Origin: Methylotenera sp.
GTDB lineage: Bacteria > Pseudomonadota > Gammaproteobacteria > Burkholderiales > Methylophilaceae
Direction: 5' to 3'
Assembly: GCA_014378845.1 (NCBI GenBank)
Contig: JACMNB010000059.1
Coordinates: 46,047-110,046, forward strand
DNA length: 64,000 nucleotides
Both the position numbers and the translations under genes were made by a program. The notes under the pieces are model-generated. The model saw only the letters and a program-made list of their open reading frames with translations. It was not told the origin of the DNA and did no database searches. Every line of letters starts with the position of its first letter. The first letter of the stretch is position 1. Below are positions 1 through 64,000 of the stretch, piece after piece.

Positions 1-1
1 T

Positions 2-817
2 ACGCGCGGTATCGTCGCGGCAGTGGCAGATTTTTTGTATCAGCATAATGCCAATATTTTACACGCAGACCAGCATCAAGATGCGGAAAATAATCTATTT
101 TTAATGCGTGTCGAGTGGGATGTGGCTAATTTTAACCTAGGCGAAGCTGCATTTAGCCCAGCTTTTGCGCCAATTGCCACTCAATTTAACATGATTTGGC
201 AATTAAAGTTAAGCCAGCATAAAACGCGCGTGGCGATTATGGTGTCGCAATACGACCATTGTCTGGCCGATTTGTTGCACCGCCACAAAAGCGGCGAGCT
301 GGCTTGCGAAATACCGTTAGTGATTAGTAATCATACGGATACTGAAGAGTTAGTAAAATTTTACGGCATTGATTTTCACTATTTGCCAGTCACTAAAGAC
401 ACAAAAGCCGCGGTAGAAGCGGCGCAGTTTAAATTATTTAGCGTTTACAACATCGATTTAATTGTGTTGGCGCGCTATATGCAAATTTTATCGCCCGATT
501 TTGTGCAGCTTTACCCGCAGCGCATTATCAATATTCATCACTCGTTTTTACCGGCTTTTATTGGCGCAAAACCGTATCACCGCGCGTTTGAACGCGGCGT
601 TAAATTAATTGGCGCAACTGGCCATTATGTGACCGAGGTGTTAGATGAAGGCCCGATTATCGAGCAAGATATTGACCGTATTTCGCATCGCGATCAAGTA
701 GAAGATTTGATTCAAAAAGGTCGGGATTTAGAGCGCATAGTATTAAGTAAAGCCGTGCGCTGGCATATCGAAAATCGCATTTTGTTGTATGCCAATAAAA
801 CCGTGATTTTTGACTAG
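2..817 (+). CDS. purU: Formyltetrahydrofolate deformylase, 5' partial (truncated by window edge)
   Basis: Open frame runs to window base 2 (TRGIVAAVADFLYQHNANILHADQHQD...); C-terminal formyl transferase motif NIHHSFLPAFIGAKPYHRAFERGVKLIGATGHYV. Confidence 0.95.
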   Translation, partial: TRGIVAAVADFLYQHNANILHADQHQDAENNLFLMRVEWDVANFNLGEAAFSPAFAPIATQFNMIWQLKLSQHKTRVAIMVSQYDHCLADLLHRHKSGELACEIPLVISNHTDTEELVKFYGIDFHYLPVTKDTKAAVEAAQFKLFSVYNIDLIVLARYMQILSPDFVQLYPQRIINIHHSFLPAFIGAKPYHRAFERGVKLIGATGHYVTEVLDEGPIIEQDIDRISHRDQVEDLIQKGRDLERIVLSKAVRWHIENRILLYANKTVIFD

Positions 818-870
818 ACTTTTTGATTAAACTTTTTGACTAGACTTTTTAATCTGACTTTTTGATTGAG
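807..870. repeat. Short tandem repeat, about 26 bp unit, about 2.4 copies, overlapping the purU stop codon
   Basis: TTTTTGACTAGACTTTTTGATTAAAC / TTTTTGACTAGACTTTTTAATCTGAC / TTTTTGATTGAG. Confidence 0.8.
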
Positions 871-921
871 CTTATTGAGGAATCTTTATGATTCAGCCTT
901 GATTTTATAAATTGCAGGCGT

Positions 922-957
922 AAAAAAAGCGATTGTTATCAATCGCTTTTTTTTTAT
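922..957. terminator. Bidirectional rho-independent terminator
   Basis: AAAAAAAGCGATTG TTAT CAATCGCTTTTTTTTT, A-tract/stem/T-tract. Confidence 0.85.
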
Positions 958-971
958 TATAAATTAAGGAC

Positions 972-1106
972 TTATTGTGCAGGTGCATCCAATGGCGGTG
1001 GAGCTGGTTCATCAACGGGCGCAATTTCAGGCAATGCATCGTCAGCATAAACAACAGAAACATTTAAAGCAGTAATGGCTAACAAAATAGCGAACAAACT
1101 TTTCAT
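972..1106 (-). CDS. Small secreted proline-rich peptide (44 aa), hypothetical
   Basis: Reverse strand MKSLFAILLAITALNVSVVYADDALPEIAPVDEPAPPPLDAPAQ*; signal peptide-like N-terminus; AAGGGGAAAG upstream as SD; followed by the terminator at 922-957. Confidence 0.6.
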   Translation of the reverse strand: MKSLFAILLAITALNVSVVYADDALPEIAPVDEPAPPPLDAPAQ

Positions 1107-1209
1107 ACTTTCCCCTTTTATATTGATACAAATTATATTGAAACAAAAAATGACAACGAAACAATAATCTACACCGAGTTAACTATCCACGCAACAAAAA
1201 TAATGCGGC

Positions 1210-2466
1210 CTATTTTAAGCAAGTTTCGAGCGCGAATAAATCTGCAATTTTTTCGCGTTGGCGAATCACATGACACTTATCGCCGTCCACCATTATTTCT
1301 GCCGCGCGGCCGCGTGTATTGTAGTTGCTGGCCATACTCATGCCATAGGCGCCAGCCGACATAATCGCTAGCAAATCGCCCTCAGCTAGATTTAAATTTC
1401 TGTCGTGGCCTAAAAAATCGCCACTTTCGCACACAGGGCCGACAATTTCGTAAGTTTCTGCTGCGCCAACACGCGGCTTGACCGCCACAATATTGTGAAA
1501 TGCATCGTACAAAGCGGGGCGCATTAAGTCGTTCATCGCGGCATCTACAATGGCAAAGTTTTTGGCATCACTATTTTTTGCGCTGGGTTTTAAATACTCC
1601 ACTTTTGTCAGCAGCACGCCTGCATTGCCCACCAAGGCGCGGCCTGGCTCAAACAACAGTTTTACATTGCGTTTATTGATCTTGTCTAAAATCGCCTTGG
1701 CATAAGTGGTAAATGCTGGCGGCGCTTCATCGCTATAAGTAATACCAATGCCGCCGCCGACGTCGATGTGGCTAATAGGAATGCCCTTGGTTTCAAGTTT
1801 ATCCACCAAGCCTAAAATCAAATCCAGCGCCTCAATAAACGGTGCAAGCTCAGTAATTTGCGATCCGATATGGCAATCGACGCCATGCACGGCAATATTG
1901 GGCATGGCAGCGGCAGCCTCGTAAACCGCAATCGCCTCCTCAAACGCCACGCCAAACTTGTTATTTTTTAAGCCTGTGGAAATATACGGGTGGGTTTTGG
2001 CATCCACATTCGGGTTAACGCGCAAGGAAACAGGTGCAATTTTCCCCATTTCGCCAGCCACATTATTCAGGCGCGCCAACTCGCTAGCCGATTCCACATT
2101 AAAGCAAAAAATACCTGCGCTTAAAGCAGCACGCATTTCCTCTGCATTTTTACCCACTCCAGAAAATACGATTTTTTTTGGATCGCCGCCAGCGGCTAAA
2201 ACTCGCGCCAATTCGCCGCCTGAGACAATATCAAAACCCGCACCCAGTTTGGCAAATACATTCAAAATAGCAATATTAGGGTTGGCTTTAACCGCAAAGC
2301 AAACGAGGTGATTAGTGCCGACTAAACCCGCTTTAAAGCTAGTAAAAGCTTGGGTTAAGGCGGCTTTGGAGTACACATAACAAGGCGTATTAAACTCGGC
2401 TGCAATTTGGGATAAAGCTACATTTTCGGCATGCAAAGCGCTATTTTTCAAAGTAAAGTTTGTCAA
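1210..2466 (-). CDS. lysA: Diaminopimelate decarboxylase
   Basis: 418 aa; CFAVKANPN PLP-lysine motif, VDVGGGIGI-like (HIDVGGGIGITY), VGPVCESGDFLG motif. Confidence 0.97.
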   Translation of the reverse strand: MTNFTLKNSALHAENVALSQIAAEFNTPCYVYSKAALTQAFTSFKAGLVGTNHLVCFAVKANPNIAILNVFAKLGAGFDIVSGGELARVLAAGGDPKKIVFSGVGKNAEEMRAALSAGIFCFNVESASELARLNNVAGEMGKIAPVSLRVNPNVDAKTHPYISTGLKNNKFGVAFEEAIAVYEAAAAMPNIAVHGVDCHIGSQITELAPFIEALDLILGLVDKLETKGIPISHIDVGGGIGITYSDEAPPAFTTYAKAILDKINKRNVKLLFEPGRALVGNAGVLLTKVEYLKPSAKNSDAKNFAIVDAAMNDLMRPALYDAFHNIVAVKPRVGAAETYEIVGPVCESGDFLGHDRNLNLAEGDLLAIMSAGAYGMSMASNYNTRGRAAEIMVDGDKCHVIRQREKIADLFALETCLK

Positions 2467-2502
2467 GAGTCAGTATTTTTCTATTGGGTTAATTGAGCGG
2501 CT

Positions 2503-2724
2503 TTATTGACCAGTGTGTTGAGTATCGCTGCTGGACTTATCAATTTTATTCTCAACCTTAGGCGCGCCATCTGGCTTGGCTGTAGCCGCTTGCGGATAGC
2601 GCTGCTCGGGAATGTACAATGGTCCTTTTGTGCCGCAACCAACCAGCATGCCGCAAGCCATTGCCACACAAGCCAAATTCATCACTAAAATATTACTTTT
2701 TTTTGACATTGCAATCTCATACAC
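2503..2724 (-). CDS. lptM: Small lipoprotein of the LptM (YifL) family
   Basis: Lipobox LVGC followed by GTKGPLYIPE; position directly upstream of lysA is typical. Start may be the internal ATG (MSKKSN). Confidence 0.8.
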   Translation of the reverse strand: MYEIAMSKKSNILVMNLACVAMACGMLVGCGTKGPLYIPEQRYPQAATAKPDGAPKVENKIDKSSSDTQHTGQ

Positions 2725-2901
2725 TATTTTTTCAAAACGCTATTTTATCACTAATGTGACACACACAATAATTATGCGCTTGACGATGTATTTAGTACAA
2801 ATTTAGCCGTTCATTCCGCCAAACCACCCGACTATCGGATGCTACTAGACAAGGTTAATGAGGTTTGGGCATGATGCAATCAAGTAAAAAAAGGATTGAA
2901 T

Positions 2902-3297
2902 ATGAACGCAATTAAAAAAGCACAAAAAGGCTTTACATTAATTGAGCTGATGATTGTAGTAGCCATTATCGGTATTTTGGCGGCTATCGCATTACCAAGT
3001 TATAAAAATTATATAATTAAAAGTAAGCGTAGTGCTGCTCAATCATTTATGTTGGATGTAGCTAATAGAGAAAAGCAGTATTTGTTGGATGCGAGAGCTT
3101 ATACAACAAGTCTATCCACGTTGGGCGCAACAATACCGAATGAAGTTTCAGCAAACTATACGGTAGCGGTTACCGTGGGTGCAACAACACCTTCATTTAC
3201 TATTACCGCCACGCCAGTTTCAGGCAGCACCCAAGCGGGCGATGAAAATTTGACGCTGACCGATACAGGTATTAAAAGCCCTAGTAGCAAGTGGTAG
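2902..3297 (+). CDS. pilE: Type IV pilin (PilE/PilA-like)
   Basis: Prepilin motif [26 protein letters not shown]. Confidence 0.85.
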
Positions 3298-3307
3298 TGT
3301 GGCGCAC

Positions 3308-3775
3308 ATGAAGCAATTAAAATTATCAGCGGGATTCACACTGGTTGAAATGATGGTAGTTATTTCCATCATCGCTATATTTGCTGCTGTAGCAGTTCCT
3401 AGTTTTCAATCAATAATTCGCAATCAGCGCATAAAAAACAGTAGCTATGAGATGTTTACTAGCTTAATGGTGGCCAGAAGTGAAGCAATTAAACGTAACA
3501 CGGATATTACAGTGGCACCAGTCACTGCGGGGAGCTGGCAGGATGGGTGGACAATCAGTGCTGGCACTACTGTTTTAAAAAATCAAGAAGCGTTGAAAGG
3601 CATTGCCGTGAGCGGCGCACCAGCCTCGTTAACTTACAAAAGAACGGGTCGTTTATCTGCTGCCGCTACGCCCTCGTTCCAATTTGATATTAATCCAGCA
3701 GATTCTAATTTTATCCGCTGTATTACTATCGAATTAAGTGGCTTGCCACGCACTAAAAAAGGAGCGTGCTCATGA
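3308..3775 (+). CDS. fimT: Type IV minor pilin, GspH/FimT family
   Basis: AGFTLVEMMVVISIIAIFAAVAVPSF prepilin motif; first gene of the minor pilin cluster. A GTG at 3299 is an alternative start. Confidence 0.85.
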   Translation: MKQLKLSAGFTLVEMMVVISIIAIFAAVAVPSFQSIIRNQRIKNSSYEMFTSLMVARSEAIKRNTDITVAPVTAGSWQDGWTISAGTTVLKNQEALKGIAVSGAPASLTYKRTGRLSAAATPSFQFDINPADSNFIRCITIELSGLPRTKKGACS

Positions 3776-4326
3776 GTCGCCCTAGAATCAAGAGCGTTGC
3801 AGGTTTCAGCATGATAGAAGTGTTGATTACTATTGTAATACTGATGTTTGGCCTATTGGCTTTGGCAGGGTTACAGGGCAGGGCGATGACAACGCAAATG
3901 GAATCTTATCAGCGCTCGCAAGCATTAATATTGCTGAAAGACATGGTAGATCGTATTAGTGCTAATCGTAAAAATGCCGCAGCTTATGAGACTGCATCGG
4001 GAACAGCGCTAGGTACTGGGGCTGCCTGCCCCGCGGCAGGCGCAACTACCGCCAGCAAAGATTTGAATGAATGGTGCAATGCATTGCTGGGTGCTGCCGA
4101 GGTACAAGGCACGTCAAATATCGGTGCAATGATTGGCGCGCGTGGTTGCATCACTCGGACTGTTGCCCCAGCAACTGGTGTAGCTAGCCAATATCTAGTG
4201 GCGGTGGCATGGCAAGGCTTAAACAGCACCGCAACATCAACTATCACTTGCGGGCAAAATCTTTATGGTAACGAAAGCTTGCGCCGCTTGGTTGCGATTC
4301 CTGTCAATATAGCGGACTTGCTTTAA
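3772..4326 (+). CDS. pilV: Type IV pilus modification protein PilV
   Basis: AGFSMIEVLITIVILMFGLLALAGLQ. Confidence 0.9.
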   Translation: MSRPRIKSVAGFSMIEVLITIVILMFGLLALAGLQGRAMTTQMESYQRSQALILLKDMVDRISANRKNAAAYETASGTALGTGAACPAAGATTASKDLNEWCNALLGAAEVQGTSNIGAMIGARGCITRTVAPATGVASQYLVAVAWQGLNSTATSTITCGQNLYGNESLRRLVAIPVNIADLL

Positions 4327-4327
4327 T

Positions 4328-5347
4328 ATGAAATCGCCCATTCATACACATGTTTACAAGAGCAGGCAAACACAGAGCGGCCTGTCGTTAATCGAACTGA
4401 TGGTTGCCATTACGATCGGTTTGATCATTCTTGCGGCGCTTTCTAGTTTGTTCATCAGTCAAGCCAACATCCGTAACGAGCTGGATAAGTCGAATCGCAT
4501 GATTGATAACGGCCGTTATGCAATGGAATTGCTGTCAGACAATATCAGACTAGCAGGCTTTTATGATAACTATGCGCCCAGCGGTGCAGCCACCGTTGTT
4601 CCTACACCATGTACATTGACGGCCATTACCAATGCAACAACCAATATTAATGTGCTACTCCATCATGTGCAGGGCTACAATGCTGCCACGGTGTCGAGTG
4701 CCATCGCAAGCCCACCTTGCAGTATAACTTCATTGAAAAATGGTAGTGATATATTAGTGTTACGTCGCGTTAGCACGTCGAGTATATTAGCCACCGCAGC
4801 AGTAGCTAGCACGGCTTATTTCCAGGCAGCAAGCTGCGCGTCCGATGCCCCCCCTAGCTACAAGCTTGCTCTTGGTTCGGCAGGATTTACTACCTTACAT
4901 AAAAGAAATTGTACAACTGCCTCAGATTTGCGTCCTTTTTTAGAGCAGACTTATTTTGTGTCGCCTAATAACATCGCAGGTGATGGCATTCCCACGCTGA
5001 AACGCATAGAGCTTGACCCGACTGGCGCATATGTCACCACACCACTGGTCGAGGGTATCGAGTATATGCAAGTTGAATATGGCTTGGATACCAACTCAGA
5101 TGGAGTAGCAGATAGCTACACTGATTGCTCTGCGTGCACCTTTAGCGATTGGCCAAACATCGTATCAATAAAAGCTTATATTATTGCTAGAAATATCGAA
5201 ACGACAACAAACTACACTGACACAAAGACCTATTCGCTTGGGCTTGCTGGAACTTACACTCCCGCTTCGGCAGATCACTATAAGCGTCACGCTTACACTC
5301 AGGTGATTCGCTTGGTTAACCCGTCTAGCCGCAAGGAGACGCCATGA
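4328..5347 (+). CDS. pilW: PilW family type IV pilus assembly protein
   Basis: SGLSLIELMVAITIGLIILAALSSLF; NGRYAMELLSDNIRLAGFYD. Confidence 0.9.
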   Translation: MKSPIHTHVYKSRQTQSGLSLIELMVAITIGLIILAALSSLFISQANIRNELDKSNRMIDNGRYAMELLSDNIRLAGFYDNYAPSGAATVVPTPCTLTAITNATTNINVLLHHVQGYNAATVSSAIASPPCSITSLKNGSDILVLRRVSTSSILATAAVASTAYFQAASCASDAPPSYKLALGSAGFTTLHKRNCTTASDLRPFLEQTYFVSPNNIAGDGIPTLKRIELDPTGAYVTTPLVEGIEYMQVEYGLDTNSDGVADSYTDCSACTFSDWPNIVSIKAYIIARNIETTTNYTDTKTYSLGLAGTYTPASADHYKRHAYTQVIRLVNPSSRKETP

Positions 5348-5928
5348 TGTATACAACCAAGATAGGCCGCTATAGTAGGCCGAGTACTGGGCAGCCTAAT
5401 CAACGCGGTAGCACTTTGCTAGTGGCATTAGTGATGTTGGTATTACTAACATTAATGGCGATATCTGCCAATAATTCCACCACGTCAAGTATTCAGGTAG
5501 TCGGTAATGCCCAATACCGCGAGGAAGCAAATGCTGCCGCGCAGCAAGCAATTGAGAACGTAATCAGCAGCAACTTTACTGCTAACCCAACAGCTGCTGC
5601 TACTGCTGCATCTACTACAGTGAGCTTTGGTGCAGCCAGTTATAACGTAACAGTTGCAACACCCATTTGCACTAGCTCCGTTGCAATCACTAATGGCGAG
5701 CTAAATCCTACTACTAATCCAGCAGATAAAAATTGCTTAGCCAGTGGTACGGGAAATAACACTGGAATTATCGGTGCCACAGGTACTGCGGTAGCAACTG
5801 CACAATCGTGGTGCTATAAACAGAAGTGGGATATTAGCGCCACAGTAACAGATGCCAACACGGGAGCTAACACAACCCTGCATCAGGGCGTGTTTACCAA
5901 GGTTCCAGTGGGGACAGGTTGCCCATAA
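5344..5928 (+). CDS. pilX: PilX family minor pilin
   Basis: QRGSTLLVALVMLVLLTLMAISA; overlaps pilW by ATGA; operon position. Confidence 0.85.
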   Translation: MMYTTKIGRYSRPSTGQPNQRGSTLLVALVMLVLLTLMAISANNSTTSSIQVVGNAQYREEANAAAQQAIENVISSNFTANPTAAATAASTTVSFGAASYNVTVATPICTSSVAITNGELNPTTNPADKNCLASGTGNNTGIIGATGTAVATAQSWCYKQKWDISATVTDANTGANTTLHQGVFTKVPVGTGCP

Positions 5929-5998
5929 TGTATGTCTTTGGCAATATTATTTACAAAATTTGAAGTAACTGCCTTTATGGCAGCTTGGAGATAACATC

Positions 5999-8900
5999 AT
6001 GAAAAAAATACAATTTATTCTAGCTGGTCTATTGGTTGCTTTGATGACGCATATATCAACTAGTATGGCGGAAGATATTGATCTTTACAGTGGTATTACT
6101 TCTGGAGCTGCTATTCCCAATGTATTAATTGTGATTGATAATGCAGCTAATTTTGATGCCGCCACCTCTGGCGCTTGTGCTTATTCAGATGCACCATCAA
6201 CTCCCGTCAATATGGCAGGAAAGCTGGCTGGCTTAGAACAGTGCGCCCTCAATAATGTCATTGATGCATTACCGACCAACACAGATGGCACTGCCAGAGT
6301 TAATATCGGTTTAATGGTGTATGGCTCGACTGGAGTTGCCAGCTCATTCCCCTCTGCTGGTTGCGCCTCGTCGAACGATGGCGGTTGTTTAATTAGCCAG
6401 CTCACGGCTATGACAGCTACCAATAAAACTGCACTTAAGGCGCTGATTAAAAGCTGGACAACTGGCAATATCAAGGCCAATGCTGAGGGTACTGCATTAG
6501 CCATGCAAGAGGCTTGGGCTTATTATGCTGGCTCGACTGGTGCCTCGGGCAGATCTTATACGGCTATTAAACCACCCGCAGGCTGTCAAAATAACTTTGT
6601 GATTTTTCTAGGCAATGCTTACAACAATGTGGGAACACCTGGGGACAGCGGTAGCCCTAGCACGATGTTAGCTACAGCAGGTGCAACAGATACCAGCACC
6701 ATTACAATTCCTTATCCACAAGGTGCGGCCTGTAATACCAGCGCGCCTTATTACGCAATGGGTAATCATACCGACTCTTCTGGATTATATGCGGATGAGT
6801 GGACACGCTTTATGTACAAAAATGATCTTTATGGAACTCTAGATAATACTCAAAGCATAACGACTTATACGATTGCTGCGTTAGGAGCGTCTTGCAAGCC
6901 TAATTACCCCGCTTTGCTGACTAGCATGGCTCTTCATGGTGGCGGTAGTTATTTCCCAGTAAGTGCTGATTCTTCTGGCGATATTGTGCAGGCTTTTCTA
7001 AAAATTCTCAATGAAGTACAAGCAGTCGATAGCGTATTTTCTTCTTCCAGCTTACCCGTCAGCGTGAATGCGCAGGGTACATTTCTGAACCAAATTTACA
7101 TGGGCATGTTTCGTCCAGATGATGCTGGTTTGCCAAGGTGGGTGGGCAATATGAAGCAGTATAGTTTTATCGCTACACGTAGTACAGCCGCGCCGTTCGA
7201 CATCCGTTTATCTTTGGGTGATAGTCTTGGTGTTAACGCTATTTCCGCTGCAGAAACTGGGTTTATTACACCTAATGCGGTCAGTTATTGGACCTGCGGC
7301 GGTAGCCCAAGCGTGCGTGCATGCAGCCCAGTGGCAGACCTTACTGGCGGTTTCTGGGCTAACGACCCAAAAGGCGCTGGTCTTGCCTATGATTTAGCCG
7401 ATGGTGATTTGGTGGACAAGGGAGGCGCAGCTCAGATGATGCGGCTAGCCAGTTTGACCGCCGATTACACGACTACACCAGGCAGTTCAACCAATCCACG
7501 CAAGCTTTACACTTACTGTCCGAGTGGATCAGGATGCAATGCCACATTATCGAACACTACCAATGTTTTTGATCCAACTAATGCTGCAATCACCGATACT
7601 TTGCTGAAAGTGGGCCCTAGAACCATTAGTTTCATCACTTCTGCCGCTACAGTATCATCCGGGGTTAGCGTTTCACCAGGTGCTAGTGGAAGTCCAGCAA
7701 CGGTCTCGATAACGGCCTTGTCGAAATCAAGTTCTACTGTTACAGCTACTGTGAGTACTACTGACGCTTCCTCACTTACAGGCGGCATGAAGCTTAAAAT
7801 TAACACAGGTGCGTCGAAATACGATTGTAATCCTTGCACAGTTATAAGTGTAGGGACGACATCATTTACCTACAGCAATTCTGGTGGTAGTGGGTCAGCT
7901 ACGCTACCTTCTGTGGCAACGATTTATTCTAACTTTGCTACAGTAACCAAGACTAGTCATGGCTTATCAATTGGGCAATTGGTAACAATTAAGGCATGTA
8001 CAACACATACTGCACTCAACAACACCGTTAATACCATTACCGCAATTACTACTAATAACTTTACGATTGCACTTGCGACCTCTATCGGCACTACAGGGGC
8101 AGATACCGCCTGTACCTATACCCCTAATATTGCAACCGCCACTACTACAACCAGCCACGGTTTTGCCACTGGAGAAAGTATTACTATCTCAGGTATAACC
8201 CCCTCTGGTTATAATGGCACATGGACTATCACACCCACTGGTGCTACCACTTTTAGCTACCAATACACCGATGCCGCACCATTAGCCAACAGTTCGACAA
8301 TAGGTACAGCTACTGGCACTTCAGTTACTCGTGACGGTCTTATTAAATGGGTGCGTGGTGAGGACAATGTTGGCGATGAGCAAGGCCCAGGTGGCGCGGT
8401 CACTATACGTCCTTCAGTTCACGGTGATGTATTGCACTCAAGACCAGTGGCTCTCAATTATGGAGGCAATACTGGGGTAGTTGTTTACTATGGTGCCAAT
8501 GATGGTGTGTATCGTGCCGTCAATGGCAACCAGACTGCCGCTATAGGAACTACAACTGCAGGCGGTGAGCTGTGGGGTTTCATTCCAAGTGATTTTTTTG
8601 GCAAGCTCAAACGGCTACACACTAATAGCCCAGATTTGCTATTGCCATCAACACCAAGCGGCATCTTGCCTGCTCCAGAATCAAAAGATTATTTTGCCGA
8701 TGGTTCGACCAGTGTTTACCAGTTATTGAATGCTGATGGCACAACTAATAAGGCTTATATCTATCTTGCCATGCGCCGAGGCGGTAATTTCATTTATGCG
8801 TTGGATGTATCCGCTCCAGCTAACCCAGTGTTTTTGTGGAAGATAGGGCAATCTGGACTTACCACGCCAAGCGGCTTTACTGCGGGTACAGATTTTGCTG

Positions 8901-9991
8901 AACTAGGACAGACTTGGTCTGCCCCTAAAGTGGCGCTGATTAAAGGCTATAACGATGGTAGCGGCAACGCAAAACCAGTAATGATTTTCGGTGCAGGCTA
9001 CTCTACCACGCAAGATACGCAACCAGCTACGGCCGACAACGTTGGGCGGGGAGTTTATATTGTGGATGCAGTGACGGGGGCCTTAGTTTGGCGAGCCACT
9101 TATGGTACCAGCTCTGTCTGTAGCGGCACTGCAACAAAAGCAGCTTGCACGGTATTGGGCATGAATCATAGTATTCCATCTGATATTACCCTAATGGATA
9201 GGGACAACGATGGCTATATTGATCGCTTGTATGCCGCTGATGTGGGCGGTAATGTGTGGCGCATCGATTTGCAGCGATCAGGAAGTGCTACTAATAATAC
9301 CCCTGACTTCTGGAGAGTCAATCAGGTAGCCTCGCTTGGCGGCGGTGGCGTTCCTCTGCGCAAGTTCTTCTTTCCTGCAGATGTGATACCTACCAGTAGC
9401 TTTGATGCTGTCATCATTGGCTCTGGCGACCGAGAACACCCGTTGTCATCAACCAGCACAAGAGATAGAATTTTTGTGCTCAAAGATACTGCTACTGGAA
9501 ACGATGGGAGTGGCCTAACCACCATCGCCAACAGTGACCTATACGATGCTACGACCACGCTTTATAGCGCTGCTACGGGCACCAATAAAGGTTATTTTAA
9601 AGACTTTCTCGCTGGGGAGAAAGGTGTTAACGCACCACTTACAGTGGCTGGCTATACCTATTACGGCACTAACCAGCCTATTCCCCCATCGTCCACGTCA
9701 TGTACTAGCAACTTAGGGCAAGCTAAGGGTTACAGGCTTGATTCGCTGACTGGGGCGGTGGACTCTAAAGTGTACTATGGTGGCGGTCTCCCACCTTCTC
9801 CAGTGGCTGGGGTGGTGAATGTACGCGTACAGGGTGAAAGTACGGATAGTTCTGTACCGTTTTGTATTGGCTGTGGCGGTAATCCAAGTTGTGTTGGTGT
9901 CGACTGTAATTCAGCACTCGGCGGCGGTAAACCCCCCATCAATGTTCCAACCAGTCGTACTAGAACCTACTGGTATCAGGAAATAGATTGA
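5999..9991 (+). CDS. pilY1: PilY1-type pilus tip adhesin/assembly protein
   Basis: 1330 aa; C-terminal beta-propeller (SRPVALNYGG...YYGANDGVYRAVNG...GGELWGFIPSDFF; IYLAMRRGGNFIYALDVS), Ca-loop DRDNDGYID; downstream of pilX. Confidence 0.93.
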   Translation: MKKIQFILAGLLVALMTHISTSMAEDIDLYSGITSGAAIPNVLIVIDNAANFDAATSGACAYSDAPSTPVNMAGKLAGLEQCALNNVIDALPTNTDGTARVNIGLMVYGSTGVASSFPSAGCASSNDGGCLISQLTAMTATNKTALKALIKSWTTGNIKANAEGTALAMQEAWAYYAGSTGASGRSYTAIKPPAGCQNNFVIFLGNAYNNVGTPGDSGSPSTMLATAGATDTSTITIPYPQGAACNTSAPYYAMGNHTDSSGLYADEWTRFMYKNDLYGTLDNTQSITTYTIAALGASCKPNYPALLTSMALHGGGSYFPVSADSSGDIVQAFLKILNEVQAVDSVFSSSSLPVSVNAQGTFLNQIYMGMFRPDDAGLPRWVGNMKQYSFIATRSTAAPFDIRLSLGDSLGVNAISAAETGFITPNAVSYWTCGGSPSVRACSPVADLTGGFWANDPKGAGLAYDLADGDLVDKGGAAQMMRLASLTADYTTTPGSSTNPRKLYTYCPSGSGCNATLSNTTNVFDPTNAAITDTLLKVGPRTISFITSAATVSSGVSVSPGASGSPATVSITALSKSSSTVTATVSTTDASSLTGGMKLKINTGASKYDCNPCTVISVGTTSFTYSNSGGSGSATLPSVATIYSNFATVTKTSHGLSIGQLVTIKACTTHTALNNTVNTITAITTNNFTIALATSIGTTGADTACTYTPNIATATTTTSHGFATGESITISGITPSGYNGTWTITPTGATTFSYQYTDAAPLANSSTIGTATGTSVTRDGLIKWVRGEDNVGDEQGPGGAVTIRPSVHGDVLHSRPVALNYGGNTGVVVYYGANDGVYRAVNGNQTAAIGTTTAGGELWGFIPSDFFGKLKRLHTNSPDLLLPSTPSGILPAPESKDYFADGSTSVYQLLNADGTTNKAYIYLAMRRGGNFIYALDVSAPANPVFLWKIGQSGLTTPSGFTAGTDFAELGQTWSAPKVALIKGYNDGSGNAKPVMIFGAGYSTTQDTQPATADNVGRGVYIVDAVTGALVWRATYGTSSVCSGTATKAACTVLGMNHSIPSDITLMDRDNDGYIDRLYAADVGGNVWRIDLQRSGSATNNTPDFWRVNQVASLGGGGVPLRKFFFPADVIPTSSFDAVIIGSGDREHPLSSTSTRDRIFVLKDTATGNDGSGLTTIANSDLYDATTTLYSAATGTNKGYFKDFLAGEKGVNAPLTVAGYTYYGTNQPIPPSSTSCTSNLGQAKGYRLDSLTGAVDSKVYYGGGLPPSPVAGVVNVRVQGESTDSSVPFCIGCGGNPSCVGVDCNSALGGGKPPINVPTSRTRTYWYQEID

Positions 9992-10090
9992 TGGTATTTG
10001 GCTACGCTAATAAATGAATGATCATTGGGGCTGGGCAACTCAAAACAGAAGCGAAGTGCGAAGCGCTGGGTTGCTGCGCTACTGCCTTAC

Positions 10091-10110
10091 GGCGATGCTA
10101 ATGCATCGCC
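10091..10110. other. Perfect 8-bp-stem hairpin downstream of pilY1 (GGCGATGC TAAT GCATCGCC)
   Basis: Inverted repeat read directly; no T-tract. Confidence 0.5.
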
Positions 10111-10140
10111 GATATTAGATGGCCATTGGTATAGTTTCGT

Positions 10141-10842
10141 ATGCTACGCGCTTTAGAGTTTATCGATAGAGATAGCACACGCTTTGCATTTTTTCTCTGC
10201 TTGTCTATATTGGGGCACATCGTTGTTTTAATTTACGCAATACCTGCAACATTTCCAAACTTGAAAGATGAGCCGCCAACTGCAGCCAAACTTAAAGCCT
10301 TAACATTTCAGATTACTCAAGTTTATAGCGACTATCATGAGCCGATTATTGCAACGAAAAATGCCAATTTAACTAAAGCGGATATAGCTGAGGTGATGCC
10401 AGTCGCAACTGATGCAACCGAAGCTAAAATAGCCGAACCCAGCACAACCGAAGTTGAAACAGACAAACCTGAGATAGCTGAGGCGGATACGAAGAGTGAA
10501 TACAAGGACTACAGTATTTCTGGCAGCAAATTACAATCAATTTTGAATGAAAAGTACTATTCGCTGGGTGAGCTGGATCAATTACCAGAAACTCAAACAG
10601 ATATCGACATTGAATCGTTAAATTTATTAAAATTCGCTCAAGGTGGTAAGCTTGAGCTTCGATTGTGGGTAAATGAGCAAGGTCAAGTGGTTAACGTGGA
10701 GGTCATTAAGTCAGAGATGCCATCCGCCTTTGTTGAGAGTGCGATAAAACTCTTTTTGCAGGCACAGTTTTCCGCAGGTAGGGTTAACAATAATCCAGTA
10801 AAGTTTGTTTCTAAGGTCGTGATTCGTTATGAGCCGCATTGA
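10141..10842 (+). CDS. TonB C-terminal-domain-like protein with N-terminal TM anchor
   Basis: FFLCLSILGHIVVLIYAIP TM; C-terminal GKLELRLWVNEQGQVVNVEVIKSEMPSAFVESAIKLFLQAQFSAGRVN resembles TonB_C. Confidence 0.55.
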   Translation: MLRALEFIDRDSTRFAFFLCLSILGHIVVLIYAIPATFPNLKDEPPTAAKLKALTFQITQVYSDYHEPIIATKNANLTKADIAEVMPVATDATEAKIAEPSTTEVETDKPEIAEADTKSEYKDYSISGSKLQSILNEKYYSLGELDQLPETQTDIDIESLNLLKFAQGGKLELRLWVNEQGQVVNVEVIKSEMPSAFVESAIKLFLQAQFSAGRVNNNPVKFVSKVVIRYEPH

Positions 10843-10888
10843 ATAAACCAACTTTAATTGTTTTTACAACAGCATTTATAGTGACGTT

Positions 10889-11410
10889 TTATTTTAAACG
10901 TGAGTTCAAATTAGTTAACAAGTTAGCGGTAATCAAGCCATTAATCACTCCGAAAAATAAAGCCGCCAGCGCAAAAATGGGGATTAAGTACATTACCCCC
11001 GTGTGAGGAATAAGCCATAGCCGCACAATGATTAGCTGCCCTGCAATATGCGCGAAAGCCGCAAATATACTTAAGCTAATAGCACTAAAGGTTTTTTTTG
11101 GTAGATGTTGCGCTAAAAATAATGCGACCAAGCTCAGTAAAGCGCCGCTTAAACTTAGTACGAAGGTGGGCGATAAAAACTGGCCAAGTAGCAAGCTGCT
11201 GGCAAATACGCGGAGTAAGCTCACCCATGCGGCAGTGGCAAAGCCATATTCATACAACACATATAGCGTGACAATATTGGCAATGCCAGGTTTTACGCCT
11301 GGCAAGGGCGATGGGAATACAGCTTCTAGCAAGTGCAAGCCAATCGCCAGCGCGGTAAGCTTGGCGATGTGGTGATCTTCTGCTGTGGTTTTGATTAGTA
11401 TGATTTCCAA
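10889..11410 (-). CDS. Gx transporter family protein (heptaprenyl diphosphate synthase component I-like membrane protein)
   Basis: LHLLEAVFPSPLPGVKPGIANIVTLYVL...LLGQFLSPTFVLSLSGALLSLV motif. Confidence 0.8.
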   Translation of the reverse strand: MEIILIKTTAEDHHIAKLTALAIGLHLLEAVFPSPLPGVKPGIANIVTLYVLYEYGFATAAWVSLLRVFASSLLLGQFLSPTFVLSLSGALLSLVALFLAQHLPKKTFSAISLSIFAAFAHIAGQLIIVRLWLIPHTGVMYLIPIFALAALFFGVINGLITANLLTNLNSRLK

Positions 11411-11442
11411 GGTTATAGTCTAAAATACGCGCAATAAATTGT

Positions 11443-11479
11443 GCTCCTACCCATTGTAGGAGCGATTTTTAAATCGCGA
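11443..11479. repeat. Short palindromic element (GCTCCTAC/GTAGGAGC + GCGATTTTTAAATCGC)
   Basis: Two adjacent hairpins; first arm shares the TGTAGGAG core with the elements at 62664 and 63881. Confidence 0.6.
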
Positions 11480-11505
11480 AAAATCCTTTAATTATTGAGA
11501 AATAT

Positions 11506-11898
11506 TTAATAATTAAGCGAATCATACTTACTTTTTGCGCCCATCAACTGCAAACTAACCTGGTTAGGTAAACAAATTGCCACTTGCCCTGCATGGCTTA
11601 ACCAGCCTTGATGCACGCAGTATTGGTTGGGGCAGGGTGATTGTTTAAAGCGCGCTTGGCCGTTATTGATGACGATTATTGATTCGCCAAGTGGGCCTTT
11701 TATACGTAGCTCGCGTGCTTGGTTTAAATCGTAAGTGCCAATAATTTGGTTACCTTGCCTAATTTTTAGTTGGCTGGCGGGTGCAAAGCTCCAAAATTGC
11801 TGAAACATGACAGCAACTGCCACCATGCTTGCAACAATTACTAGCCAATCACCAATGAGTGGTTTATGGTTGAATGCTAAGCGCGTGTTTTTCGGCAT
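11506..11898 (-). CDS. NusG domain II-containing protein
   Basis: GDWLVIVASMVAVAVMFQ TM; SPCPNQYCVHQGWLSHAGQVAICLPNQVSLQL motif. Confidence 0.8.
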   Translation of the reverse strand: MPKNTRLAFNHKPLIGDWLVIVASMVAVAVMFQQFWSFAPASQLKIRQGNQIIGTYDLNQARELRIKGPLGESIIVINNGQARFKQSPCPNQYCVHQGWLSHAGQVAICLPNQVSLQLMGAKSKYDSLNY

Positions 11899-12907
11899 CT
11901 TTATCTAACCAAATAATGCGTTTGGCCATACTTGGGCTTATGCTGATTTTGCTATCTGAATCGATTACCAAATAGTTTTCAACATGCATATTTTTTGCGG
12001 CTTGCGCACGATTTTCAGGGTTGGCGATAAAAATGGGTTTTGAAGCTACATCAGATAAAACACCAGTATTATTTTGTGGTGGAATTAGCACTGTCACAGC
12101 TTGCACGCCTTGCACGGGATAACCAGTGACAGGATCAATAATATGGCAATAGCGTTTACCAGCCAACTCAAAATAGCGTTGATAATCGCCAGAAGTGCCA
12201 ATGGCCCAGCCACTATTAAGATCTAACGCGGCAATGGCGCTGGGTTTGCGGGGGTGTTGTATACCCACGCGCCACGGCTTGTCACCATGTTTGCCCAGCG
12301 CAATAATGTTGCCACCAATGTTAATCAGCGCGTTTTTAACGCCCACTTTGTTTAATTCTTTTAAAGCAATATCCAGCGCATAACCTTTGGCATAGCCGCC
12401 TAAATCTAGCTGAACGCTAGAGCTTTTGCTGAATGCCTTTCCGTCTTCAAGCACAATATCACTCATTTGTGGGTTGGCTTTTACTAAGCTTTTAATCTTA
12501 TTTTCATCCACTTTTTTAGGTGCAAATTCATCGTGATGAAAGCCCCATTCCTCAATTAAGCCGCCAATCGCAGGGTTAAAAGCGCCGTTTGTTTGTGCTG
12601 ATAAACGTGTGGCATCTTGAATCATCGCACTCAAGTCGGGTTTGATGCTTATAGGCGTATCGCCGCGCGCAAATGCATGATTGATACTACTTAGCTCGCT
12701 GGGTCGCCAAGCGTGTAGGCGATTATGCAAGTTTTGAAATTCGCGAATAATTTGATTGGAAATATCTTGCGAATTAGCATCGGTTTCGCCGTAAATGCTA
12801 ATATCAACCAGCGTGCCAAATACATAACTTTGGGTGGTGTAGAGTGGTTCTGGTTTGTTGCAGCTGGCTGTTAAGCAAGCAAGCAGAAATAAGAAAAATA
12901 GGCGCAT
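11864..12907 (-). CDS. apbE: FAD:protein FMN transferase
   Basis: VQLDLGGYAKGYALDIA; ALINIGGNIIALG; RYCHIIDPVTGYPV. Confidence 0.93.
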   Translation of the reverse strand: MRLFFLFLLACLTASCNKPEPLYTTQSYVFGTLVDISIYGETDANSQDISNQIIREFQNLHNRLHAWRPSELSSINHAFARGDTPISIKPDLSAMIQDATRLSAQTNGAFNPAIGGLIEEWGFHHDEFAPKKVDENKIKSLVKANPQMSDIVLEDGKAFSKSSSVQLDLGGYAKGYALDIALKELNKVGVKNALINIGGNIIALGKHGDKPWRVGIQHPRKPSAIAALDLNSGWAIGTSGDYQRYFELAGKRYCHIIDPVTGYPVQGVQAVTVLIPPQNNTGVLSDVASKPIFIANPENRAQAAKNMHVENYLVIDSDSKISISPSMAKRIIWLDKDAEKHALSIQP

Positions 12908-12922
12908 TTTATAATGGGTTGG

Positions 12923-13882
12923 TTACTGTAAAATTTCTTCTAGCGCCTCAACAAAAACTTGTGCAGCTTTACAGGGCACGTCTAAATGCTGGGTTTGCGC
13001 TACAATTTCTACCATGCCAGTTGGGCTGGTGACATTAATCTCGGTTAAATAATCGCCAATTACATCAAGGCCTACTAAAAACAAGCCTTCAAGTTTTAAC
13101 GTTTTGCCGACAGTCATTGCAATATCTAAATCACGTTTTGTAAGCGGCTGTGCAACGCCCGTGCCGCCTGCGGCCAGGTTACCACGTGTTTCGCCTACTT
13201 TAGGTATGCGTGCTAGAGCATAAGGTAAGGGCTCGCCATTAATGACGATGATACGCTTATCGCCCTGCGAAATCGCGGGCAAATAGCGCTGCGCCATAAT
13301 GGTTTGGTTGCCAAATTGGGTGGCGGTTTCTAAAATTACGCCAATATTATGGTCAGCAGCGTGTATTCTAAAAATGCCACTGCCGCCCATACCATCCAGC
13401 GGCTTAATGACAATATCTTTGTGCGTTGCTAAGAATTCACGAATTAATTCATTATTGCTGGTGACTAAAAATTCTGGTGCAAATTGCGGAAATTTAGCCA
13501 CAGATAATTTCTCGTTCCAACTTCTAACAGAGGCAGGATTATTAATCACCCGCGCGCCTTGGCTGGCCGCCAATTCCAACAAATAAGTGCTATACAGATA
13601 CTCGTTGTTAAAAGGGGGGTCTTTACGCATCAAAATTGCGTCAAACTGTTTAGGCAAAACTTCATCGGTTTGCCCTACATTAAACAAAACTTCACTATTA
13701 CTGCCGCTAAAGCTAAATATTTTAGCGTTTATTTTTACTATTTCGTTGAGTAAAAACATATCATGTTGTTCGCACACATACAGCGTGTGTCCACGCGCCG
13801 CTGCCTCACGCATGATGGCAAGACTGGTGTCTTTATAGCTTTTAAGGCTGGCTATTGGGTCGAGAATGAATAGTAGTTTCAT
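12923..13882 (-). CDS. gshB: Glutathione synthetase
   Basis: MKLLFILDPIASLKSYKDTS start; DPPFNNEYLYSTYLLE, KPLDGMGGSGIFR. The ORF-track start at 13972 reads through a repeat and is probably wrong. Confidence 0.95.
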   Translation of the reverse strand: MKLLFILDPIASLKSYKDTSLAIMREAAARGHTLYVCEQHDMFLLNEIVKINAKIFSFSGSNSEVLFNVGQTDEVLPKQFDAILMRKDPPFNNEYLYSTYLLELAASQGARVINNPASVRSWNEKLSVAKFPQFAPEFLVTSNNELIREFLATHKDIVIKPLDGMGGSGIFRIHAADHNIGVILETATQFGNQTIMAQRYLPAISQGDKRIIVINGEPLPYALARIPKVGETRGNLAAGGTGVAQPLTKRDLDIAMTVGKTLKLEGLFLVGLDVIGDYLTEINVTSPTGMVEIVAQTQHLDVPCKAAQVFVEALEEILQ

Positions 13883-13914
13883 GTGTTCGTCATATCTCAA
13901 AGGTATATTTTTGT

Positions 13915-13986
13915 CCGTTCGTGGTGAGCTCGTCGAACCATGAATCTCTATCATGCGCTCACCCTTCGACAAGCTCAGGGCGAACG
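13915..13986. repeat. REP-like palindrome, family B (TTCGTGGTGAGCTCGTCGAACC ... CCCTTCGACAAGCTCAGGGCGAACG)
   Basis: Same arms as 35342, 39529, 49140. Confidence 0.9.
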
Positions 13987-13999
13987 AGCGTAAATAAGT

Positions 14000-15313
14000 T
14001 TATTTCTCGTTTAACGAATCTGTTTCTTGCAATTCAATAGACGCCGCCAGCAAGGATAATCGCGCCACCACACCATACGCATAAAAACGGTTTGGAACCG
14101 TATCTGGCTCACCCGCGCAATCGGGCAGGCCGCAAGGCGTTTCAAATGCTAGCGGCTCAAAGTGAGAACCTGGCGCATTAAGGTTTTCGTCCACCGCACG
14201 GCCAGTATGTACGCGATAAAAACCGCCAATCACAAAGTGATCCATCATGTAGACCACTGGCTCTGCCACCGCATCGTTAATACTCTCAAAGGTATAAACA
14301 CCTTCTTGAATAATCACTTCTGACACTTGCTGGCCTTCTTTAATGACTGACATTTTGTTGCGCGCTTTACGGTTTAAATCGCGCACTTCATCAGGATGTT
14401 TCACCGTCATAATGCCCATACCATAGGTGCCAGCATCGGCCTTTACAATCACAAATGGGTCTTGCGTCACACCATATTCTGCATATTTTAGTTTAATTTT
14501 ATTTAGCAAAAGCTCAACTTTTGTTGCCAAGCACTCTTCGCCAGTGCGCGCATTAAAATCAATTTCGCCACAGGTTTCAAAATAAGGGTTTAATAACCAA
14601 GGGTCGATGTCCAAAAGCTGCGAAAATTCATCAACGACACGATTATACGCACTAAAATGCGTTGATTTTCGTCTAACGTGCCAACCTGCGTGCAAAGGTG
14701 GAATAACATCTTGCTCTAAGTTTTTAAGAATTTCTGGAATTCCGCCTGATAGATCATTGTTCAATAAAACGGCGCAACTATCAAAAGCACTGTAATCTAC
14801 CCCATCAACGGAACACGCCTTTAAGCTTATGCGATTTTTTTCGCGTACAACTGGCTCTAGCAACAACTTTTGGCCATCGTGCGTTTCAACAACAGTCGGT
14901 TCGGTAATGTCAGGGTTTATACTGCCAACGCGCACGTTTAATCCCGCGGCTTTCATGATATTCACCAGCTCAACCACGTTGCGCAAATAGTAAGTATTGC
15001 GCGTGTGATTTTCGGGGATAATTAGTAGGCGATGCGCTTCAGGGCAAATTTTTTCTACAGCGATTTGCGCCGCTTGCACGCACAAGTTTAAAAAAACCGG
15101 ATTTAGATTATTAAAACCGCCTGGGAATAAATTGGTATCCACTGGCGCCAGCTTAAAGCCCGCATTACGCAAATCTACGCTGGCATAAAACGGTGATGCG
15201 TACTCTAACCATTGGCTACGAAACCAATGCTCTATTTTTGGCATATCGCTTAACATGCGCTTTTCTAAGCTTAATAATGGGCCGCTAAGTGCGGTGGTTA
15301 AATGTGGAACCAT
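14000..15313 (-). CDS. gshA: Glutamate--cysteine ligase
   Basis: LFPGGFNNLNP; VKADAGTYGMGIMTV; paired with gshB. Confidence 0.9.
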   Translation of the reverse strand: MVPHLTTALSGPLLSLEKRMLSDMPKIEHWFRSQWLEYASPFYASVDLRNAGFKLAPVDTNLFPGGFNNLNPVFLNLCVQAAQIAVEKICPEAHRLLIIPENHTRNTYYLRNVVELVNIMKAAGLNVRVGSINPDITEPTVVETHDGQKLLLEPVVREKNRISLKACSVDGVDYSAFDSCAVLLNNDLSGGIPEILKNLEQDVIPPLHAGWHVRRKSTHFSAYNRVVDEFSQLLDIDPWLLNPYFETCGEIDFNARTGEECLATKVELLLNKIKLKYAEYGVTQDPFVIVKADAGTYGMGIMTVKHPDEVRDLNRKARNKMSVIKEGQQVSEVIIQEGVYTFESINDAVAEPVVYMMDHFVIGGFYRVHTGRAVDENLNAPGSHFEPLAFETPCGLPDCAGEPDTVPNRFYAYGVVARLSLLAASIELQETDSLNEK

Positions 15314-15449
15314 ATATCCTCTTCAAATATTGTAGCCTATTTATCTTTCGCCTTGTAAGAGGAAAGTTGGGTTGGGATGAAATTTGCCACTTATTAAGCA
15401 CCACCCTGACCCTTTCGCTAAAATGGGCGTGTGAATCTAGATGATGCAA

Positions 15450-16424
15450 TTAAACAATGTTATGTGCTTGAGTATCGGCGTGGTAGCTACTTCTTACCAT
15501 GGGGCCGCTAGCGGCGTTATTAAAGCCCATCGCATCGGCGCTGAGCTTTAATGTCTCAAAAGTTGCAGGGCTCACGTAGCGCATCACCGGTAAATGATGC
15601 ACGCTGGGCTGTAAGTATTGCCCGAGTGTGAGCATGCTAACCTTGTGCGCGCGCAAGTCTTGCATCACAGTTAAAATTTCTTCATCTGTCTCGCCTAATC
15701 CCAGCATTAAACCCGATTTAGTGGGGATATTTGGGTACATTTCGTTGAATAGCTTGAGTAAAGTAAGCGAGTTTTGATAATCAGAACCAGGCCGCGCTTG
15801 CTTGTATAAACGCGGCACAGTTTCTAGATTATGGTTCATCACATCGGGCGGCGCATTTTTTAAAATATGTAACGCCACTTCTAAACGACCGCGAAAATCG
15901 GGCACTAAAATTTCAATTTTAATGTTGGGCGAAGCTTGCCTAACCGCATGAATACAATCAACAAAATGCTGCGCGCCGCCGTCTTTTAAGTCATCGCGGT
16001 CTACACTGGTAATCACCACGTATTTAAGCTGCATTTGCGCGATGGTGCGCGCTAAATTGGCGGGTTCTTGTGCATCCGGTGGCAATGGTTTGCCGTGTGC
16101 CACGTCGCAAAAAGGGCAGCGCCGCGTACAAATATCGCCCAAAATCATAAACGTCGCCGTGCCGCCGCTAAAGCATTCGCCAATATTGGGGCAGCTAGCT
16201 TCTTCACACACGGTGTGCAGATTGTTTTCACGCAATACGCGCTTAATTTCTTGAAAGCGCGCGCTGTCAGGCACTTTCATGCGAATCCAATCAGGTTTAC
16301 GCAGCATGGGCTGCGCAACTATTTTGATGGGAATGCGCGCAGTTTTTTCAGCGTCAATTTGCTTAACACCAATTTTGCTATCAGCACCTAGAATTTTTTT
16401 AGCAATTTGCCCAGTTTCGTTCAT
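15450..16424 (-). CDS. lipA: Lipoyl synthase
   Basis: [13 protein letters not shown] and [13 protein letters not shown] radical SAM/auxiliary cluster motifs. Confidence 0.98.
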
Positions 16425-16443
16425 GCATGTCCAGTGTCATTAA

Positions 16444-17064
16444 TTATTTAAAATTTACTTTTAAATAATTCATTAATAAATCACCTATTTGTTGCGGCGT
16501 TTTGTCAATGCCACAATCTTTTGTTTGCGTGATTTTAAGTCCCACATACCCGCATGGATCAATTTCTGTGAACGGCGTTAAATCCATGTCTACATTCAGA
16601 CTTAAACCATGATAACAGCAATTGTTTTTTAGGCGCAAACCAAGGGAAGCGATTTTTGCACCGTTGACATACACACCAGGCGCGTCACTTTTGGCAATAG
16701 ATTGCACGCCAAATTGTGCCAATAAATCCACAATGCTAGATTCAATTTTACTGACTAATTGGCGCACACTTAAGTTGCGCCTTTTTAAATCGATCAACAA
16801 GTAAATCACCACTTGACCGATGCCGTGATAAGTAATTTTGCCGCCGCGGTCTACCAAAACTACAGGGATATTAGGTTGGGAATTAACTCGGCTTGGCAAT
16901 CGCACATTTTTGCGATTTAAGCCTAAAGTATAAACGCTGTTATGCTCTGTCAGCCATATTTCATCTGCGGTCTCAGCAGTGCGCGTTGCAGTAAATGCTT
17001 GCATGGCGGCGAGTGTCGTTTGGTAATCGGTGCGCCCTAAATCACGACAAATCATGTTTTGCAT
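16444..17064 (-). CDS. lipB: Octanoyl-[ACP]:protein N-octanoyltransferase
   Basis: [44 protein letters not shown]. Confidence 0.97.
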
Positions 17065-17070
17065 GCACCA

Positions 17071-17352
17071 TTAAAGTGCAAATTTAACCATTGGGTGAGC
17101 CGTTAAAGCGCGGTAAATATCATCTAATTGCGGCTTAGCTGTGACATGCACGGTGCAAGTAAGGCTGATATATTTGCCACCAGTACTCCCGCGCATTTCA
17201 ATCTTAGTGGCATCAAAACTAGGCAATTTTTTTTGAATGGTTTTAATGATTTCAGATGCAAAATCTTCATGCGTTTCGCCCATGACTTTAATCGGAAAAT
17301 CGCAAGGAAATTCGATTAAAGTTTCAGTAATATCATCATTATGTTCGGCCAT
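17071..17352 (-). CDS. ybeD: YbeD/DUF493 family protein
   Basis: LIEFPCDFPIKVMG...GKYISLTCTVHVTAKPQLDDIYRALTAHPMVKFAL. Confidence 0.9.
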   Translation of the reverse strand: MAEHNDDITETLIEFPCDFPIKVMGETHEDFASEIIKTIQKKLPSFDATKIEMRGSTGGKYISLTCTVHVTAKPQLDDIYRALTAHPMVKFAL

Positions 17353-17384
17353 TATTTTAAATATCGCTATTAATTATGTTTTAT

Positions 17385-18524
17385 CTATTGAATCATTAAG
17401 CGAATACTATCGGCGATTCTGCCAAAAAAGCCCGCTTCATCCACATTTTTAGCGGCAACCAAGGCTTGCTCGTTAATGGTTTTACCATCTAAAACAAACG
17501 TTATTTTGCCAATGGTTTGGCCAGCTTTAATCGGCGCAATTAATGGTTGTTGGCTGGTCATGCTGGCTTTTACACGGGCGTAGTCGCCCTTTGGAAGCGA
17601 AAGATAATAGTCTTTATTAATCGTGGCTGCCACGGTTTTATCTTGGCCTTTATAAACGCGCAGCGTATTAATGGTTTGCGCTTGCTTGTAAACTAAGGTG
17701 GATTCAAAAAACTGAAAGCCGTAGTTAAGCAATTTCTGGCTTTCGGTTGCACGCATGGTCTCGTTTGCGGCGCCCAACACCACAGAAACTAAACGCGTTT
17801 CGCCATGTTTTGCAGAGGCAATCAAGCAATAGCCTGCATTATCGGTGTGGCCAGTTTTCATCCCGTCTACGTTGGCATCTAGCCACAATAAGCGGTTGCG
17901 ATTAGGCTGGGTAATTTTGTTGTAGGTATATTCTTTAACCGAATATAAGCGTTTGTATTCTAAGGGAAAATCTCGAATTAATGCGTTTGCCAAGGTCATC
18001 AAGTCTTGCGCAGTTGTGTAATGGTCTTTATCTGGCAACCCTGTTGCATTCATAAAATGTGTGTTTAACATGCCTAGCTTAAGCGCTTGCTTGTTCATCA
18101 TATCGGCAAATTGTTCTTCACTGCCCGCTACTGCAATCGCCAACGTAATCGACGCATCGTTGCCTGATTGAATAATCATGCCATGCAATAGCTCGTCAAC
18201 GGTCACCGCGACTTTGGGGTCGATAAACATTTTAGAACCTTCAACTTTCCAAGCTTTTTCACTGACGGGCAAGGTTTGGTTAAGCTTTAAATGGCCGAGT
18301 TGAATCGCGTCAAAACTCAAATACGCCGTCATAATTTTGGTAAGCGAAGCGGGCTCAATACGATCATCTTTTTTAGATGACGCGACAATGTTGCCGCTGT
18401 TAAAGTCTTGCAATAAGTAAGCTTTAACCGCCAAATTAGGTGGCGGCGCTACTTGTTCGGCAAACGCATAAAAAGGCAAAAGCAATAATAAGCTATTGAG
18501 TATTAAGGTAAATTTTAGGCGCAT
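17385..18524 (-). CDS. dacC: D-alanyl-D-alanine carboxypeptidase (PBP5/6 type)
   Basis: EPASLTKIMTAYL (SxxK), SGNDAS (SxN), DGMKTGHT (KTG). Confidence 0.93.
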   Translation of the reverse strand: MRLKFTLILNSLLLLLPFYAFAEQVAPPPNLAVKAYLLQDFNSGNIVASSKKDDRIEPASLTKIMTAYLSFDAIQLGHLKLNQTLPVSEKAWKVEGSKMFIDPKVAVTVDELLHGMIIQSGNDASITLAIAVAGSEEQFADMMNKQALKLGMLNTHFMNATGLPDKDHYTTAQDLMTLANALIRDFPLEYKRLYSVKEYTYNKITQPNRNRLLWLDANVDGMKTGHTDNAGYCLIASAKHGETRLVSVVLGAANETMRATESQKLLNYGFQFFESTLVYKQAQTINTLRVYKGQDKTVAATINKDYYLSLPKGDYARVKASMTSQQPLIAPIKAGQTIGKITFVLDGKTINEQALVAAKNVDEAGFFGRIADSIRLMIQ

Positions 18525-18549
18525 AATTTTTAATGGATTTTAATAATTG

Positions 18550-19557
18550 TTATTGAGTGATAATAATGGCTGAGGTGTTAAGTTGCTTACGGATGCTCGC
18601 CGCGGCTTGATCGGCATCTTGTTTGTTATCAAACGGGCCTAATTTTAAGCGGTACAAGCCATTATTATACACGCTGTTAATTCCTACATTGGTCGCGATG
18701 TCGTAGCTTTGGATTTTTTTGGTTAACGCGTCTGCATTGGCCTGACTTCTAAATGCGCCAGCTTGTACAAAGTATTGTATTCCTACAGCGCTGTTTTCCG
18801 CTATTGGTTTGGTTGATGTAGCTGGCGGCACAATAGTTTGCGTATTGGCTGACGTAGGCAACGCTGCGGGTGCAGGTGCGCTATTCATTGTTTTATCTGC
18901 CGCATAAAGTGCGAAATTGTTGGGGTCAATTGCTTCCACATCGACTAAGGTGCTGCCAGCGGAAGCAAAGCGTAGTTTATAAGCCGCCGCATACGATAGA
19001 TCAATCACGCGATTACTTTTAAACGGGCCGCGATCATTCACACGCACAATCACCCATCGGCCGTTGGCGGGGTTACTTACTTTAACATAGCTTGGCAATG
19101 GCAGCGTGGTATGTGCGGCCGTCATGCTGTACATATCATACACCTCGCCACTGGAGGTATTTTTGCCATGATAGCGCTTGCCATACCAAGATGCCACGCC
19201 GCGCTCTTTGTAAGGCTTGTAGCTGGTCATCGGTGTGTAAACCGCATCAAGCGCTTTGTAAGGTTTGTTAGCGCGGTCTAGCAATGGCTCTTTTTTAGGC
19301 ACGGCATTGGGGATGCTATCAATATTTTTGGGCGGATTATCGCCTGGGCCGTCATCTAAATAATAGCCGCCAGACTTGGTTGCTGACGGTGCAGTTTGCG
19401 CGCTGGCGCTTGGCGCAGGCTTGCTTGCGGCTGGCGGCGCTGACGCTGGTTTAACCGATTGATTGCCACCACAACTTGCTAAGCATAGTAAGCAAAGCAA
19501 CATTACCGAATGTGTTTTGAGCGATACATGGTTTTTTAATATCTGCGTTTTAATCAT
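18550..19557 (-). CDS. rlpA: Septal ring lytic transglycosylase RlpA (DPBB + SPOR)
   Basis: GVASWYGKRYHGKNTSSGEVYDMYSMTAAHTTLPLPS; NDRGPF; C-terminal SPOR domain; lipobox LASC. Confidence 0.93.
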   Translation of the reverse strand: MIKTQILKNHVSLKTHSVMLLCLLCLASCGGNQSVKPASAPPAASKPAPSASAQTAPSATKSGGYYLDDGPGDNPPKNIDSIPNAVPKKEPLLDRANKPYKALDAVYTPMTSYKPYKERGVASWYGKRYHGKNTSSGEVYDMYSMTAAHTTLPLPSYVKVSNPANGRWVIVRVNDRGPFKSNRVIDLSYAAAYKLRFASAGSTLVDVEAIDPNNFALYAADKTMNSAPAPAALPTSANTQTIVPPATSTKPIAENSAVGIQYFVQAGAFRSQANADALTKKIQSYDIATNVGINSVYNNGLYRLKLGPFDNKQDADQAAASIRKQLNTSAIIITQ

Positions 19558-19583
19558 TTCTTTTCTCGATTATCTAATCTAAC

Positions 19584-20690
19584 TTAGCCAGAGGCCACTA
19601 ATTTTTTATGCGTTTGAATGCTCATTAATATCCCAAAACTTAAGCATAAGGTTACCATTGATGTGCCGCCATAGCTAATAAACGGCAACGGCACACCCAC
19701 AACTGGCAGTATGCCGCTGACCATACCCATATTAACAAACGCATAGGTAAAAAAAGTAAGGGTAATGCTGCCAGCCAGCAATCGTGTAAAAGTACTTTTG
19801 GCCTGCGCGGCAATGACCAAGCCGCGCGCGATGAGTAGGCTGAACAATACCACCAAGAGAATATTTCCGATCATGCCAAATTCTTCCCCAAAAACGGCAA
19901 ATATAAAGTCTGTTGTGCGCTCTGGTAAAAAGTCTAATTGCGCCTGCGTGCCGTTTAGCCAGCCTTTGCCCGTAACTCCGCCAGAACCCAAAGCAATGGT
20001 GGCTTGTATGGTGTGATAACCCGCACCCAGTGGGTCTTGCGTAGGGTCGATTAAAATTTCGATGCGCCTACGTTGGTAATCATGCAGCATTGACCACATA
20101 AACGGCAGCATGGCGCCAATACTCACAGCGCCGCCAATTAAAAATTTCCAGCTTAATCCTGCTAAAAACAACACATAAAAACCCGAAGCGGTGATAAGTA
20201 GCGCGGTGCCTAAATCGGGTTGCTTCGCAATCAAACCTACAGGAATAAGCAATAACATGCCCGCAATGGCAAAATCGCTAACTCGCGGACTGGTCTCGCG
20301 CTTAGCAAAAAACCATGCCAACATCATCGGCATGGCAATACGCATCATTTCAGAAGGCTGAATTTTGGTAATGCCAAAATTAAGCCAGCGCCTTGCGCCG
20401 TGGCTAACATCACCAAACAAGGCGACACCAACCAATAGTAAAACGCCAACCAAGTAGGCGGGCACAGCCACGCTTTCAAGTTTTTGCGGCTGAATATTAG
20501 CCACAATCCACATGACCAACAAAGCTACGCCAATGTTAATTAGCTGAGCGCTAACCCGCTCAATACTATGGCCAGACGCGCTATACAACACAAATAGCCC
20601 AACTAACATGGTAAATAGCAAACACGCCATTAAAAACGAATCAATATGCCTAAAAAAGCGTTGAAACAGCTCGCTAATCATAATGCTCAT
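19584..20690 (-). CDS. rodA: Rod shape-determining SEDS glycosyltransferase
   Basis: FGITKIQPSEMMRIAMPMMLAW; LPVVGVPLPFISYGGTSM. Confidence 0.96.
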   Translation of the reverse strand: MSIMISELFQRFFRHIDSFLMACLLFTMLVGLFVLYSASGHSIERVSAQLINIGVALLVMWIVANIQPQKLESVAVPAYLVGVLLLVGVALFGDVSHGARRWLNFGITKIQPSEMMRIAMPMMLAWFFAKRETSPRVSDFAIAGMLLLIPVGLIAKQPDLGTALLITASGFYVLFLAGLSWKFLIGGAVSIGAMLPFMWSMLHDYQRRRIEILIDPTQDPLGAGYHTIQATIALGSGGVTGKGWLNGTQAQLDFLPERTTDFIFAVFGEEFGMIGNILLVVLFSLLIARGLVIAAQAKSTFTRLLAGSITLTFFTYAFVNMGMVSGILPVVGVPLPFISYGGTSMVTLCLSFGILMSIQTHKKLVASG

Positions 20691-22677
20691 CCTCAGGAGT
20701 ATTTATGGCGGGATTAGTCGCGCCGATAGCGGCATTTGGCAAGCTAATAGTCGGCTTGCTCGTATTAGGGTTAGTGACAATCGACGTGCTAGGTTTTGCG
20801 CCGACGACTGGCGGTTCCAAATCTGGCAGTTTACCCAGTAAATAATAATCCATCACTTTACGCGCAATTGGCCCTGCTGCCGATCCGCCGTGGCCGCCGT
20901 TTTCTACAATCACTGCAAGCGCAATTTTTGGCGCTTCAGCGGGTGCATAGGCAATAAACAAAGCATGGTCGCGGTGGCGCTCGTCAATGGCATTGGCATT
21001 GTATTTTTCATTTTGTTTAATGCCCACCACTTGTGCGGTACCTGTTTTTGCGGCAATACTATAGCCAGCGTTCGCGCCTACACTGGCTGCCGTGCCGCCT
21101 GGCAAGGTAACATCCACCATGCCAAGCCTAACTAAATCTAGGTTTTTTTCGTCGAGCGGAATTTTCTCGTTTAAAACCGCTTGCGTTAAGTGGGGTGCGC
21201 CAGTTTTGGCATCGGTAATGGCGCTTACTACACGCGGGCGCATGGCAACTCCTTTATTGGCCAAAACCGCCGTAGCTTGTGCCAATTGCATCGGCGTGAC
21301 CAGTGTATAACCTTGGCCAATACCCGCAATCACGGTTTCGCCCATATACCACGGCTGTTTATAACGGCGCATTTTCCATTCTGGTGTGGGTAATAAACCA
21401 GGAATCTCACCTGCAATATCCACACCACTTTTTTGACCAAAACCAAAATGGCGCACAAAATCGGTGAGTCTGGTAATGCCTAACTCCATCGCTAAACCGT
21501 AAAAAAAAGTATCGCACGAGATGGTAATTGCGCGGCGAATATCGACATTACCGTGACCACCTGGCTTCCAATCGCGATAGCGGTGACTGCTATTGGGCAG
21601 CGTAAAATAGCCGCTATCGCTGATGCTAAATGGTGGGTGACGCAAACCTGCTTCTAAACCAGCCAAAGCCGAAAATGGCTTAAATGTTGAGCCTGGCGGG
21701 TAAATGCCGCGTAGCGGACGGTTGATTAATGGCTTATCTAGCGAGTTATTCAGTAGATTCCAGTTATCATAATCAATACCGTCCACAAATAAATTGGGGT
21801 CAAAAGTGGGCATACTCACAAATGCCAACACCTCGCCAGTGCTCGGTTTAATGGCAACTAGCGCGCCGCGCCGCTCACCAAAAGCGGTTTCTGCAATCTC
21901 TTGCAATTTGCTATCAACTGATAAAATAAGATTGTTGCCCGATGTTGGCGCTTGACTAGAAAGCACGCGCACCGCGCGGCCGTCAGCATCAATTTCCACT
22001 TGTTGAAAGCCTGTGGTGCCGTGCAGCTGGGTTTCGTACGATTGCTCGATTCCACTTTTGCCAATATGGTCAGAGCCTTTATAGTTAGAAAGCAAATCGG
22101 CTTCATCTAAGTTTTTAATATCTTTATCGTTGATGCGCGCAATGTAACCCACCATGTGCGCCCCCATTTTGCCAAACGGATAATGCCGAAACAAGCGCGA
22201 TTTAAGTTCGACCCCAGGGAAACGATAACGATTAACGGCAAATCTGGCCGCCTCAATCTCATTCAAATGCGTGCGCAGTGCAATGCTTTCAAAATCGTGA
22301 CTCTCAGTCATTTGTTTATTAAAACGCTTACGATCGCTTGGGCTTACTTCAACTAACTTTGTAATTTCAGTAATGGTTGCGTCTAAATCATCTACTTTTG
22401 AAGGCGTTATTTCTAGCGTGTAAACAAAAAAATTATGCGCCAAAACGATGCCGTTTCTATCAGAAATTAGGCCGCGATTGGGCGTAATAGGCACAATTGA
22501 GATGCGATTATTTTCGGCCAGCGTTTGGTAATAATCGTAACGTTTAATCTGCAAAAAATAAAAGCGCGCTGCCAACACACTAAATGCAATCAAAACCAAA
22601 AAACCTAACACAGCCAAGCGCAATTTAAAGTTGTGCTTTTCGTTATGGTAGTTTTTAAGTTCGCGGCTAGATTTCAT
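20674..22677 (-). CDS. mrdA: Penicillin-binding protein 2
   Basis: PPGSTFKPFSALAGL; SCDTFFYGLAMELGI; AAKTGTAQVVG. Confidence 0.96.
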   Translation of the reverse strand: MKSSRELKNYHNEKHNFKLRLAVLGFLVLIAFSVLAARFYFLQIKRYDYYQTLAENNRISIVPITPNRGLISDRNGIVLAHNFFVYTLEITPSKVDDLDATITEITKLVEVSPSDRKRFNKQMTESHDFESIALRTHLNEIEAARFAVNRYRFPGVELKSRLFRHYPFGKMGAHMVGYIARINDKDIKNLDEADLLSNYKGSDHIGKSGIEQSYETQLHGTTGFQQVEIDADGRAVRVLSSQAPTSGNNLILSVDSKLQEIAETAFGERRGALVAIKPSTGEVLAFVSMPTFDPNLFVDGIDYDNWNLLNNSLDKPLINRPLRGIYPPGSTFKPFSALAGLEAGLRHPPFSISDSGYFTLPNSSHRYRDWKPGGHGNVDIRRAITISCDTFFYGLAMELGITRLTDFVRHFGFGQKSGVDIAGEIPGLLPTPEWKMRRYKQPWYMGETVIAGIGQGYTLVTPMQLAQATAVLANKGVAMRPRVVSAITDAKTGAPHLTQAVLNEKIPLDEKNLDLVRLGMVDVTLPGGTAASVGANAGYSIAAKTGTAQVVGIKQNEKYNANAIDERHRDHALFIAYAPAEAPKIALAVIVENGGHGGSAAGPIARKVMDYYLLGKLPDLEPPVVGAKPSTSIVTNPNTSKPTISLPNAAIGATNPAINTPEDEHYD

Positions 22678-22697
22678 ATGCTTAAAGCGTAAACGCG

Positions 22698-23174
22698 CTA
22701 ATTGGTTTTAGGACGCGTTAGGCCGCCAAACAGTAATATCAATAGCTGCCACAACAATAGCCCTGTGATAATGGGCCAAAAATAGGTCAAACCAGGGTTT
22801 TCGTTGCCTTCAAATAACTTTAATAACAACATTAGCACGCGCTCTACAATCAGCAATGCCGCCACATAACCAACCAGTTGCCATGTGTTAAACAGCACCA
22901 ATCTGCGCTGATAACTGAGTGCGATAAAAGCAGTGATGCTAAAACTTAAGGCATGTTGCCCCAATAAACTGCCCGTTGCTAAATCCACCAGCAGGCCCGC
23001 AAACCAAGCGGTGCCTACGTTGCACAAGTTGGGCGCGCGTAATAGCCAATATAAAATCACCACCAGCATAAAATCAGGCCGATAAATAACGCCTTGCCCA
23101 ACCCACGGAAAAAGCTGACATAACAAGGCGACCAGCAAGCTTAAATAAACACTGACTCGGCTAGTGCGGCGCAT
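22698..23174 (-). CDS. mreD: Rod shape-determining protein MreD
   Basis: Small polytopic membrane protein between mreC and mrdA; YRPDFMLVVILYWLLRAP. Confidence 0.92.
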   Translation of the reverse strand: MRRTSRVSVYLSLLVALLCQLFPWVGQGVIYRPDFMLVVILYWLLRAPNLCNVGTAWFAGLLVDLATGSLLGQHALSFSITAFIALSYQRRLVLFNTWQLVGYVAALLIVERVLMLLLKLFEGNENPGLTYFWPIITGLLLWQLLILLFGGLTRPKTN

Positions 23175-24162
23175 TGGCTTTAGCCCTGTTTTTTAACGTT
23201 TTTTGCTTAGACTTTGTGATGGTTTTGGCCTGAGTCGTCGCATTTTGTTCTGTTGGTGCTGGGTTACCTACTGCAGCATCAAGCGCTGGCACCTTGGATT
23301 CTTGTGCTTCAGGTAAATCGATTAACAATAATTGCAAATGATTATTGACCTCGGCTACCGGCGTGCTGACGATTTTAGCAAACGGGGATTCTGGATTTTG
23401 CTGTATTTTTGTCACAATTGCCACAGTCAAGCCCGCTGGATAAACGCCGTCCATTCCAGAAGTGACCAATTTATCACCTACTTTAATATCCACATTGGTT
23501 GGCAAATAAGGGATATCTAATGTGTTATTGCCTTCACCAAAAGCAATCGCACGTAGCTGGTTGCGCTCAATTTGAATCGGTATCGACAGTTCTTTGTCGG
23601 TAATCAAGGTCACCTCGCTAGTAAACGGGTAAACACGCGTCACTTGGCCAATCACGCCTTTAGAATCTACCACTGCTTGACCTGCTTTAATGTTGTGATT
23701 ACTGCCGCGATTAACCACCACCGTGTGCGTAAACGGATCGCGTCCCATGTGTGAAATTTCGCCCAAAATCGCTTTAGGCTGAATAGGAATATTGCCATTT
23801 AACATAGTACGAAGATGAGTGTTCTCAGCTTCGATGGTGTTAAAACGCTGAAGCAAGACTTTTTGCTCAAAAGCTTGCTCCTTAAGCGCATAATTTTCTT
23901 GTAACAAAGCATTATGCGCAGAAAAATACTTTTGTAAATCGCGCGTCCATTCACTTGGCGCATTGGCCACCACCTCTAAGGGATGCAGCGCGGCGATAAA
24001 AGCTTGGCGTACTTGAGAAAGATAATTAAGCCGTGCATCAACTGCCATAATGGTGACAGAAAGCGCACAGAAAAAAACCATGCGCGAAAATACACTTGGA
24101 CCACGAACGAAAAAAGCAGGAGTTTGTTGTGCTTCTAGCTTTTGATGGACACCTTTAAGCAT
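23161..24162 (-). CDS. mreC: Rod shape-determining protein MreC
   Basis: VVNRGSNHNIKAGQAVVDSKGVIGQVTRVYPFTSEVTLITD. Confidence 0.95.
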   Translation of the reverse strand: MLKGVHQKLEAQQTPAFFVRGPSVFSRMVFFCALSVTIMAVDARLNYLSQVRQAFIAALHPLEVVANAPSEWTRDLQKYFSAHNALLQENYALKEQAFEQKVLLQRFNTIEAENTHLRTMLNGNIPIQPKAILGEISHMGRDPFTHTVVVNRGSNHNIKAGQAVVDSKGVIGQVTRVYPFTSEVTLITDKELSIPIQIERNQLRAIAFGEGNNTLDIPYLPTNVDIKVGDKLVTSGMDGVYPAGLTVAIVTKIQQNPESPFAKIVSTPVAEVNNHLQLLLIDLPEAQESKVPALDAAVGNPAPTEQNATTQAKTITKSKQKTLKNRAKANAPH

Positions 24163-24206
24163 GCCAACGGTTTAAATGGTAAAGCTTTAAATTGTTAAGC
24201 GCCAGT

Positions 24207-25298
<1,092 letters not shown>

Positions 25299-25424
25299 CT
25301 ATGTATAAATGTGCGCTTTAAAACCAAGGTATAATAACGTATATTGAACTAAAACTTAAGCGGTGCTTACAGTTTGTTACAAACAAATTGGCACGATGTT
25401 ACTAACGAACGTTGAAATTATCTT

Positions 25425-25739
25425 ATGGCACTTAATATCACCGATATAAAACGCATTGCACACCTTGCTCGTATTGATATTAGCGAGGCTGAAGCAGGCG
25501 CTACACTCACCAAATTAACGGGTATTTTAGGCTTAATTGAGCAAATGCAAGCGGTAGATACCACGGGCATTGTGCCGATGTCGCATTCGCAAGATTTAGT
25601 GCAGCGATTAAGAGAAGATGTAATAACCGCCATTAACGAGCGCGAATTGTTTCAAGCAAATGCGCCAGTGCTTGGTAACGGCTCAGCCGAGAAAGCAGTA
25701 GATGGCGGATTGTATTTAGTACCCAAAGTAATAGATTAA
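25425..25739 (+). CDS. gatC: Asp-tRNA(Asn)/Glu-tRNA(Gln) amidotransferase subunit C
   Basis: IKRIAHLARIDISEAEAGATLTKLTGILGLIEQMQAVDT; upstream of gatA. Confidence 0.95.
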   Translation: MALNITDIKRIAHLARIDISEAEAGATLTKLTGILGLIEQMQAVDTTGIVPMSHSQDLVQRLREDVITAINERELFQANAPVLGNGSAEKAVDGGLYLVPKVID

Positions 25740-25774
25740 ACCAGTAATTGAATAATCCATAAATTAAATAAATC

Positions 25775-27244
25775 ATGATTAACAATAGCCTAAAAACGTT
25801 AAGCCAAATGCTGGCTAAAAAAGAAATCTCCAGCGTTGAAATGACGCAAACATTTTTAAACCGTATCAATCAATACAATCCCAGTATTAATGCCTATATT
25901 GCGCTGGATAACGCTAAAACACTAGCGCAAGCCAAAGTTGCCGATGCACGTATTGCCGCTGGAAATGCTGCGCCTTTAACAGGCATTCCATTTGCGCAAA
26001 AAGATATTTTTTGTGCCAAAGGCTGGCAGACCACTTGCGGCTCTAAAATGTTGGCCAATTTTATTGCGCCGTATGACGCGCATGTGGTTGCGCAATTTGA
26101 CGCTGCGGGCGCAGTCAATTTGGGCAAAACCAATATGGACGAATTCGCTATGGGTTCATCCAACGAAACTAGCTATTTTGGTGGGGTTAAAAATCCGTGG
26201 GATTTTGACCGCGTACCAGGTGGCAGCAGCGGCGGCAGTGCGGCCGCGGTTGCAGCGCGGCTGTGCGCGGCGGCCACTGGCACGGATACAGGCGGCTCGA
26301 TTCGTCAGCCTGCATCACTTTGCGGCTTTACCGGCTTAAAACCAACGTATGGTTTGGTTTCACGTTATGGCATGATTGCGTTTGCATCTAGCCTTGACCA
26401 AGCAGGGCCAATGGCCAAAAGTGCCGAAGATTGCGCGTTAATGCTCAACGTGATGGCAGGTTTTGATGTGCGCGATTCCACCAGTCTGAATCATCCCAAA
26501 GAAGATTACACGCGCGGTTTGAGTCAAATGACGGGTGACAAACCGCTAAACGGTTTAAAAATTGGCCTGCCAAAAGAGTTTTTTGGCGATGGTTTAGATG
26601 CAAACGTTGCTAAAGTTGTGCAAGATGCGATTGCAGAATACAAAAAACTAGGTGCGGAACTAATCGAGATTTCGTTACCAAGCAGTCACTTATCTATTCC
26701 TGTCTATTATGTATTAGCCCCAGCAGAAGCCAGCTCTAATTTATCGCGTTACGATGGCGTGCGTTACGGTCATCGCGCGGCGGAATATTCTGACTTGAAT
26801 GATATGTACATGAAAAGCCGCGCCGAAGGTTTTGGCGCAGAAGTCAAGCGCCGCATCTTGATTGGCACGTATGTGTTAAGCGCAGGCTATTACGATGCCT
26901 ATTATCTTAAAGCCCAGCAAATACGCCGTTTAATTGCCGACGATTTTGTGCAAGCGTTTAAACAGTGTGACATTATTATGGGCCCAACCGCGCCATCCAC
27001 CGCGTTTAAAGCGGGTGAAAAAGCCGATGACCCCGTTGCCATGTATTTGCAAGATGTTTATACCATTGCCACCAATTTAGCGGGCTTGCCAGGCATGAGC
27101 ATTCCTGCGGGTTTTAGCAATGGCCTTCCCGTAGGATTGCAATTAATGGGCAATTATTTTGATGAGGCGCGCATGTTAGAGGTGGCGCACGCCTATCAAC
27201 AAGTGACAGATTGGCATCTCGCTATGCCAAAGGGAATTGAATGA
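25775..27244 (+). CDS. gatA: Asp-tRNA(Asn)/Glu-tRNA(Gln) amidotransferase subunit A
   Basis: Amidase signature [38 protein letters not shown]. Confidence 0.98.
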
Positions 27245-28719
27245 TGGCTAATAACAATTGGGAAGTTGTGATCGGGCTAGAAACGCATACGCAACTTAAA
27301 ACCAACACTAAAATTTTTAGTGGCGCATCTATTCAATATGGCGCCGAACCTAATACCCAAGCCGATGAGGTGAGCACTGCCCTGCCAGGCGTATTGCCCG
27401 TACTTAACGGCCAAGCGGTGGAATGCGCGATTAAATTTGGCCTAGCCATTAACGCAGAAATACCAGAACGAAGCGTGTTTTCGCGCAAAAATTATTTTTA
27501 CCCTGATTTACCCAAAGGCTACCAAATTAGCCAATTTGAATTGCCGATTGTGGCTAAAGGTGCAGTGATTATTCAAGTGCCAGCCAATGGCAAAAATGCA
27601 GCTTATGAAAAGGTGATTAATATTACCCGCGCGCATTTGGAAGAAGATGCGGGCAAATCGAACCACGGCGTGGTAGAAGGAATGAGCGGTATTGATTTAA
27701 ATCGTGCAGGCACGCCACTATTAGAGATTGTCACCGAACCTGATATGCGTTCAGCCGCTGAAGCCGTGGCCTATGCCAAGAAACTACACGAGCTGGTGCA
27801 ATGGATAGGTATTTGCGATGGCAATATGCAAGAAGGCAGTTTTAGGTGTGACGTGAATGTCTCCGTGCGGCCAAAAGGCACGGAAAAGCTCGGCACTCGC
27901 CGCGAAATTAAAAATTTAAACTCTTTTAAATTTATGCAAGAAGCTATTGAGTACGAAACACAATGGCAAATTGAAACGCTAGAAGATGGCGGAAAAATCC
28001 AGCAAGCTACCGTGCTGTTTAACCCAGATACTGGCGAAACCAAGGCGATGCGTAGCAAAGAAGAAGCCAACGATTATCGCTATTTTCCCGATCCTGATTT
28101 GCTACCGCTAGAAGTGACCGCAGCCGATAAAGCGCGCGTACAAGCGACCATGCCTGAGCTGCCAGAAGCCATGAAAGCGCGCTTTGAATCGGAGTATGGT
28201 TTGAGTAACTATGATGCAGCAAGCTTAACGACCAGCCGAGATGTGGCGGATTATTTTGTTGAAACCGTTAAACATGGTGCACAAGCAAAACCAGCCGCCA
28301 ACTGGATTTTAGGCGCATTAACGGCTAAATTAAACACTGAATTAAATACCGAGCATAAATCGATAGCTTCAAACCCAATATCGGCGAGGCTTTTAGCGGC
28401 ATTGCTAAAAAGAGTTCAAGACAACAACATATCAAACAACGCGGCAAAACAGGTGTTTGAAGCGATGTGGGTGGGTGAAATTGCTGGCGATGTGGATGCC
28501 ATTATCGAAGCAAAAGGCTTAAAACAAGAGTCCGACAGTGGCGCGATTGAAGGGATTATTGACGAAGTTTTAGCTGCAAACCCTGCCATGGTCGAAGAAT
28601 TTAAAGCAGGACGTGAAAAAGCGTTTAATGCGCTAATAGGTCAAGCCATGAAAGCAAGTAAAGGCAAAGCAAACCCTGCGCAGGTAAATGAAATACTCAA
28701 GAAAAAACTGGCAGCCTAA
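27241..28719 (+). CDS. gatB: Asp-tRNA(Asn)/Glu-tRNA(Gln) amidotransferase subunit B
   Basis: [49 protein letters not shown]. Confidence 0.98.
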
Positions 28720-28754
28720 GCTGGTTTAGATTGATTAATAATAGTCAAAAACGC

Positions 28755-29429
28755 TTATTTTTTGTCAATACGCAGTTTTTCAACCGCTATCTTTTCAACA
28801 GGTGGCGATTCTGCGATAGGGGCAGTAATAGGCGCAGCTTCAACAGCGGCAACGGGTTGTTTTAACTCTAAAAAACGTGCTTTATCTTGGGTGTAGTTCT
28901 TATTGGTTTGTTCCATTTCAAGCTTGCGCCCAGCCATCTGTTTATCAAGCAGACTAGAACTTGCAATGGCATCTTTAAATTCTTTATCTAAATTAACGGG
29001 CAGCGGCTTATTGCGCTTTTTAAAACCATCCGCAGTTGCGTTGTTGCGGGCAATACGTGCGGTAAGGTTTTCTTTTTGCGATGCTAAACTGGTCAAGGCG
29101 GCTTTATTCATCTCTAAACTTCGTTCGCGAGCCAAATCAATTTCATTCGCATTGGAGTAAGAGGCTAATAAAATTTTATCTTTGCGGTCTTGATTACCTA
29201 CCTGTAAGTCTTGCTCATTGATTTTTTTAACGGTGTAATCATTTTTTTTTACCATTTGACCACGGCCGTTAATTTCGATATTGCTTTTGCTTTCTTCAAA
29301 GCTGGGCGGCCTATCGCCATAGTGCGTAACACCTTGTTTATCCACCCATTTTAAAATTTTTGAGTCAGCCGAAGCAGCGTGAGATACGGCTAATGCACTC
29401 AACAATAACGCCCAAATTACATTTTTCAT
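28755..29429 (-). CDS. DUF4124 domain-containing secreted protein
   Basis: Signal peptide then KILKWVDKQGVTHYGDRPP motif. Confidence 0.8.
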   Translation of the reverse strand: MKNVIWALLLSALAVSHAASADSKILKWVDKQGVTHYGDRPPSFEESKSNIEINGRGQMVKKNDYTVKKINEQDLQVGNQDRKDKILLASYSNANEIDLARERSLEMNKAALTSLASQKENLTARIARNNATADGFKKRNKPLPVNLDKEFKDAIASSSLLDKQMAGRKLEMEQTNKNYTQDKARFLELKQPVAAVEAAPITAPIAESPPVEKIAVEKLRIDKK

Positions 29430-29461
29430 GTTTGTCCTAAATTCGCTTAACCAAAATTTTC

Positions 29462-30103
29462 TTACATCACGCCATATTGTTGGCGATACGCTTGAATGTT
29501 AAGCAAATTCTGTGCCATATCTTGTTGATTAGTAACGTATTGTAATAAATCGCCCAAGTTGGCGATGGCGCAAACGGGTATTTGATTGCTTTGCACTACC
29601 TCTTGTACGGCTGAGAGTTCGCCTAAACCTTTTTCTTGCCGATCAAGCGCAATCGCCACGCCGCAAGCCGTAGCGCCGTGCTGCTTAATAAGCGCAACCG
29701 ACTCGCGCACCGATGTGCCTGCAGAAATGACGTCGTCGATGATGAGTACGCGGCCGCTTAAAGCCGAGCCTACTATCATGCCGCCTTCACCGTGGTCTTT
29801 GGCCTCTTTACGGTTGTACGCGTATGGCACATTGTGACCATTTTTGGCAAGTGCGATGGCAATACTGGCTACTAAAGTGATGCCTTTATAGGCAGGCCCA
29901 AACAGCATATCGTAAGCAATGCCTGATTTTTGGATGCTTTCGGCGTAAAATTCGCCCAGTTTAAGTAAGCTTAAGCCGTCGTTAAACAGCCCAGCATTAA
30001 AAAAATACGGGCTTAAGCGGCCAGCTTTGGTTTTAAATTCGCCAAATTTGAGTACATTTTTTTTAACGGAAAAGGCGATAAAGTCTTGACTTAAGTTTTG
30101 CAT
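29462..30103 (-). CDS. pyrE: Orotate phosphoribosyltransferase
   Basis: PYFFNAGLFNDG; YNRKEAKDHGEGG; VLIIDDVISAGTSVRES. Confidence 0.97.
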   Translation of the reverse strand: MQNLSQDFIAFSVKKNVLKFGEFKTKAGRLSPYFFNAGLFNDGLSLLKLGEFYAESIQKSGIAYDMLFGPAYKGITLVASIAIALAKNGHNVPYAYNRKEAKDHGEGGMIVGSALSGRVLIIDDVISAGTSVRESVALIKQHGATACGVAIALDRQEKGLGELSAVQEVVQSNQIPVCAIANLGDLLQYVTNQQDMAQNLLNIQAYRQQYGVM

Positions 30104-30114
30104 AACAATTTACA

Positions 30115-30912
30115 TTGGAACAAGATATGCGCATTATAACTGCGAATTTAAACGGAATACGCTCGGCCGCGAATAAGGGTTTTTTTAGTTGGCTGCAAAC
30201 TACTAATGCTGACGTAGTTTGTTTGCAAGAAGTGAAAGCGCAAGCCGCGGATATGACGGCTGAAATGCTGGCTCCCGCTGGGTTCTATGGCCATTTTCAT
30301 TATGCCCAAAAGAAGGGTTACAGCGGCGTAGGCATCTACTCAAAAGCTAAGCCAGACCTAGTAATTGAGGGATTAGGCCATTTAAATAACGATATGGCGG
30401 ATATTGACAGCGAAGGCCGTTATATTGAGGCTCAATTTGGCAACTTGAGCGTGATTTCACTTTACTTGCCCAGCGGTTCAAGCGGAGAGGAGCGTCAAGC
30501 GTTTAAATTTAGTGTATTAAAACGCATTATGCCGCACCTGGAGGCCCTAAAAGCCAGTGGGCGCGAGGTGGTGGTGTGCGGCGACGTGAATATTGCGCAT
30601 CAAGAAATTGATTTAAAAAACTACAAAGGTAATAAAAAAAACTCAGGCTTTTTGCCAGAAGAGCGCGCATGGTTAAGTGATTTGGTCAGTCGAGTGGGCT
30701 GGGTAGATGTGTATCGCAGTTTGCATCCTGCCACCACCGACGAATGCTACACCTGGTGGAGCAACCGCGGCGCGGCGTATGAAAAAAACGTGGGTTGGCG
30801 CTTAGATTATCAAATTGCCACACCAGAATTGGCCCAAAAAGCCATTGCGTCAACTATTTATAAGCTTGAGCGTTTTAGTGATCATGCGCCATTTATTGTG
30901 GATTATCAATAA
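30115..30912 (+). CDS. xth: Exodeoxyribonuclease III
   Basis: ITANLNGIRSAANKGF; VVCLQEVKAQ; GDVNIAHQEIDLKN; LDYQIATPEL; FSDHAPFIVDY. Confidence 0.95.
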   Translation: MEQDMRIITANLNGIRSAANKGFFSWLQTTNADVVCLQEVKAQAADMTAEMLAPAGFYGHFHYAQKKGYSGVGIYSKAKPDLVIEGLGHLNNDMADIDSEGRYIEAQFGNLSVISLYLPSGSSGEERQAFKFSVLKRIMPHLEALKASGREVVVCGDVNIAHQEIDLKNYKGNKKNSGFLPEERAWLSDLVSRVGWVDVYRSLHPATTDECYTWWSNRGAAYEKNVGWRLDYQIATPELAQKAIASTIYKLERFSDHAPFIVDYQ

Positions 30913-30924
30913 GTTGGGTTAAAC

Positions 30925-32043
30925 TTGGTGTTTGTTAATGCTAGGCGCCTATTAAACTCTAAACGGCTACCAACACTAAGCTGTTTACTAAGAAAGCCTA
31001 TTTTGCCTCACAACAATTGTCTTAATCAAACCGTTATCACGCTATCTCTTTCACTAGCATTGGCTGCAAACACGGCGGTTGCGGCAGCAGACTTGGCCGC
31101 TCAAAGTCATGCCACAAACATAGAAAATAACAATGACAGCATGGTGCCGTCAGTCATAAGCGATGCGGTGTCTGATGTGGATATGCAATTGCGCTTAGCG
31201 GCAAAATCTAATACAGAGGTATGCGCCGCTGATATTTGCCTGCAAAATCAAGCATTTAATACGCGTGTGCAACAACTTGGCGCCCAATTAAGTGAGGCTG
31301 CTTATGCGCAATACCCCACTTTAAAAAAACGTGCGCCAAACTTTGTATTTAGTGTGGCAGAAAAAAAAGAGGCGGGCAGCGCATCGAACGCGCGCGGCAA
31401 AGTGGTTATTTTTCGCGGTTTGCAAGCGTTTGCGCTAACCGATGATGCGTTAAGCTTTGTAATGGGGCGCGAAATGGCGCACGTCATTGGCAAGCATCAC
31501 AATAAAAACACGTCTACCAAGCTGATTATTTCGGCATTGGCGACGATATTATTTCCGGCGGTGGGAATCATTGGCGCGTCGTCGGCTGCCACACAAGCCA
31601 CCACCGCTACCACATTACTTACCAGCGCGGCTTCTACCGCCACTTCCCTCTTGGGAAGCGAAGTCGCTTTGGCCAAAATGAAGCCCAGCCAATTAGTTGA
31701 GGCAGATGAAATCGCGTTAAAAGTACTGAATCAATTGTCAATCAATGCAGCACTAAACTCATCACAAAACTCAACCCAGTGGAACTTGCGCGAAACCGCC
31801 AGCGTGCTGCAATTGGATGAGGCAGAAATAACAGCAAATTCAGCAAGTAAAAATTGGCTGCAAGATTTACAAACTAGCCAAGCGTATTTGCAACAATTGG
31901 TCAATGTAGAAGATAACGCAGTGGTTGCGCTTGAAACAGAGACATTGCAATTAGACGTAGCTGAAGCCGACTTAATTAACCAAGATCATGTTGTGAGTAG
32001 TTTGCCCGTAGCAGGCAATCACAAACTTGAAGCTGCAAAATAA
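30925..32043 (+). CDS. M48-like metallopeptidase family protein with degenerate active-site motif
   Basis: FVFSVAEKKEAG...GREMAHVIGKHHNK corresponds to the M48 HExxH...HH region with H replaced by R. Confidence 0.6.
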   Translation: MVFVNARRLLNSKRLPTLSCLLRKPILPHNNCLNQTVITLSLSLALAANTAVAAADLAAQSHATNIENNNDSMVPSVISDAVSDVDMQLRLAAKSNTEVCAADICLQNQAFNTRVQQLGAQLSEAAYAQYPTLKKRAPNFVFSVAEKKEAGSASNARGKVVIFRGLQAFALTDDALSFVMGREMAHVIGKHHNKNTSTKLIISALATILFPAVGIIGASSAATQATTATTLLTSAASTATSLLGSEVALAKMKPSQLVEADEIALKVLNQLSINAALNSSQNSTQWNLRETASVLQLDEAEITANSASKNWLQDLQTSQAYLQQLVNVEDNAVVALETETLQLDVAEADLINQDHVVSSLPVAGNHKLEAAK

Positions 32044-32191
32044 ACCTTTTCAAAAATTCTCGCATTAATATTTAAATAACTTGTAAGGCAGTGCAATCTC
32101 GCGCGACTAAACTTTGTAACTAGTAATCATTAGGTTTAGTTACTCGTTGGCAATTAGCCCAAATATCAACAAAATTTCGAGAGGATTTAAA

Positions 32192-32506
32192 ATGACAATT
32201 GAAACATCAACACTTATTAATCGTACGACTCTGGCTAATCGCGCAGTTCTGGGTAAAGGCGCAATGCTGGCAATTGGCGCGGCAGCCCTTATTTTAACGG
32301 GCTGCGCCACCTCTAAACCCATGGATAAAATGGATAAAAGTGCGTCTGGCGAAATGGTACATTGCGCGGGCGTAAATTCATGTAAAGGCACTAGCGATTG
32401 CAAAACAGCCGAAAATGCTTGTAAAGGCCAAAACGCATGTAAAGGCCACGGCTTTTTGGGCATGACAGCTGCTGACTGTACTGCAAAACACGGTACTATT
32501 ATCTAA
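32192..32506 (+). CDS. bufA2: BufA2-like bufferin-type metallophore precursor peptide (104 aa, Cys-rich)
   Basis: Signal segment GAMLAIGAAALILTGC then HCAGVNSCKGTSDCKTAENACKGQNACKGHG; SD GAGG upstream; immediately precedes DUF692 and DUF2063 genes. Confidence 0.88.
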   Translation: MTIETSTLINRTTLANRAVLGKGAMLAIGAAALILTGCATSKPMDKMDKSASGEMVHCAGVNSCKGTSDCKTAENACKGQNACKGHGFLGMTAADCTAKHGTII

Positions 32507-32570
32507 CGCTTGCTTTTAATACTGGGTATTGAGTACTTGGTATTTAATTTTTTAGGTTGTTTTGCTGTAT

Positions 32571-32609
32571 AAAAAGCATGTTAATTGTAAGCATTAGCAT
32601 GCTTTTTTT
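32571..32609 (+). terminator. Terminator-like hairpin between bufferin precursor and maturase genes
   Basis: AAAAAGCATG ... CATGCTTTTTTTG. Confidence 0.6.
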
Positions 32610-32633
32610 GTTTTAATCACTTAAGCTAACGCA

Positions 32634-33551
32634 ATGCCACTTTATCAGCCGCAAGCGCAACCACAAGCGCAACCACATGCGCAACCACCGCAAAAAATGT
32701 CATGGTTGACCTCACCGCACTTGGGCTTTGGCTTAGGGTTACGCACTGAGCATTACCATCCAATTTTAGACACCAAACCAAAGGTTGATTGGTTTGAGGT
32801 GTTAAGCGAAAATTATATGGTGCCTGGCGGTAAGCCCTTGTATTTTTTGGATAAAATTCGCGAAAATTATCCAGTTGTCATGCACGGCGTTTCTCTTTCT
32901 ATTGGATCTACCACTCCGTTTGACCAAGCATATTTAAAAGAGTTAAAAGCATTGGCCGATAGAATTGAGCCCGCTTGGATTTCTGATCATTTGTGCTGGA
33001 CAGGTGTGCATGGCCAAAATATGCACGATTTATTGCCGCTGCCCTATACAGAAGAAACCGCTAAACATGTTGCCGAGCGAGTGAAAATTGTCCAAGATTT
33101 TCTCGGTCGCCGTATTTTGCTAGAAAATGTTTCTAGCTACGCCAGCTATGTGGATTCCACCATGACCGAGTGGGAATTTATCACTGAAATTGCCAATGCG
33201 GCGGATTGTTTACTGCTGCTGGACGTGAACAATATTTATGTGAGTAGTTTTAATCACCAATTTGACGCTAAAACCTTTATTGACGGCGTGCCTGCAAACC
33301 GCATTCAGCAAATTCACTTGGCTGGCCATCACAATCATGGCGATTACATTATTGATACGCACGATGCGCCTGTTATCGAGTCCGTTTGGCAATTGTACGA
33401 ATACGCGATATACCAATTTGGCGCGGTTTCTACCATGATTGAGCGCGATGATAATATTCCAGAGCTTGCGGTTTTAGTGCAAGAGCTTGAAATTGCTAGA
33501 AGTGTTGCCTGTAAGGCAATAGCCATGCGGTCTGCAGAGCAGGTTCCATGA
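32634..33551 (+). CDS. bufB: DUF692 multinuclear non-heme iron-dependent oxidase (BufB-type bufferin maturase)
   Basis: GFGLGLRTEHYHPIL; DWFEVLSENYM; HGVSLSIGS; HDLLPLPYTEET; LLENVSSYASY; LLLDVNNIYVSSFNH; IHLAGHH. Start could also be the ATG at 32697 (MSWLTSPH). Confidence 0.92.
   Translation: MPLYQPQAQPQAQPHAQPPQKMSWLTSPHLGFGLGLRTEHYHPILDTKPKVDWFEVLSENYMVPGGKPLYFLDKIRENYPVVMHGVSLSIGSTTPFDQAYLKELKALADRIEPAWISDHLCWTGVHGQNMHDLLPLPYTEETAKHVAERVKIVQDFLGRRILLENVSSYASYVDSTMTEWEFITEIANAADCLLLLDVNNIYVSSFNHQFDAKTFIDGVPANRIQQIHLAGHHNHGDYIIDTHDAPVIESVWQLYEYAIYQFGAVSTMIERDDNIPELAVLVQELEIARSVACKAIAMRSAEQVP
32645..32692 (+). repeat. 12-bp tandem repeats (CAAGCGCAACCA) encoding PQAQPQAQPHAQPP at the annotated N-terminus of the DUF692 protein
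   Basis: CAGCCGCAAGCGCAACCACAAGCGCAACCACATGCGCAACCACCGCAA. Confidence 0.75.
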
Positions 33552-34318
33552 GGCATTTATCTGAATTACAAGCCGATTTTCAAGCCTATTTGTTGAGCGA
33601 TGCACAAGGCGCAAGCTTTATTAATGCCATCGTTAACGACGCAAAAGTAGGCGCAACAAAACGGCTTAGCATTTATGCCGATGCCTACCATTTGCGCATA
33701 ATCGAGGCGCTGGCGACGGCTTACCCTAAGTTGCACAGCCTGTTGGGCGATGATTTTTTCGACAGCACGGCGCGCAGTTATATTAAGTGTTATCCGTCCA
33801 CTTATCGCAATATGCGCTGGGTTGGCGGCGAAATGGCTGCGTATCTACAAGCCACGCTACCGCAACATCCTATTGGCAGCGAAATGGCGCAATTTGAATG
33901 GGCGCTGGGGATTGCGTTTGATGCAGAAGACGCGTCAATAGTTAACTTGTCAGATTTAGCCAAAATTCCGGCAGAGGATTGGGCTGCGCTAACGTTTATA
34001 TTGCACCCAAGCGCACATTTATTGCCTCTGCAATGGAACGTGGTGCAAATTTGGAACGCGCTTAATATTGAGGAAACGCCGCCAACCGCAGTTCAAACTA
34101 AGGCGCCATGCTTGGTTTGGCGCAAAGATTTAAACGCGCATTTTAGAAGTTTAGATGCCGCGGAATATGCGGGTCTGCAATCAATTATTGCAGGCGCAAG
34201 CTTTGGCGCGCTGTGTGAAATATTGCAAGATAATGCCAGTGAAGCAGATGCAAGCATGCAAGCAGCCCAATATTTATCGGGCTGGTTGCATGAAGGTTTG
34301 ATTTCTAAAACGGCTTAA
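33548..34318 (+). CDS. bufC: DUF2063 family protein (BufC-type maturase partner)
   Basis: LQADFQAYLLS...RLSIYADAYHLRIIEALATAYPKLHSLLGDDFFDSTARSYI; overlaps the DUF692 gene by ATGA. Confidence 0.9.
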   Translation: MRHLSELQADFQAYLLSDAQGASFINAIVNDAKVGATKRLSIYADAYHLRIIEALATAYPKLHSLLGDDFFDSTARSYIKCYPSTYRNMRWVGGEMAAYLQATLPQHPIGSEMAQFEWALGIAFDAEDASIVNLSDLAKIPAEDWAALTFILHPSAHLLPLQWNVVQIWNALNIEETPPTAVQTKAPCLVWRKDLNAHFRSLDAAEYAGLQSIIAGASFGALCEILQDNASEADASMQAAQYLSGWLHEGLISKTA

Positions 34319-34360
34319 GATTTGACCAAGATTTGACCAAGATTTGCCTAGAATTTGCCT
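34317..34360. repeat. 11-bp tandem repeat, 4 copies (2 exact, 2 degenerate), starting at the bufC stop codon
   Basis: AAGATTTGACC AAGATTTGACC AAGATTTGCCT AGAATTTGCCT. Confidence 0.85.
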
Positions 34361-34375
34361 GTGTTTCGTCTAGAT

Positions 34376-35143
34376 TTAGTTTTTGCAAAAAGGTAGCGCT
34401 AAGCTTTGTAAAATCTCACCTGTTTGGCTGTTTTGCACAAACACCACCGCGCCGCCATCGCGGTTTTTCCATTCTGGTTTAAGCGTAAAACTTTTGCTAA
34501 AAGTATTTTGATTACTCATTTGGTACGCCCCAAAAAACTCGCGGACCACGTAATCATGCTTTAAGGTGCTGCCGCTATTTTCACCTGCTTTAACTTGGCT
34601 GACTAATTTATTTTCGTAAAGCGCAATAAATATATCACTGTTTTTGGCATCAGCTGGCTTAACTGCTTGAGCGCTGGCTTGCAAGGTAATGTCACCGCCC
34701 GCTTCAGTCACCGCGTTTAGCGTTAAGTTAGCACGCGATGCAACATTTTGGCTGCTTGCAATCTGCTCTCTTAAACGTGAATTATCCCAGCCTTTAAAAT
34801 CGCGGCCGTTCATCACAAATTGCGGCGTATACACAAAGCCTGCACCGCCAAATGCCGCAGTTTTGCGTTGGCGGTCGCTATATTCCGACTTAGAAAAACG
34901 GTCTTTCCAACCTATGTAATCCCAATAATCCACATGAAAAGCCAGCGGCGTGACTTTGTCGGCTTTAATGCCACTCATCCATCTATCGGCAGGCGGGCAG
35001 CTGCTACAACCTTCCGATGTATACAGCTCTAGTAAAGGCACAGTAACAAGCCAGCTTTTGGCCGAACATTCTGCGGCATAGGCAGGCTGCAAGGCGCATA
35101 GAATAAGGCTGGTGGCGATGCTGGTTTTAGTGATAATTGACAT
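34376..35143 (-). CDS. DUF1223 family secreted thioredoxin-like protein
   Basis: Signal peptide; LLELYTSEGCSSCPPADRWM; PLAFHVDYWDYIGWKD; YTPQFVMNGRD. Confidence 0.9.
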   Translation of the reverse strand: MSIITKTSIATSLILCALQPAYAAECSAKSWLVTVPLLELYTSEGCSSCPPADRWMSGIKADKVTPLAFHVDYWDYIGWKDRFSKSEYSDRQRKTAAFGGAGFVYTPQFVMNGRDFKGWDNSRLREQIASSQNVASRANLTLNAVTEAGGDITLQASAQAVKPADAKNSDIFIALYENKLVSQVKAGENSGSTLKHDYVVREFFGAYQMSNQNTFSKSFTLKPEWKNRDGGAVVFVQNSQTGEILQSLALPFCKN

Positions 35144-35341
35144 GACCTTCTCCTTGAATATTAGAGTTTAGTCGTATGAGTTGCTAAAGCCTTACAAAAT
35201 ACTTCTGTCCTAAAATTTTTGAATCGCGGGCATGAATCCAGTTTAGTTGAAAATAGAATCGCTATTAAAACTTCGATAAACTTTCAAAAAACATAATCCA
35301 TCATTCTGCGCATAGCGACGAATCTAATACAAAACATCAAA

Positions 35342-35403
35342 CCGTTCGCCCTGAGCTTATCGAAGGGTCGTTGTTCATGGTTCAACAAGTTCACCACGAA
35401 TGG
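35342..35403. repeat. REP-like palindrome, family B
   Basis: CCGTTCGCCCTGAGCTTATCGAAGGG ... TGGTTCAACAAGTTCACCACGAATGG. Confidence 0.88.
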
Positions 35404-35453
35404 CTTTCTTAGTTCAAAAAACTGGATTTTTTCGCTGTGCTGAGAAAGACGGA

Positions 35454-36779
35454 CTAGAGTGATTGTTCGTTTTCTTTAATGGTGTTCCAAGGCGCGACTT
35501 TCATCAGCAACAACATGCCTGGAATCGCTAACGCAAAGCACATCAGAAAAAAATGAACCCAGCCTAAATTTTCTACCAAAAAGCCAGTTGCCGCATTGGC
35601 AAACGTGCGCGGCACAGCGGCTAAACTGGTGAATAGTGCAAATTGCGTAGCGGTGTAAAGCGGGTGCGTGGTTTGCGCAATATAGGCTACAAAAGCCGCC
35701 GTGCCTAGGCCTACGCCAAGTGCCTCAATACCGATTACCACCGCCAGCCACACCAATCTTTTCTGCAAGGTTAAGTCAACACCATAAAGGTGGAACTCAA
35801 AAAATGATTTAAACAGCTCTGGGTCGAGCGCCGCTTTGGCTAACCATGCAAAGCCTAAAATCGCCACCATTTGCACCGCACCAAAAATCCACAGCGCGCG
35901 ATTAATGCCAATTTTAAACATCCACACACCGCCCAACAAGCCGCCAATCACGCTTGGCCACAGCCCAGCATTTTTGGCGATTAAGCCAATCTCGGTTTTG
36001 CTGAATCCCATGTCTAAGTAAAAAGGCGTTGCCAACGCAGTTGCCATGCTGTCGCCCAATTTATATAAGAAAATAAACGCCAAAATCAGCAGCGCGGTTT
36101 GCACGCCGTTGCGGTGAATAAACTCGTTAAAAGGCTCTACCACCGCCGCTTTAAGCGTTTTAGGGCGGCCATCTTTAAGCGCAGGTTCTTTCACAAAAAT
36201 CGTCATCAAAATACCAGGAATCATAAACAGTGCGGTGATGATAAACACACTGCTCCACGCCATGTGGTCTGCCAAAATAAGTGAAAGTGAGCCGGGAATT
36301 AAACCTGCGATTTTGTACGCATTGACATGCACCGCATTGCCCAGCCCAAGCTCAGCGTCAATTAGCAGTTCTCGCCGATACGCGTCTAACACAATATCTT
36401 GGCTGGCACTAAAAAACGCGACCACGGTGGCTAAATAAGCGATTGTCCAAATATCTAACTTAGGATTAAAGGCGCCAAAAACGGGGATAGAAAGCAACAA
36501 TAACACTTGCGAAATAAGCAGCCAACCGCGTCTGCGCCCAAGCGCAGGAATATAGCGATCAAAAAACGGCGCCCACAAAAACTTCCAAGTAAATGGCAAG
36601 TTAATCAGCGCAAATAGGCCGATGGCTTTGAGATTCACGCCCTCGCTGCGCAACCAAGCTGGCAACAAACTGACCAAAATATACAGCGGCAGTCCCGAGC
36701 TAAAACCCGTGAAAATGCAGATGAGCATTTTTTTGGTTAAGAGCGATTGCCAGATAGAGGGTTTTGCAGTGGTTTCCAA
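35454..36779 (-). CDS. ampG: AmpG-like MFS muropeptide transporter
   Basis: GFSSGLPLYILVSLLPAWLRSEGVNLKAIGLFALINLPFTWKFLWAPFFDRY. Confidence 0.88.
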   Translation of the reverse strand: METTAKPSIWQSLLTKKMLICIFTGFSSGLPLYILVSLLPAWLRSEGVNLKAIGLFALINLPFTWKFLWAPFFDRYIPALGRRRGWLLISQVLLLLSIPVFGAFNPKLDIWTIAYLATVVAFFSASQDIVLDAYRRELLIDAELGLGNAVHVNAYKIAGLIPGSLSLILADHMAWSSVFIITALFMIPGILMTIFVKEPALKDGRPKTLKAAVVEPFNEFIHRNGVQTALLILAFIFLYKLGDSMATALATPFYLDMGFSKTEIGLIAKNAGLWPSVIGGLLGGVWMFKIGINRALWIFGAVQMVAILGFAWLAKAALDPELFKSFFEFHLYGVDLTLQKRLVWLAVVIGIEALGVGLGTAAFVAYIAQTTHPLYTATQFALFTSLAAVPRTFANAATGFLVENLGWVHFFLMCFALAIPGMLLLMKVAPWNTIKENEQSL

Positions 36780-36784
36780 AATAA

Positions 36785-37426
36785 TTAGCTGACTTTTAAC
36801 CGATACATCGCCAAATTTCCCATTAAATTTGGCATAAAACTGACCTCATTGCCTTCGGTGATTACTTTACGCTCAATCACGCTAATATTGTGATTTTTAC
36901 AAAATTGGTCGAAGTCGTTGATGGTACAAAGGTGCACATTTGGCGTGTCAAACCATTGGAAAGGCAGGTCTTTTGACACGGGCATGTGGCCGCCGCTGGC
37001 AATTTGTATGCGGTTACGCCAATAGCCAAAATTAGGGAAAGTCACAATCACTTCGCGCCCAACGCGTAGCATTTCTTGCACAATTTCTTCAGTATTGTGC
37101 ATGGCTTGCAAGGTTTGCGAGAGGATGACGGTGTCGAACGATTGGTCTTCAAAGCCCGACAGGCCTGCTTCTAAGTCCATTTGGATGACGTTAGTACCGT
37201 TTTGCATACAAGCCAGCCAGTTTGCATCGTCTTTTTCAACGCCGTAGCCTTTAGTATCTAAGCTGCTGCGCAAAAATTGCAATAATGTGCCGTCGCCACA
37301 GCCTAAATCGAGGACTTTGCTGCCGAAGCCAACCCAGCCTGCGATGATGGCGAAGTCTTGGCGGTATTTGGTGATTAAATTAATTTTATTTGTAGAATTT
37401 ACATTATTTTGAGTTGTATTTGTCAT
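36785..37426 (-). CDS. metW: Methionine biosynthesis protein MetW
   Basis: VLDLGCGDGTLLQFL; FDTVILSQTLQAMHN; downstream of metX. Confidence 0.95.
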   Translation of the reverse strand: MTNTTQNNVNSTNKINLITKYRQDFAIIAGWVGFGSKVLDLGCGDGTLLQFLRSSLDTKGYGVEKDDANWLACMQNGTNVIQMDLEAGLSGFEDQSFDTVILSQTLQAMHNTEEIVQEMLRVGREVIVTFPNFGYWRNRIQIASGGHMPVSKDLPFQWFDTPNVHLCTINDFDQFCKNHNISVIERKVITEGNEVSFMPNLMGNLAMYRLKVS

Positions 37427-37441
37427 GTTTACACCCTACAC

Positions 37442-37540
37442 CGTCATTCCCGCGAAAGCGGGAATCCATTTTGAATTAAAACAGGCGCGCTCAATAAAAT
37501 GTTGGGCACGCAACTGGATACCCGCTTTCGCGAGTATGAC
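37442..37540. repeat. REP-like palindrome, family A (GTCATTCCCGCGAAAGCGGGAATCC ... GGATACCCGCTTTCGCGAGTATGAC), between metX and metW
   Basis: Arms shared with 39431 and 46832. Confidence 0.9.
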
Positions 37541-37586
37541 GAAAGTGGGGGATTGGGTTGAAAATAGGTGTGATCGAAAGTGCATC

Positions 37587-38732
37587 TTAAACTTCCACCT
37601 GGCTAAAATAACTACGCAAAATGCTGTGATAATGTGCATCGGGCATTAAAAACGCGTCATGCCCATGCGCGGCGGTGACTTCGGCGTAGCTCACTGTCAA
37701 CTCGTTATCCAGAAGCGCTTTTACAATTTCTCGCGAGCGCGCAGGCGAAAAGCGCCAATCGCTAGTGAATGACAGCACTAAAAATTCGGCCTTCACTTTA
37801 CTTAAGGCAGCGCTTAAATCGCCGCCAAAATCCAGCGCAGGGTCGTAATAATCCAGCGCGCGCGTCATACGCAAATAGGTGTTGGCATCGAACTCGCCGG
37901 CGAATTTATCGCCTTGGTAACGCAGATACGATTCCATTTCAAACTCGACATCGAAGCTATATTTGATTTCGTCTTTAAGCTTGCGGCCAAATTTTGCGCC
38001 CATCGCGTCGTCAGATAAATACGTGATGTGGCCTAGCATGCGCGCGATTCTTAAGCCTCTACGCGGCACTGTGTTGTGGCTGTAATAATCGCCAGCATAA
38101 AACTCGGGGTCAGTCATAATGGCTTGGCGCGCTACTTCGTTAAAGGCGATATTTTGCGCGGTTAAATTAGGCGCTGATGCAATCACCAGCGCATGCTTGA
38201 TTCGGGTAGGATACGCCAGCGTCCATTGCAGCGCTTGCATGCCGCCCAAGCTGCCGCCGATGACTGCCGCCAGCGTTTCAATGCCCAAATAATCCAACAA
38301 TAGTGCTTGCGAGTTCACCCAATCGTCTACGGTAACAATCGGAAAAGCCGCGCCAAAAGGCTTACCTGTGTCGGCGTTAACACTGCTAGGCCCAGAGCTG
38401 CCGTGGCAGCCGCCCAGATTATTCAAGCCAATCACAAAAAATTTATTGGTGTCTAAAGGTTTGTTGGGACCAATTAAATTATCCCACCAGCCTGCGCTTT
38501 TGTCGGACTCGTGATACTTGCCCGCCACGTGGTGATTGCCAGAAAGTGCGTGACAGACAATTACCGCGTTGCTTTTCGCGGCGTTGAGCGTGCCATAGGT
38601 TTCATACATCAAATCAAAGCTAGGTAAAACGGCACCGCTTTTTAAGGTAAGCGGTGCATCAAAATGCGCGGTTTGCGCAGAGACTATACCAACAGAACCG
38701 AAGCCAACAGAATTTGTAGAAATTTCACTCAT
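37587..38732 (-). CDS. metX: Homoserine O-acetyltransferase (or O-succinyltransferase)
   Basis: [43 protein letters not shown]. Confidence 0.95.
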
Positions 38733-38782
38733 GCCATAATTATACTATTGAAAAGGCTATAAAGAATCTCCCAACCAAGCCG

Positions 38783-38867
38783 GTCATTCTGAGCGTCAGC
38801 GAAGAATCCAGTTTTTAAGGTTTTTTTTACAAGTACTTCTAGATTCTGCAGCAAGCCTCAGAATGAG
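38783..38867. repeat. REP-like palindrome, family C (degenerate right arm)
   Basis: GTCATTCTGAGCGTCAGCGAAGAATCCAG ... AGATTCTGCAGCAAGCCTCAGAATGAG. Confidence 0.8.
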
Positions 38868-38869
38868 AG

Positions 38870-39943
38870 TTAAGAAATCTTACCAAGCGTCACGCGGTTA
38901 TTGCCGCTCAAATCTTTAATTGTTTCAACTTCGTTAAATCCAGCTTGTGTAAGCAAGTGTGCAACAGCTTCAGCTTGATTATAACCATGCTCTAAAAGTA
39001 AGCATCCATGCAGGATTAAGTGATTTTTTGCTTGCTTGATAATGGTGCGAATATCGTCTAAACCATCTGCGCCAGAAGCTAATGCGGATATTGGCTCAAA
39101 GCGTAAATCACTTTGTTTCAGGTGCGCGTCATCGGACTCGATGTAAGGTGGATTGCTAACGATGACATCAAATTTTTGCGCAATATTTTGGTGGTTTAAA
39201 GCCGAAAACCAATCGCTTAATATGAATTTCACATTACTGATATTTAAGTTTTGCGTGTTCTCAATCGCTATATCCAGCGCGGCTTGTGAGGCATCCAGCG
39301 CAGTGACATTCACTTGCGGGCGATGCTTGGCAATTGCTAATGCAATCGCGCCAGTGCCAGTGCCTAAATCCAAAACGCTAAACTCACACGCCTGCGTACC
39401 TTCACGGGTGTTATTCGCATCATTTACCTCGTCATTCCCACCAAAGTGGGAACCCATTTTTTGGTTTAAATTCAACATGGATTCCCACTTTCGCGAGAAT
39501 GACGGAGAAGAAGAGCTGTCGTTTTGTTGCCCTTCGACAAGCTCAGGGCGAACGGGCGCAGATAAATCCCGTTCGTGGTGAGCTTGTCGAACCATGATTG
39601 GAATCCTAGCAAGTGCCGCCTCCACCAACGTTTCCGTATCAGGTCGCGGAATCAGTGTAGCGGGTGTGACTTTTAGCTTTAAACCATAAAACTCACGATA
39701 ACCCAAAATATAAGCAATTGGCTCGCCGTTTAAACGTCTTTGCAGCATAGTTCTGTAAGCCTCATAGATATTTGGCTGCAGGGCATCGTTTTCATGTGCA
39801 ATTAACCATGCGCGATTTATATTTAGCACGTGTTGCAACAACAATTGCGCTTCAAGTTTTGCAGTTTCGGCCTGAATGCCTTGCGCCTTTAGTTGCACGG
39901 CGGCCAGTAAAAGTGTGGATTTTATTGAGTGAGCGTTGGTCAT
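38870..39943 (-). CDS. prmC: Peptide chain release factor N5-glutamine methyltransferase with an in-frame repeat-derived insertion
   Basis: TLIPRPDTETLVEAALARIP ... SVLDLGTGTGAIALAIA ... DVIVSNPPYIESDD (NPPY). Confidence 0.93.
   Translation of the reverse strand: MTNAHSIKSTLLLAAVQLKAQGIQAETAKLEAQLLLQHVLNINRAWLIAHENDALQPNIYEAYRTMLQRRLNGEPIAYILGYREFYGLKLKVTPATLIPRPDTETLVEAALARIPIMVRQAHHERDLSAPVRPELVEGQQNDSSSSPSFSRKWESMLNLNQKMGSHFGGNDEVNDANNTREGTQACEFSVLDLGTGTGAIALAIAKHRPQVNVTALDASQAALDIAIENTQNLNISNVKFILSDWFSALNHQNIAQKFDVIVSNPPYIESDDAHLKQSDLRFEPISALASGADGLDDIRTIIKQAKNHLILHGCLLLEHGYNQAEAVAHLLTQAGFNEVETIKDLSGNNRVTLGKIS
39431..39503. repeat. REP-like palindrome, family A, inside prmC
   Basis: GTCATTCCCACCAAAGTGGGAACCC ... 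GGATTCCCACTTTCGCGAGAATGAC. Confidence 0.92.
39529..39596. repeat. REP-like palindrome, family B, inside prmC
   Basis: GCCCTTCGACAAGCTCAGGGCGAACGG ... CCGTTCGTGGTGAGCTTGTCGAACCATG. Confidence 0.92.
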
Positions 39944-39960
39944 TTAATGGATAGGGTTTG

Positions 39961-40036
39961 AAGGGTGGGTAACTTTGTTACCCACGCGAAGGATGTTACA
40001 TACAGCGTTCCGCGTGGGTTCAAGAACCCACCCTAC
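39961..40036. repeat. REP-like palindrome, family E (GGGTGGGTAAC...GTTCAAGAACCCACCC)
   Basis: Inverted GGGTGGGT / ACCCACCC arms with inner CCCACGCG/CGCGTGGG arms. Confidence 0.8.
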
Positions 40037-40045
40037 TTTACTGGG

Positions 40046-40573
40046 TTAGTTGCTTATGTCAAATGGGCAAATATCTTGATGTGCCTTGCACAATTCCTCG
40101 TCATCAGGCAGGAATACATATGATTCTAATTCCTTATAGTAATTACCAGTGAAACCCCAGCGTGCATATGACCAGTGACCACTTGAACCGCCTTCTGTAA
40201 CTATCTGGCGCAATCTATTATTTTTCTCTTCTTTAAATTCAACCACGTTGGTGATTGTGTGCATGATGCTTTTGTAAGAGTTTTTGATTTTTGACACAAC
40301 CCAAACCGGTCCAGAACTCGCACCCCAGCCACATGCATTAGAGGTTGTTACAACAAAACTAGAATCTTTTTTACTATTAGAAAGATTAATAGCTTTACCT
40401 ATTAATTTGCAGTTCGTAAATTCAAACTGATTTTGTGCATGAAATGTTCTTTGAACGGTTTTTTCCACTTGCTTTGGTAATGGTTTAAGGCCTTCTTCTT
40501 CAATGTTGAAATCTTGAGCAAAAGCCTGATTTATGCAAACAAAGAATGCAATGATAAAGCGGTGTAAGTACAT
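40046..40573 (-). CDS. Hypothetical secreted protein
   Basis: N-terminal signal [20 protein letters not shown]; no family recognised; lies between prfA and prmC. Confidence 0.6.
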   Translation of the reverse strand: MYLHRFIIAFFVCINQAFAQDFNIEEEGLKPLPKQVEKTVQRTFHAQNQFEFTNCKLIGKAINLSNSKKDSSFVVTTSNACGWGASSGPVWVVSKIKNSYKSIMHTITNVVEFKEEKNNRLRQIVTEGGSSGHWSYARWGFTGNYYKELESYVFLPDDEELCKAHQDICPFDISN

Positions 40574-41655
40574 TAATTATCCTCACCCAAACTCGCCAGC
40601 AAATCCGCCTGATGTTCCGCCATCAATGCGCCAATTAATTCATCCATATCGCCTTCGGTAATCGCATCAATTTTGTACAAAGTTAAATTAATGCGGTGGT
40701 CGGTGATGCGGCCTTGCGGGTAGTTGTAGGTTCTAATGCGCTCGCTACGGTCGCCAGAGCCGATGAGCGATTTACGCTCAGAGGCAATTGCGCTATTTTG
40801 TGCATCGACTTGTTTGCTTTTAATGCGCGCGGCCAAAACCGCTAAAGCCTGCGCTTTATTGGCGTGTTGGCTGCGGCCTTCTTGGCATTCCACCACAATG
40901 CCTGTGGGCGCGTGTGTAATGCGCACGGCAGAATCGGTTTTGTTAATGTGTTGGCCGCCTGCGCCGCTGGCTCTATAAGTGTCAATGCGAATATCGGTGG
41001 GGTTGATGATGGTGTCGTTAATTTCGTCGGCCTCTGCCAACACAGCCACTGTACACGCGCTAGTGTGAATGCGGCCTTGGGTTTCGGTATCTGGCACACG
41101 TTGCACACGATGCACGCCAGACTCAAACTTCATTTTAGAATACGCGCCGTAGCCTTCAATTTTAGCGATAATTTCTTTGTAGCCGCCCACTTCTGACTCG
41201 TTGGCCGACATAATCTCGACTTTCCATTTTTGCCGATCGGCATAGCGGCTGTACATGCGGTATAAATCGCCGCAAAATAAGCCCGATTCATCGCCGCCAG
41301 TACCTGCGCGAATCTCCAAAAAGATATTTTTGTCATCATTGGGGTCTTTTGGCAGCAGCAGCAATTGCAATGCGCTTTCTACTGCTTCTAGTTTGACTTT
41401 ACCGCTGGCAATTTCCTCTTGTGCGAACTCTTTCATCTCTATGTCGCTTAACATGGTTTGGGCTTCTGCAATGTCTTTTTCGGCTTGTTCAAACGCATGA
41501 TATTGCTCGACAATCGGCGTGATTTCAGCGTGCTCTTGGGTAATTTTTCGATAATTATCCATGTTGTTGGTGACGCCTTCGCTGCTCATCAGGCGGTTTA
41601 GTTCTTCTAGGCGCTCGCTCAAAATGGCGAGTTTTCTTAACATACTTGGTTTCAT
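40573..41655 (-). CDS. prfA: Peptide chain release factor 1
   Basis: [21 protein letters not shown] (GGQ). Confidence 0.98.
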
Positions 41656-41673
41656 ATTATTTTTGGCTTCATA

Positions 41674-42933
41674 TTAATTCTTAATTTGGTATAGCTGTTT
41701 GATGATATTTTCTAATCTGGCATGCTCGTCGCCGTGCGCTTGGTTTAATGCGTGGCTAGGCGCATGCAAAAACTTGTTGGTTAGCGCATTGCTAAGTGCT
41801 TCTAACACAATTTCAGGCGGCTCGCCTTTTTGCATTAGCTTAAGCGCTTTTTCCAATTCGGTTAGTCGCATCGCTTCAGCTTGGTCACGCAGGGCTTTAA
41901 TGGTCGGCACGGCGTCGCGCTTAGCTAGCCATTGCATAAACGTTTCTACGCGGGCTTGCACAATTACTTCGGCGTTAATGGCCGCTGTTTGGCGATTTTC
42001 TAAACCATTATTGACCACTTGCGCAAGGTCATCCACGGTGTACAAAAACACATCGTCCAGTTGCGAAACCTCTGATTCAATATCTCTTGGCACCGCTAAA
42101 TCGACCATAAAAATTGGTCGATGACGGCGCGCTTTAACCGCGCGCTCTACCATGCCTAGGCCAACGATGGGCAACTGGCTGGCGGTGCTGGTAATCAAAA
42201 TATCAAATTCGGCAAAATGGGCGGGTAAATCTTGCAGCAAAATAGCTTGCGCGCTTACGCCCTGCGCAATTATTTTATCAGCCAAACTTTCGCCGCGCTC
42301 TAACGTGCGGTTGGCCACGGTTATGCTTTTTGGTTGTTGCGCGGCAAAATGATTTGCACATAGCTCTATCATTTCGCCCGCGCCAATCAACAACACTTTT
42401 TGCTGTGAAATATCACCAAAAATACGCTGCGCTAATTTAACCGCCGCCGCCGCCATGCTAATGCTGCTGCTGCCAATATCGGTATTGGTGCGCACTTCTT
42501 TGGCGACTTCAAATGTGCGTTGAAACAGCTTGTGCAAGAGTGTGCCCAGCGTGCCAGCGTCTTGCGCTATTTTGATGGATTGCTTAAATTGACCTAAAAT
42601 TTGCGGCTCGCCCAGCACCATGCTATCTAGCCCACTGGCCACGCGAAAAGCATGTTTAACCGCCTCTTGATTGGTGAGCGTGTAGGTGTAAGGCTGAATA
42701 TGACTTAAATCTAAGCGGTGATACCGCGCAAGCCAATTGATAATGGGCTGCGGTGTTGCCGATTGCACATAAATCTCTGTGCGATTGCAAGTGGATAAAA
42801 TAGCGGCCTCTGCCACATTTTGCGCTGTTAAATCGCTTAACGCATGACGCAAGTTGGCCTCATTAAACGCAACGTTTTCGCGAATGGCAATTGGGGCGGT
42901 GGTGTGATTCACACCAATGGTATAAAGCTGCAT
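41674..42933 (-). CDS. hemA: Glutamyl-tRNA reductase
   Basis: [32 protein letters not shown]. Confidence 0.98.
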
Positions 42934-43065
42934 ACTGCTATTTTAACAAGTCTTTAATGGAATGCGACAAAAACCTAAACACCAGATGTGGAAAGATTAA
43001 AAAAGTAAGCTAAAATAACGCATTAACTAACTTTTAGCTGACTTTTGTCGCAAGGATTATCTAAA

Positions 43066-43773
43066 ATGAGCAAAACCTATCGTATCGCCCCCAGTATTTT
43101 ATCGGCCAACTTTGCCAAATTGGGTCAAGAAATTGACGACGTGATTTCTTCTGGCACCGATTTTGTGCACTTTGACGTAATGGATAATCACTTTGTGCCG
43201 AACCTGACGATTGGCCCATTAGTGTGCGAGTCAATTCGTGAAATTGCTGCCAAAGTTGGCGGCATTATCGATGTGCATTTGATGGTAGAGCCAGTTGACC
43301 GCATTATTCCTGATTTTGCTAAAGCGGGCGCGAACATTATTACTTTTCACCCAGAGGCATCGAAACACATTGACCGCAGCCTAAGTATGGTGCGCGATTT
43401 GGGTTGTAAAGCTGGTTTGGTGTTTAACCCAGCCACGCCATTACATTATTTAGATTATGTGATGGATAAAGTCGATATGATTTTACTCATGTCGGTTAAC
43501 CCAGGTTTTGGCGGGCAAAAATTTATTCCTAGCACTTTAGGCAAGCTTAAAGAAGCGCGCGCTCGCATTGATGCCTATACCGCAGCAACTGGTCGCGAAA
43601 TTTATTTAGAAGTAGATGGCGGCGTAAACGCGCAGAATATTGCCGACATTGCGCGTGCTGGCGCCGATACATTTGTTGCGGGCAACGCCATCTTTACCAA
43701 AGGCTTAGACACAGATAAAAATCGTTATAACACGGTAGTCGGCGAGCTACGCGCATCGCTGGCAACGGTTTAA
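43066..43773 (+). CDS. rpe: Ribulose-phosphate 3-epimerase
   Basis: [46 protein letters not shown]. Confidence 0.97.
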
Positions 43774-43809
43774 CTAAACTCTGCCATCATTAATTGTCTG
43801 GCCTTAGAT

Positions 43810-44475
43810 TTGTTTAAAGTAAAATTAATCATGTTTGATCTAGACGGTACGCTGGTGCACACCGCGCCTGAAATTGCCCAAGCCGCCAATTGGATGCTGG
43901 CCGATTTGGGCAAACCAATTCTACCGATTGCTCAAGTGCAAAGCTATATTGGCGAAGGCGCGGTTAAGCTGATTAAACGCTGCTTAACGGGCGATTTACA
44001 TGCCGAACCTGATGCGAAATTGTTTGAAACCGCCGAAAACATATTTTTTGCCCATTATGCCAATAATGTAGTGGCAAGCAAGCCATTTGATGGCGTAGAA
44101 GCTGGCCTGCAAGCCGCGCAGAATAAAGGCTACAAGCTAGCCTGCGTCACCAATAAACCCGCGCAATTTACCCAGCCATTATTGCAATCAAGCGGTTTGG
44201 ACGCCTATTTTGAGATGGTGGTTTCTGGCGACACACTGCCAAAAAAGAAGCCAGACCCGATGCAATTGCATCATATTTGCGCGCAGTTAAAAATAGATGA
44301 ATTTGAGGCGCTGCTAGTGGGCGATTCTGATACGGATGTAAACGCTGCGCGCGCGGCAGGCTGTTTTATTATTACCGTGCCTTATGGATATAATCAAGGC
44401 CGTGCAATTGATAATAGCATGGTTGACGCGACCATTAACGATTTAACCGAATTAACAAGCCTGCTAACTAATTGA
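43810..44475 (+). CDS. gph: Phosphoglycolate phosphatase
   Basis: MFDLDGTLVHTAPEIA; VTNKPAQFTQPLL; VGDSDTDVNAARAAG. Start TTG 43810 or ATG 43831. Confidence 0.92.
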   Translation: MFKVKLIMFDLDGTLVHTAPEIAQAANWMLADLGKPILPIAQVQSYIGEGAVKLIKRCLTGDLHAEPDAKLFETAENIFFAHYANNVVASKPFDGVEAGLQAAQNKGYKLACVTNKPAQFTQPLLQSSGLDAYFEMVVSGDTLPKKKPDPMQLHHICAQLKIDEFEALLVGDSDTDVNAARAAGCFIITVPYGYNQGRAIDNSMVDATINDLTELTSLLTN

Positions 44476-44521
44476 TTATCAACATAATTAACCATAAATA
44501 CTATTTTTTGGCAGAACTAAC

Positions 44522-44566
44522 ATGAGGACAATCATACATTTTTTAAGTTGGCGTAGATGGCGCTAG
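44522..44566 (+). promoter_or_regulatory. trpL: Candidate trp leader peptide MRTIIHFLSWRRWR upstream of trpE
   Basis: ATG...TGG CGT AGA TGG CGC TAG, two near-adjacent Trp codons 66 nt before the trpE start, followed by a TTTTGCAA/TTGCAAAA hairpin. Confidence 0.45.
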
Positions 44567-44631
44567 TTTTAGCCGAGTTTTGCAATTATTTGCAAAAGCC
44601 TTAAGTCACATTAAAAATGTAGAAAGAAATC

Positions 44632-46137
44632 ATGTTTACAATCATTAATCAAACCGAATTTAATGCACTAGCTGCAGAAGGTTACAATCGAATTCCATTG
44701 GTGTTAGAAACCTTTGCCGATCTCGATACGCCGTTATCCCTTTACCTCAAACTTGCCAATCTTCCGTTTTCTTACTTGCTAGAAAGTGTGCAAGGCGGCG
44801 AGCGTTTTGGGCGCTATTCCATCATTGGCTTGCCCGCCAAAACACGCATTGTGGCGCATGGTTTTACCGTGCAAGTACTTGAAAATAATACAATTATCGA
44901 AAAAAATGACAATACCAATGCACTCGATTTCATTCGGTCATTCCAAGCGCGTTTTAAAACGCCGCCATACGCGGGTTTGCCGCGTTTTACGGGTGGTTTA
45001 GCAGGTTATTTTGGTTACGAAACGATTCGTTATATTGAAAAACGCTTGAGCGAAACCAATAAACCTGATGCCATCAATACGCCAGATGTTTTACTGATGG
45101 TTTCAGAAGAAATTGCTGTGGTTGATAATTTAAGTGGCAAACTTTATTTCATCGTATACGCGAATCCAAATGAGGCCAATGCTTACGAAAATGCGCTTGC
45201 TCGCCTGAGTGATTTGGTCACCCAATTACGTAAAACAGTGGCGATTCCAGAATCTGTGCCAATGGCCAAAACCCAAGCCAGCTCTGAGTTTGGCGAAGAA
45301 AATTTTAAAGCAGCCGTTATCAAAGCGCAAGCTTACATTTTAGAAGGCGACATCATGCAAGTGGTGTTAAGCCAGCGCATGAGCCAAACATTTACCGCGC
45401 CGCCTTTAAGCTTATACCGCGCCTTACGCAGCTTAAATCCATCGCCTTATATGTTTTATTACGATATGGGCGATCATCATGTGGTTGGCGCTTCGCCAGA
45501 AATTTTGGTGCGTTTAGACGACGGCGTTGTGACTTCGCGCCCCATTGCTGGCACACGCCCGCGCGGCAAAACGCGGGAGCAAGATTTGGCACTTGCCGAT
45601 GAGTTGCTTGCCGACCCAAAAGAGCGCGCAGAACACGTGCAACTGATGGATTTAGGCCGCAACGATGTTGGCCGCGTCGCGCAAATTGGCACGGTAAAAG
45701 TCACCGATAATATGCTGATTGAGCGTTACAGCCACGTGATGCACATCGTTAGCAACGTCGAAGGCAAGCTCAAACCTGGGCTAGACGCAATAGACGTGCT
45801 AAAAGCCACTTTCCCCGCTGGCACAGTTTCTGGCGCGCCAAAAGTGCGCGCGATGGAAATTATCGATGAGCTAGAACCCACGAAACGCGGCATCTATGCA
45901 GGCGCGGTGGGCTATTTGGGCTTTAATGGTGATATGGATGTGGCGATAGCGATTCGTACTGGCATCATCAAAGACAATACCCTTTACGTGCAAGCAGGAG
46001 CGGGCATTGTGGCCGATTCAATTCCTCAAAATGAATGGGATGAGACGCAAAACAAGGCTCAAGCGGTGCTACGCGCGGCAGAGCTTGTGCAGCTAGGTCT
46101 TGATTCAACATCGGCTGACTCGAAAGTAGGCATTTAA
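44632..46137 (+). CDS. trpE: Anthranilate synthase component I
   Basis: [41 protein letters not shown]. Confidence 0.97.
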
Positions 46138-46719
46138 ATGTTATTAATGATTGATAACTACGACTCTTTTACTTACAACCTTGTGCAGTATTTAGGCGAG
46201 CTTGGCCAAGACGTACAAGTGTATAGAAACGATGAAATAAGCTTAAAAAAAATCGCTGAACTTAAGCCAAAATACATCGTTATTTCGCCTGGCCCATGCA
46301 CGCCAAATGAGGCGGGTATTAGCTTGGCGCTGATTAACGAATTCGCAGGCAAAATCCCGCTACTGGGCGTTTGCTTAGGCCACCAAAGTATCGGTCAGGC
46401 CTTTGGCGGCAACATTATTAAAGCCAAAACGCTGATGCACGGCAAAACTTCACTCATTCATCACAACAATATTGGCGTATTTAGCAATCTGCCAAATCCT
46501 TATACCGCTACGCGCTACCATTCGTTAGTGATTGAGCGGGAAACAATTCCCGATTGCTTGGACATTACCGCTTGGACACAAGACGTTAATGGTGAGTTTG
46601 GTGAAATTATGGGCGTAAAACACAAAACCTTGGCGGTAGAAGGTGTGCAGTTTCACCCAGAATCAGTGCTGACAGAACATGGTCACGATTTGCTGAGCAA
46701 CTTTTTGAAAGCCTACTAA
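46138..46719 (+). CDS. trpG: Anthranilate synthase component II
   Basis: [51 protein letters not shown]. Confidence 0.97.
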
Positions 46720-46831
46720 CTATCCCCTCGCCCTGTAAGGAAAGAAAGGCTGGAAGAGAGGGTGATGGTAGGCGAGAGGGTGAAAGTTTGAGCTTGCTCA
46801 AAATGCCATAGCGCACAGCACATTACTCTCC

Positions 46832-46938
46832 CGTCATTCCCGCGCAGGCGGGAATCTAGGCCGGCATGAGCTTATTGGATTTTGGAAACATTGGATAAAT
46901 TGAAATTTGACTGGATACCCCCTGCGCGGGTATGACGA
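46832..46938. repeat. REP-like palindrome, family A, between trpG and trpD
   Basis: CGTCATTCCCGCGCAGGCGGGAATC ... GGATACCCCCTGCGCGGGTATGACG. Confidence 0.9.
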
Positions 46939-46971
46939 AATCTGTAGAAACTATGCTATACATTTAAAGAT

Positions 46972-48015
46972 ATGACGTATAAACAAGCACTAGAACAAAT
47001 TTTAGCTGGCCAAGATTTAAGCCATGCCGATATGCTGGCCGTCATGCAACAAGTGATGGGCGGCGAACTCACGCCAGCGCAAATTGCGGGCCTAGTGATT
47101 GCGCTGCGCGTTAAGGGCGAAAGTGTCGATGAGATTACTGCTGCCGCAGCGGTAATGCGTGAACTTTCTACCAAGGTAGAAATCGCCGACAAATTGCATT
47201 TAATTGACACCTGCGGCACGGGCGGCGATGGCATTCAAACGTTTAATGTTTCCACCTGCGCGGCTTTTGTCGCGGCGGCGGCGGGCGCTAAGGTTGCTAA
47301 GCACGGCGGGCGCTCGGTTTCTAGCACCTGCGGCAGCGCCGATGTGCTAGAAGCCCTTGGCGTTAACGTGAATGTAACGCCCGCGGAAGTCGCCAAGTGT
47401 GTCAATGAAATTGGCATTGGCTTTATGTTTGCGCCCAATCATCACAACGCCATGAAACACGCCGCGCCTGTGCGCCGCGAGTTGGGTGTACGAACCATTT
47501 TTAACTTGCTCGGCCCGCTTACCAACCCCGCCGCGGCTCACCGCCAGGTCATGGGCGTGTTCAGCAAAGATCTCACTTTAAAGCTGGCAAAAGTGCTGCA
47601 AAATTTGGGTTCAGAACACGTTTTAGTGGTGCATGGCGCCGATGGCATGGACGAAATTTCGTTTACGGGTGATACTTTTGTAGCGGAATTAAAAGACGGA
47701 AAAATCAGCGAATATACGCTCAACCCCGCACAATTTGGCTTGCCGATTCACGCGCTTAACAGCATTCGCGTAGAAAATGTCGAGCAGTCGAAAGCCATGA
47801 TTTTAGATGTATTAGACGGCAAAGCGGGCGCTGGCACACCTGAAAATAAAACCCAGCGCGCGGCGCGCGATATCGTGATATTAAACGCGGGCGCCGCGAT
47901 TTATGTAGCAGGCCTGCAAGCCAGTATTCATGCGGGTATAGAGCATGCCGCACAAGTGATTGATAGCGGCGCAGCCAAGCAAAAATTAGTCGAATTAATA
48001 AGGTTGTCGATATGA
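46972..48015 (+). CDS. trpD: Anthranilate phosphoribosyltransferase
   Basis: DTCGTGGDGIQTFNVST; AKHGGRSVSSTCGSADVLEALG. Confidence 0.98.
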   Translation: MTYKQALEQILAGQDLSHADMLAVMQQVMGGELTPAQIAGLVIALRVKGESVDEITAAAAVMRELSTKVEIADKLHLIDTCGTGGDGIQTFNVSTCAAFVAAAAGAKVAKHGGRSVSSTCGSADVLEALGVNVNVTPAEVAKCVNEIGIGFMFAPNHHNAMKHAAPVRRELGVRTIFNLLGPLTNPAAAHRQVMGVFSKDLTLKLAKVLQNLGSEHVLVVHGADGMDEISFTGDTFVAELKDGKISEYTLNPAQFGLPIHALNSIRVENVEQSKAMILDVLDGKAGAGTPENKTQRAARDIVILNAGAAIYVAGLQASIHAGIEHAAQVIDSGAAKQKLVELIRLSI

Positions 48016-48614
48016 CGCGTACGCCAAAAGAAACGCAAGCTTACGCCGATAAACAGCTTGATGCGTTTTTTGATAGTGTTACGCCTGAGTTAAAAGCGCA
48101 TGTGGTTTCGCTGCCTAGGCGCATTACGCAAATCAGCGCGAGGCCTGTGATACGTCTAAAAGAAGTGCTGAATACCGCCGACCAGATTTTTGAACATGCA
48201 GGCAAGTTTGCCGCCTGCGCGCGCGGTTGCGGCCATTGTTGTCATGTTTCGGTGCCCATTACGCAGTTTGAGGCGCGTTATATGGGCGACAATTTGGGCA
48301 TCACGCCAGTTGAATTAAAACAGACAATCAAGCATGAATTGACAGAGTATGGCAGCCATACGCCCTGCCCTTTTTTAAAACAAGGCGAATGTTCCATTTA
48401 CGAATTTCGGCCGTTAACTTGCCGCATGCACATGAATTTTGACGTGGATAATTATTGGTGCTTGCACGAAAATTGGCAAAAGCCCGAGGCTGAGATTCCG
48501 CGGCCAACCATTCAGCCGCTCATCGATGCGTATCATTCGGTAATCAGCAATGTTGCGCCGATTATGGGTGATATTCGCGATTTCTTTCCGCATGGAAAGG
48601 AAGATTTAACGTGA
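48012..48614 (+). CDS. YkgJ family cysteine cluster protein
   Basis: CARGCGHCCHVSVPIT ... CPFLKQGECSIYEFRPLTCRMH. Confidence 0.88.
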   Translation: MTRTPKETQAYADKQLDAFFDSVTPELKAHVVSLPRRITQISARPVIRLKEVLNTADQIFEHAGKFAACARGCGHCCHVSVPITQFEARYMGDNLGITPVELKQTIKHELTEYGSHTPCPFLKQGECSIYEFRPLTCRMHMNFDVDNYWCLHENWQKPEAEIPRPTIQPLIDAYHSVISNVAPIMGDIRDFFPHGKEDLT

Positions 48615-49135
48615 AGAAATTATTAACGCTAATAATTTGCATTGCTTTAGCTTTTACCGCCTGCCGCGCGCCTAATAACGCGCAAACTAACTCTCAAACC
48701 AGCTCGCAAACTCAGCCAACAGAGCCGATTTCAGACCAATCTGCGCCAATTGACGAGTCAGTAATATTACCTAGAACTAGGCCAAGCGCAGCTCAAAATA
48801 TGGACGCGGGCGCAATTACCGAAGCATTTGGCGCGCAGTGCAATTTGCCACAAGTGCAAGGCAGCGGTGTTGTTCAAAAAGTGTTAAAAGACGATACCAA
48901 GGGCTTAAAACACCAAAAGTTTTTGCTCAAAGTGAGTGAAAATATCACTATTCTAATCGCGCATAATATCGATTTGGCGCCCCGCGTGGCAGACCTTCAC
49001 GAAGGTGATGTGCTTGAATTTAAAGGTGAATATATTTACACGCCCAAAGGCGGCACCGTGCATTGGACGCACAAAGATCCTAAAAATCATCATCATGCGG
49101 GTTGGTTGAAACATAATGGCAACACCTATGAATAA
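48611..49135 (+). CDS. DUF3465 domain-containing lipoprotein-like protein
   Basis: Lipobox FTAC; GSGVVQKVLKDDTKGLKHQKFLLKVSENITILIAHNIDLAPRV...GTVHWTHKDPKNHHHAGWLKHNG. Confidence 0.75.
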   Translation: MKKLLTLIICIALAFTACRAPNNAQTNSQTSSQTQPTEPISDQSAPIDESVILPRTRPSAAQNMDAGAITEAFGAQCNLPQVQGSGVVQKVLKDDTKGLKHQKFLLKVSENITILIAHNIDLAPRVADLHEGDVLEFKGEYIYTPKGGTVHWTHKDPKNHHHAGWLKHNGNTYE

Positions 49136-49139
49136 CAGT

Positions 49140-49198
49140 CCCTTCGCCCTGAGCTAGTCTAAGGGTAGCGGTGGTTCGACAAGCTCACCACGAACGGT
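49140..49198. repeat. REP-like palindrome, family B, upstream of trpC
   Basis: CCCTTCGCCCTGAGCTAGTCTAAGGG ... GTTCGACAAGCTCACCACGAACGG. Confidence 0.88.
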
Positions 49199-49218
49199 TA
49201 ACGAGATAGACAAAAATT

Positions 49219-50007
49219 ATGAGTGATATTTTAAATACAATTTTAGCGACAAAAGCGATTGAAGTGGCTGCGGCCAGAGCCAAAATTGGCATTGATAAAT
49301 TGGAAGAATTTGCTTACTCGCAGCCAAAACCACGCGACTTTATTGGCGCTATTCGCACCAAAATGACTGCTGGCAACCCGGCTGTGATTGCCGAAATTAA
49401 AAAAGCCAGCCCGTCAAAAGGTGTGATTCGCGCTGATTTTAACCCTGCAGAAATCGCTGCAAGTTACGAAAAAGGCGGCGCGGCGTGTCTTTCTGTATTA
49501 ACCGATGTTGAATATTTTCAAGGGTGTGCGGAATATCTAAAACAGGCACGTGCTGCGTGCAGTTTGCCTGTGTTGCGCAAAGATTTTATGATTGATGCTT
49601 ACCAAGTGTATGAAGCGCGCGCGATGGGTGCAGATTGTATTTTGCTGATTGCCGCCGCCATTGATTTGGCCAAAATGCGCGAGCTGGAAAATATTGCAAA
49701 CATGCTTGGCATGGCAGTATTGGTAGAAGTGCATAATAGCGAAGAATTAGATTTGGCGTTGCAACTAAAAACGCCTTTGCTGGGCATCAATAATCGCAAT
49801 CTGCGGACCTTTGATGTGACCCTACAAACCACGCTAGACTTGCTGCCGCGCATTCCAAGCGACAAAATTATTGTCACCGAGAGTGGTATTTTTACCGCGG
49901 ATGATGTGAAATTGATGCGCGATAATCATGTGCATACTTTTCTTGTGGGCGAGGCATTTATGCGGCAGCTAGAGCCAGGTGCGGAGCTAGCGAAAGTGTT
50001 TGCTTAA
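49219..50007 (+). CDS. trpC: Indole-3-glycerol phosphate synthase
   Basis: [42 protein letters not shown]. Confidence 0.97.
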
Positions 50008-50014
50008 CCTTAAC

Positions 50015-50089
50015 CGTCATTCTGAGCATAGCGAAGAATCCATGAAGTTTGCTAAAAAAACTGGATTCTTCGCTATGCTCAATGACGGT
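50015..50089. repeat. REP-like palindrome, family C, between trpC and hemB
   Basis: CGTCATTCTGAGCATAGCGAAGAATCCA ... CTGGATTCTTCGCTATGCTCAATGACGG. Confidence 0.9.
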
Positions 50090-50105
50090 CTAGAATAATT
50101 GGTAA

Positions 50106-51113
<1,008 letters not shown>

Positions 51114-51115
51114 AT

Positions 51116-51523
51116 ATAGTTAATTTTAGTAGGGTTGCGCAGTCAATAGCAAAGTTTCAACTAATAGAAAGTCACTTAAAGGTAGCATTAGTTAAGAATC
51201 AAATTGTTCAAGATGAACTAAACGGGCAGCTATAAGAAACATATTCAGTTAGTGTTTTTGCTGATTTATCCTATGGAATACTTCTAAAGCGATATAAAAA
51301 AGTTAGTGTTGGTAAATCTTTATATGACCAGCTGCTAATACTTAAAGATTACAGAAATTATTTAGCTCACCAAGCATTTCTTACTTTGTTAGATATGCCA
51401 AATGATATGAAAGAGTTTATTGGGGTTAATCCAATAATGATAGATTACATTGAATTAAACAAATCTTTAGATGAATGTGTTGCAGCACTAGTTGATGAAT
51501 ATAGGCTTGTATTTAAGAAGTGA
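51116..51523 (+). pseudogene. Degenerate ORF with HEPN-like RNxxAH motif, interrupted by an in-frame TAA
   Basis: Manual translation: ...SRVAQSIAKFQLIESHLKVALVKNQIVQDELNGQL*ETYSVSVFADLSYGILLKRYKKVSVGKSLYDQLLILKDYRNYLAHQAFLTLLDMPNDMKEFIGVNPIMIDYIELNKSLDECVAALVDEYRLVFKK*; no ATG near the 5' end. Confidence 0.55.
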
Positions 51524-51537
51524 TTAATTTTCACTGT

Positions 51538-51732
51538 GGCTTTTCGCCTTTAGGCGAGTTTCTTTCTTTTGCTTAGCTAAAAGAAAGAAACCAAAGAAAA
51601 GGCTACCCCTTGCCGCTTGTTTCCTGCGCTTCTCACCAAAGCGGGCGGCTGCGGAACTCGCGCTTTCAGCGCTCAGACAGTCCTCGCCGAAAACTCCCGC
51701 TTTGTCTTCGATACTCGGCGCGGCAGCAGGGG
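51538..51732. repeat. Long intergenic repeat-like element with AAAGAAAGAAACC-rich inverted segment (GGCTTTTCGCCTTTAGGCGAGTTTCTTTCTTTTGCTTAGCTAAAAGAAAGAAACCAAAGAAAAGGC)
   Basis: Internal inverted repeats (TTTCTTTCTTTTGC TTAG CTAAAAGAAAGAAA); strongly resembles a dispersed proteobacterial intergenic repeat (LLAKQKKET reverse translation). Confidence 0.55.
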
Positions 51733-51795
51733 AGTTTAAGTCAAAACCAGATGAATGCGGACGTTGTTTGTTTAATGAACAAATCTTCCAAACTT

Positions 51796-51884
51796 CGTCA
51801 TTCTGAGTGTAGCGAAGAATCCAGTTTTTAGGTTTTCCCTTACATCGCAAACTGCTGGATTCTTCGCTATGCTCAGAATGACGG
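51796..51884. repeat. REP-like palindrome, family C, upstream of the GIY-YIG gene
   Basis: CGTCATTCTGAGTGTAGCGAAGAATCCAG ... CTGGATTCTTCGCTATGCTCAGAATGACGG. Confidence 0.92.
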
Positions 51885-51967
51885 TGGTGAGGTTAATTGT
51901 TGTTGTTAAGCTAAAATGAAGTGAAGTTATAATGAGTAAATTTACATCTTTTAATTACTCATTTTTT

Positions 51968-52270
51968 ATGCCTAAACAACCAGCTGTTTACATTCTTTCC
52001 AGTAAATACAATGGCACTTTATATATTGGTGTCACTAGCAACTTGCCGCAACGCATGGTTCAGCATCGCGAGAAACTTGTTGAAGGTTTTAGCAAAAAAT
52101 ACAGTATTAAAATGTTGGTCTATTTTGAAATGTGCGAGGATATGCGTAGTGCGATTGCCAGAGAGAAATCGTTAAAAGGTATTACTAGGATCAAAAAAAT
52201 TGCGTTAATCGAGGCTGTAAATCCGAATTGGGAAGATTTAGTTGTAAAATTGGAGTTACTCAAACCTTAA
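51968..52270 (+). CDS. GIY-YIG nuclease superfamily protein
   Basis: AVYILSSKYNGTLYIGVTSNLPQRMVQHREKLVEGFSKKY...AIAREKSLKG. Confidence 0.9.
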   Translation: MPKQPAVYILSSKYNGTLYIGVTSNLPQRMVQHREKLVEGFSKKYSIKMLVYFEMCEDMRSAIAREKSLKGITRIKKIALIEAVNPNWEDLVVKLELLKP

Positions 52271-52273
52271 AAA

Positions 52274-52303
52274 CTGGATTCTTCGCTGCGCTCAGAATGA
52301 CGG
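52274..52303. repeat. Single right arm of family C REP-like element, adjacent to the GIY-YIG stop codon
   Basis: CTGGATTCTTCGCTGCGCTCAGAATGACGG, 28/30 identical to 51855-51884 in the same orientation. Confidence 0.9.
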
Positions 52304-52421
52304 ATTCAGTATGCTGAACCAGCATTCTCTGCAAGCCAATATCTATGCGCCTTCCAAAGCATCTATTTATGAATTTGCGACCGCAAGGGTCTTGTCCGTG
52401 GAGTATATGTGCCAACGCGCA

Positions 52422-53051
52422 TTATTCACACGCCAAAAGTGCCTGTAAGTCGCTAATATCTGCACGTTCTGCATTGCTACCATCACCCGCCCGTTTAACT
52501 GCAACCCGCATATCATCCACATCAAATACACTCAGTTTTTGCAAACCAAGCTCAGTTTCTAAAGTAAATACTGGCACGGTTTTGCGAACTATTTCTTTTT
52601 TATCTTTGCTGGGTTTATCTGATACGCGATAGGATTTTTGGCTGCTTTCAAACGGAATTTGTTGATTGAGCAGAAACATTTCAACATCTTTTGCGCTATC
52701 GGCAAACAGATGAATATTGGTTTGTGAGAATTTGCCTGCGCTGCCATCTAACACGCTGCCTGTTAAATGTGGATTAAATTTTTCGAATAATTGCATGGTT
52801 AAAAGCGCTGCCTTCCGTAGCTTCGCTAGTTCTTGCGGCTGTTCATCGGCGTTGTAAATCTCGTGATACAGCCTAATTTCGTCTTCAATCTCGGCATTGG
52901 TGGGCATGACGCTGGCTTCACTCACGCCGAGTTGTTTACCCGCCTTCTTTTTGGCGTACGCAAAGTCGTTAATGCCATCCTCGGCCATCATTTGCGCGGC
53001 TTTTTGCGCGATGAGTTGCCGTATGTGATTGGTATTTTCGCGCGCCATCAT
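52422..53051 (-). CDS. Conserved hypothetical protein, possibly nucleotidyltransferase-like
   Basis: IRQLIAQKAAQMMAEDGINDFAYAKKKAGKQLGVSEASVMPTNAEIEDEIRLYHEIY...; family assignment uncertain. Confidence 0.5.
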   Translation of the reverse strand: MMARENTNHIRQLIAQKAAQMMAEDGINDFAYAKKKAGKQLGVSEASVMPTNAEIEDEIRLYHEIYNADEQPQELAKLRKAALLTMQLFEKFNPHLTGSVLDGSAGKFSQTNIHLFADSAKDVEMFLLNQQIPFESSQKSYRVSDKPSKDKKEIVRKTVPVFTLETELGLQKLSVFDVDDMRVAVKRAGDGSNAERADISDLQALLACE

Positions 53052-53070
53052 TAACCAAGAATAACAAAAA

Positions 53071-55584
53071 CTAGAAGCCCGACGGGTTCATTACACGAGC
53101 CGCAGAATTACCAGTTTCATTTTTTTGTGCAGGCCCTTGAATTGGCCGTGTCTGCTCCGAGTTAGGGCTATGCTCAATGATAATTGGTGGATTTCTGATT
53201 GGCTCAGGTATTTCTGGCGGCTGCGGTTGCAGCGGGTTATCGGTCATATTGCTTGGCGGCGCATTTTCTGAAAATTCAGGCGGCAGCTCTTCCAAAGGCG
53301 GCAAAATATTTTCATGTGTTGGCGGCGGATTTTCTTGGTAAAAATATTCGTAGATGCCTTCATCCGCTTCATCAATGAGTGCGCCAGTTGCCGCGTTAAT
53401 TTTAACTTTTATCACGCCATCAGGCACACTGTAAGCTACATCTGGCACGCCGCGCAGTGCGGTTGACATATAACGAATCCAAATGGGCAAAGCAGCTTTA
53501 CCACCCGTTTCATCTTTACCAAGGCTTCGCGGTTGATCATAACCAATCCAAGTAATGGCGACTTGTTTAGGGTTAAAACCTGCAAACCACGCGTCGTGCT
53601 GATCATTGGTAGTGCCCGTTTTGCCCGCTAAATCTTGGCGGCCAAGTGATTTAGCTTTAATTGCCGTGCCTTTTGTCACCACATCTTGCATGATAGAAGT
53701 CATTAGAAAAGCGTTGCGCGCATCGATCACACGCGGCGCATCTTTGCCAGCTTGCGGGTAATGCGTTTCTAGCAAAATATTGCCACGGTTATCGGTGATT
53801 TTGGCAATTAAATGCGGCGTAATGCGATAACCGCCATTGGCAAATACCGCGTAGCCATTGGCCATCGCCCATGGTGTGGTTGAGCCTGCGCCTAATGCCA
53901 TCGACATTACCGCAGGAATATCTTTACGCAAAAATCCAAATTTGGTTACGTAATCTTGCGCGTAGCGCGGCGTGATTTTTTTAAGCACGCGAATTGACAC
54001 CATATTTTTAGATTTGGTTAAGGCGGTGCGCAGCCTAATTGGCCCGCTGTAGTGTTCATCAAAGTTTTTGGGCTCCCAATCTTCGCCGCTGCCAACCTCG
54101 TTTCCCGTCATGCTTAATGGCGCGTCATCGACAATGCTGGCGGGCGTAAAGCCTTTTTCTAACGCAGCCGAATAGACAAACGGCTTAAAGCTTGATCCAG
54201 GCTGACGCCATGCTTGCGTTACGTGGTTAAATTTACTACGGCTAAAATCAAAACCGCCCACCAAGGCAGTCACAGCGCCGTCGTGCGGGTCTAACGCCAC
54301 CAAGGCCGACTCTACTTGTGGCAACTGCACAATTACCCAAGCGTTTTGGCTTTTAATAATACGCACCACAGAGCCCACTTTAATCTTATGATTGTCAGGA
54401 TTTTTTTCGTTTAGATTTTTTTGTAGCAAACTTAATCCAACGCCGCTAATATCAATACTCTCATTCTTTTTGCTGATTACGGTGACTGATTTAGCCGAAA
54501 CCGCGGTCACAATAGCTGGCTCAAAACCGTTATAGGCTTCAAATTCAGCTAAGGCTGTTTGCAAGCCTTCTTTTCTGTTATCTGCAGATAACTGACTTAA
54601 ATCAATATTTTTCTCGGGTTTTTGATAACCTTGACGACGTTGATATTCTAAAATACCTTGTAAAACAGCGATATTGGCGGCCTCTTGATTGGCTTTTTTA
54701 ATGGTGGTATAGACTTTCATACCGCTGCTATAAATACTTTCTTGATATTGGTCAAACAAGGTTTGGCGCACGATTTCAGCCACATAATCAGCCGCAAAAT
54801 CACGCGATTGTTTAGACATTTTAAACACTAATTTTTGCTGCATTGCTTGGTTATACTGTGCGTCATTAATCATGCCATAGCGGTGCATATCGCGCAAAAC
54901 GTCGTGTTGCCTTTCAATTGCACGCTTTGGATTAATGTAAGGGTTGTAGCCAGAAGGTGCTTTGGGTAAGCCTGCTAGGAGTGCGCACTCGGCCAAAGTG
55001 AGTTTGTTAATTGGCTTGCTGTAATACACTTGAGACGCTGCCGCAAAGCCATAAGAGCGTTGCCCTAAGTAAATTTGGTTTAAATAAAGCTCTAAAATTT
55101 GATCTTTATTGAGGGCTTTTTCAATCTTCATCGCAAGCAATGCTTCTTTTACTTTGGTCACCAAGCCACGTTTTGCCCCTGGCGTAGAGAAAAAGTTTTT
55201 AGCTACTTGCATGGTAATGGTGCTGGCACCCTCATGCCCAAGCCCTAACAAGTTGTTTTTAATGGCCCGCAGCACGCCTGTTGCATCAATACCGTGATGT
55301 TGGTAAAAACGCCTATCCTCAATGGCTAATACCGCGTTTTTTAAATCTTTTGGCACATCATCAATTTTGACGAAAGCGCGGCGCTCTTCGCCAAATTCGC
55401 CAATTAAATAACCTTCTGCCGAGTAAACGCGTAATGGTAACTTTGGCTGGTAATTAGTCAGCGCCTCAAGCGAGGGCAGTGTTGGGTAAATAAGCGTTAA
55501 AGCAAGCGCACTTAGCGCAGCTAACGATAAGCTGGTAACCAACAAAAACAAAATAAGAAAATGCCACCACTTTTTTGGAGTCAT
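53071..55584 (-). CDS. mrcA: Penicillin-binding protein 1A
   Basis: EDRRFYQHHGIDATGVLRAI; GASTITMQVAKNFF; QPGSSFKPFVYSAAL; AGKTGTTNDQHDAWF. Confidence 0.97.
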   Translation of the reverse strand: MTPKKWWHFLILFLLVTSLSLAALSALALTLIYPTLPSLEALTNYQPKLPLRVYSAEGYLIGEFGEERRAFVKIDDVPKDLKNAVLAIEDRRFYQHHGIDATGVLRAIKNNLLGLGHEGASTITMQVAKNFFSTPGAKRGLVTKVKEALLAMKIEKALNKDQILELYLNQIYLGQRSYGFAAASQVYYSKPINKLTLAECALLAGLPKAPSGYNPYINPKRAIERQHDVLRDMHRYGMINDAQYNQAMQQKLVFKMSKQSRDFAADYVAEIVRQTLFDQYQESIYSSGMKVYTTIKKANQEAANIAVLQGILEYQRRQGYQKPEKNIDLSQLSADNRKEGLQTALAEFEAYNGFEPAIVTAVSAKSVTVISKKNESIDISGVGLSLLQKNLNEKNPDNHKIKVGSVVRIIKSQNAWVIVQLPQVESALVALDPHDGAVTALVGGFDFSRSKFNHVTQAWRQPGSSFKPFVYSAALEKGFTPASIVDDAPLSMTGNEVGSGEDWEPKNFDEHYSGPIRLRTALTKSKNMVSIRVLKKITPRYAQDYVTKFGFLRKDIPAVMSMALGAGSTTPWAMANGYAVFANGGYRITPHLIAKITDNRGNILLETHYPQAGKDAPRVIDARNAFLMTSIMQDVVTKGTAIKAKSLGRQDLAGKTGTTNDQHDAWFAGFNPKQVAITWIGYDQPRSLGKDETGGKAALPIWIRYMSTALRGVPDVAYSVPDGVIKVKINAATGALIDEADEGIYEYFYQENPPPTHENILPPLEELPPEFSENAPPSNMTDNPLQPQPPEIPEPIRNPPIIIEHSPNSEQTRPIQGPAQKNETGNSAARVMNPSGF

Positions 55585-55854
55585 AAAAGGCTTTTAGAGA
55601 TCGTAAGAGGCTTCAATGGCATTATTTTAACAGGTTATGTGCATAAGCCAAATCAACATAAAGCGAGGTGATAATTTTGATTATATTAAATTAAATGTTA
55701 ATCATATTTCATTATAAAGCTTGTGTTCAAAATGGTACATTTGTATTAAAAGTGGTCTATTATGGTGATATAAAATAAAAATTTACTTTACAGGGCGTAA
55801 AGTTGTTGCTAGCATTTAATGTAATTTATCACTATTGTGACTAACTAACGAATA

Positions 55855-56943
55855 TTGAAAGAGAATTTTAATTTGAAATTCGATTTTTTTAATGAAAGTA
55901 CGCCGCCGCTTATCGGTGTAGACATCAGTACTTCAGCTGTCAAAATAGTTGAGCTATCTTCATCTGGTAAGGGCAGTTATCGCCTTGAAGGCTATGCTAT
56001 TAGTCCAATTCCCAAAGATGCGATTACAGATGGCAATATTGTTGGATTAGAACAAGTATCGGACGCGATTAAATTGGCGTGGAAATTGTTAGGATCACGT
56101 GAAAAACGGGCTGCATTGGCGTTGCCATCGGCATCGGTCATTACTAAAAAAATGTTAATGGCCAATGATTTACGCGAAACCGATATGGAAACTCAAGTTG
56201 AAGCCGAAGCAAACCAGTACATTCCTTTTCCTTTAGAAGAGGTCAATATTGACTTTCAAGTGATTGGTGCTGCGCCAAATAGTCCAGACGAAGTGGAAGT
56301 CTTAATTGCGGCAGCGCGTAAAGAAAAAATTGAAGATCGTGTAGCAGCTGCAGAAGATGCAGGGTTAAAAGTCGCGGTGATGGATGTGGATACCTACGCG
56401 ACAGAAGCTGCTTACAGCTTGGTCGCCAATCAATTACCCAATGGCGGCAAAGATCAAACGGTGATGATTGTGGATATTGGCGCGGTGATGATGCACATTA
56501 ACGTGTTGCATGATAACAACTCGGTTTATACGCGCGAGCAAGCCTTTGGCGGCGCGCAGCTTACGCAAGAAATTCAACGTCGATTTGGGCTGTCGGTTGA
56601 AGAAGCAGAAATCGCAAAGCGCAAAGGCGGCTTGCCAGATAGTTATGAAAGTGAAGTCATGCAACCATTTGTGCAATCGCTTTCAACTGAAGTAGCGCGT
56701 GCTTTACAATTTTTTACCAGCTCTACACAATATAACCGGGTTGACCATATTGTGTTGGCGGGTGGTTGCGCCGCAATTAAGGCAGTGGATGTCATGGTGC
56801 AAGACCGTACGCAAGTTAATACGATTGTTGCCAACGCGTTTCAAAGCATGTCTCTAGGCAGTAGAGTTAAACAAAACCAATTAGCAATTGATGCGCCATC
56901 GCTATTAATTGCGTGTGGTTTAGCCATGCGCGGGGTGGACTAA
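55855..56943 (+). CDS. pilM: Type IV pilus inner membrane platform protein PilM
   Basis: PPLIGVDISTSAVKIVELS; EAEANQYIPFPLEEVNIDFQVIG. Confidence 0.96.
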   Translation: MKENFNLKFDFFNESTPPLIGVDISTSAVKIVELSSSGKGSYRLEGYAISPIPKDAITDGNIVGLEQVSDAIKLAWKLLGSREKRAALALPSASVITKKMLMANDLRETDMETQVEAEANQYIPFPLEEVNIDFQVIGAAPNSPDEVEVLIAAARKEKIEDRVAAAEDAGLKVAVMDVDTYATEAAYSLVANQLPNGGKDQTVMIVDIGAVMMHINVLHDNNSVYTREQAFGGAQLTQEIQRRFGLSVEEAEIAKRKGGLPDSYESEVMQPFVQSLSTEVARALQFFTSSTQYNRVDHIVLAGGCAAIKAVDVMVQDRTQVNTIVANAFQSMSLGSRVKQNQLAIDAPSLLIACGLAMRGVD

Positions 56944-56944
56944 C

Positions 56945-57523
56945 ATGATGCGTATTAACCTACTTCCTCATCGTCAAATTAAGCGCGCTGCCAAGCAACG
57001 CGAATTTGGGCTGATGGGCTTAATGGCGGCAGGCGCGGCTTGCGCAGTGGTATTTTTAGGCTGGCAATTTTTAAGCGCGCAAAGCAACACGCAACTTGAA
57101 AGAAACACCCGTTTAGAAACAGCCAACGCCGATTTAGATAAACAAATCGCTGATATTAAAGATTTAAAAGATCAAATAAGCAATGTGTTAGAGCGTAAAC
57201 ACGTGGTAGAAAACTTGCAAACCAACCGCAGCCAAGCGGTGGTTATTTTAGATGAGCTAACTCGTCAGTTGCCAGAAGGCGTTTACCTTAAAAGTATCAA
57301 ACAAGCTGGTAATTTAATTACCCTAGACGGCGTGGCGGATACCAATGCACGCGTGGCGACTTTGGTGCGTAACTTAAGCGTGTCAAACTGGATGGAATCG
57401 CCCAATTTAGTGGTGATTAATGCGGCGACTGTTAACAATATTAAGCAAAATGATTTTACTGTAACCGTCAGTTTAAAAGTGCCTAAAATAGAAGAAGCAC
57501 CCAAAAAAGCGGAAGCTAAATAA
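56945..57523 (+). CDS. pilN: Type IV pilus protein PilN
   Basis: MMRINLLPHRQIKRAAKQREF; PilMNOPQ order. Confidence 0.95.
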   Translation: MMRINLLPHRQIKRAAKQREFGLMGLMAAGAACAVVFLGWQFLSAQSNTQLERNTRLETANADLDKQIADIKDLKDQISNVLERKHVVENLQTNRSQAVVILDELTRQLPEGVYLKSIKQAGNLITLDGVADTNARVATLVRNLSVSNWMESPNLVVINAATVNNIKQNDFTVTVSLKVPKIEEAPKKAEAK

Positions 57524-58152
57524 TGAAACTAGATGATTTTAATAATATCGATTTTAAAAACATGGGCGGTTTGCCTATGCCAGTTAAGCTAGTGTTACTC
57601 AGCTTTCTATTTTTAATTTTAATGGGGCTTGGTTATTGGTTTTTGTGGAGCGACCAAATGGCAGAAATTGACCAAGCGAAAGCCAAAGAGCAAGAGCTGC
57701 GTAAAGTGTTTTTAGACAAAAAAGCGCAAGCAATTAAAGTGGATGCATACAAGCAACAAATGGTGGATATTGAAAAAACCTTTGGTGCTTTATTAAAGCA
57801 ATTGCCCGATAAATCGCAAATGGATGGCCTGTTAACCGACATTAACCAAGCGGGTTTAGGCCGCGGATTAGAATTTGATTTATTCAAACCAGGTCAAGAA
57901 ACAGTGGCTGACTTTTATGCTGAAATGCCGATTCAAATTAAAATACGCGGTAATTATCACGATATTGGCGCATTTGCGACGGACATTTCTAAATTATCAC
58001 GTATTGTTACTTTAAATGATTTAATTATTGCGCCGATTGGTAAAGATGTTAAAGACACCATGCTTTCATTAGATGCCACTGCAAAAACCTATCGCTATTT
58101 AGATGCTTCAGAGCTTGCCGCCAAAAAACCAGCAGCAGTGAAGGCTAAATAA
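57523..58152 (+). CDS. pilO: Type IV pilus protein PilO
   Basis: PMPVKLVLLSFLFLILMGLGYWFL; GLEFDLFKPGQE; YAEMPIQIKIRGNYHDIGAFATDIS. Confidence 0.95.
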   Translation: MKLDDFNNIDFKNMGGLPMPVKLVLLSFLFLILMGLGYWFLWSDQMAEIDQAKAKEQELRKVFLDKKAQAIKVDAYKQQMVDIEKTFGALLKQLPDKSQMDGLLTDINQAGLGRGLEFDLFKPGQETVADFYAEMPIQIKIRGNYHDIGAFATDISKLSRIVTLNDLIIAPIGKDVKDTMLSLDATAKTYRYLDASELAAKKPAAVKAK

Positions 58153-58153
58153 T

Positions 58154-58681
58154 ATGAATATCAAATACTTTAAATGCTTACCTAATATTATTTTATTGGC
58201 GTTAATAAGTGCGGCGCTTGCAGGTTGTAATGGCGATAAAGGCGATGACCTTGATAAGTTTATGGCAACAGCTGCCAACGACATGGGTAAAACCGTAGAA
58301 CCGTTGCCAGAGGTGTTGCCTTATACGCCTTTACAATATAATGCAGATGGCATTTTGTCTGACCCATTTAAAGCGCGAAAAGCCAGCAATAAAACAGGTG
58401 CGCTGCAACCCAACACCAATCGGCCAAAAGAGGCGTTAGAAGCTTATCCGCTAGAAAGTTTGAAGTATGTTGGCTCTTTAAGCAAAAATAAACTCAGCTA
58501 TGCCTTGGTTAAAACGCCAGATAACACTGTGCAACAAGTTAAAGTGGGCAATTACATGGGTCCAAACTTCGGTTTGGTTACAAAAATTGACGAAACGTCA
58601 ATCACCCTTAAAGAAATTATCCAAGACGACTTAACAGGCGATTGGGTAGAACATACCGCTAGTATTAATTTACAAGAATAA
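58154..58681 (+). CDS. pilP: Type IV pilus lipoprotein PilP
   Basis: Lipobox LAGC; EALEAYPLESLKYVGSL; VGNYMGPNFGLV. Confidence 0.94.
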   Translation: MNIKYFKCLPNIILLALISAALAGCNGDKGDDLDKFMATAANDMGKTVEPLPEVLPYTPLQYNADGILSDPFKARKASNKTGALQPNTNRPKEALEAYPLESLKYVGSLSKNKLSYALVKTPDNTVQQVKVGNYMGPNFGLVTKIDETSITLKEIIQDDLTGDWVEHTASINLQE

Positions 58682-60844
58682 ATGATGGGAATGAAAATGA
58701 TTAAAATGATAAGCAATTCTTTTACTAATACGCTTAAACTATTTGGCTTAATACTGTTGGGTGCTGGCTTAATTGGCAACGCTTACGCAGCAGATGTTGA
58801 CGTATTTGCAAACAAAATTGAAAGTATTGATTTTTCTTCATTAGCGGGTGGTCGCGTGAGTATTCGTATTCAGCTTAAAGAGGCGCTGGCCAATCCGCCC
58901 GCCAGCTTTACGCTCAATAATCCTGCGCGCATTGCATTAGATTTTCCGCAAACTGGCAATGGTTTAAACAAGAATAATATACCAAGCGCGCAAGGTGCAC
59001 TTAAAAGTGTTTCTTTAGCCCAAGCTAAAGATCGCACGCGTATGGTGCTTAATCTAAATAAAATGGTTGGCTATAACACCGTTGTTAATGGCAAAGACGT
59101 GATTATTACGCTGCAAGGCAATGAGGCAACTGCTGCTAATGCAACAACCGAAACGCGTTTTGCTGAATCGCGCGCGATCAGCAATCAAGAACACAGCATT
59201 TCTAAGGTGGATTTTGCCCGTGGCAAAAATGGCGAAGGCCGCGTGATAGTCGATTTATCGGATGCAAATACCGGTATTAATATTAAGCAAAAAGGCAAGC
59301 AAATTGTGGTTGATTTTGCCAATACCGATGTGCCAGCCGATTTGCAACGCCGTTTAAATGTAATAAACTTTAATACGCCTGTGCTTTACATTGACACCAT
59401 GAAACAAGGCAAAAATGGCCGCATGATTATTGAGCCAAAAGGTGAATGGGAGCAATCAGCCTATCAAGCCGATAAAAAATTCATTATAGATGTACGCCAA
59501 GTGATTGAAGACCCAAATAAATTGGTTAAAGGTAGCAAACCTGGCTATGCGGGCGAAAAGTTATCGCTTAACTTTCAAAATATAGAAGTGCGCTCTGTCT
59601 TGCAAGTGATTGCAGATTTTACAGGCCTCAATATTATTACCAGTGACACCGTAACTGGCAATATCACCTTGCGTTTAAAAGATGTGCCATGGGATCAAGC
59701 CATGGATATCATCATGCAAAACAAAAATTTGGCTATGCGAAAAGTGGGTAACGTGATTACTGTTGCGCCCGCCGATGAAGTGGCCGCAAAAGAAAAAGCG
59801 CAATTAGAAGCAGTCAATGCAATTGCCGATTTAGCGCCGTTACGTACAGAAGCTTTTACGCTTAAATATCAAAAAGCCGTTGATTTAAAAACATTGCTAG
59901 AAAGTAGCAATTCTAGCAGCTCGTCAACTGGTCAAAACCAAAGCAGAGGCATTCTTTCAAAACGCGGCAGTATTGTGGCAGAGGTTAGAACCAATACGGT
60001 ATTTATTCAAGACACCGATAAAAATCTTGACGCCATTCAAGCATTTATTAACAAAATTGACGTGCCAGTAAAACAAGTGATGATTGAATCACGCATCGTG
60101 CTTGCAGATGATAAATTTAGTAAGTCATTAGGCGCTAAATTTGGCATTCAAAACGGCAATAACAGCTCGCCAGGGGTTAGTATTGGCGGCACACTTAATA
60201 ATACCGGCGCCGCAACAGGCACTACAAACGGCGTTGGGCTGGGCAATACAGGTGGTTTAAACACTAACCTACCTGCCTCGGGTGCGTTTGGTACCATCGC
60301 ATTTAGCTTTTTTAGGTTGCCTGCAGGCTTATTGTTAAATTTAGAACTTAGCGCGTTAGAAAGCGATAAACGCGGCAAAATTGTTTCTAGCCCGCGCGTT
60401 ACAACTGCCAACCAACAAAAAGCCAGAATTGCACAGGGCGTGGAGATTGCTTATCAAGAGGCTTCAAGCAGTGGTGCAACCACCACCGCCTTTAAAAAAG
60501 CCGAGCTCAGCTTAGAAGTCACGCCGCAAATCACCCCAGACGATAAAATTATCATGGATTTGGACGTCAAAAAAGACAGCCGCGGACCTGACGCAGGAAA
60601 CGGCGCGCCAACTATCAACACGCAAAATGTTAAAACTCAAGTGCTGGTAGCCAATGGTGAAACGGCTGTGTTGGGCGGCATTTACGAGCAAAACGAACGT
60701 AATGATGTAGATAAAGTACCATTTTTTGGTGATTTGCCCATTATTGGCAATGCCTTTAAACGCAGAGTTAAACTAGATGACAAAACTGAGTTACTAATTT
60801 TTGTGACGCCAAAAATTATGGATGAAAGTTTGGGTTTAAGATAA
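58682..60844 (+). CDS. pilQ: Type IV pilus secretin PilQ
   Basis: AMIN domain, STN-like region (LNFQNIEVRSVLQVIADFTGLNIITSD), secretin C-terminus (VPFFGDLPIIGNAFKRRVKLDDKTELLIFVTPKI). Confidence 0.97.
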   Translation: MMGMKMIKMISNSFTNTLKLFGLILLGAGLIGNAYAADVDVFANKIESIDFSSLAGGRVSIRIQLKEALANPPASFTLNNPARIALDFPQTGNGLNKNNIPSAQGALKSVSLAQAKDRTRMVLNLNKMVGYNTVVNGKDVIITLQGNEATAANATTETRFAESRAISNQEHSISKVDFARGKNGEGRVIVDLSDANTGINIKQKGKQIVVDFANTDVPADLQRRLNVINFNTPVLYIDTMKQGKNGRMIIEPKGEWEQSAYQADKKFIIDVRQVIEDPNKLVKGSKPGYAGEKLSLNFQNIEVRSVLQVIADFTGLNIITSDTVTGNITLRLKDVPWDQAMDIIMQNKNLAMRKVGNVITVAPADEVAAKEKAQLEAVNAIADLAPLRTEAFTLKYQKAVDLKTLLESSNSSSSSTGQNQSRGILSKRGSIVAEVRTNTVFIQDTDKNLDAIQAFINKIDVPVKQVMIESRIVLADDKFSKSLGAKFGIQNGNNSSPGVSIGGTLNNTGAATGTTNGVGLGNTGGLNTNLPASGAFGTIAFSFFRLPAGLLLNLELSALESDKRGKIVSSPRVTTANQQKARIAQGVEIAYQEASSSGATTTAFKKAELSLEVTPQITPDDKIIMDLDVKKDSRGPDAGNGAPTINTQNVKTQVLVANGETAVLGGIYEQNERNDVDKVPFFGDLPIIGNAFKRRVKLDDKTELLIFVTPKIMDESLGLR

Positions 60845-60876
60845 GTCAAAACTGACAGAACGTTGGCTTTGCCTTA

Positions 60877-60910
60877 AAATGCCTATCATTAGCGTGATAG
60901 GCATTTTTTA
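60877..60910 (+). terminator. Rho-independent terminator after pilQ
   Basis: AAAATGCCTATCA TTAGCG TGATAGGCATTTTTTA. Confidence 0.9.
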
Positions 60911-60952
60911 TTGCCGAGATTTTTTAATCTAGTTTAGTGGAATATTGTGGCC

Positions 60953-61018
60953 GAGAATGGTGTGCGAAAACGTAGTGAGAAAATGGTGTGCGATAACGTA
61001 GTGAGAGAATGGTGTGAA
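60953..61018. repeat. Tandem repeat (about 24-26 bp, about 2.6 copies) ending in the aroK start codon
   Basis: GAGAATGGTGTGCGAAAACGTAGT / GAGAAAATGGTGTGCGATAACGTAGT / GAGAGAATGGTGTGAAG. Confidence 0.85.
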
Positions 61019-61535
61019 GCATAGTTCAAATAACATATTTTTTATTGGCTTAATGGGCGCGGGTAAAACCACCATTGGCAAATTGCTGGCTAAACATTTG
61101 GGCAAAACCTTTTACGATACTGATGTTGAGATCGAGAAGCGCACAGGTGTCAAAATCCCTGTGATTTTTGAGCTTGAAGGCGAGGCAGGTTTTCGCAAGC
61201 GTGAAACAGCGGTGATTGAAGAGCTTTCTCAGTTAACTAATATTGTCATGGCAACAGGCGGCGGCGCAGTTATTGCAGACGAAAATCGCGCTTTACTGCA
61301 AGCGGGTGGCACGGTTATTTACCTGCGCGCTAATGTGCACGAGCTATGGCACAGAATGCGCAACGACAAGCATCGCCCGCTACTACAAAATGTGGATATT
61401 CGCGCTAAGTTAGAGCAGCTTTATACCGAGCGCAACCCGCTTTATACGCAAACGGCCACGCTAATATTTGATACGGGCAATCAACCGGTTGCACACATAC
61501 TTAACCAAATTGAAAAATCGCTAGCAAGCTTATAA
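61014..61535 (+). CDS. aroK: Shikimate kinase (GTG start)
   Basis: IFFIGLMGAGKTTIGKLLA; FYDTDVEIEKRTGVKI; VMATGGGAVI. Confidence 0.96.
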   Translation: MKHSSNNIFFIGLMGAGKTTIGKLLAKHLGKTFYDTDVEIEKRTGVKIPVIFELEGEAGFRKRETAVIEELSQLTNIVMATGGGAVIADENRALLQAGGTVIYLRANVHELWHRMRNDKHRPLLQNVDIRAKLEQLYTERNPLYTQTATLIFDTGNQPVAHILNQIEKSLASL

Positions 61536-61572
61536 ATTAAAACCATAATACAAAACTCACCACATAAAACCT

Positions 61573-62649
61573 ATGATGCAAACTCTCAACGTCGCCCTCG
61601 GCAATCGCGCTTATCCTATTCATATTGGCAGCGGTTTACTTTCGCAAGTAAACCTAATTTTGCCACATTTAAAACGTAAAAATGTGGCGATTGTCACCAA
61701 CGTAACCGTTGCGCCTTTATACCTTGCGCAGTTATCGCAAGCCTTAAAAGATGCGGGCGTTAGCGTGCTTGAGATTATTTTGCCCGATGGCGAAGCGCAC
61801 AAAAACACCGAAACACTTAATTTAATTTACGATGGGCTGCTTAAAAACCGTTGCGAGCGCAGCACCACATTAATAGCACTAGGCGGCGGCGTGATTGGCG
61901 ATTTAACCGGCTTTGCTGCGGCGACATATTTGCGCGGCGTGCCTTTTATACAAATCCCCACCACCTTGCTTTCGCAAGTCGATTCCAGCGTGGGCGGCAA
62001 AACAGGCATTAATCATCCGCTGGGCAAAAACATGATTGGCGCGTTTTATCAGCCCCAATTGGTGCTGGCGGATATTGATACGCTGCAAACCCTGCCGCCG
62101 CGCGAGTTGTCAGCAGGCGTGGCCGAGGTAATTAAATACGGCCTAATTCGCGATGCCGATTTTTTTGACTGGCTAGAAGTGAATATGAGCAAACTCATGG
62201 CGCTAGACAATGCCGTAATCAGCTACGCCATCTACCGCAGTTGCCAAAATAAAGCCGAAGTAGTCGCGGCAGACGAGCATGAAACGGGCGAGCGTGCCTT
62301 GCTTAATTTAGGCCATACCTTTGGCCACGCGATCGAAAACGCCATGGGTTACGGCGTGTGGCTACATGGCGAAGCGGTCGCCGCTGGCACCATGCTGGCA
62401 GCCGATTTGTCGCAGCGCTTAGGCTGGCTGACAAGTGAGCAAATAAGCCGCATTCACGCAATCTTTACTGCGGCCAAATTGCCATTAATTTCACCCAATT
62501 TAGGCGTAGAAAAATACCTTAATTTAATGGCTAACGACAAAAAAGTAGAAGACGGCAAAATTCGCCTTGTTTTGCAACAAGGCATAGGCAAAGCGGTGAT
62601 TACCAGTGATTACGATGCGGGTAAATTAAAAGAGACTTTATCGTTATGA
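61573..62649 (+). CDS. aroB: 3-dehydroquinate synthase
   Basis: [60 protein letters not shown]. Confidence 0.98.
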
Positions 62650-62663
62650 CTAATAACGCGCCT

Positions 62664-62722
62664 TCGCGGCTACAAGCCGCTCCTACTAAGCCTACTACTG
62701 TAGGAGGGGCTTGTAGCCCCGA
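62664..62722. repeat. REP-like palindrome, family D (GCGGCTACAAGCCGCTCCTAC ... GTAGGAGGGGCTTGTAGCCCCGA)
   Basis: Arms shared with 63881-63961. Confidence 0.88.
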
Positions 62723-62737
62723 ATACCGATATTTCCT

Positions 62738-63874
62738 ATGACCAGCTTCGCCATAACACTCGCCCCTTACGCCGCCAACCCCGATACCTCATTTGGCCGA
62801 AGCCATCAAGAGCCTGAATCGCCAACCCGCAACGCATTTCAGCGCGATCGCGATCGCATTATTCACTCTACCGCCTTTCGCCGCCTAGAATACAAAACGC
62901 AAGTGTTTGTGAATCACGAAGGTGATTTATTCCGCACACGTTTAACGCACAGTTTAGAGGTCGCACAACTAGCGCGTGGCATCGCGCGTACGCTTAACCT
63001 GCATGAGGATTTAACCGAAGCCATTGCGCTGGCGCACGATTTAGGCCACACGCCGTTTGGCCATGCCGGCCAAGATGCGCTAAACGCCTGCATGAAAGAT
63101 TACGGCGGCTTTGAGCACAATTTGCAATCGCTGCGCGTGGTCGATAAGCTAGAGCAACGCTATGCCGAATTTGATGGCCTAAATTGCACTTTTGAGCTGC
63201 GCGAAGGTATTTTAAAGCATTGTTCTGTCAAAAATGCCAAGCAACTGGGCGATGTAGGCCTGCGTTTTATTAACAAAACTAACCCCAGTTTAGAAGCGCA
63301 AATCACCAACTTTGCCGATGAGATTGCCTATAACAATCACGATATTGACGACGGCCTGCGCTCTGGCTTAATTACGATTGAGCAGCTGCAAAGTGTGGAT
63401 TTATTTGCCTCGCAGCTAGATTTAGTTAAAACTAAATATCCAAAATTGGAGCAGAAAAGGCTGATTCACGAAACGATTAGGCGCATGATTAATGTGCTGG
63501 TGGTTGATTTATGCACGCAAACCAGTAAAAATATCGATCAATTGAAACCAAATAATATCAACGATATTCGCGAGGCGCCTTATTTAGCGGGTTTTAGCAC
63601 TGATATGGCCACAAAAAACTTAAACTTAAAACAATTTTTACGAAAAAATTTGTACCAACACTACAAAGTCAACCGCATGAGCGCAAAGGCCGAGCGCATT
63701 ATTCGCGAACTATTTACCGTATTTTTTGCTGATGTTGGCCTAATGCCGTATGAATTTCAAGCAGCAGCCAAAGCCGATAAAGCCCGCGCTGTAGCCGATT
63801 ACATTGCTGGCATGACGGATAGATTTGCCATTCGCGAGCATAAACGCCTGTTTGCGGTAGAGGAATATTTCTAG
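62738..63874 (+). CDS. dgt: Deoxyguanosinetriphosphate triphosphohydrolase-like protein
   Basis: FRRLEYKTQVFVNHEGDLFRTRLTHSLEVAQLARGIAR; ALAHDLGHTPFGHAGQDAL (HD motif). Confidence 0.95.
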   Translation: MTSFAITLAPYAANPDTSFGRSHQEPESPTRNAFQRDRDRIIHSTAFRRLEYKTQVFVNHEGDLFRTRLTHSLEVAQLARGIARTLNLHEDLTEAIALAHDLGHTPFGHAGQDALNACMKDYGGFEHNLQSLRVVDKLEQRYAEFDGLNCTFELREGILKHCSVKNAKQLGDVGLRFINKTNPSLEAQITNFADEIAYNNHDIDDGLRSGLITIEQLQSVDLFASQLDLVKTKYPKLEQKRLIHETIRRMINVLVVDLCTQTSKNIDQLKPNNINDIREAPYLAGFSTDMATKNLNLKQFLRKNLYQHYKVNRMSAKAERIIRELFTVFFADVGLMPYEFQAAAKADKARAVADYIAGMTDRFAIREHKRLFAVEEYF

Positions 63875-63880
63875 TATATA

Positions 63881-63961
63881 TGTAGCAGCGGCTTGTAGCC
63901 TCGAACAGCGGCGCAGCAAATTCAACCAATGCCATTCGGGGCTACAAGCCCCTCCTACACA
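63881..63961. repeat. REP-like palindrome, family D
   Basis: TGTAGCAGCGGCTTGTAGCCTCGAA ... TTCGGGGCTACAAGCCCCTCCTACAC. Confidence 0.88.
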
Positions 63962-64000
63962 ATCTGCCACAATGAATGGATATTGAGGTTTGTAAAGCGA

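Follow-up and report, generated by a model that had tools for sequence, protein, structure and literature searches.

A Methylotenera sp. genome carries palindromic repeat DNA within the coding region of prmC, which raises the question of how a conserved gene came to hold such sequence and what this means for its product. The window, i.e., the whole stretch of 64,000 nucleotides analyzed here, contains prmC (peptide chain release factor N5-glutamine methyltransferase) at 38870..39943 on the minus strand. It is an intact, single-copy gene of 357 aa, and its frame is open throughout, insert included. The unusual part is the linker between the helix LVEAALARI and the strand VLDLG (39383..39605, minus strand). 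Counted from PRPDTE to VLDLG, it comprises 85 residues compared to the usual 17. An earlier note on this DNA had reported an addition of about 75 residues; the actual gain is 68. The insert quoted in that note agrees letter for letter with the translated ORF.

Outside the insert, the product has the features of a PrmC. It reaches 304.7 bits with the PrmC equivalog TIGR03534 (cut-off 199.1) and keeps the catalytic motifs. This score and the NPPY motif, which is invariant across 64 aligned PrmCs, place it in the PrmC class, and NPPY is intact downstream of the insert, as had been noted. The core is under purifying selection, with a dN of 0.17 and a dS of 1.4 between the window genome (G000) and its relative G009. 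The earlier note had also considered an inactive gene replaced by a second copy. No second prmC was found in the genome, the next-best match being a paralogue of 36% identity. The substrate, release factor 1, is encoded nearby by an intact prfA (40573..41655, minus strand; TIGR00019 527.2 bits, cut-off 423.25), the gene order being hemA, prfA, a 175-aa ORF and prmC. Methylation of RF1 and RF2 is the predicted activity of the protein, judging from its sequence. The 175-aa ORF (40046-40573, minus strand) has no NCBIfam match.

A pseudogene, or repeats joined into a chimera during assembly, could also give such a picture. The assembly is fragmented (2.26 Mb in 79 contigs), and repeats are prone to misassembly. 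However, the frame runs through the whole insert of this conserved single-copy gene, and the protein shows 51-74% identity to its relatives without any frameshift. The same site is moreover filled in many independent assemblies, including the complete single-contig genome G208, which makes an assembly error unlikely. An artefact or a decaying gene is therefore considered extremely improbable.

The insert consists mainly of two palindromes. Element A (39430..39504), translated as PSFSRKWESMLNLNQKMGSHFGGNDE, forms a hairpin with arms at 39430-39460 and 39474-39504 that are 84% complementary. CGTC-tagged REPs have been described as having an unpaired CGTC end, a stem of 8-9 bp starting with AT, a loop of 4-5 nt and a CCA tail (Di Nocera, De Gregorio, Rocco 2013, PMC3733652). 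The genomic copies of element A read CGTC-ATTCCCGC-GAAA-GCGGGAAT-CCA, i.e., an unpaired CGTC, an 8-bp stem, a GAAA loop and a CCA tail, and the copy in prmC is slightly decayed. The family is multicopy and occurs mostly as head-to-head dimers, which places it in the REP superfamily. Its core has 36 matches in the window genome and 33 in G009, and a reversed control pattern has none; an intergenic copy of the core for comparison lies at 37442..37468 on the plus strand. Longer palindromes of the form CGTCATTCTGAG..CTCAGAATGACG, present at 50015-50087 and 51796-51883 of the window with several further copies on other contigs, belong to a CGTC-like family that is related to element A but distinct from it.

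Element B (about 39530..39594; core TTCGACAAGCTCASSRCGAACGG, translated as MVRQAHHERDLSAPVRPELVEG) is unrelated to element A. Its hairpin arms (39533-39556 and 39568-39591) are 88% complementary. The core occurs eight times in the window, where 0.00 copies are expected, and is multicopy genome-wide. No CGTC or GTAG tag is found at the expected place in the core, so that element B falls outside both the CGTC- and the GTAG-tagged superfamilies, and a literature search by sequence found no paper reporting this core as a repeat. The two palindromes are separated by the spacer QQNDSSSS (39505..39529), and a non-repeat tail, VNDANNTREGTQACEF (39383..39429), remains ahead of SVLDLG. The claim of two unrelated palindromes thus holds, and the positions given for A (39431-39503) and B (39529-39596) were correct to within a few bases.

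Both elements had been described as otherwise intergenic. Intergenic copies do exist, such as the A core mentioned above, but element B is also found in frame in other genes. Of the 92 element copies inspected in the window genome, those clearly in frame within a conserved gene were in prmC, alaS and mutL. The alanyl-tRNA synthetase gene alaS (contig C37, L018 1471-1533) contains a complete B hairpin in frame, ...ELASLAPVRPEPVEGQATHGSTSSPRTPILNGDLAFKLHDTYGFP..., and mutL (contig C15, L024 1512-1534) half a B element, NSLNPVRPELVEGYPKYQ. Therefore, prmC is not unique in its genome.

The predicted structure indicates where the added residues would lie. In an AlphaFold2 model built from the alignment of 64 PrmCs, the pLDDT falls to about 41-62 at residues 121-180 and exceeds 90 over most of the core, in line with the linker disorder for which structure prediction had been proposed as a check. 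Among solved structures, Foldseek best matches the model to E. coli PrmC bound to RF1 (2b3t_A; E 2.2e-32, TM 0.96 on target). The insert is thus predicted to be a disordered segment, the rest of PrmC folding confidently. A low-confidence insert on a core resembling E. coli PrmC would be expected to emerge from the enzyme as a flexible loop, and the cell presumably tolerates PrmC in this form. The site had been taken for the boundary between the N-terminal and methyltransferase domains. It is instead a loop running from the helix at residues 101-113 to strand beta-1 at residues 189-193, where the methyltransferase domain begins.

A comparison of prmC across relatives reveals that the insert is present in some and absent from most. 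Linkers were read in 103 PrmC genes, nearly all from Methylophilaceae, after 187 genomes of the family had been searched with a profile. The linker has exactly 17 aa in 68 of these genes. At least 36 residues are found in 14 of the 103, a biased frequency as linkers were taken preferentially from the best profile matches. All 14 long linkers are derived from palindromes; a few of 20-31 residues were left without a class. A homologous linker free of repeats, which would have spoken against the insertion of repeats, was therefore not seen among the long linkers of the family. CGTC-type elements account for 12 of the 14 (G000, G009, G103, G125, G167, G168, G170, G191, G192, G193, G201 and G208), so that element A has counterparts at the same site and in the same frame in 11 other genomes. 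The remaining two are of the CCCTCTCCC type (G176 and, less clearly, G107). Hence, at least two unrelated repeat families occur in the PrmC linkers of Methylophilaceae.

In three or four cases, two unrelated elements share one linker. Besides elements A and B in the window, G193 combines half a CGTC element with a CCCTCTCCC repeat, and in G176 a CCCTCTCCC repeat adjoins what is probably a CGTC remnant. G103 carries element A, possibly with a degenerate B beside it. Linkers of intermediate length, e.g., in G207 (28 aa, SSFSRND), G174 (29 aa) and G169 (19 aa, HENDE), were read as remnants. Across the 103 prmC genes, the linker holds every one of the ten strongest hairpins, with scores of 16 to 31, and the best hairpin elsewhere scores 14.

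The pattern extends beyond the family. G385, from another family of the order, has a CCCTCTCCC-type element in its PrmC linker, and the pattern occurs 64 times in its own genome. In one Hydrogenovibrio PrmC, the linker contains a third repeat family, whose arm matches about 168 places in its own genome vs. two for the control. The 45-aa linker of G343 (L360) was read without a clear palindrome being recognized. Another long linker, in G478 (L371), is repeat-like by appearance alone.

Taken together, the likely explanation is a working prmC with a beta-1 loop that a CGTC REP dimer and then element B entered, the loop being a permissive site and not a domesticated domain. A CGTC-type REP dimer would have entered the loop, and the unrelated palindrome B would have followed in the window lineage; A arriving before B is the probable order. 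Both insertions would have kept the frame, and the repeats would be translated as a disordered surface loop leaving the fold undisturbed. REP DNA may land widely, the in-gene survivors being those copies that keep the frame in loops able to bulge out. The loop would be one of the few places in PrmC tolerating such DNA, so that REPs gather there repeatedly across lineages; its tolerance would also explain its use by unrelated repeat families. Elements would accumulate, decay and be trimmed, and the linker would sometimes revert to 17 residues. The protein is presumably translated and active, and the insert is probably neutral.

The manner in which the CGTC copies arrived is a separate matter. 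On the PrmC tree, the inserts are scattered: G001, with a 17-aa linker, is the sister of G009 within an insert-bearing group, and the 17-aa genomes G102 and G180 are the sisters of the insert-bearing G103 and G168, respectively. Each of the 12 CGTC copies is read in the same frame, and most of them have their 3' junction two codons ahead of [VI]LDLG. These features would fit a CGTC REP mobilizer with a preference for the exact position in prmC, independent insertions hitting the same base and frame, as would the close 17-aa relatives of insert-bearers (G103/G102, G168/G180 and G009/G001). Unrelated families, i.e., element B, the CCCTCTCCC type and the Hydrogenovibrio repeat, cannot, however, share one target preference although they occupy the same loop. 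Moreover, no target-site duplications were seen when the junctions were inspected by eye. Flank lengths of 8 codons ahead of the element and 2 behind it recur in both clades, which fits a single origin as well.

A single old insertion in the ancestor of the Methylotenera-like clade, followed by many losses through recombination with an empty allele, would account for these recurring flank lengths. Among the seven genomes searched, an exact 19-nt loop stretch has a single occurrence each in G000 and G009, in prmC in either case, and none elsewhere, which favors shared descent for that pair. Local recombination is hinted at, weakly, by a dip in similarity near the junction in G102/G103 and by the rare ICDLG beside the junction common to G001 and G005. 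In contrast, the PrmC tree would require in the order of 20 losses, mostly to exactly 17 codons. In the CCGAC subtype, the loops are in part a trait of the repeat family at large and not specific to prmC, so that the descent of this subtype is uncertain; the idea that common loops prove a single origin was dropped for this reason. The stems also differ by species (CGAAAG in G000, CGTAGG in G009 and CCGACGAAAG in G191). In G009, the prmC copy (L228) has an 18-nt in-frame tandem duplication, NLNLNQELNLNQKM, in the loop of the CGTC dimer. Both of its stems differ from those of G000 at matching positions with pairing kept, which suggests conversion between copies.

Between several species, copies of the element share 84-94% of their DNA sequence, compared to 39-54% at the third codon positions of prmC, which neutral drift under purely vertical descent would not produce. 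For instance, G191 and G201 share 94% of the element vs. 47% of the surrounding third codon positions. The elements are thus younger than the divergence of the genes, exchanged, or constrained as DNA. Targeted insertion draws on the same observation, as the elements are more alike than surrounding synonymous sites and their edges are sharp. On this evidence, targeted insertion appears somewhat unlikely, and the single old insertion is possible, with the balance tilted against it. Both concern arrival and not function, and are compatible with a tolerant loop. Tolerance is the most economical account, although it leaves unexplained why the CGTC copies have a frame and a junction in common; for these, targeting or a single origin would have to be added.

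Alternatively, the loop may have gained a function in PrmC (binding, regulation or stability), or an mRNA hairpin may regulate prmC translation. Indeed, the RNA of the insert folds at -84.5 kcal/mol vs. -43.5 for shuffled sequences (z = -10.9), well outside what chance would give, and the elements persist across species, more conserved than synonymous sites. Yet most relatives manage with the 17-residue linker, and the peptide sequence, its length and even the repeat family vary by species. The insert is also predicted to be disordered. Synonymous differences are sparse in the element, as they would be in recent copies, while those of the core are near saturation, and such conservation does not look driven by the protein. 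Domestication is accordingly judged highly unlikely, and a permissive loop is preferred.

The general phenomenon is known for GTAG- and CGTC-tagged REPs. CGTC REPs have been reported as head-to-head dimers in frame within conserved genes, e.g., in recB of two Xanthomonas species at about the same site, REPs have been reported in repair and tRNA synthetase genes, and flexible loops were suggested to tolerate them (PMC3733652). Element A is alike in being an in-frame head-to-head CGTC dimer in a conserved gene, and the placements in alaS and mutL agree with the reported gene classes. The parallel with the Rickettsia palindromic elements drawn in the earlier note is apt, and was also drawn in that study, which assigns RPE-4 and RPE-6 to the CGTC repeats (PMC3733652). 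They likewise are in-frame translated palindromes in functional genes, function being inferred from conservation in prmC. Their hosts and sequences differ from the present case, the general CGTC class being what they have in common (PMC3733652). The data support the view that selfish repeat DNA has turned into protein sequence inside a conserved gene. As translated intragenic REPs are already published, the prmC insert itself is a further case.

The novelty lies in how a single enzyme loop has been used again and again, by no fewer than three unrelated repeat families and in two distant groups. Unlike the cases described in PMC3733652, the insert adds a second, non-CGTC palindrome, and a single loop is filled by unrelated families across about a dozen species; the main text of that paper makes no mention of Methylo- organisms. 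A search of open-licence papers turned up no case of an enzyme loop filled repeatedly by unrelated repeats, and a search for PrmC and REP found nothing on the subject among titles and abstracts. The loop could even be a true hotspot for palindromic repeats in Pseudomonadota, with unrelated REPs delivered to one position of prmC and exchanged between species, perhaps since a feature of that position is recognized by the machinery of mobilization or recombination. This is thought unlikely; if true, selfish repeats would be docking time and again in a conserved enzyme.

Across dozens of species, the loop offers a natural series of alleles: empty, full, double, decayed and restored. From this series, one can gauge how selfish non-coding DNA turns into protein sequence, how long such sequence persists and by what route it is removed. 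In E. coli, the loss of PrmC causes a clear growth defect, so that complementation offers a direct measure of what translating a REP costs. Furthermore, REP-derived peptides in annotated proteins, such as PVRPELVEG and SFPRRRES, may be real translated inserts.

As for mobility, no dedicated transposase has been reported for CGTC REPs (PMC3733652). Element A resembles the RAYT-associated REPs (REP/BIME with a Y1 transposase) in its short palindromes and head-to-head pairs. The Y1 transposase (PF01797) has four matches in the window genome, two of them interrupted by stops, and none in G009 and G103, both of which have CGTC elements. A link was not adopted, as the transposase does not track the repeats in these three genomes. 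Two neighboring Y1-type matches on contig C76 (105243-106958; L389, L393) have one in-frame stop each and are probably decayed. Within the window, short self-complementary stretches, GTGGGTAAC..GTTACCCAC and GTGGGTTCAAGAACCCAC, lie just upstream of the prmC start (39955-40045); they fall below the repeat-calling thresholds used and resemble yet another repeat.
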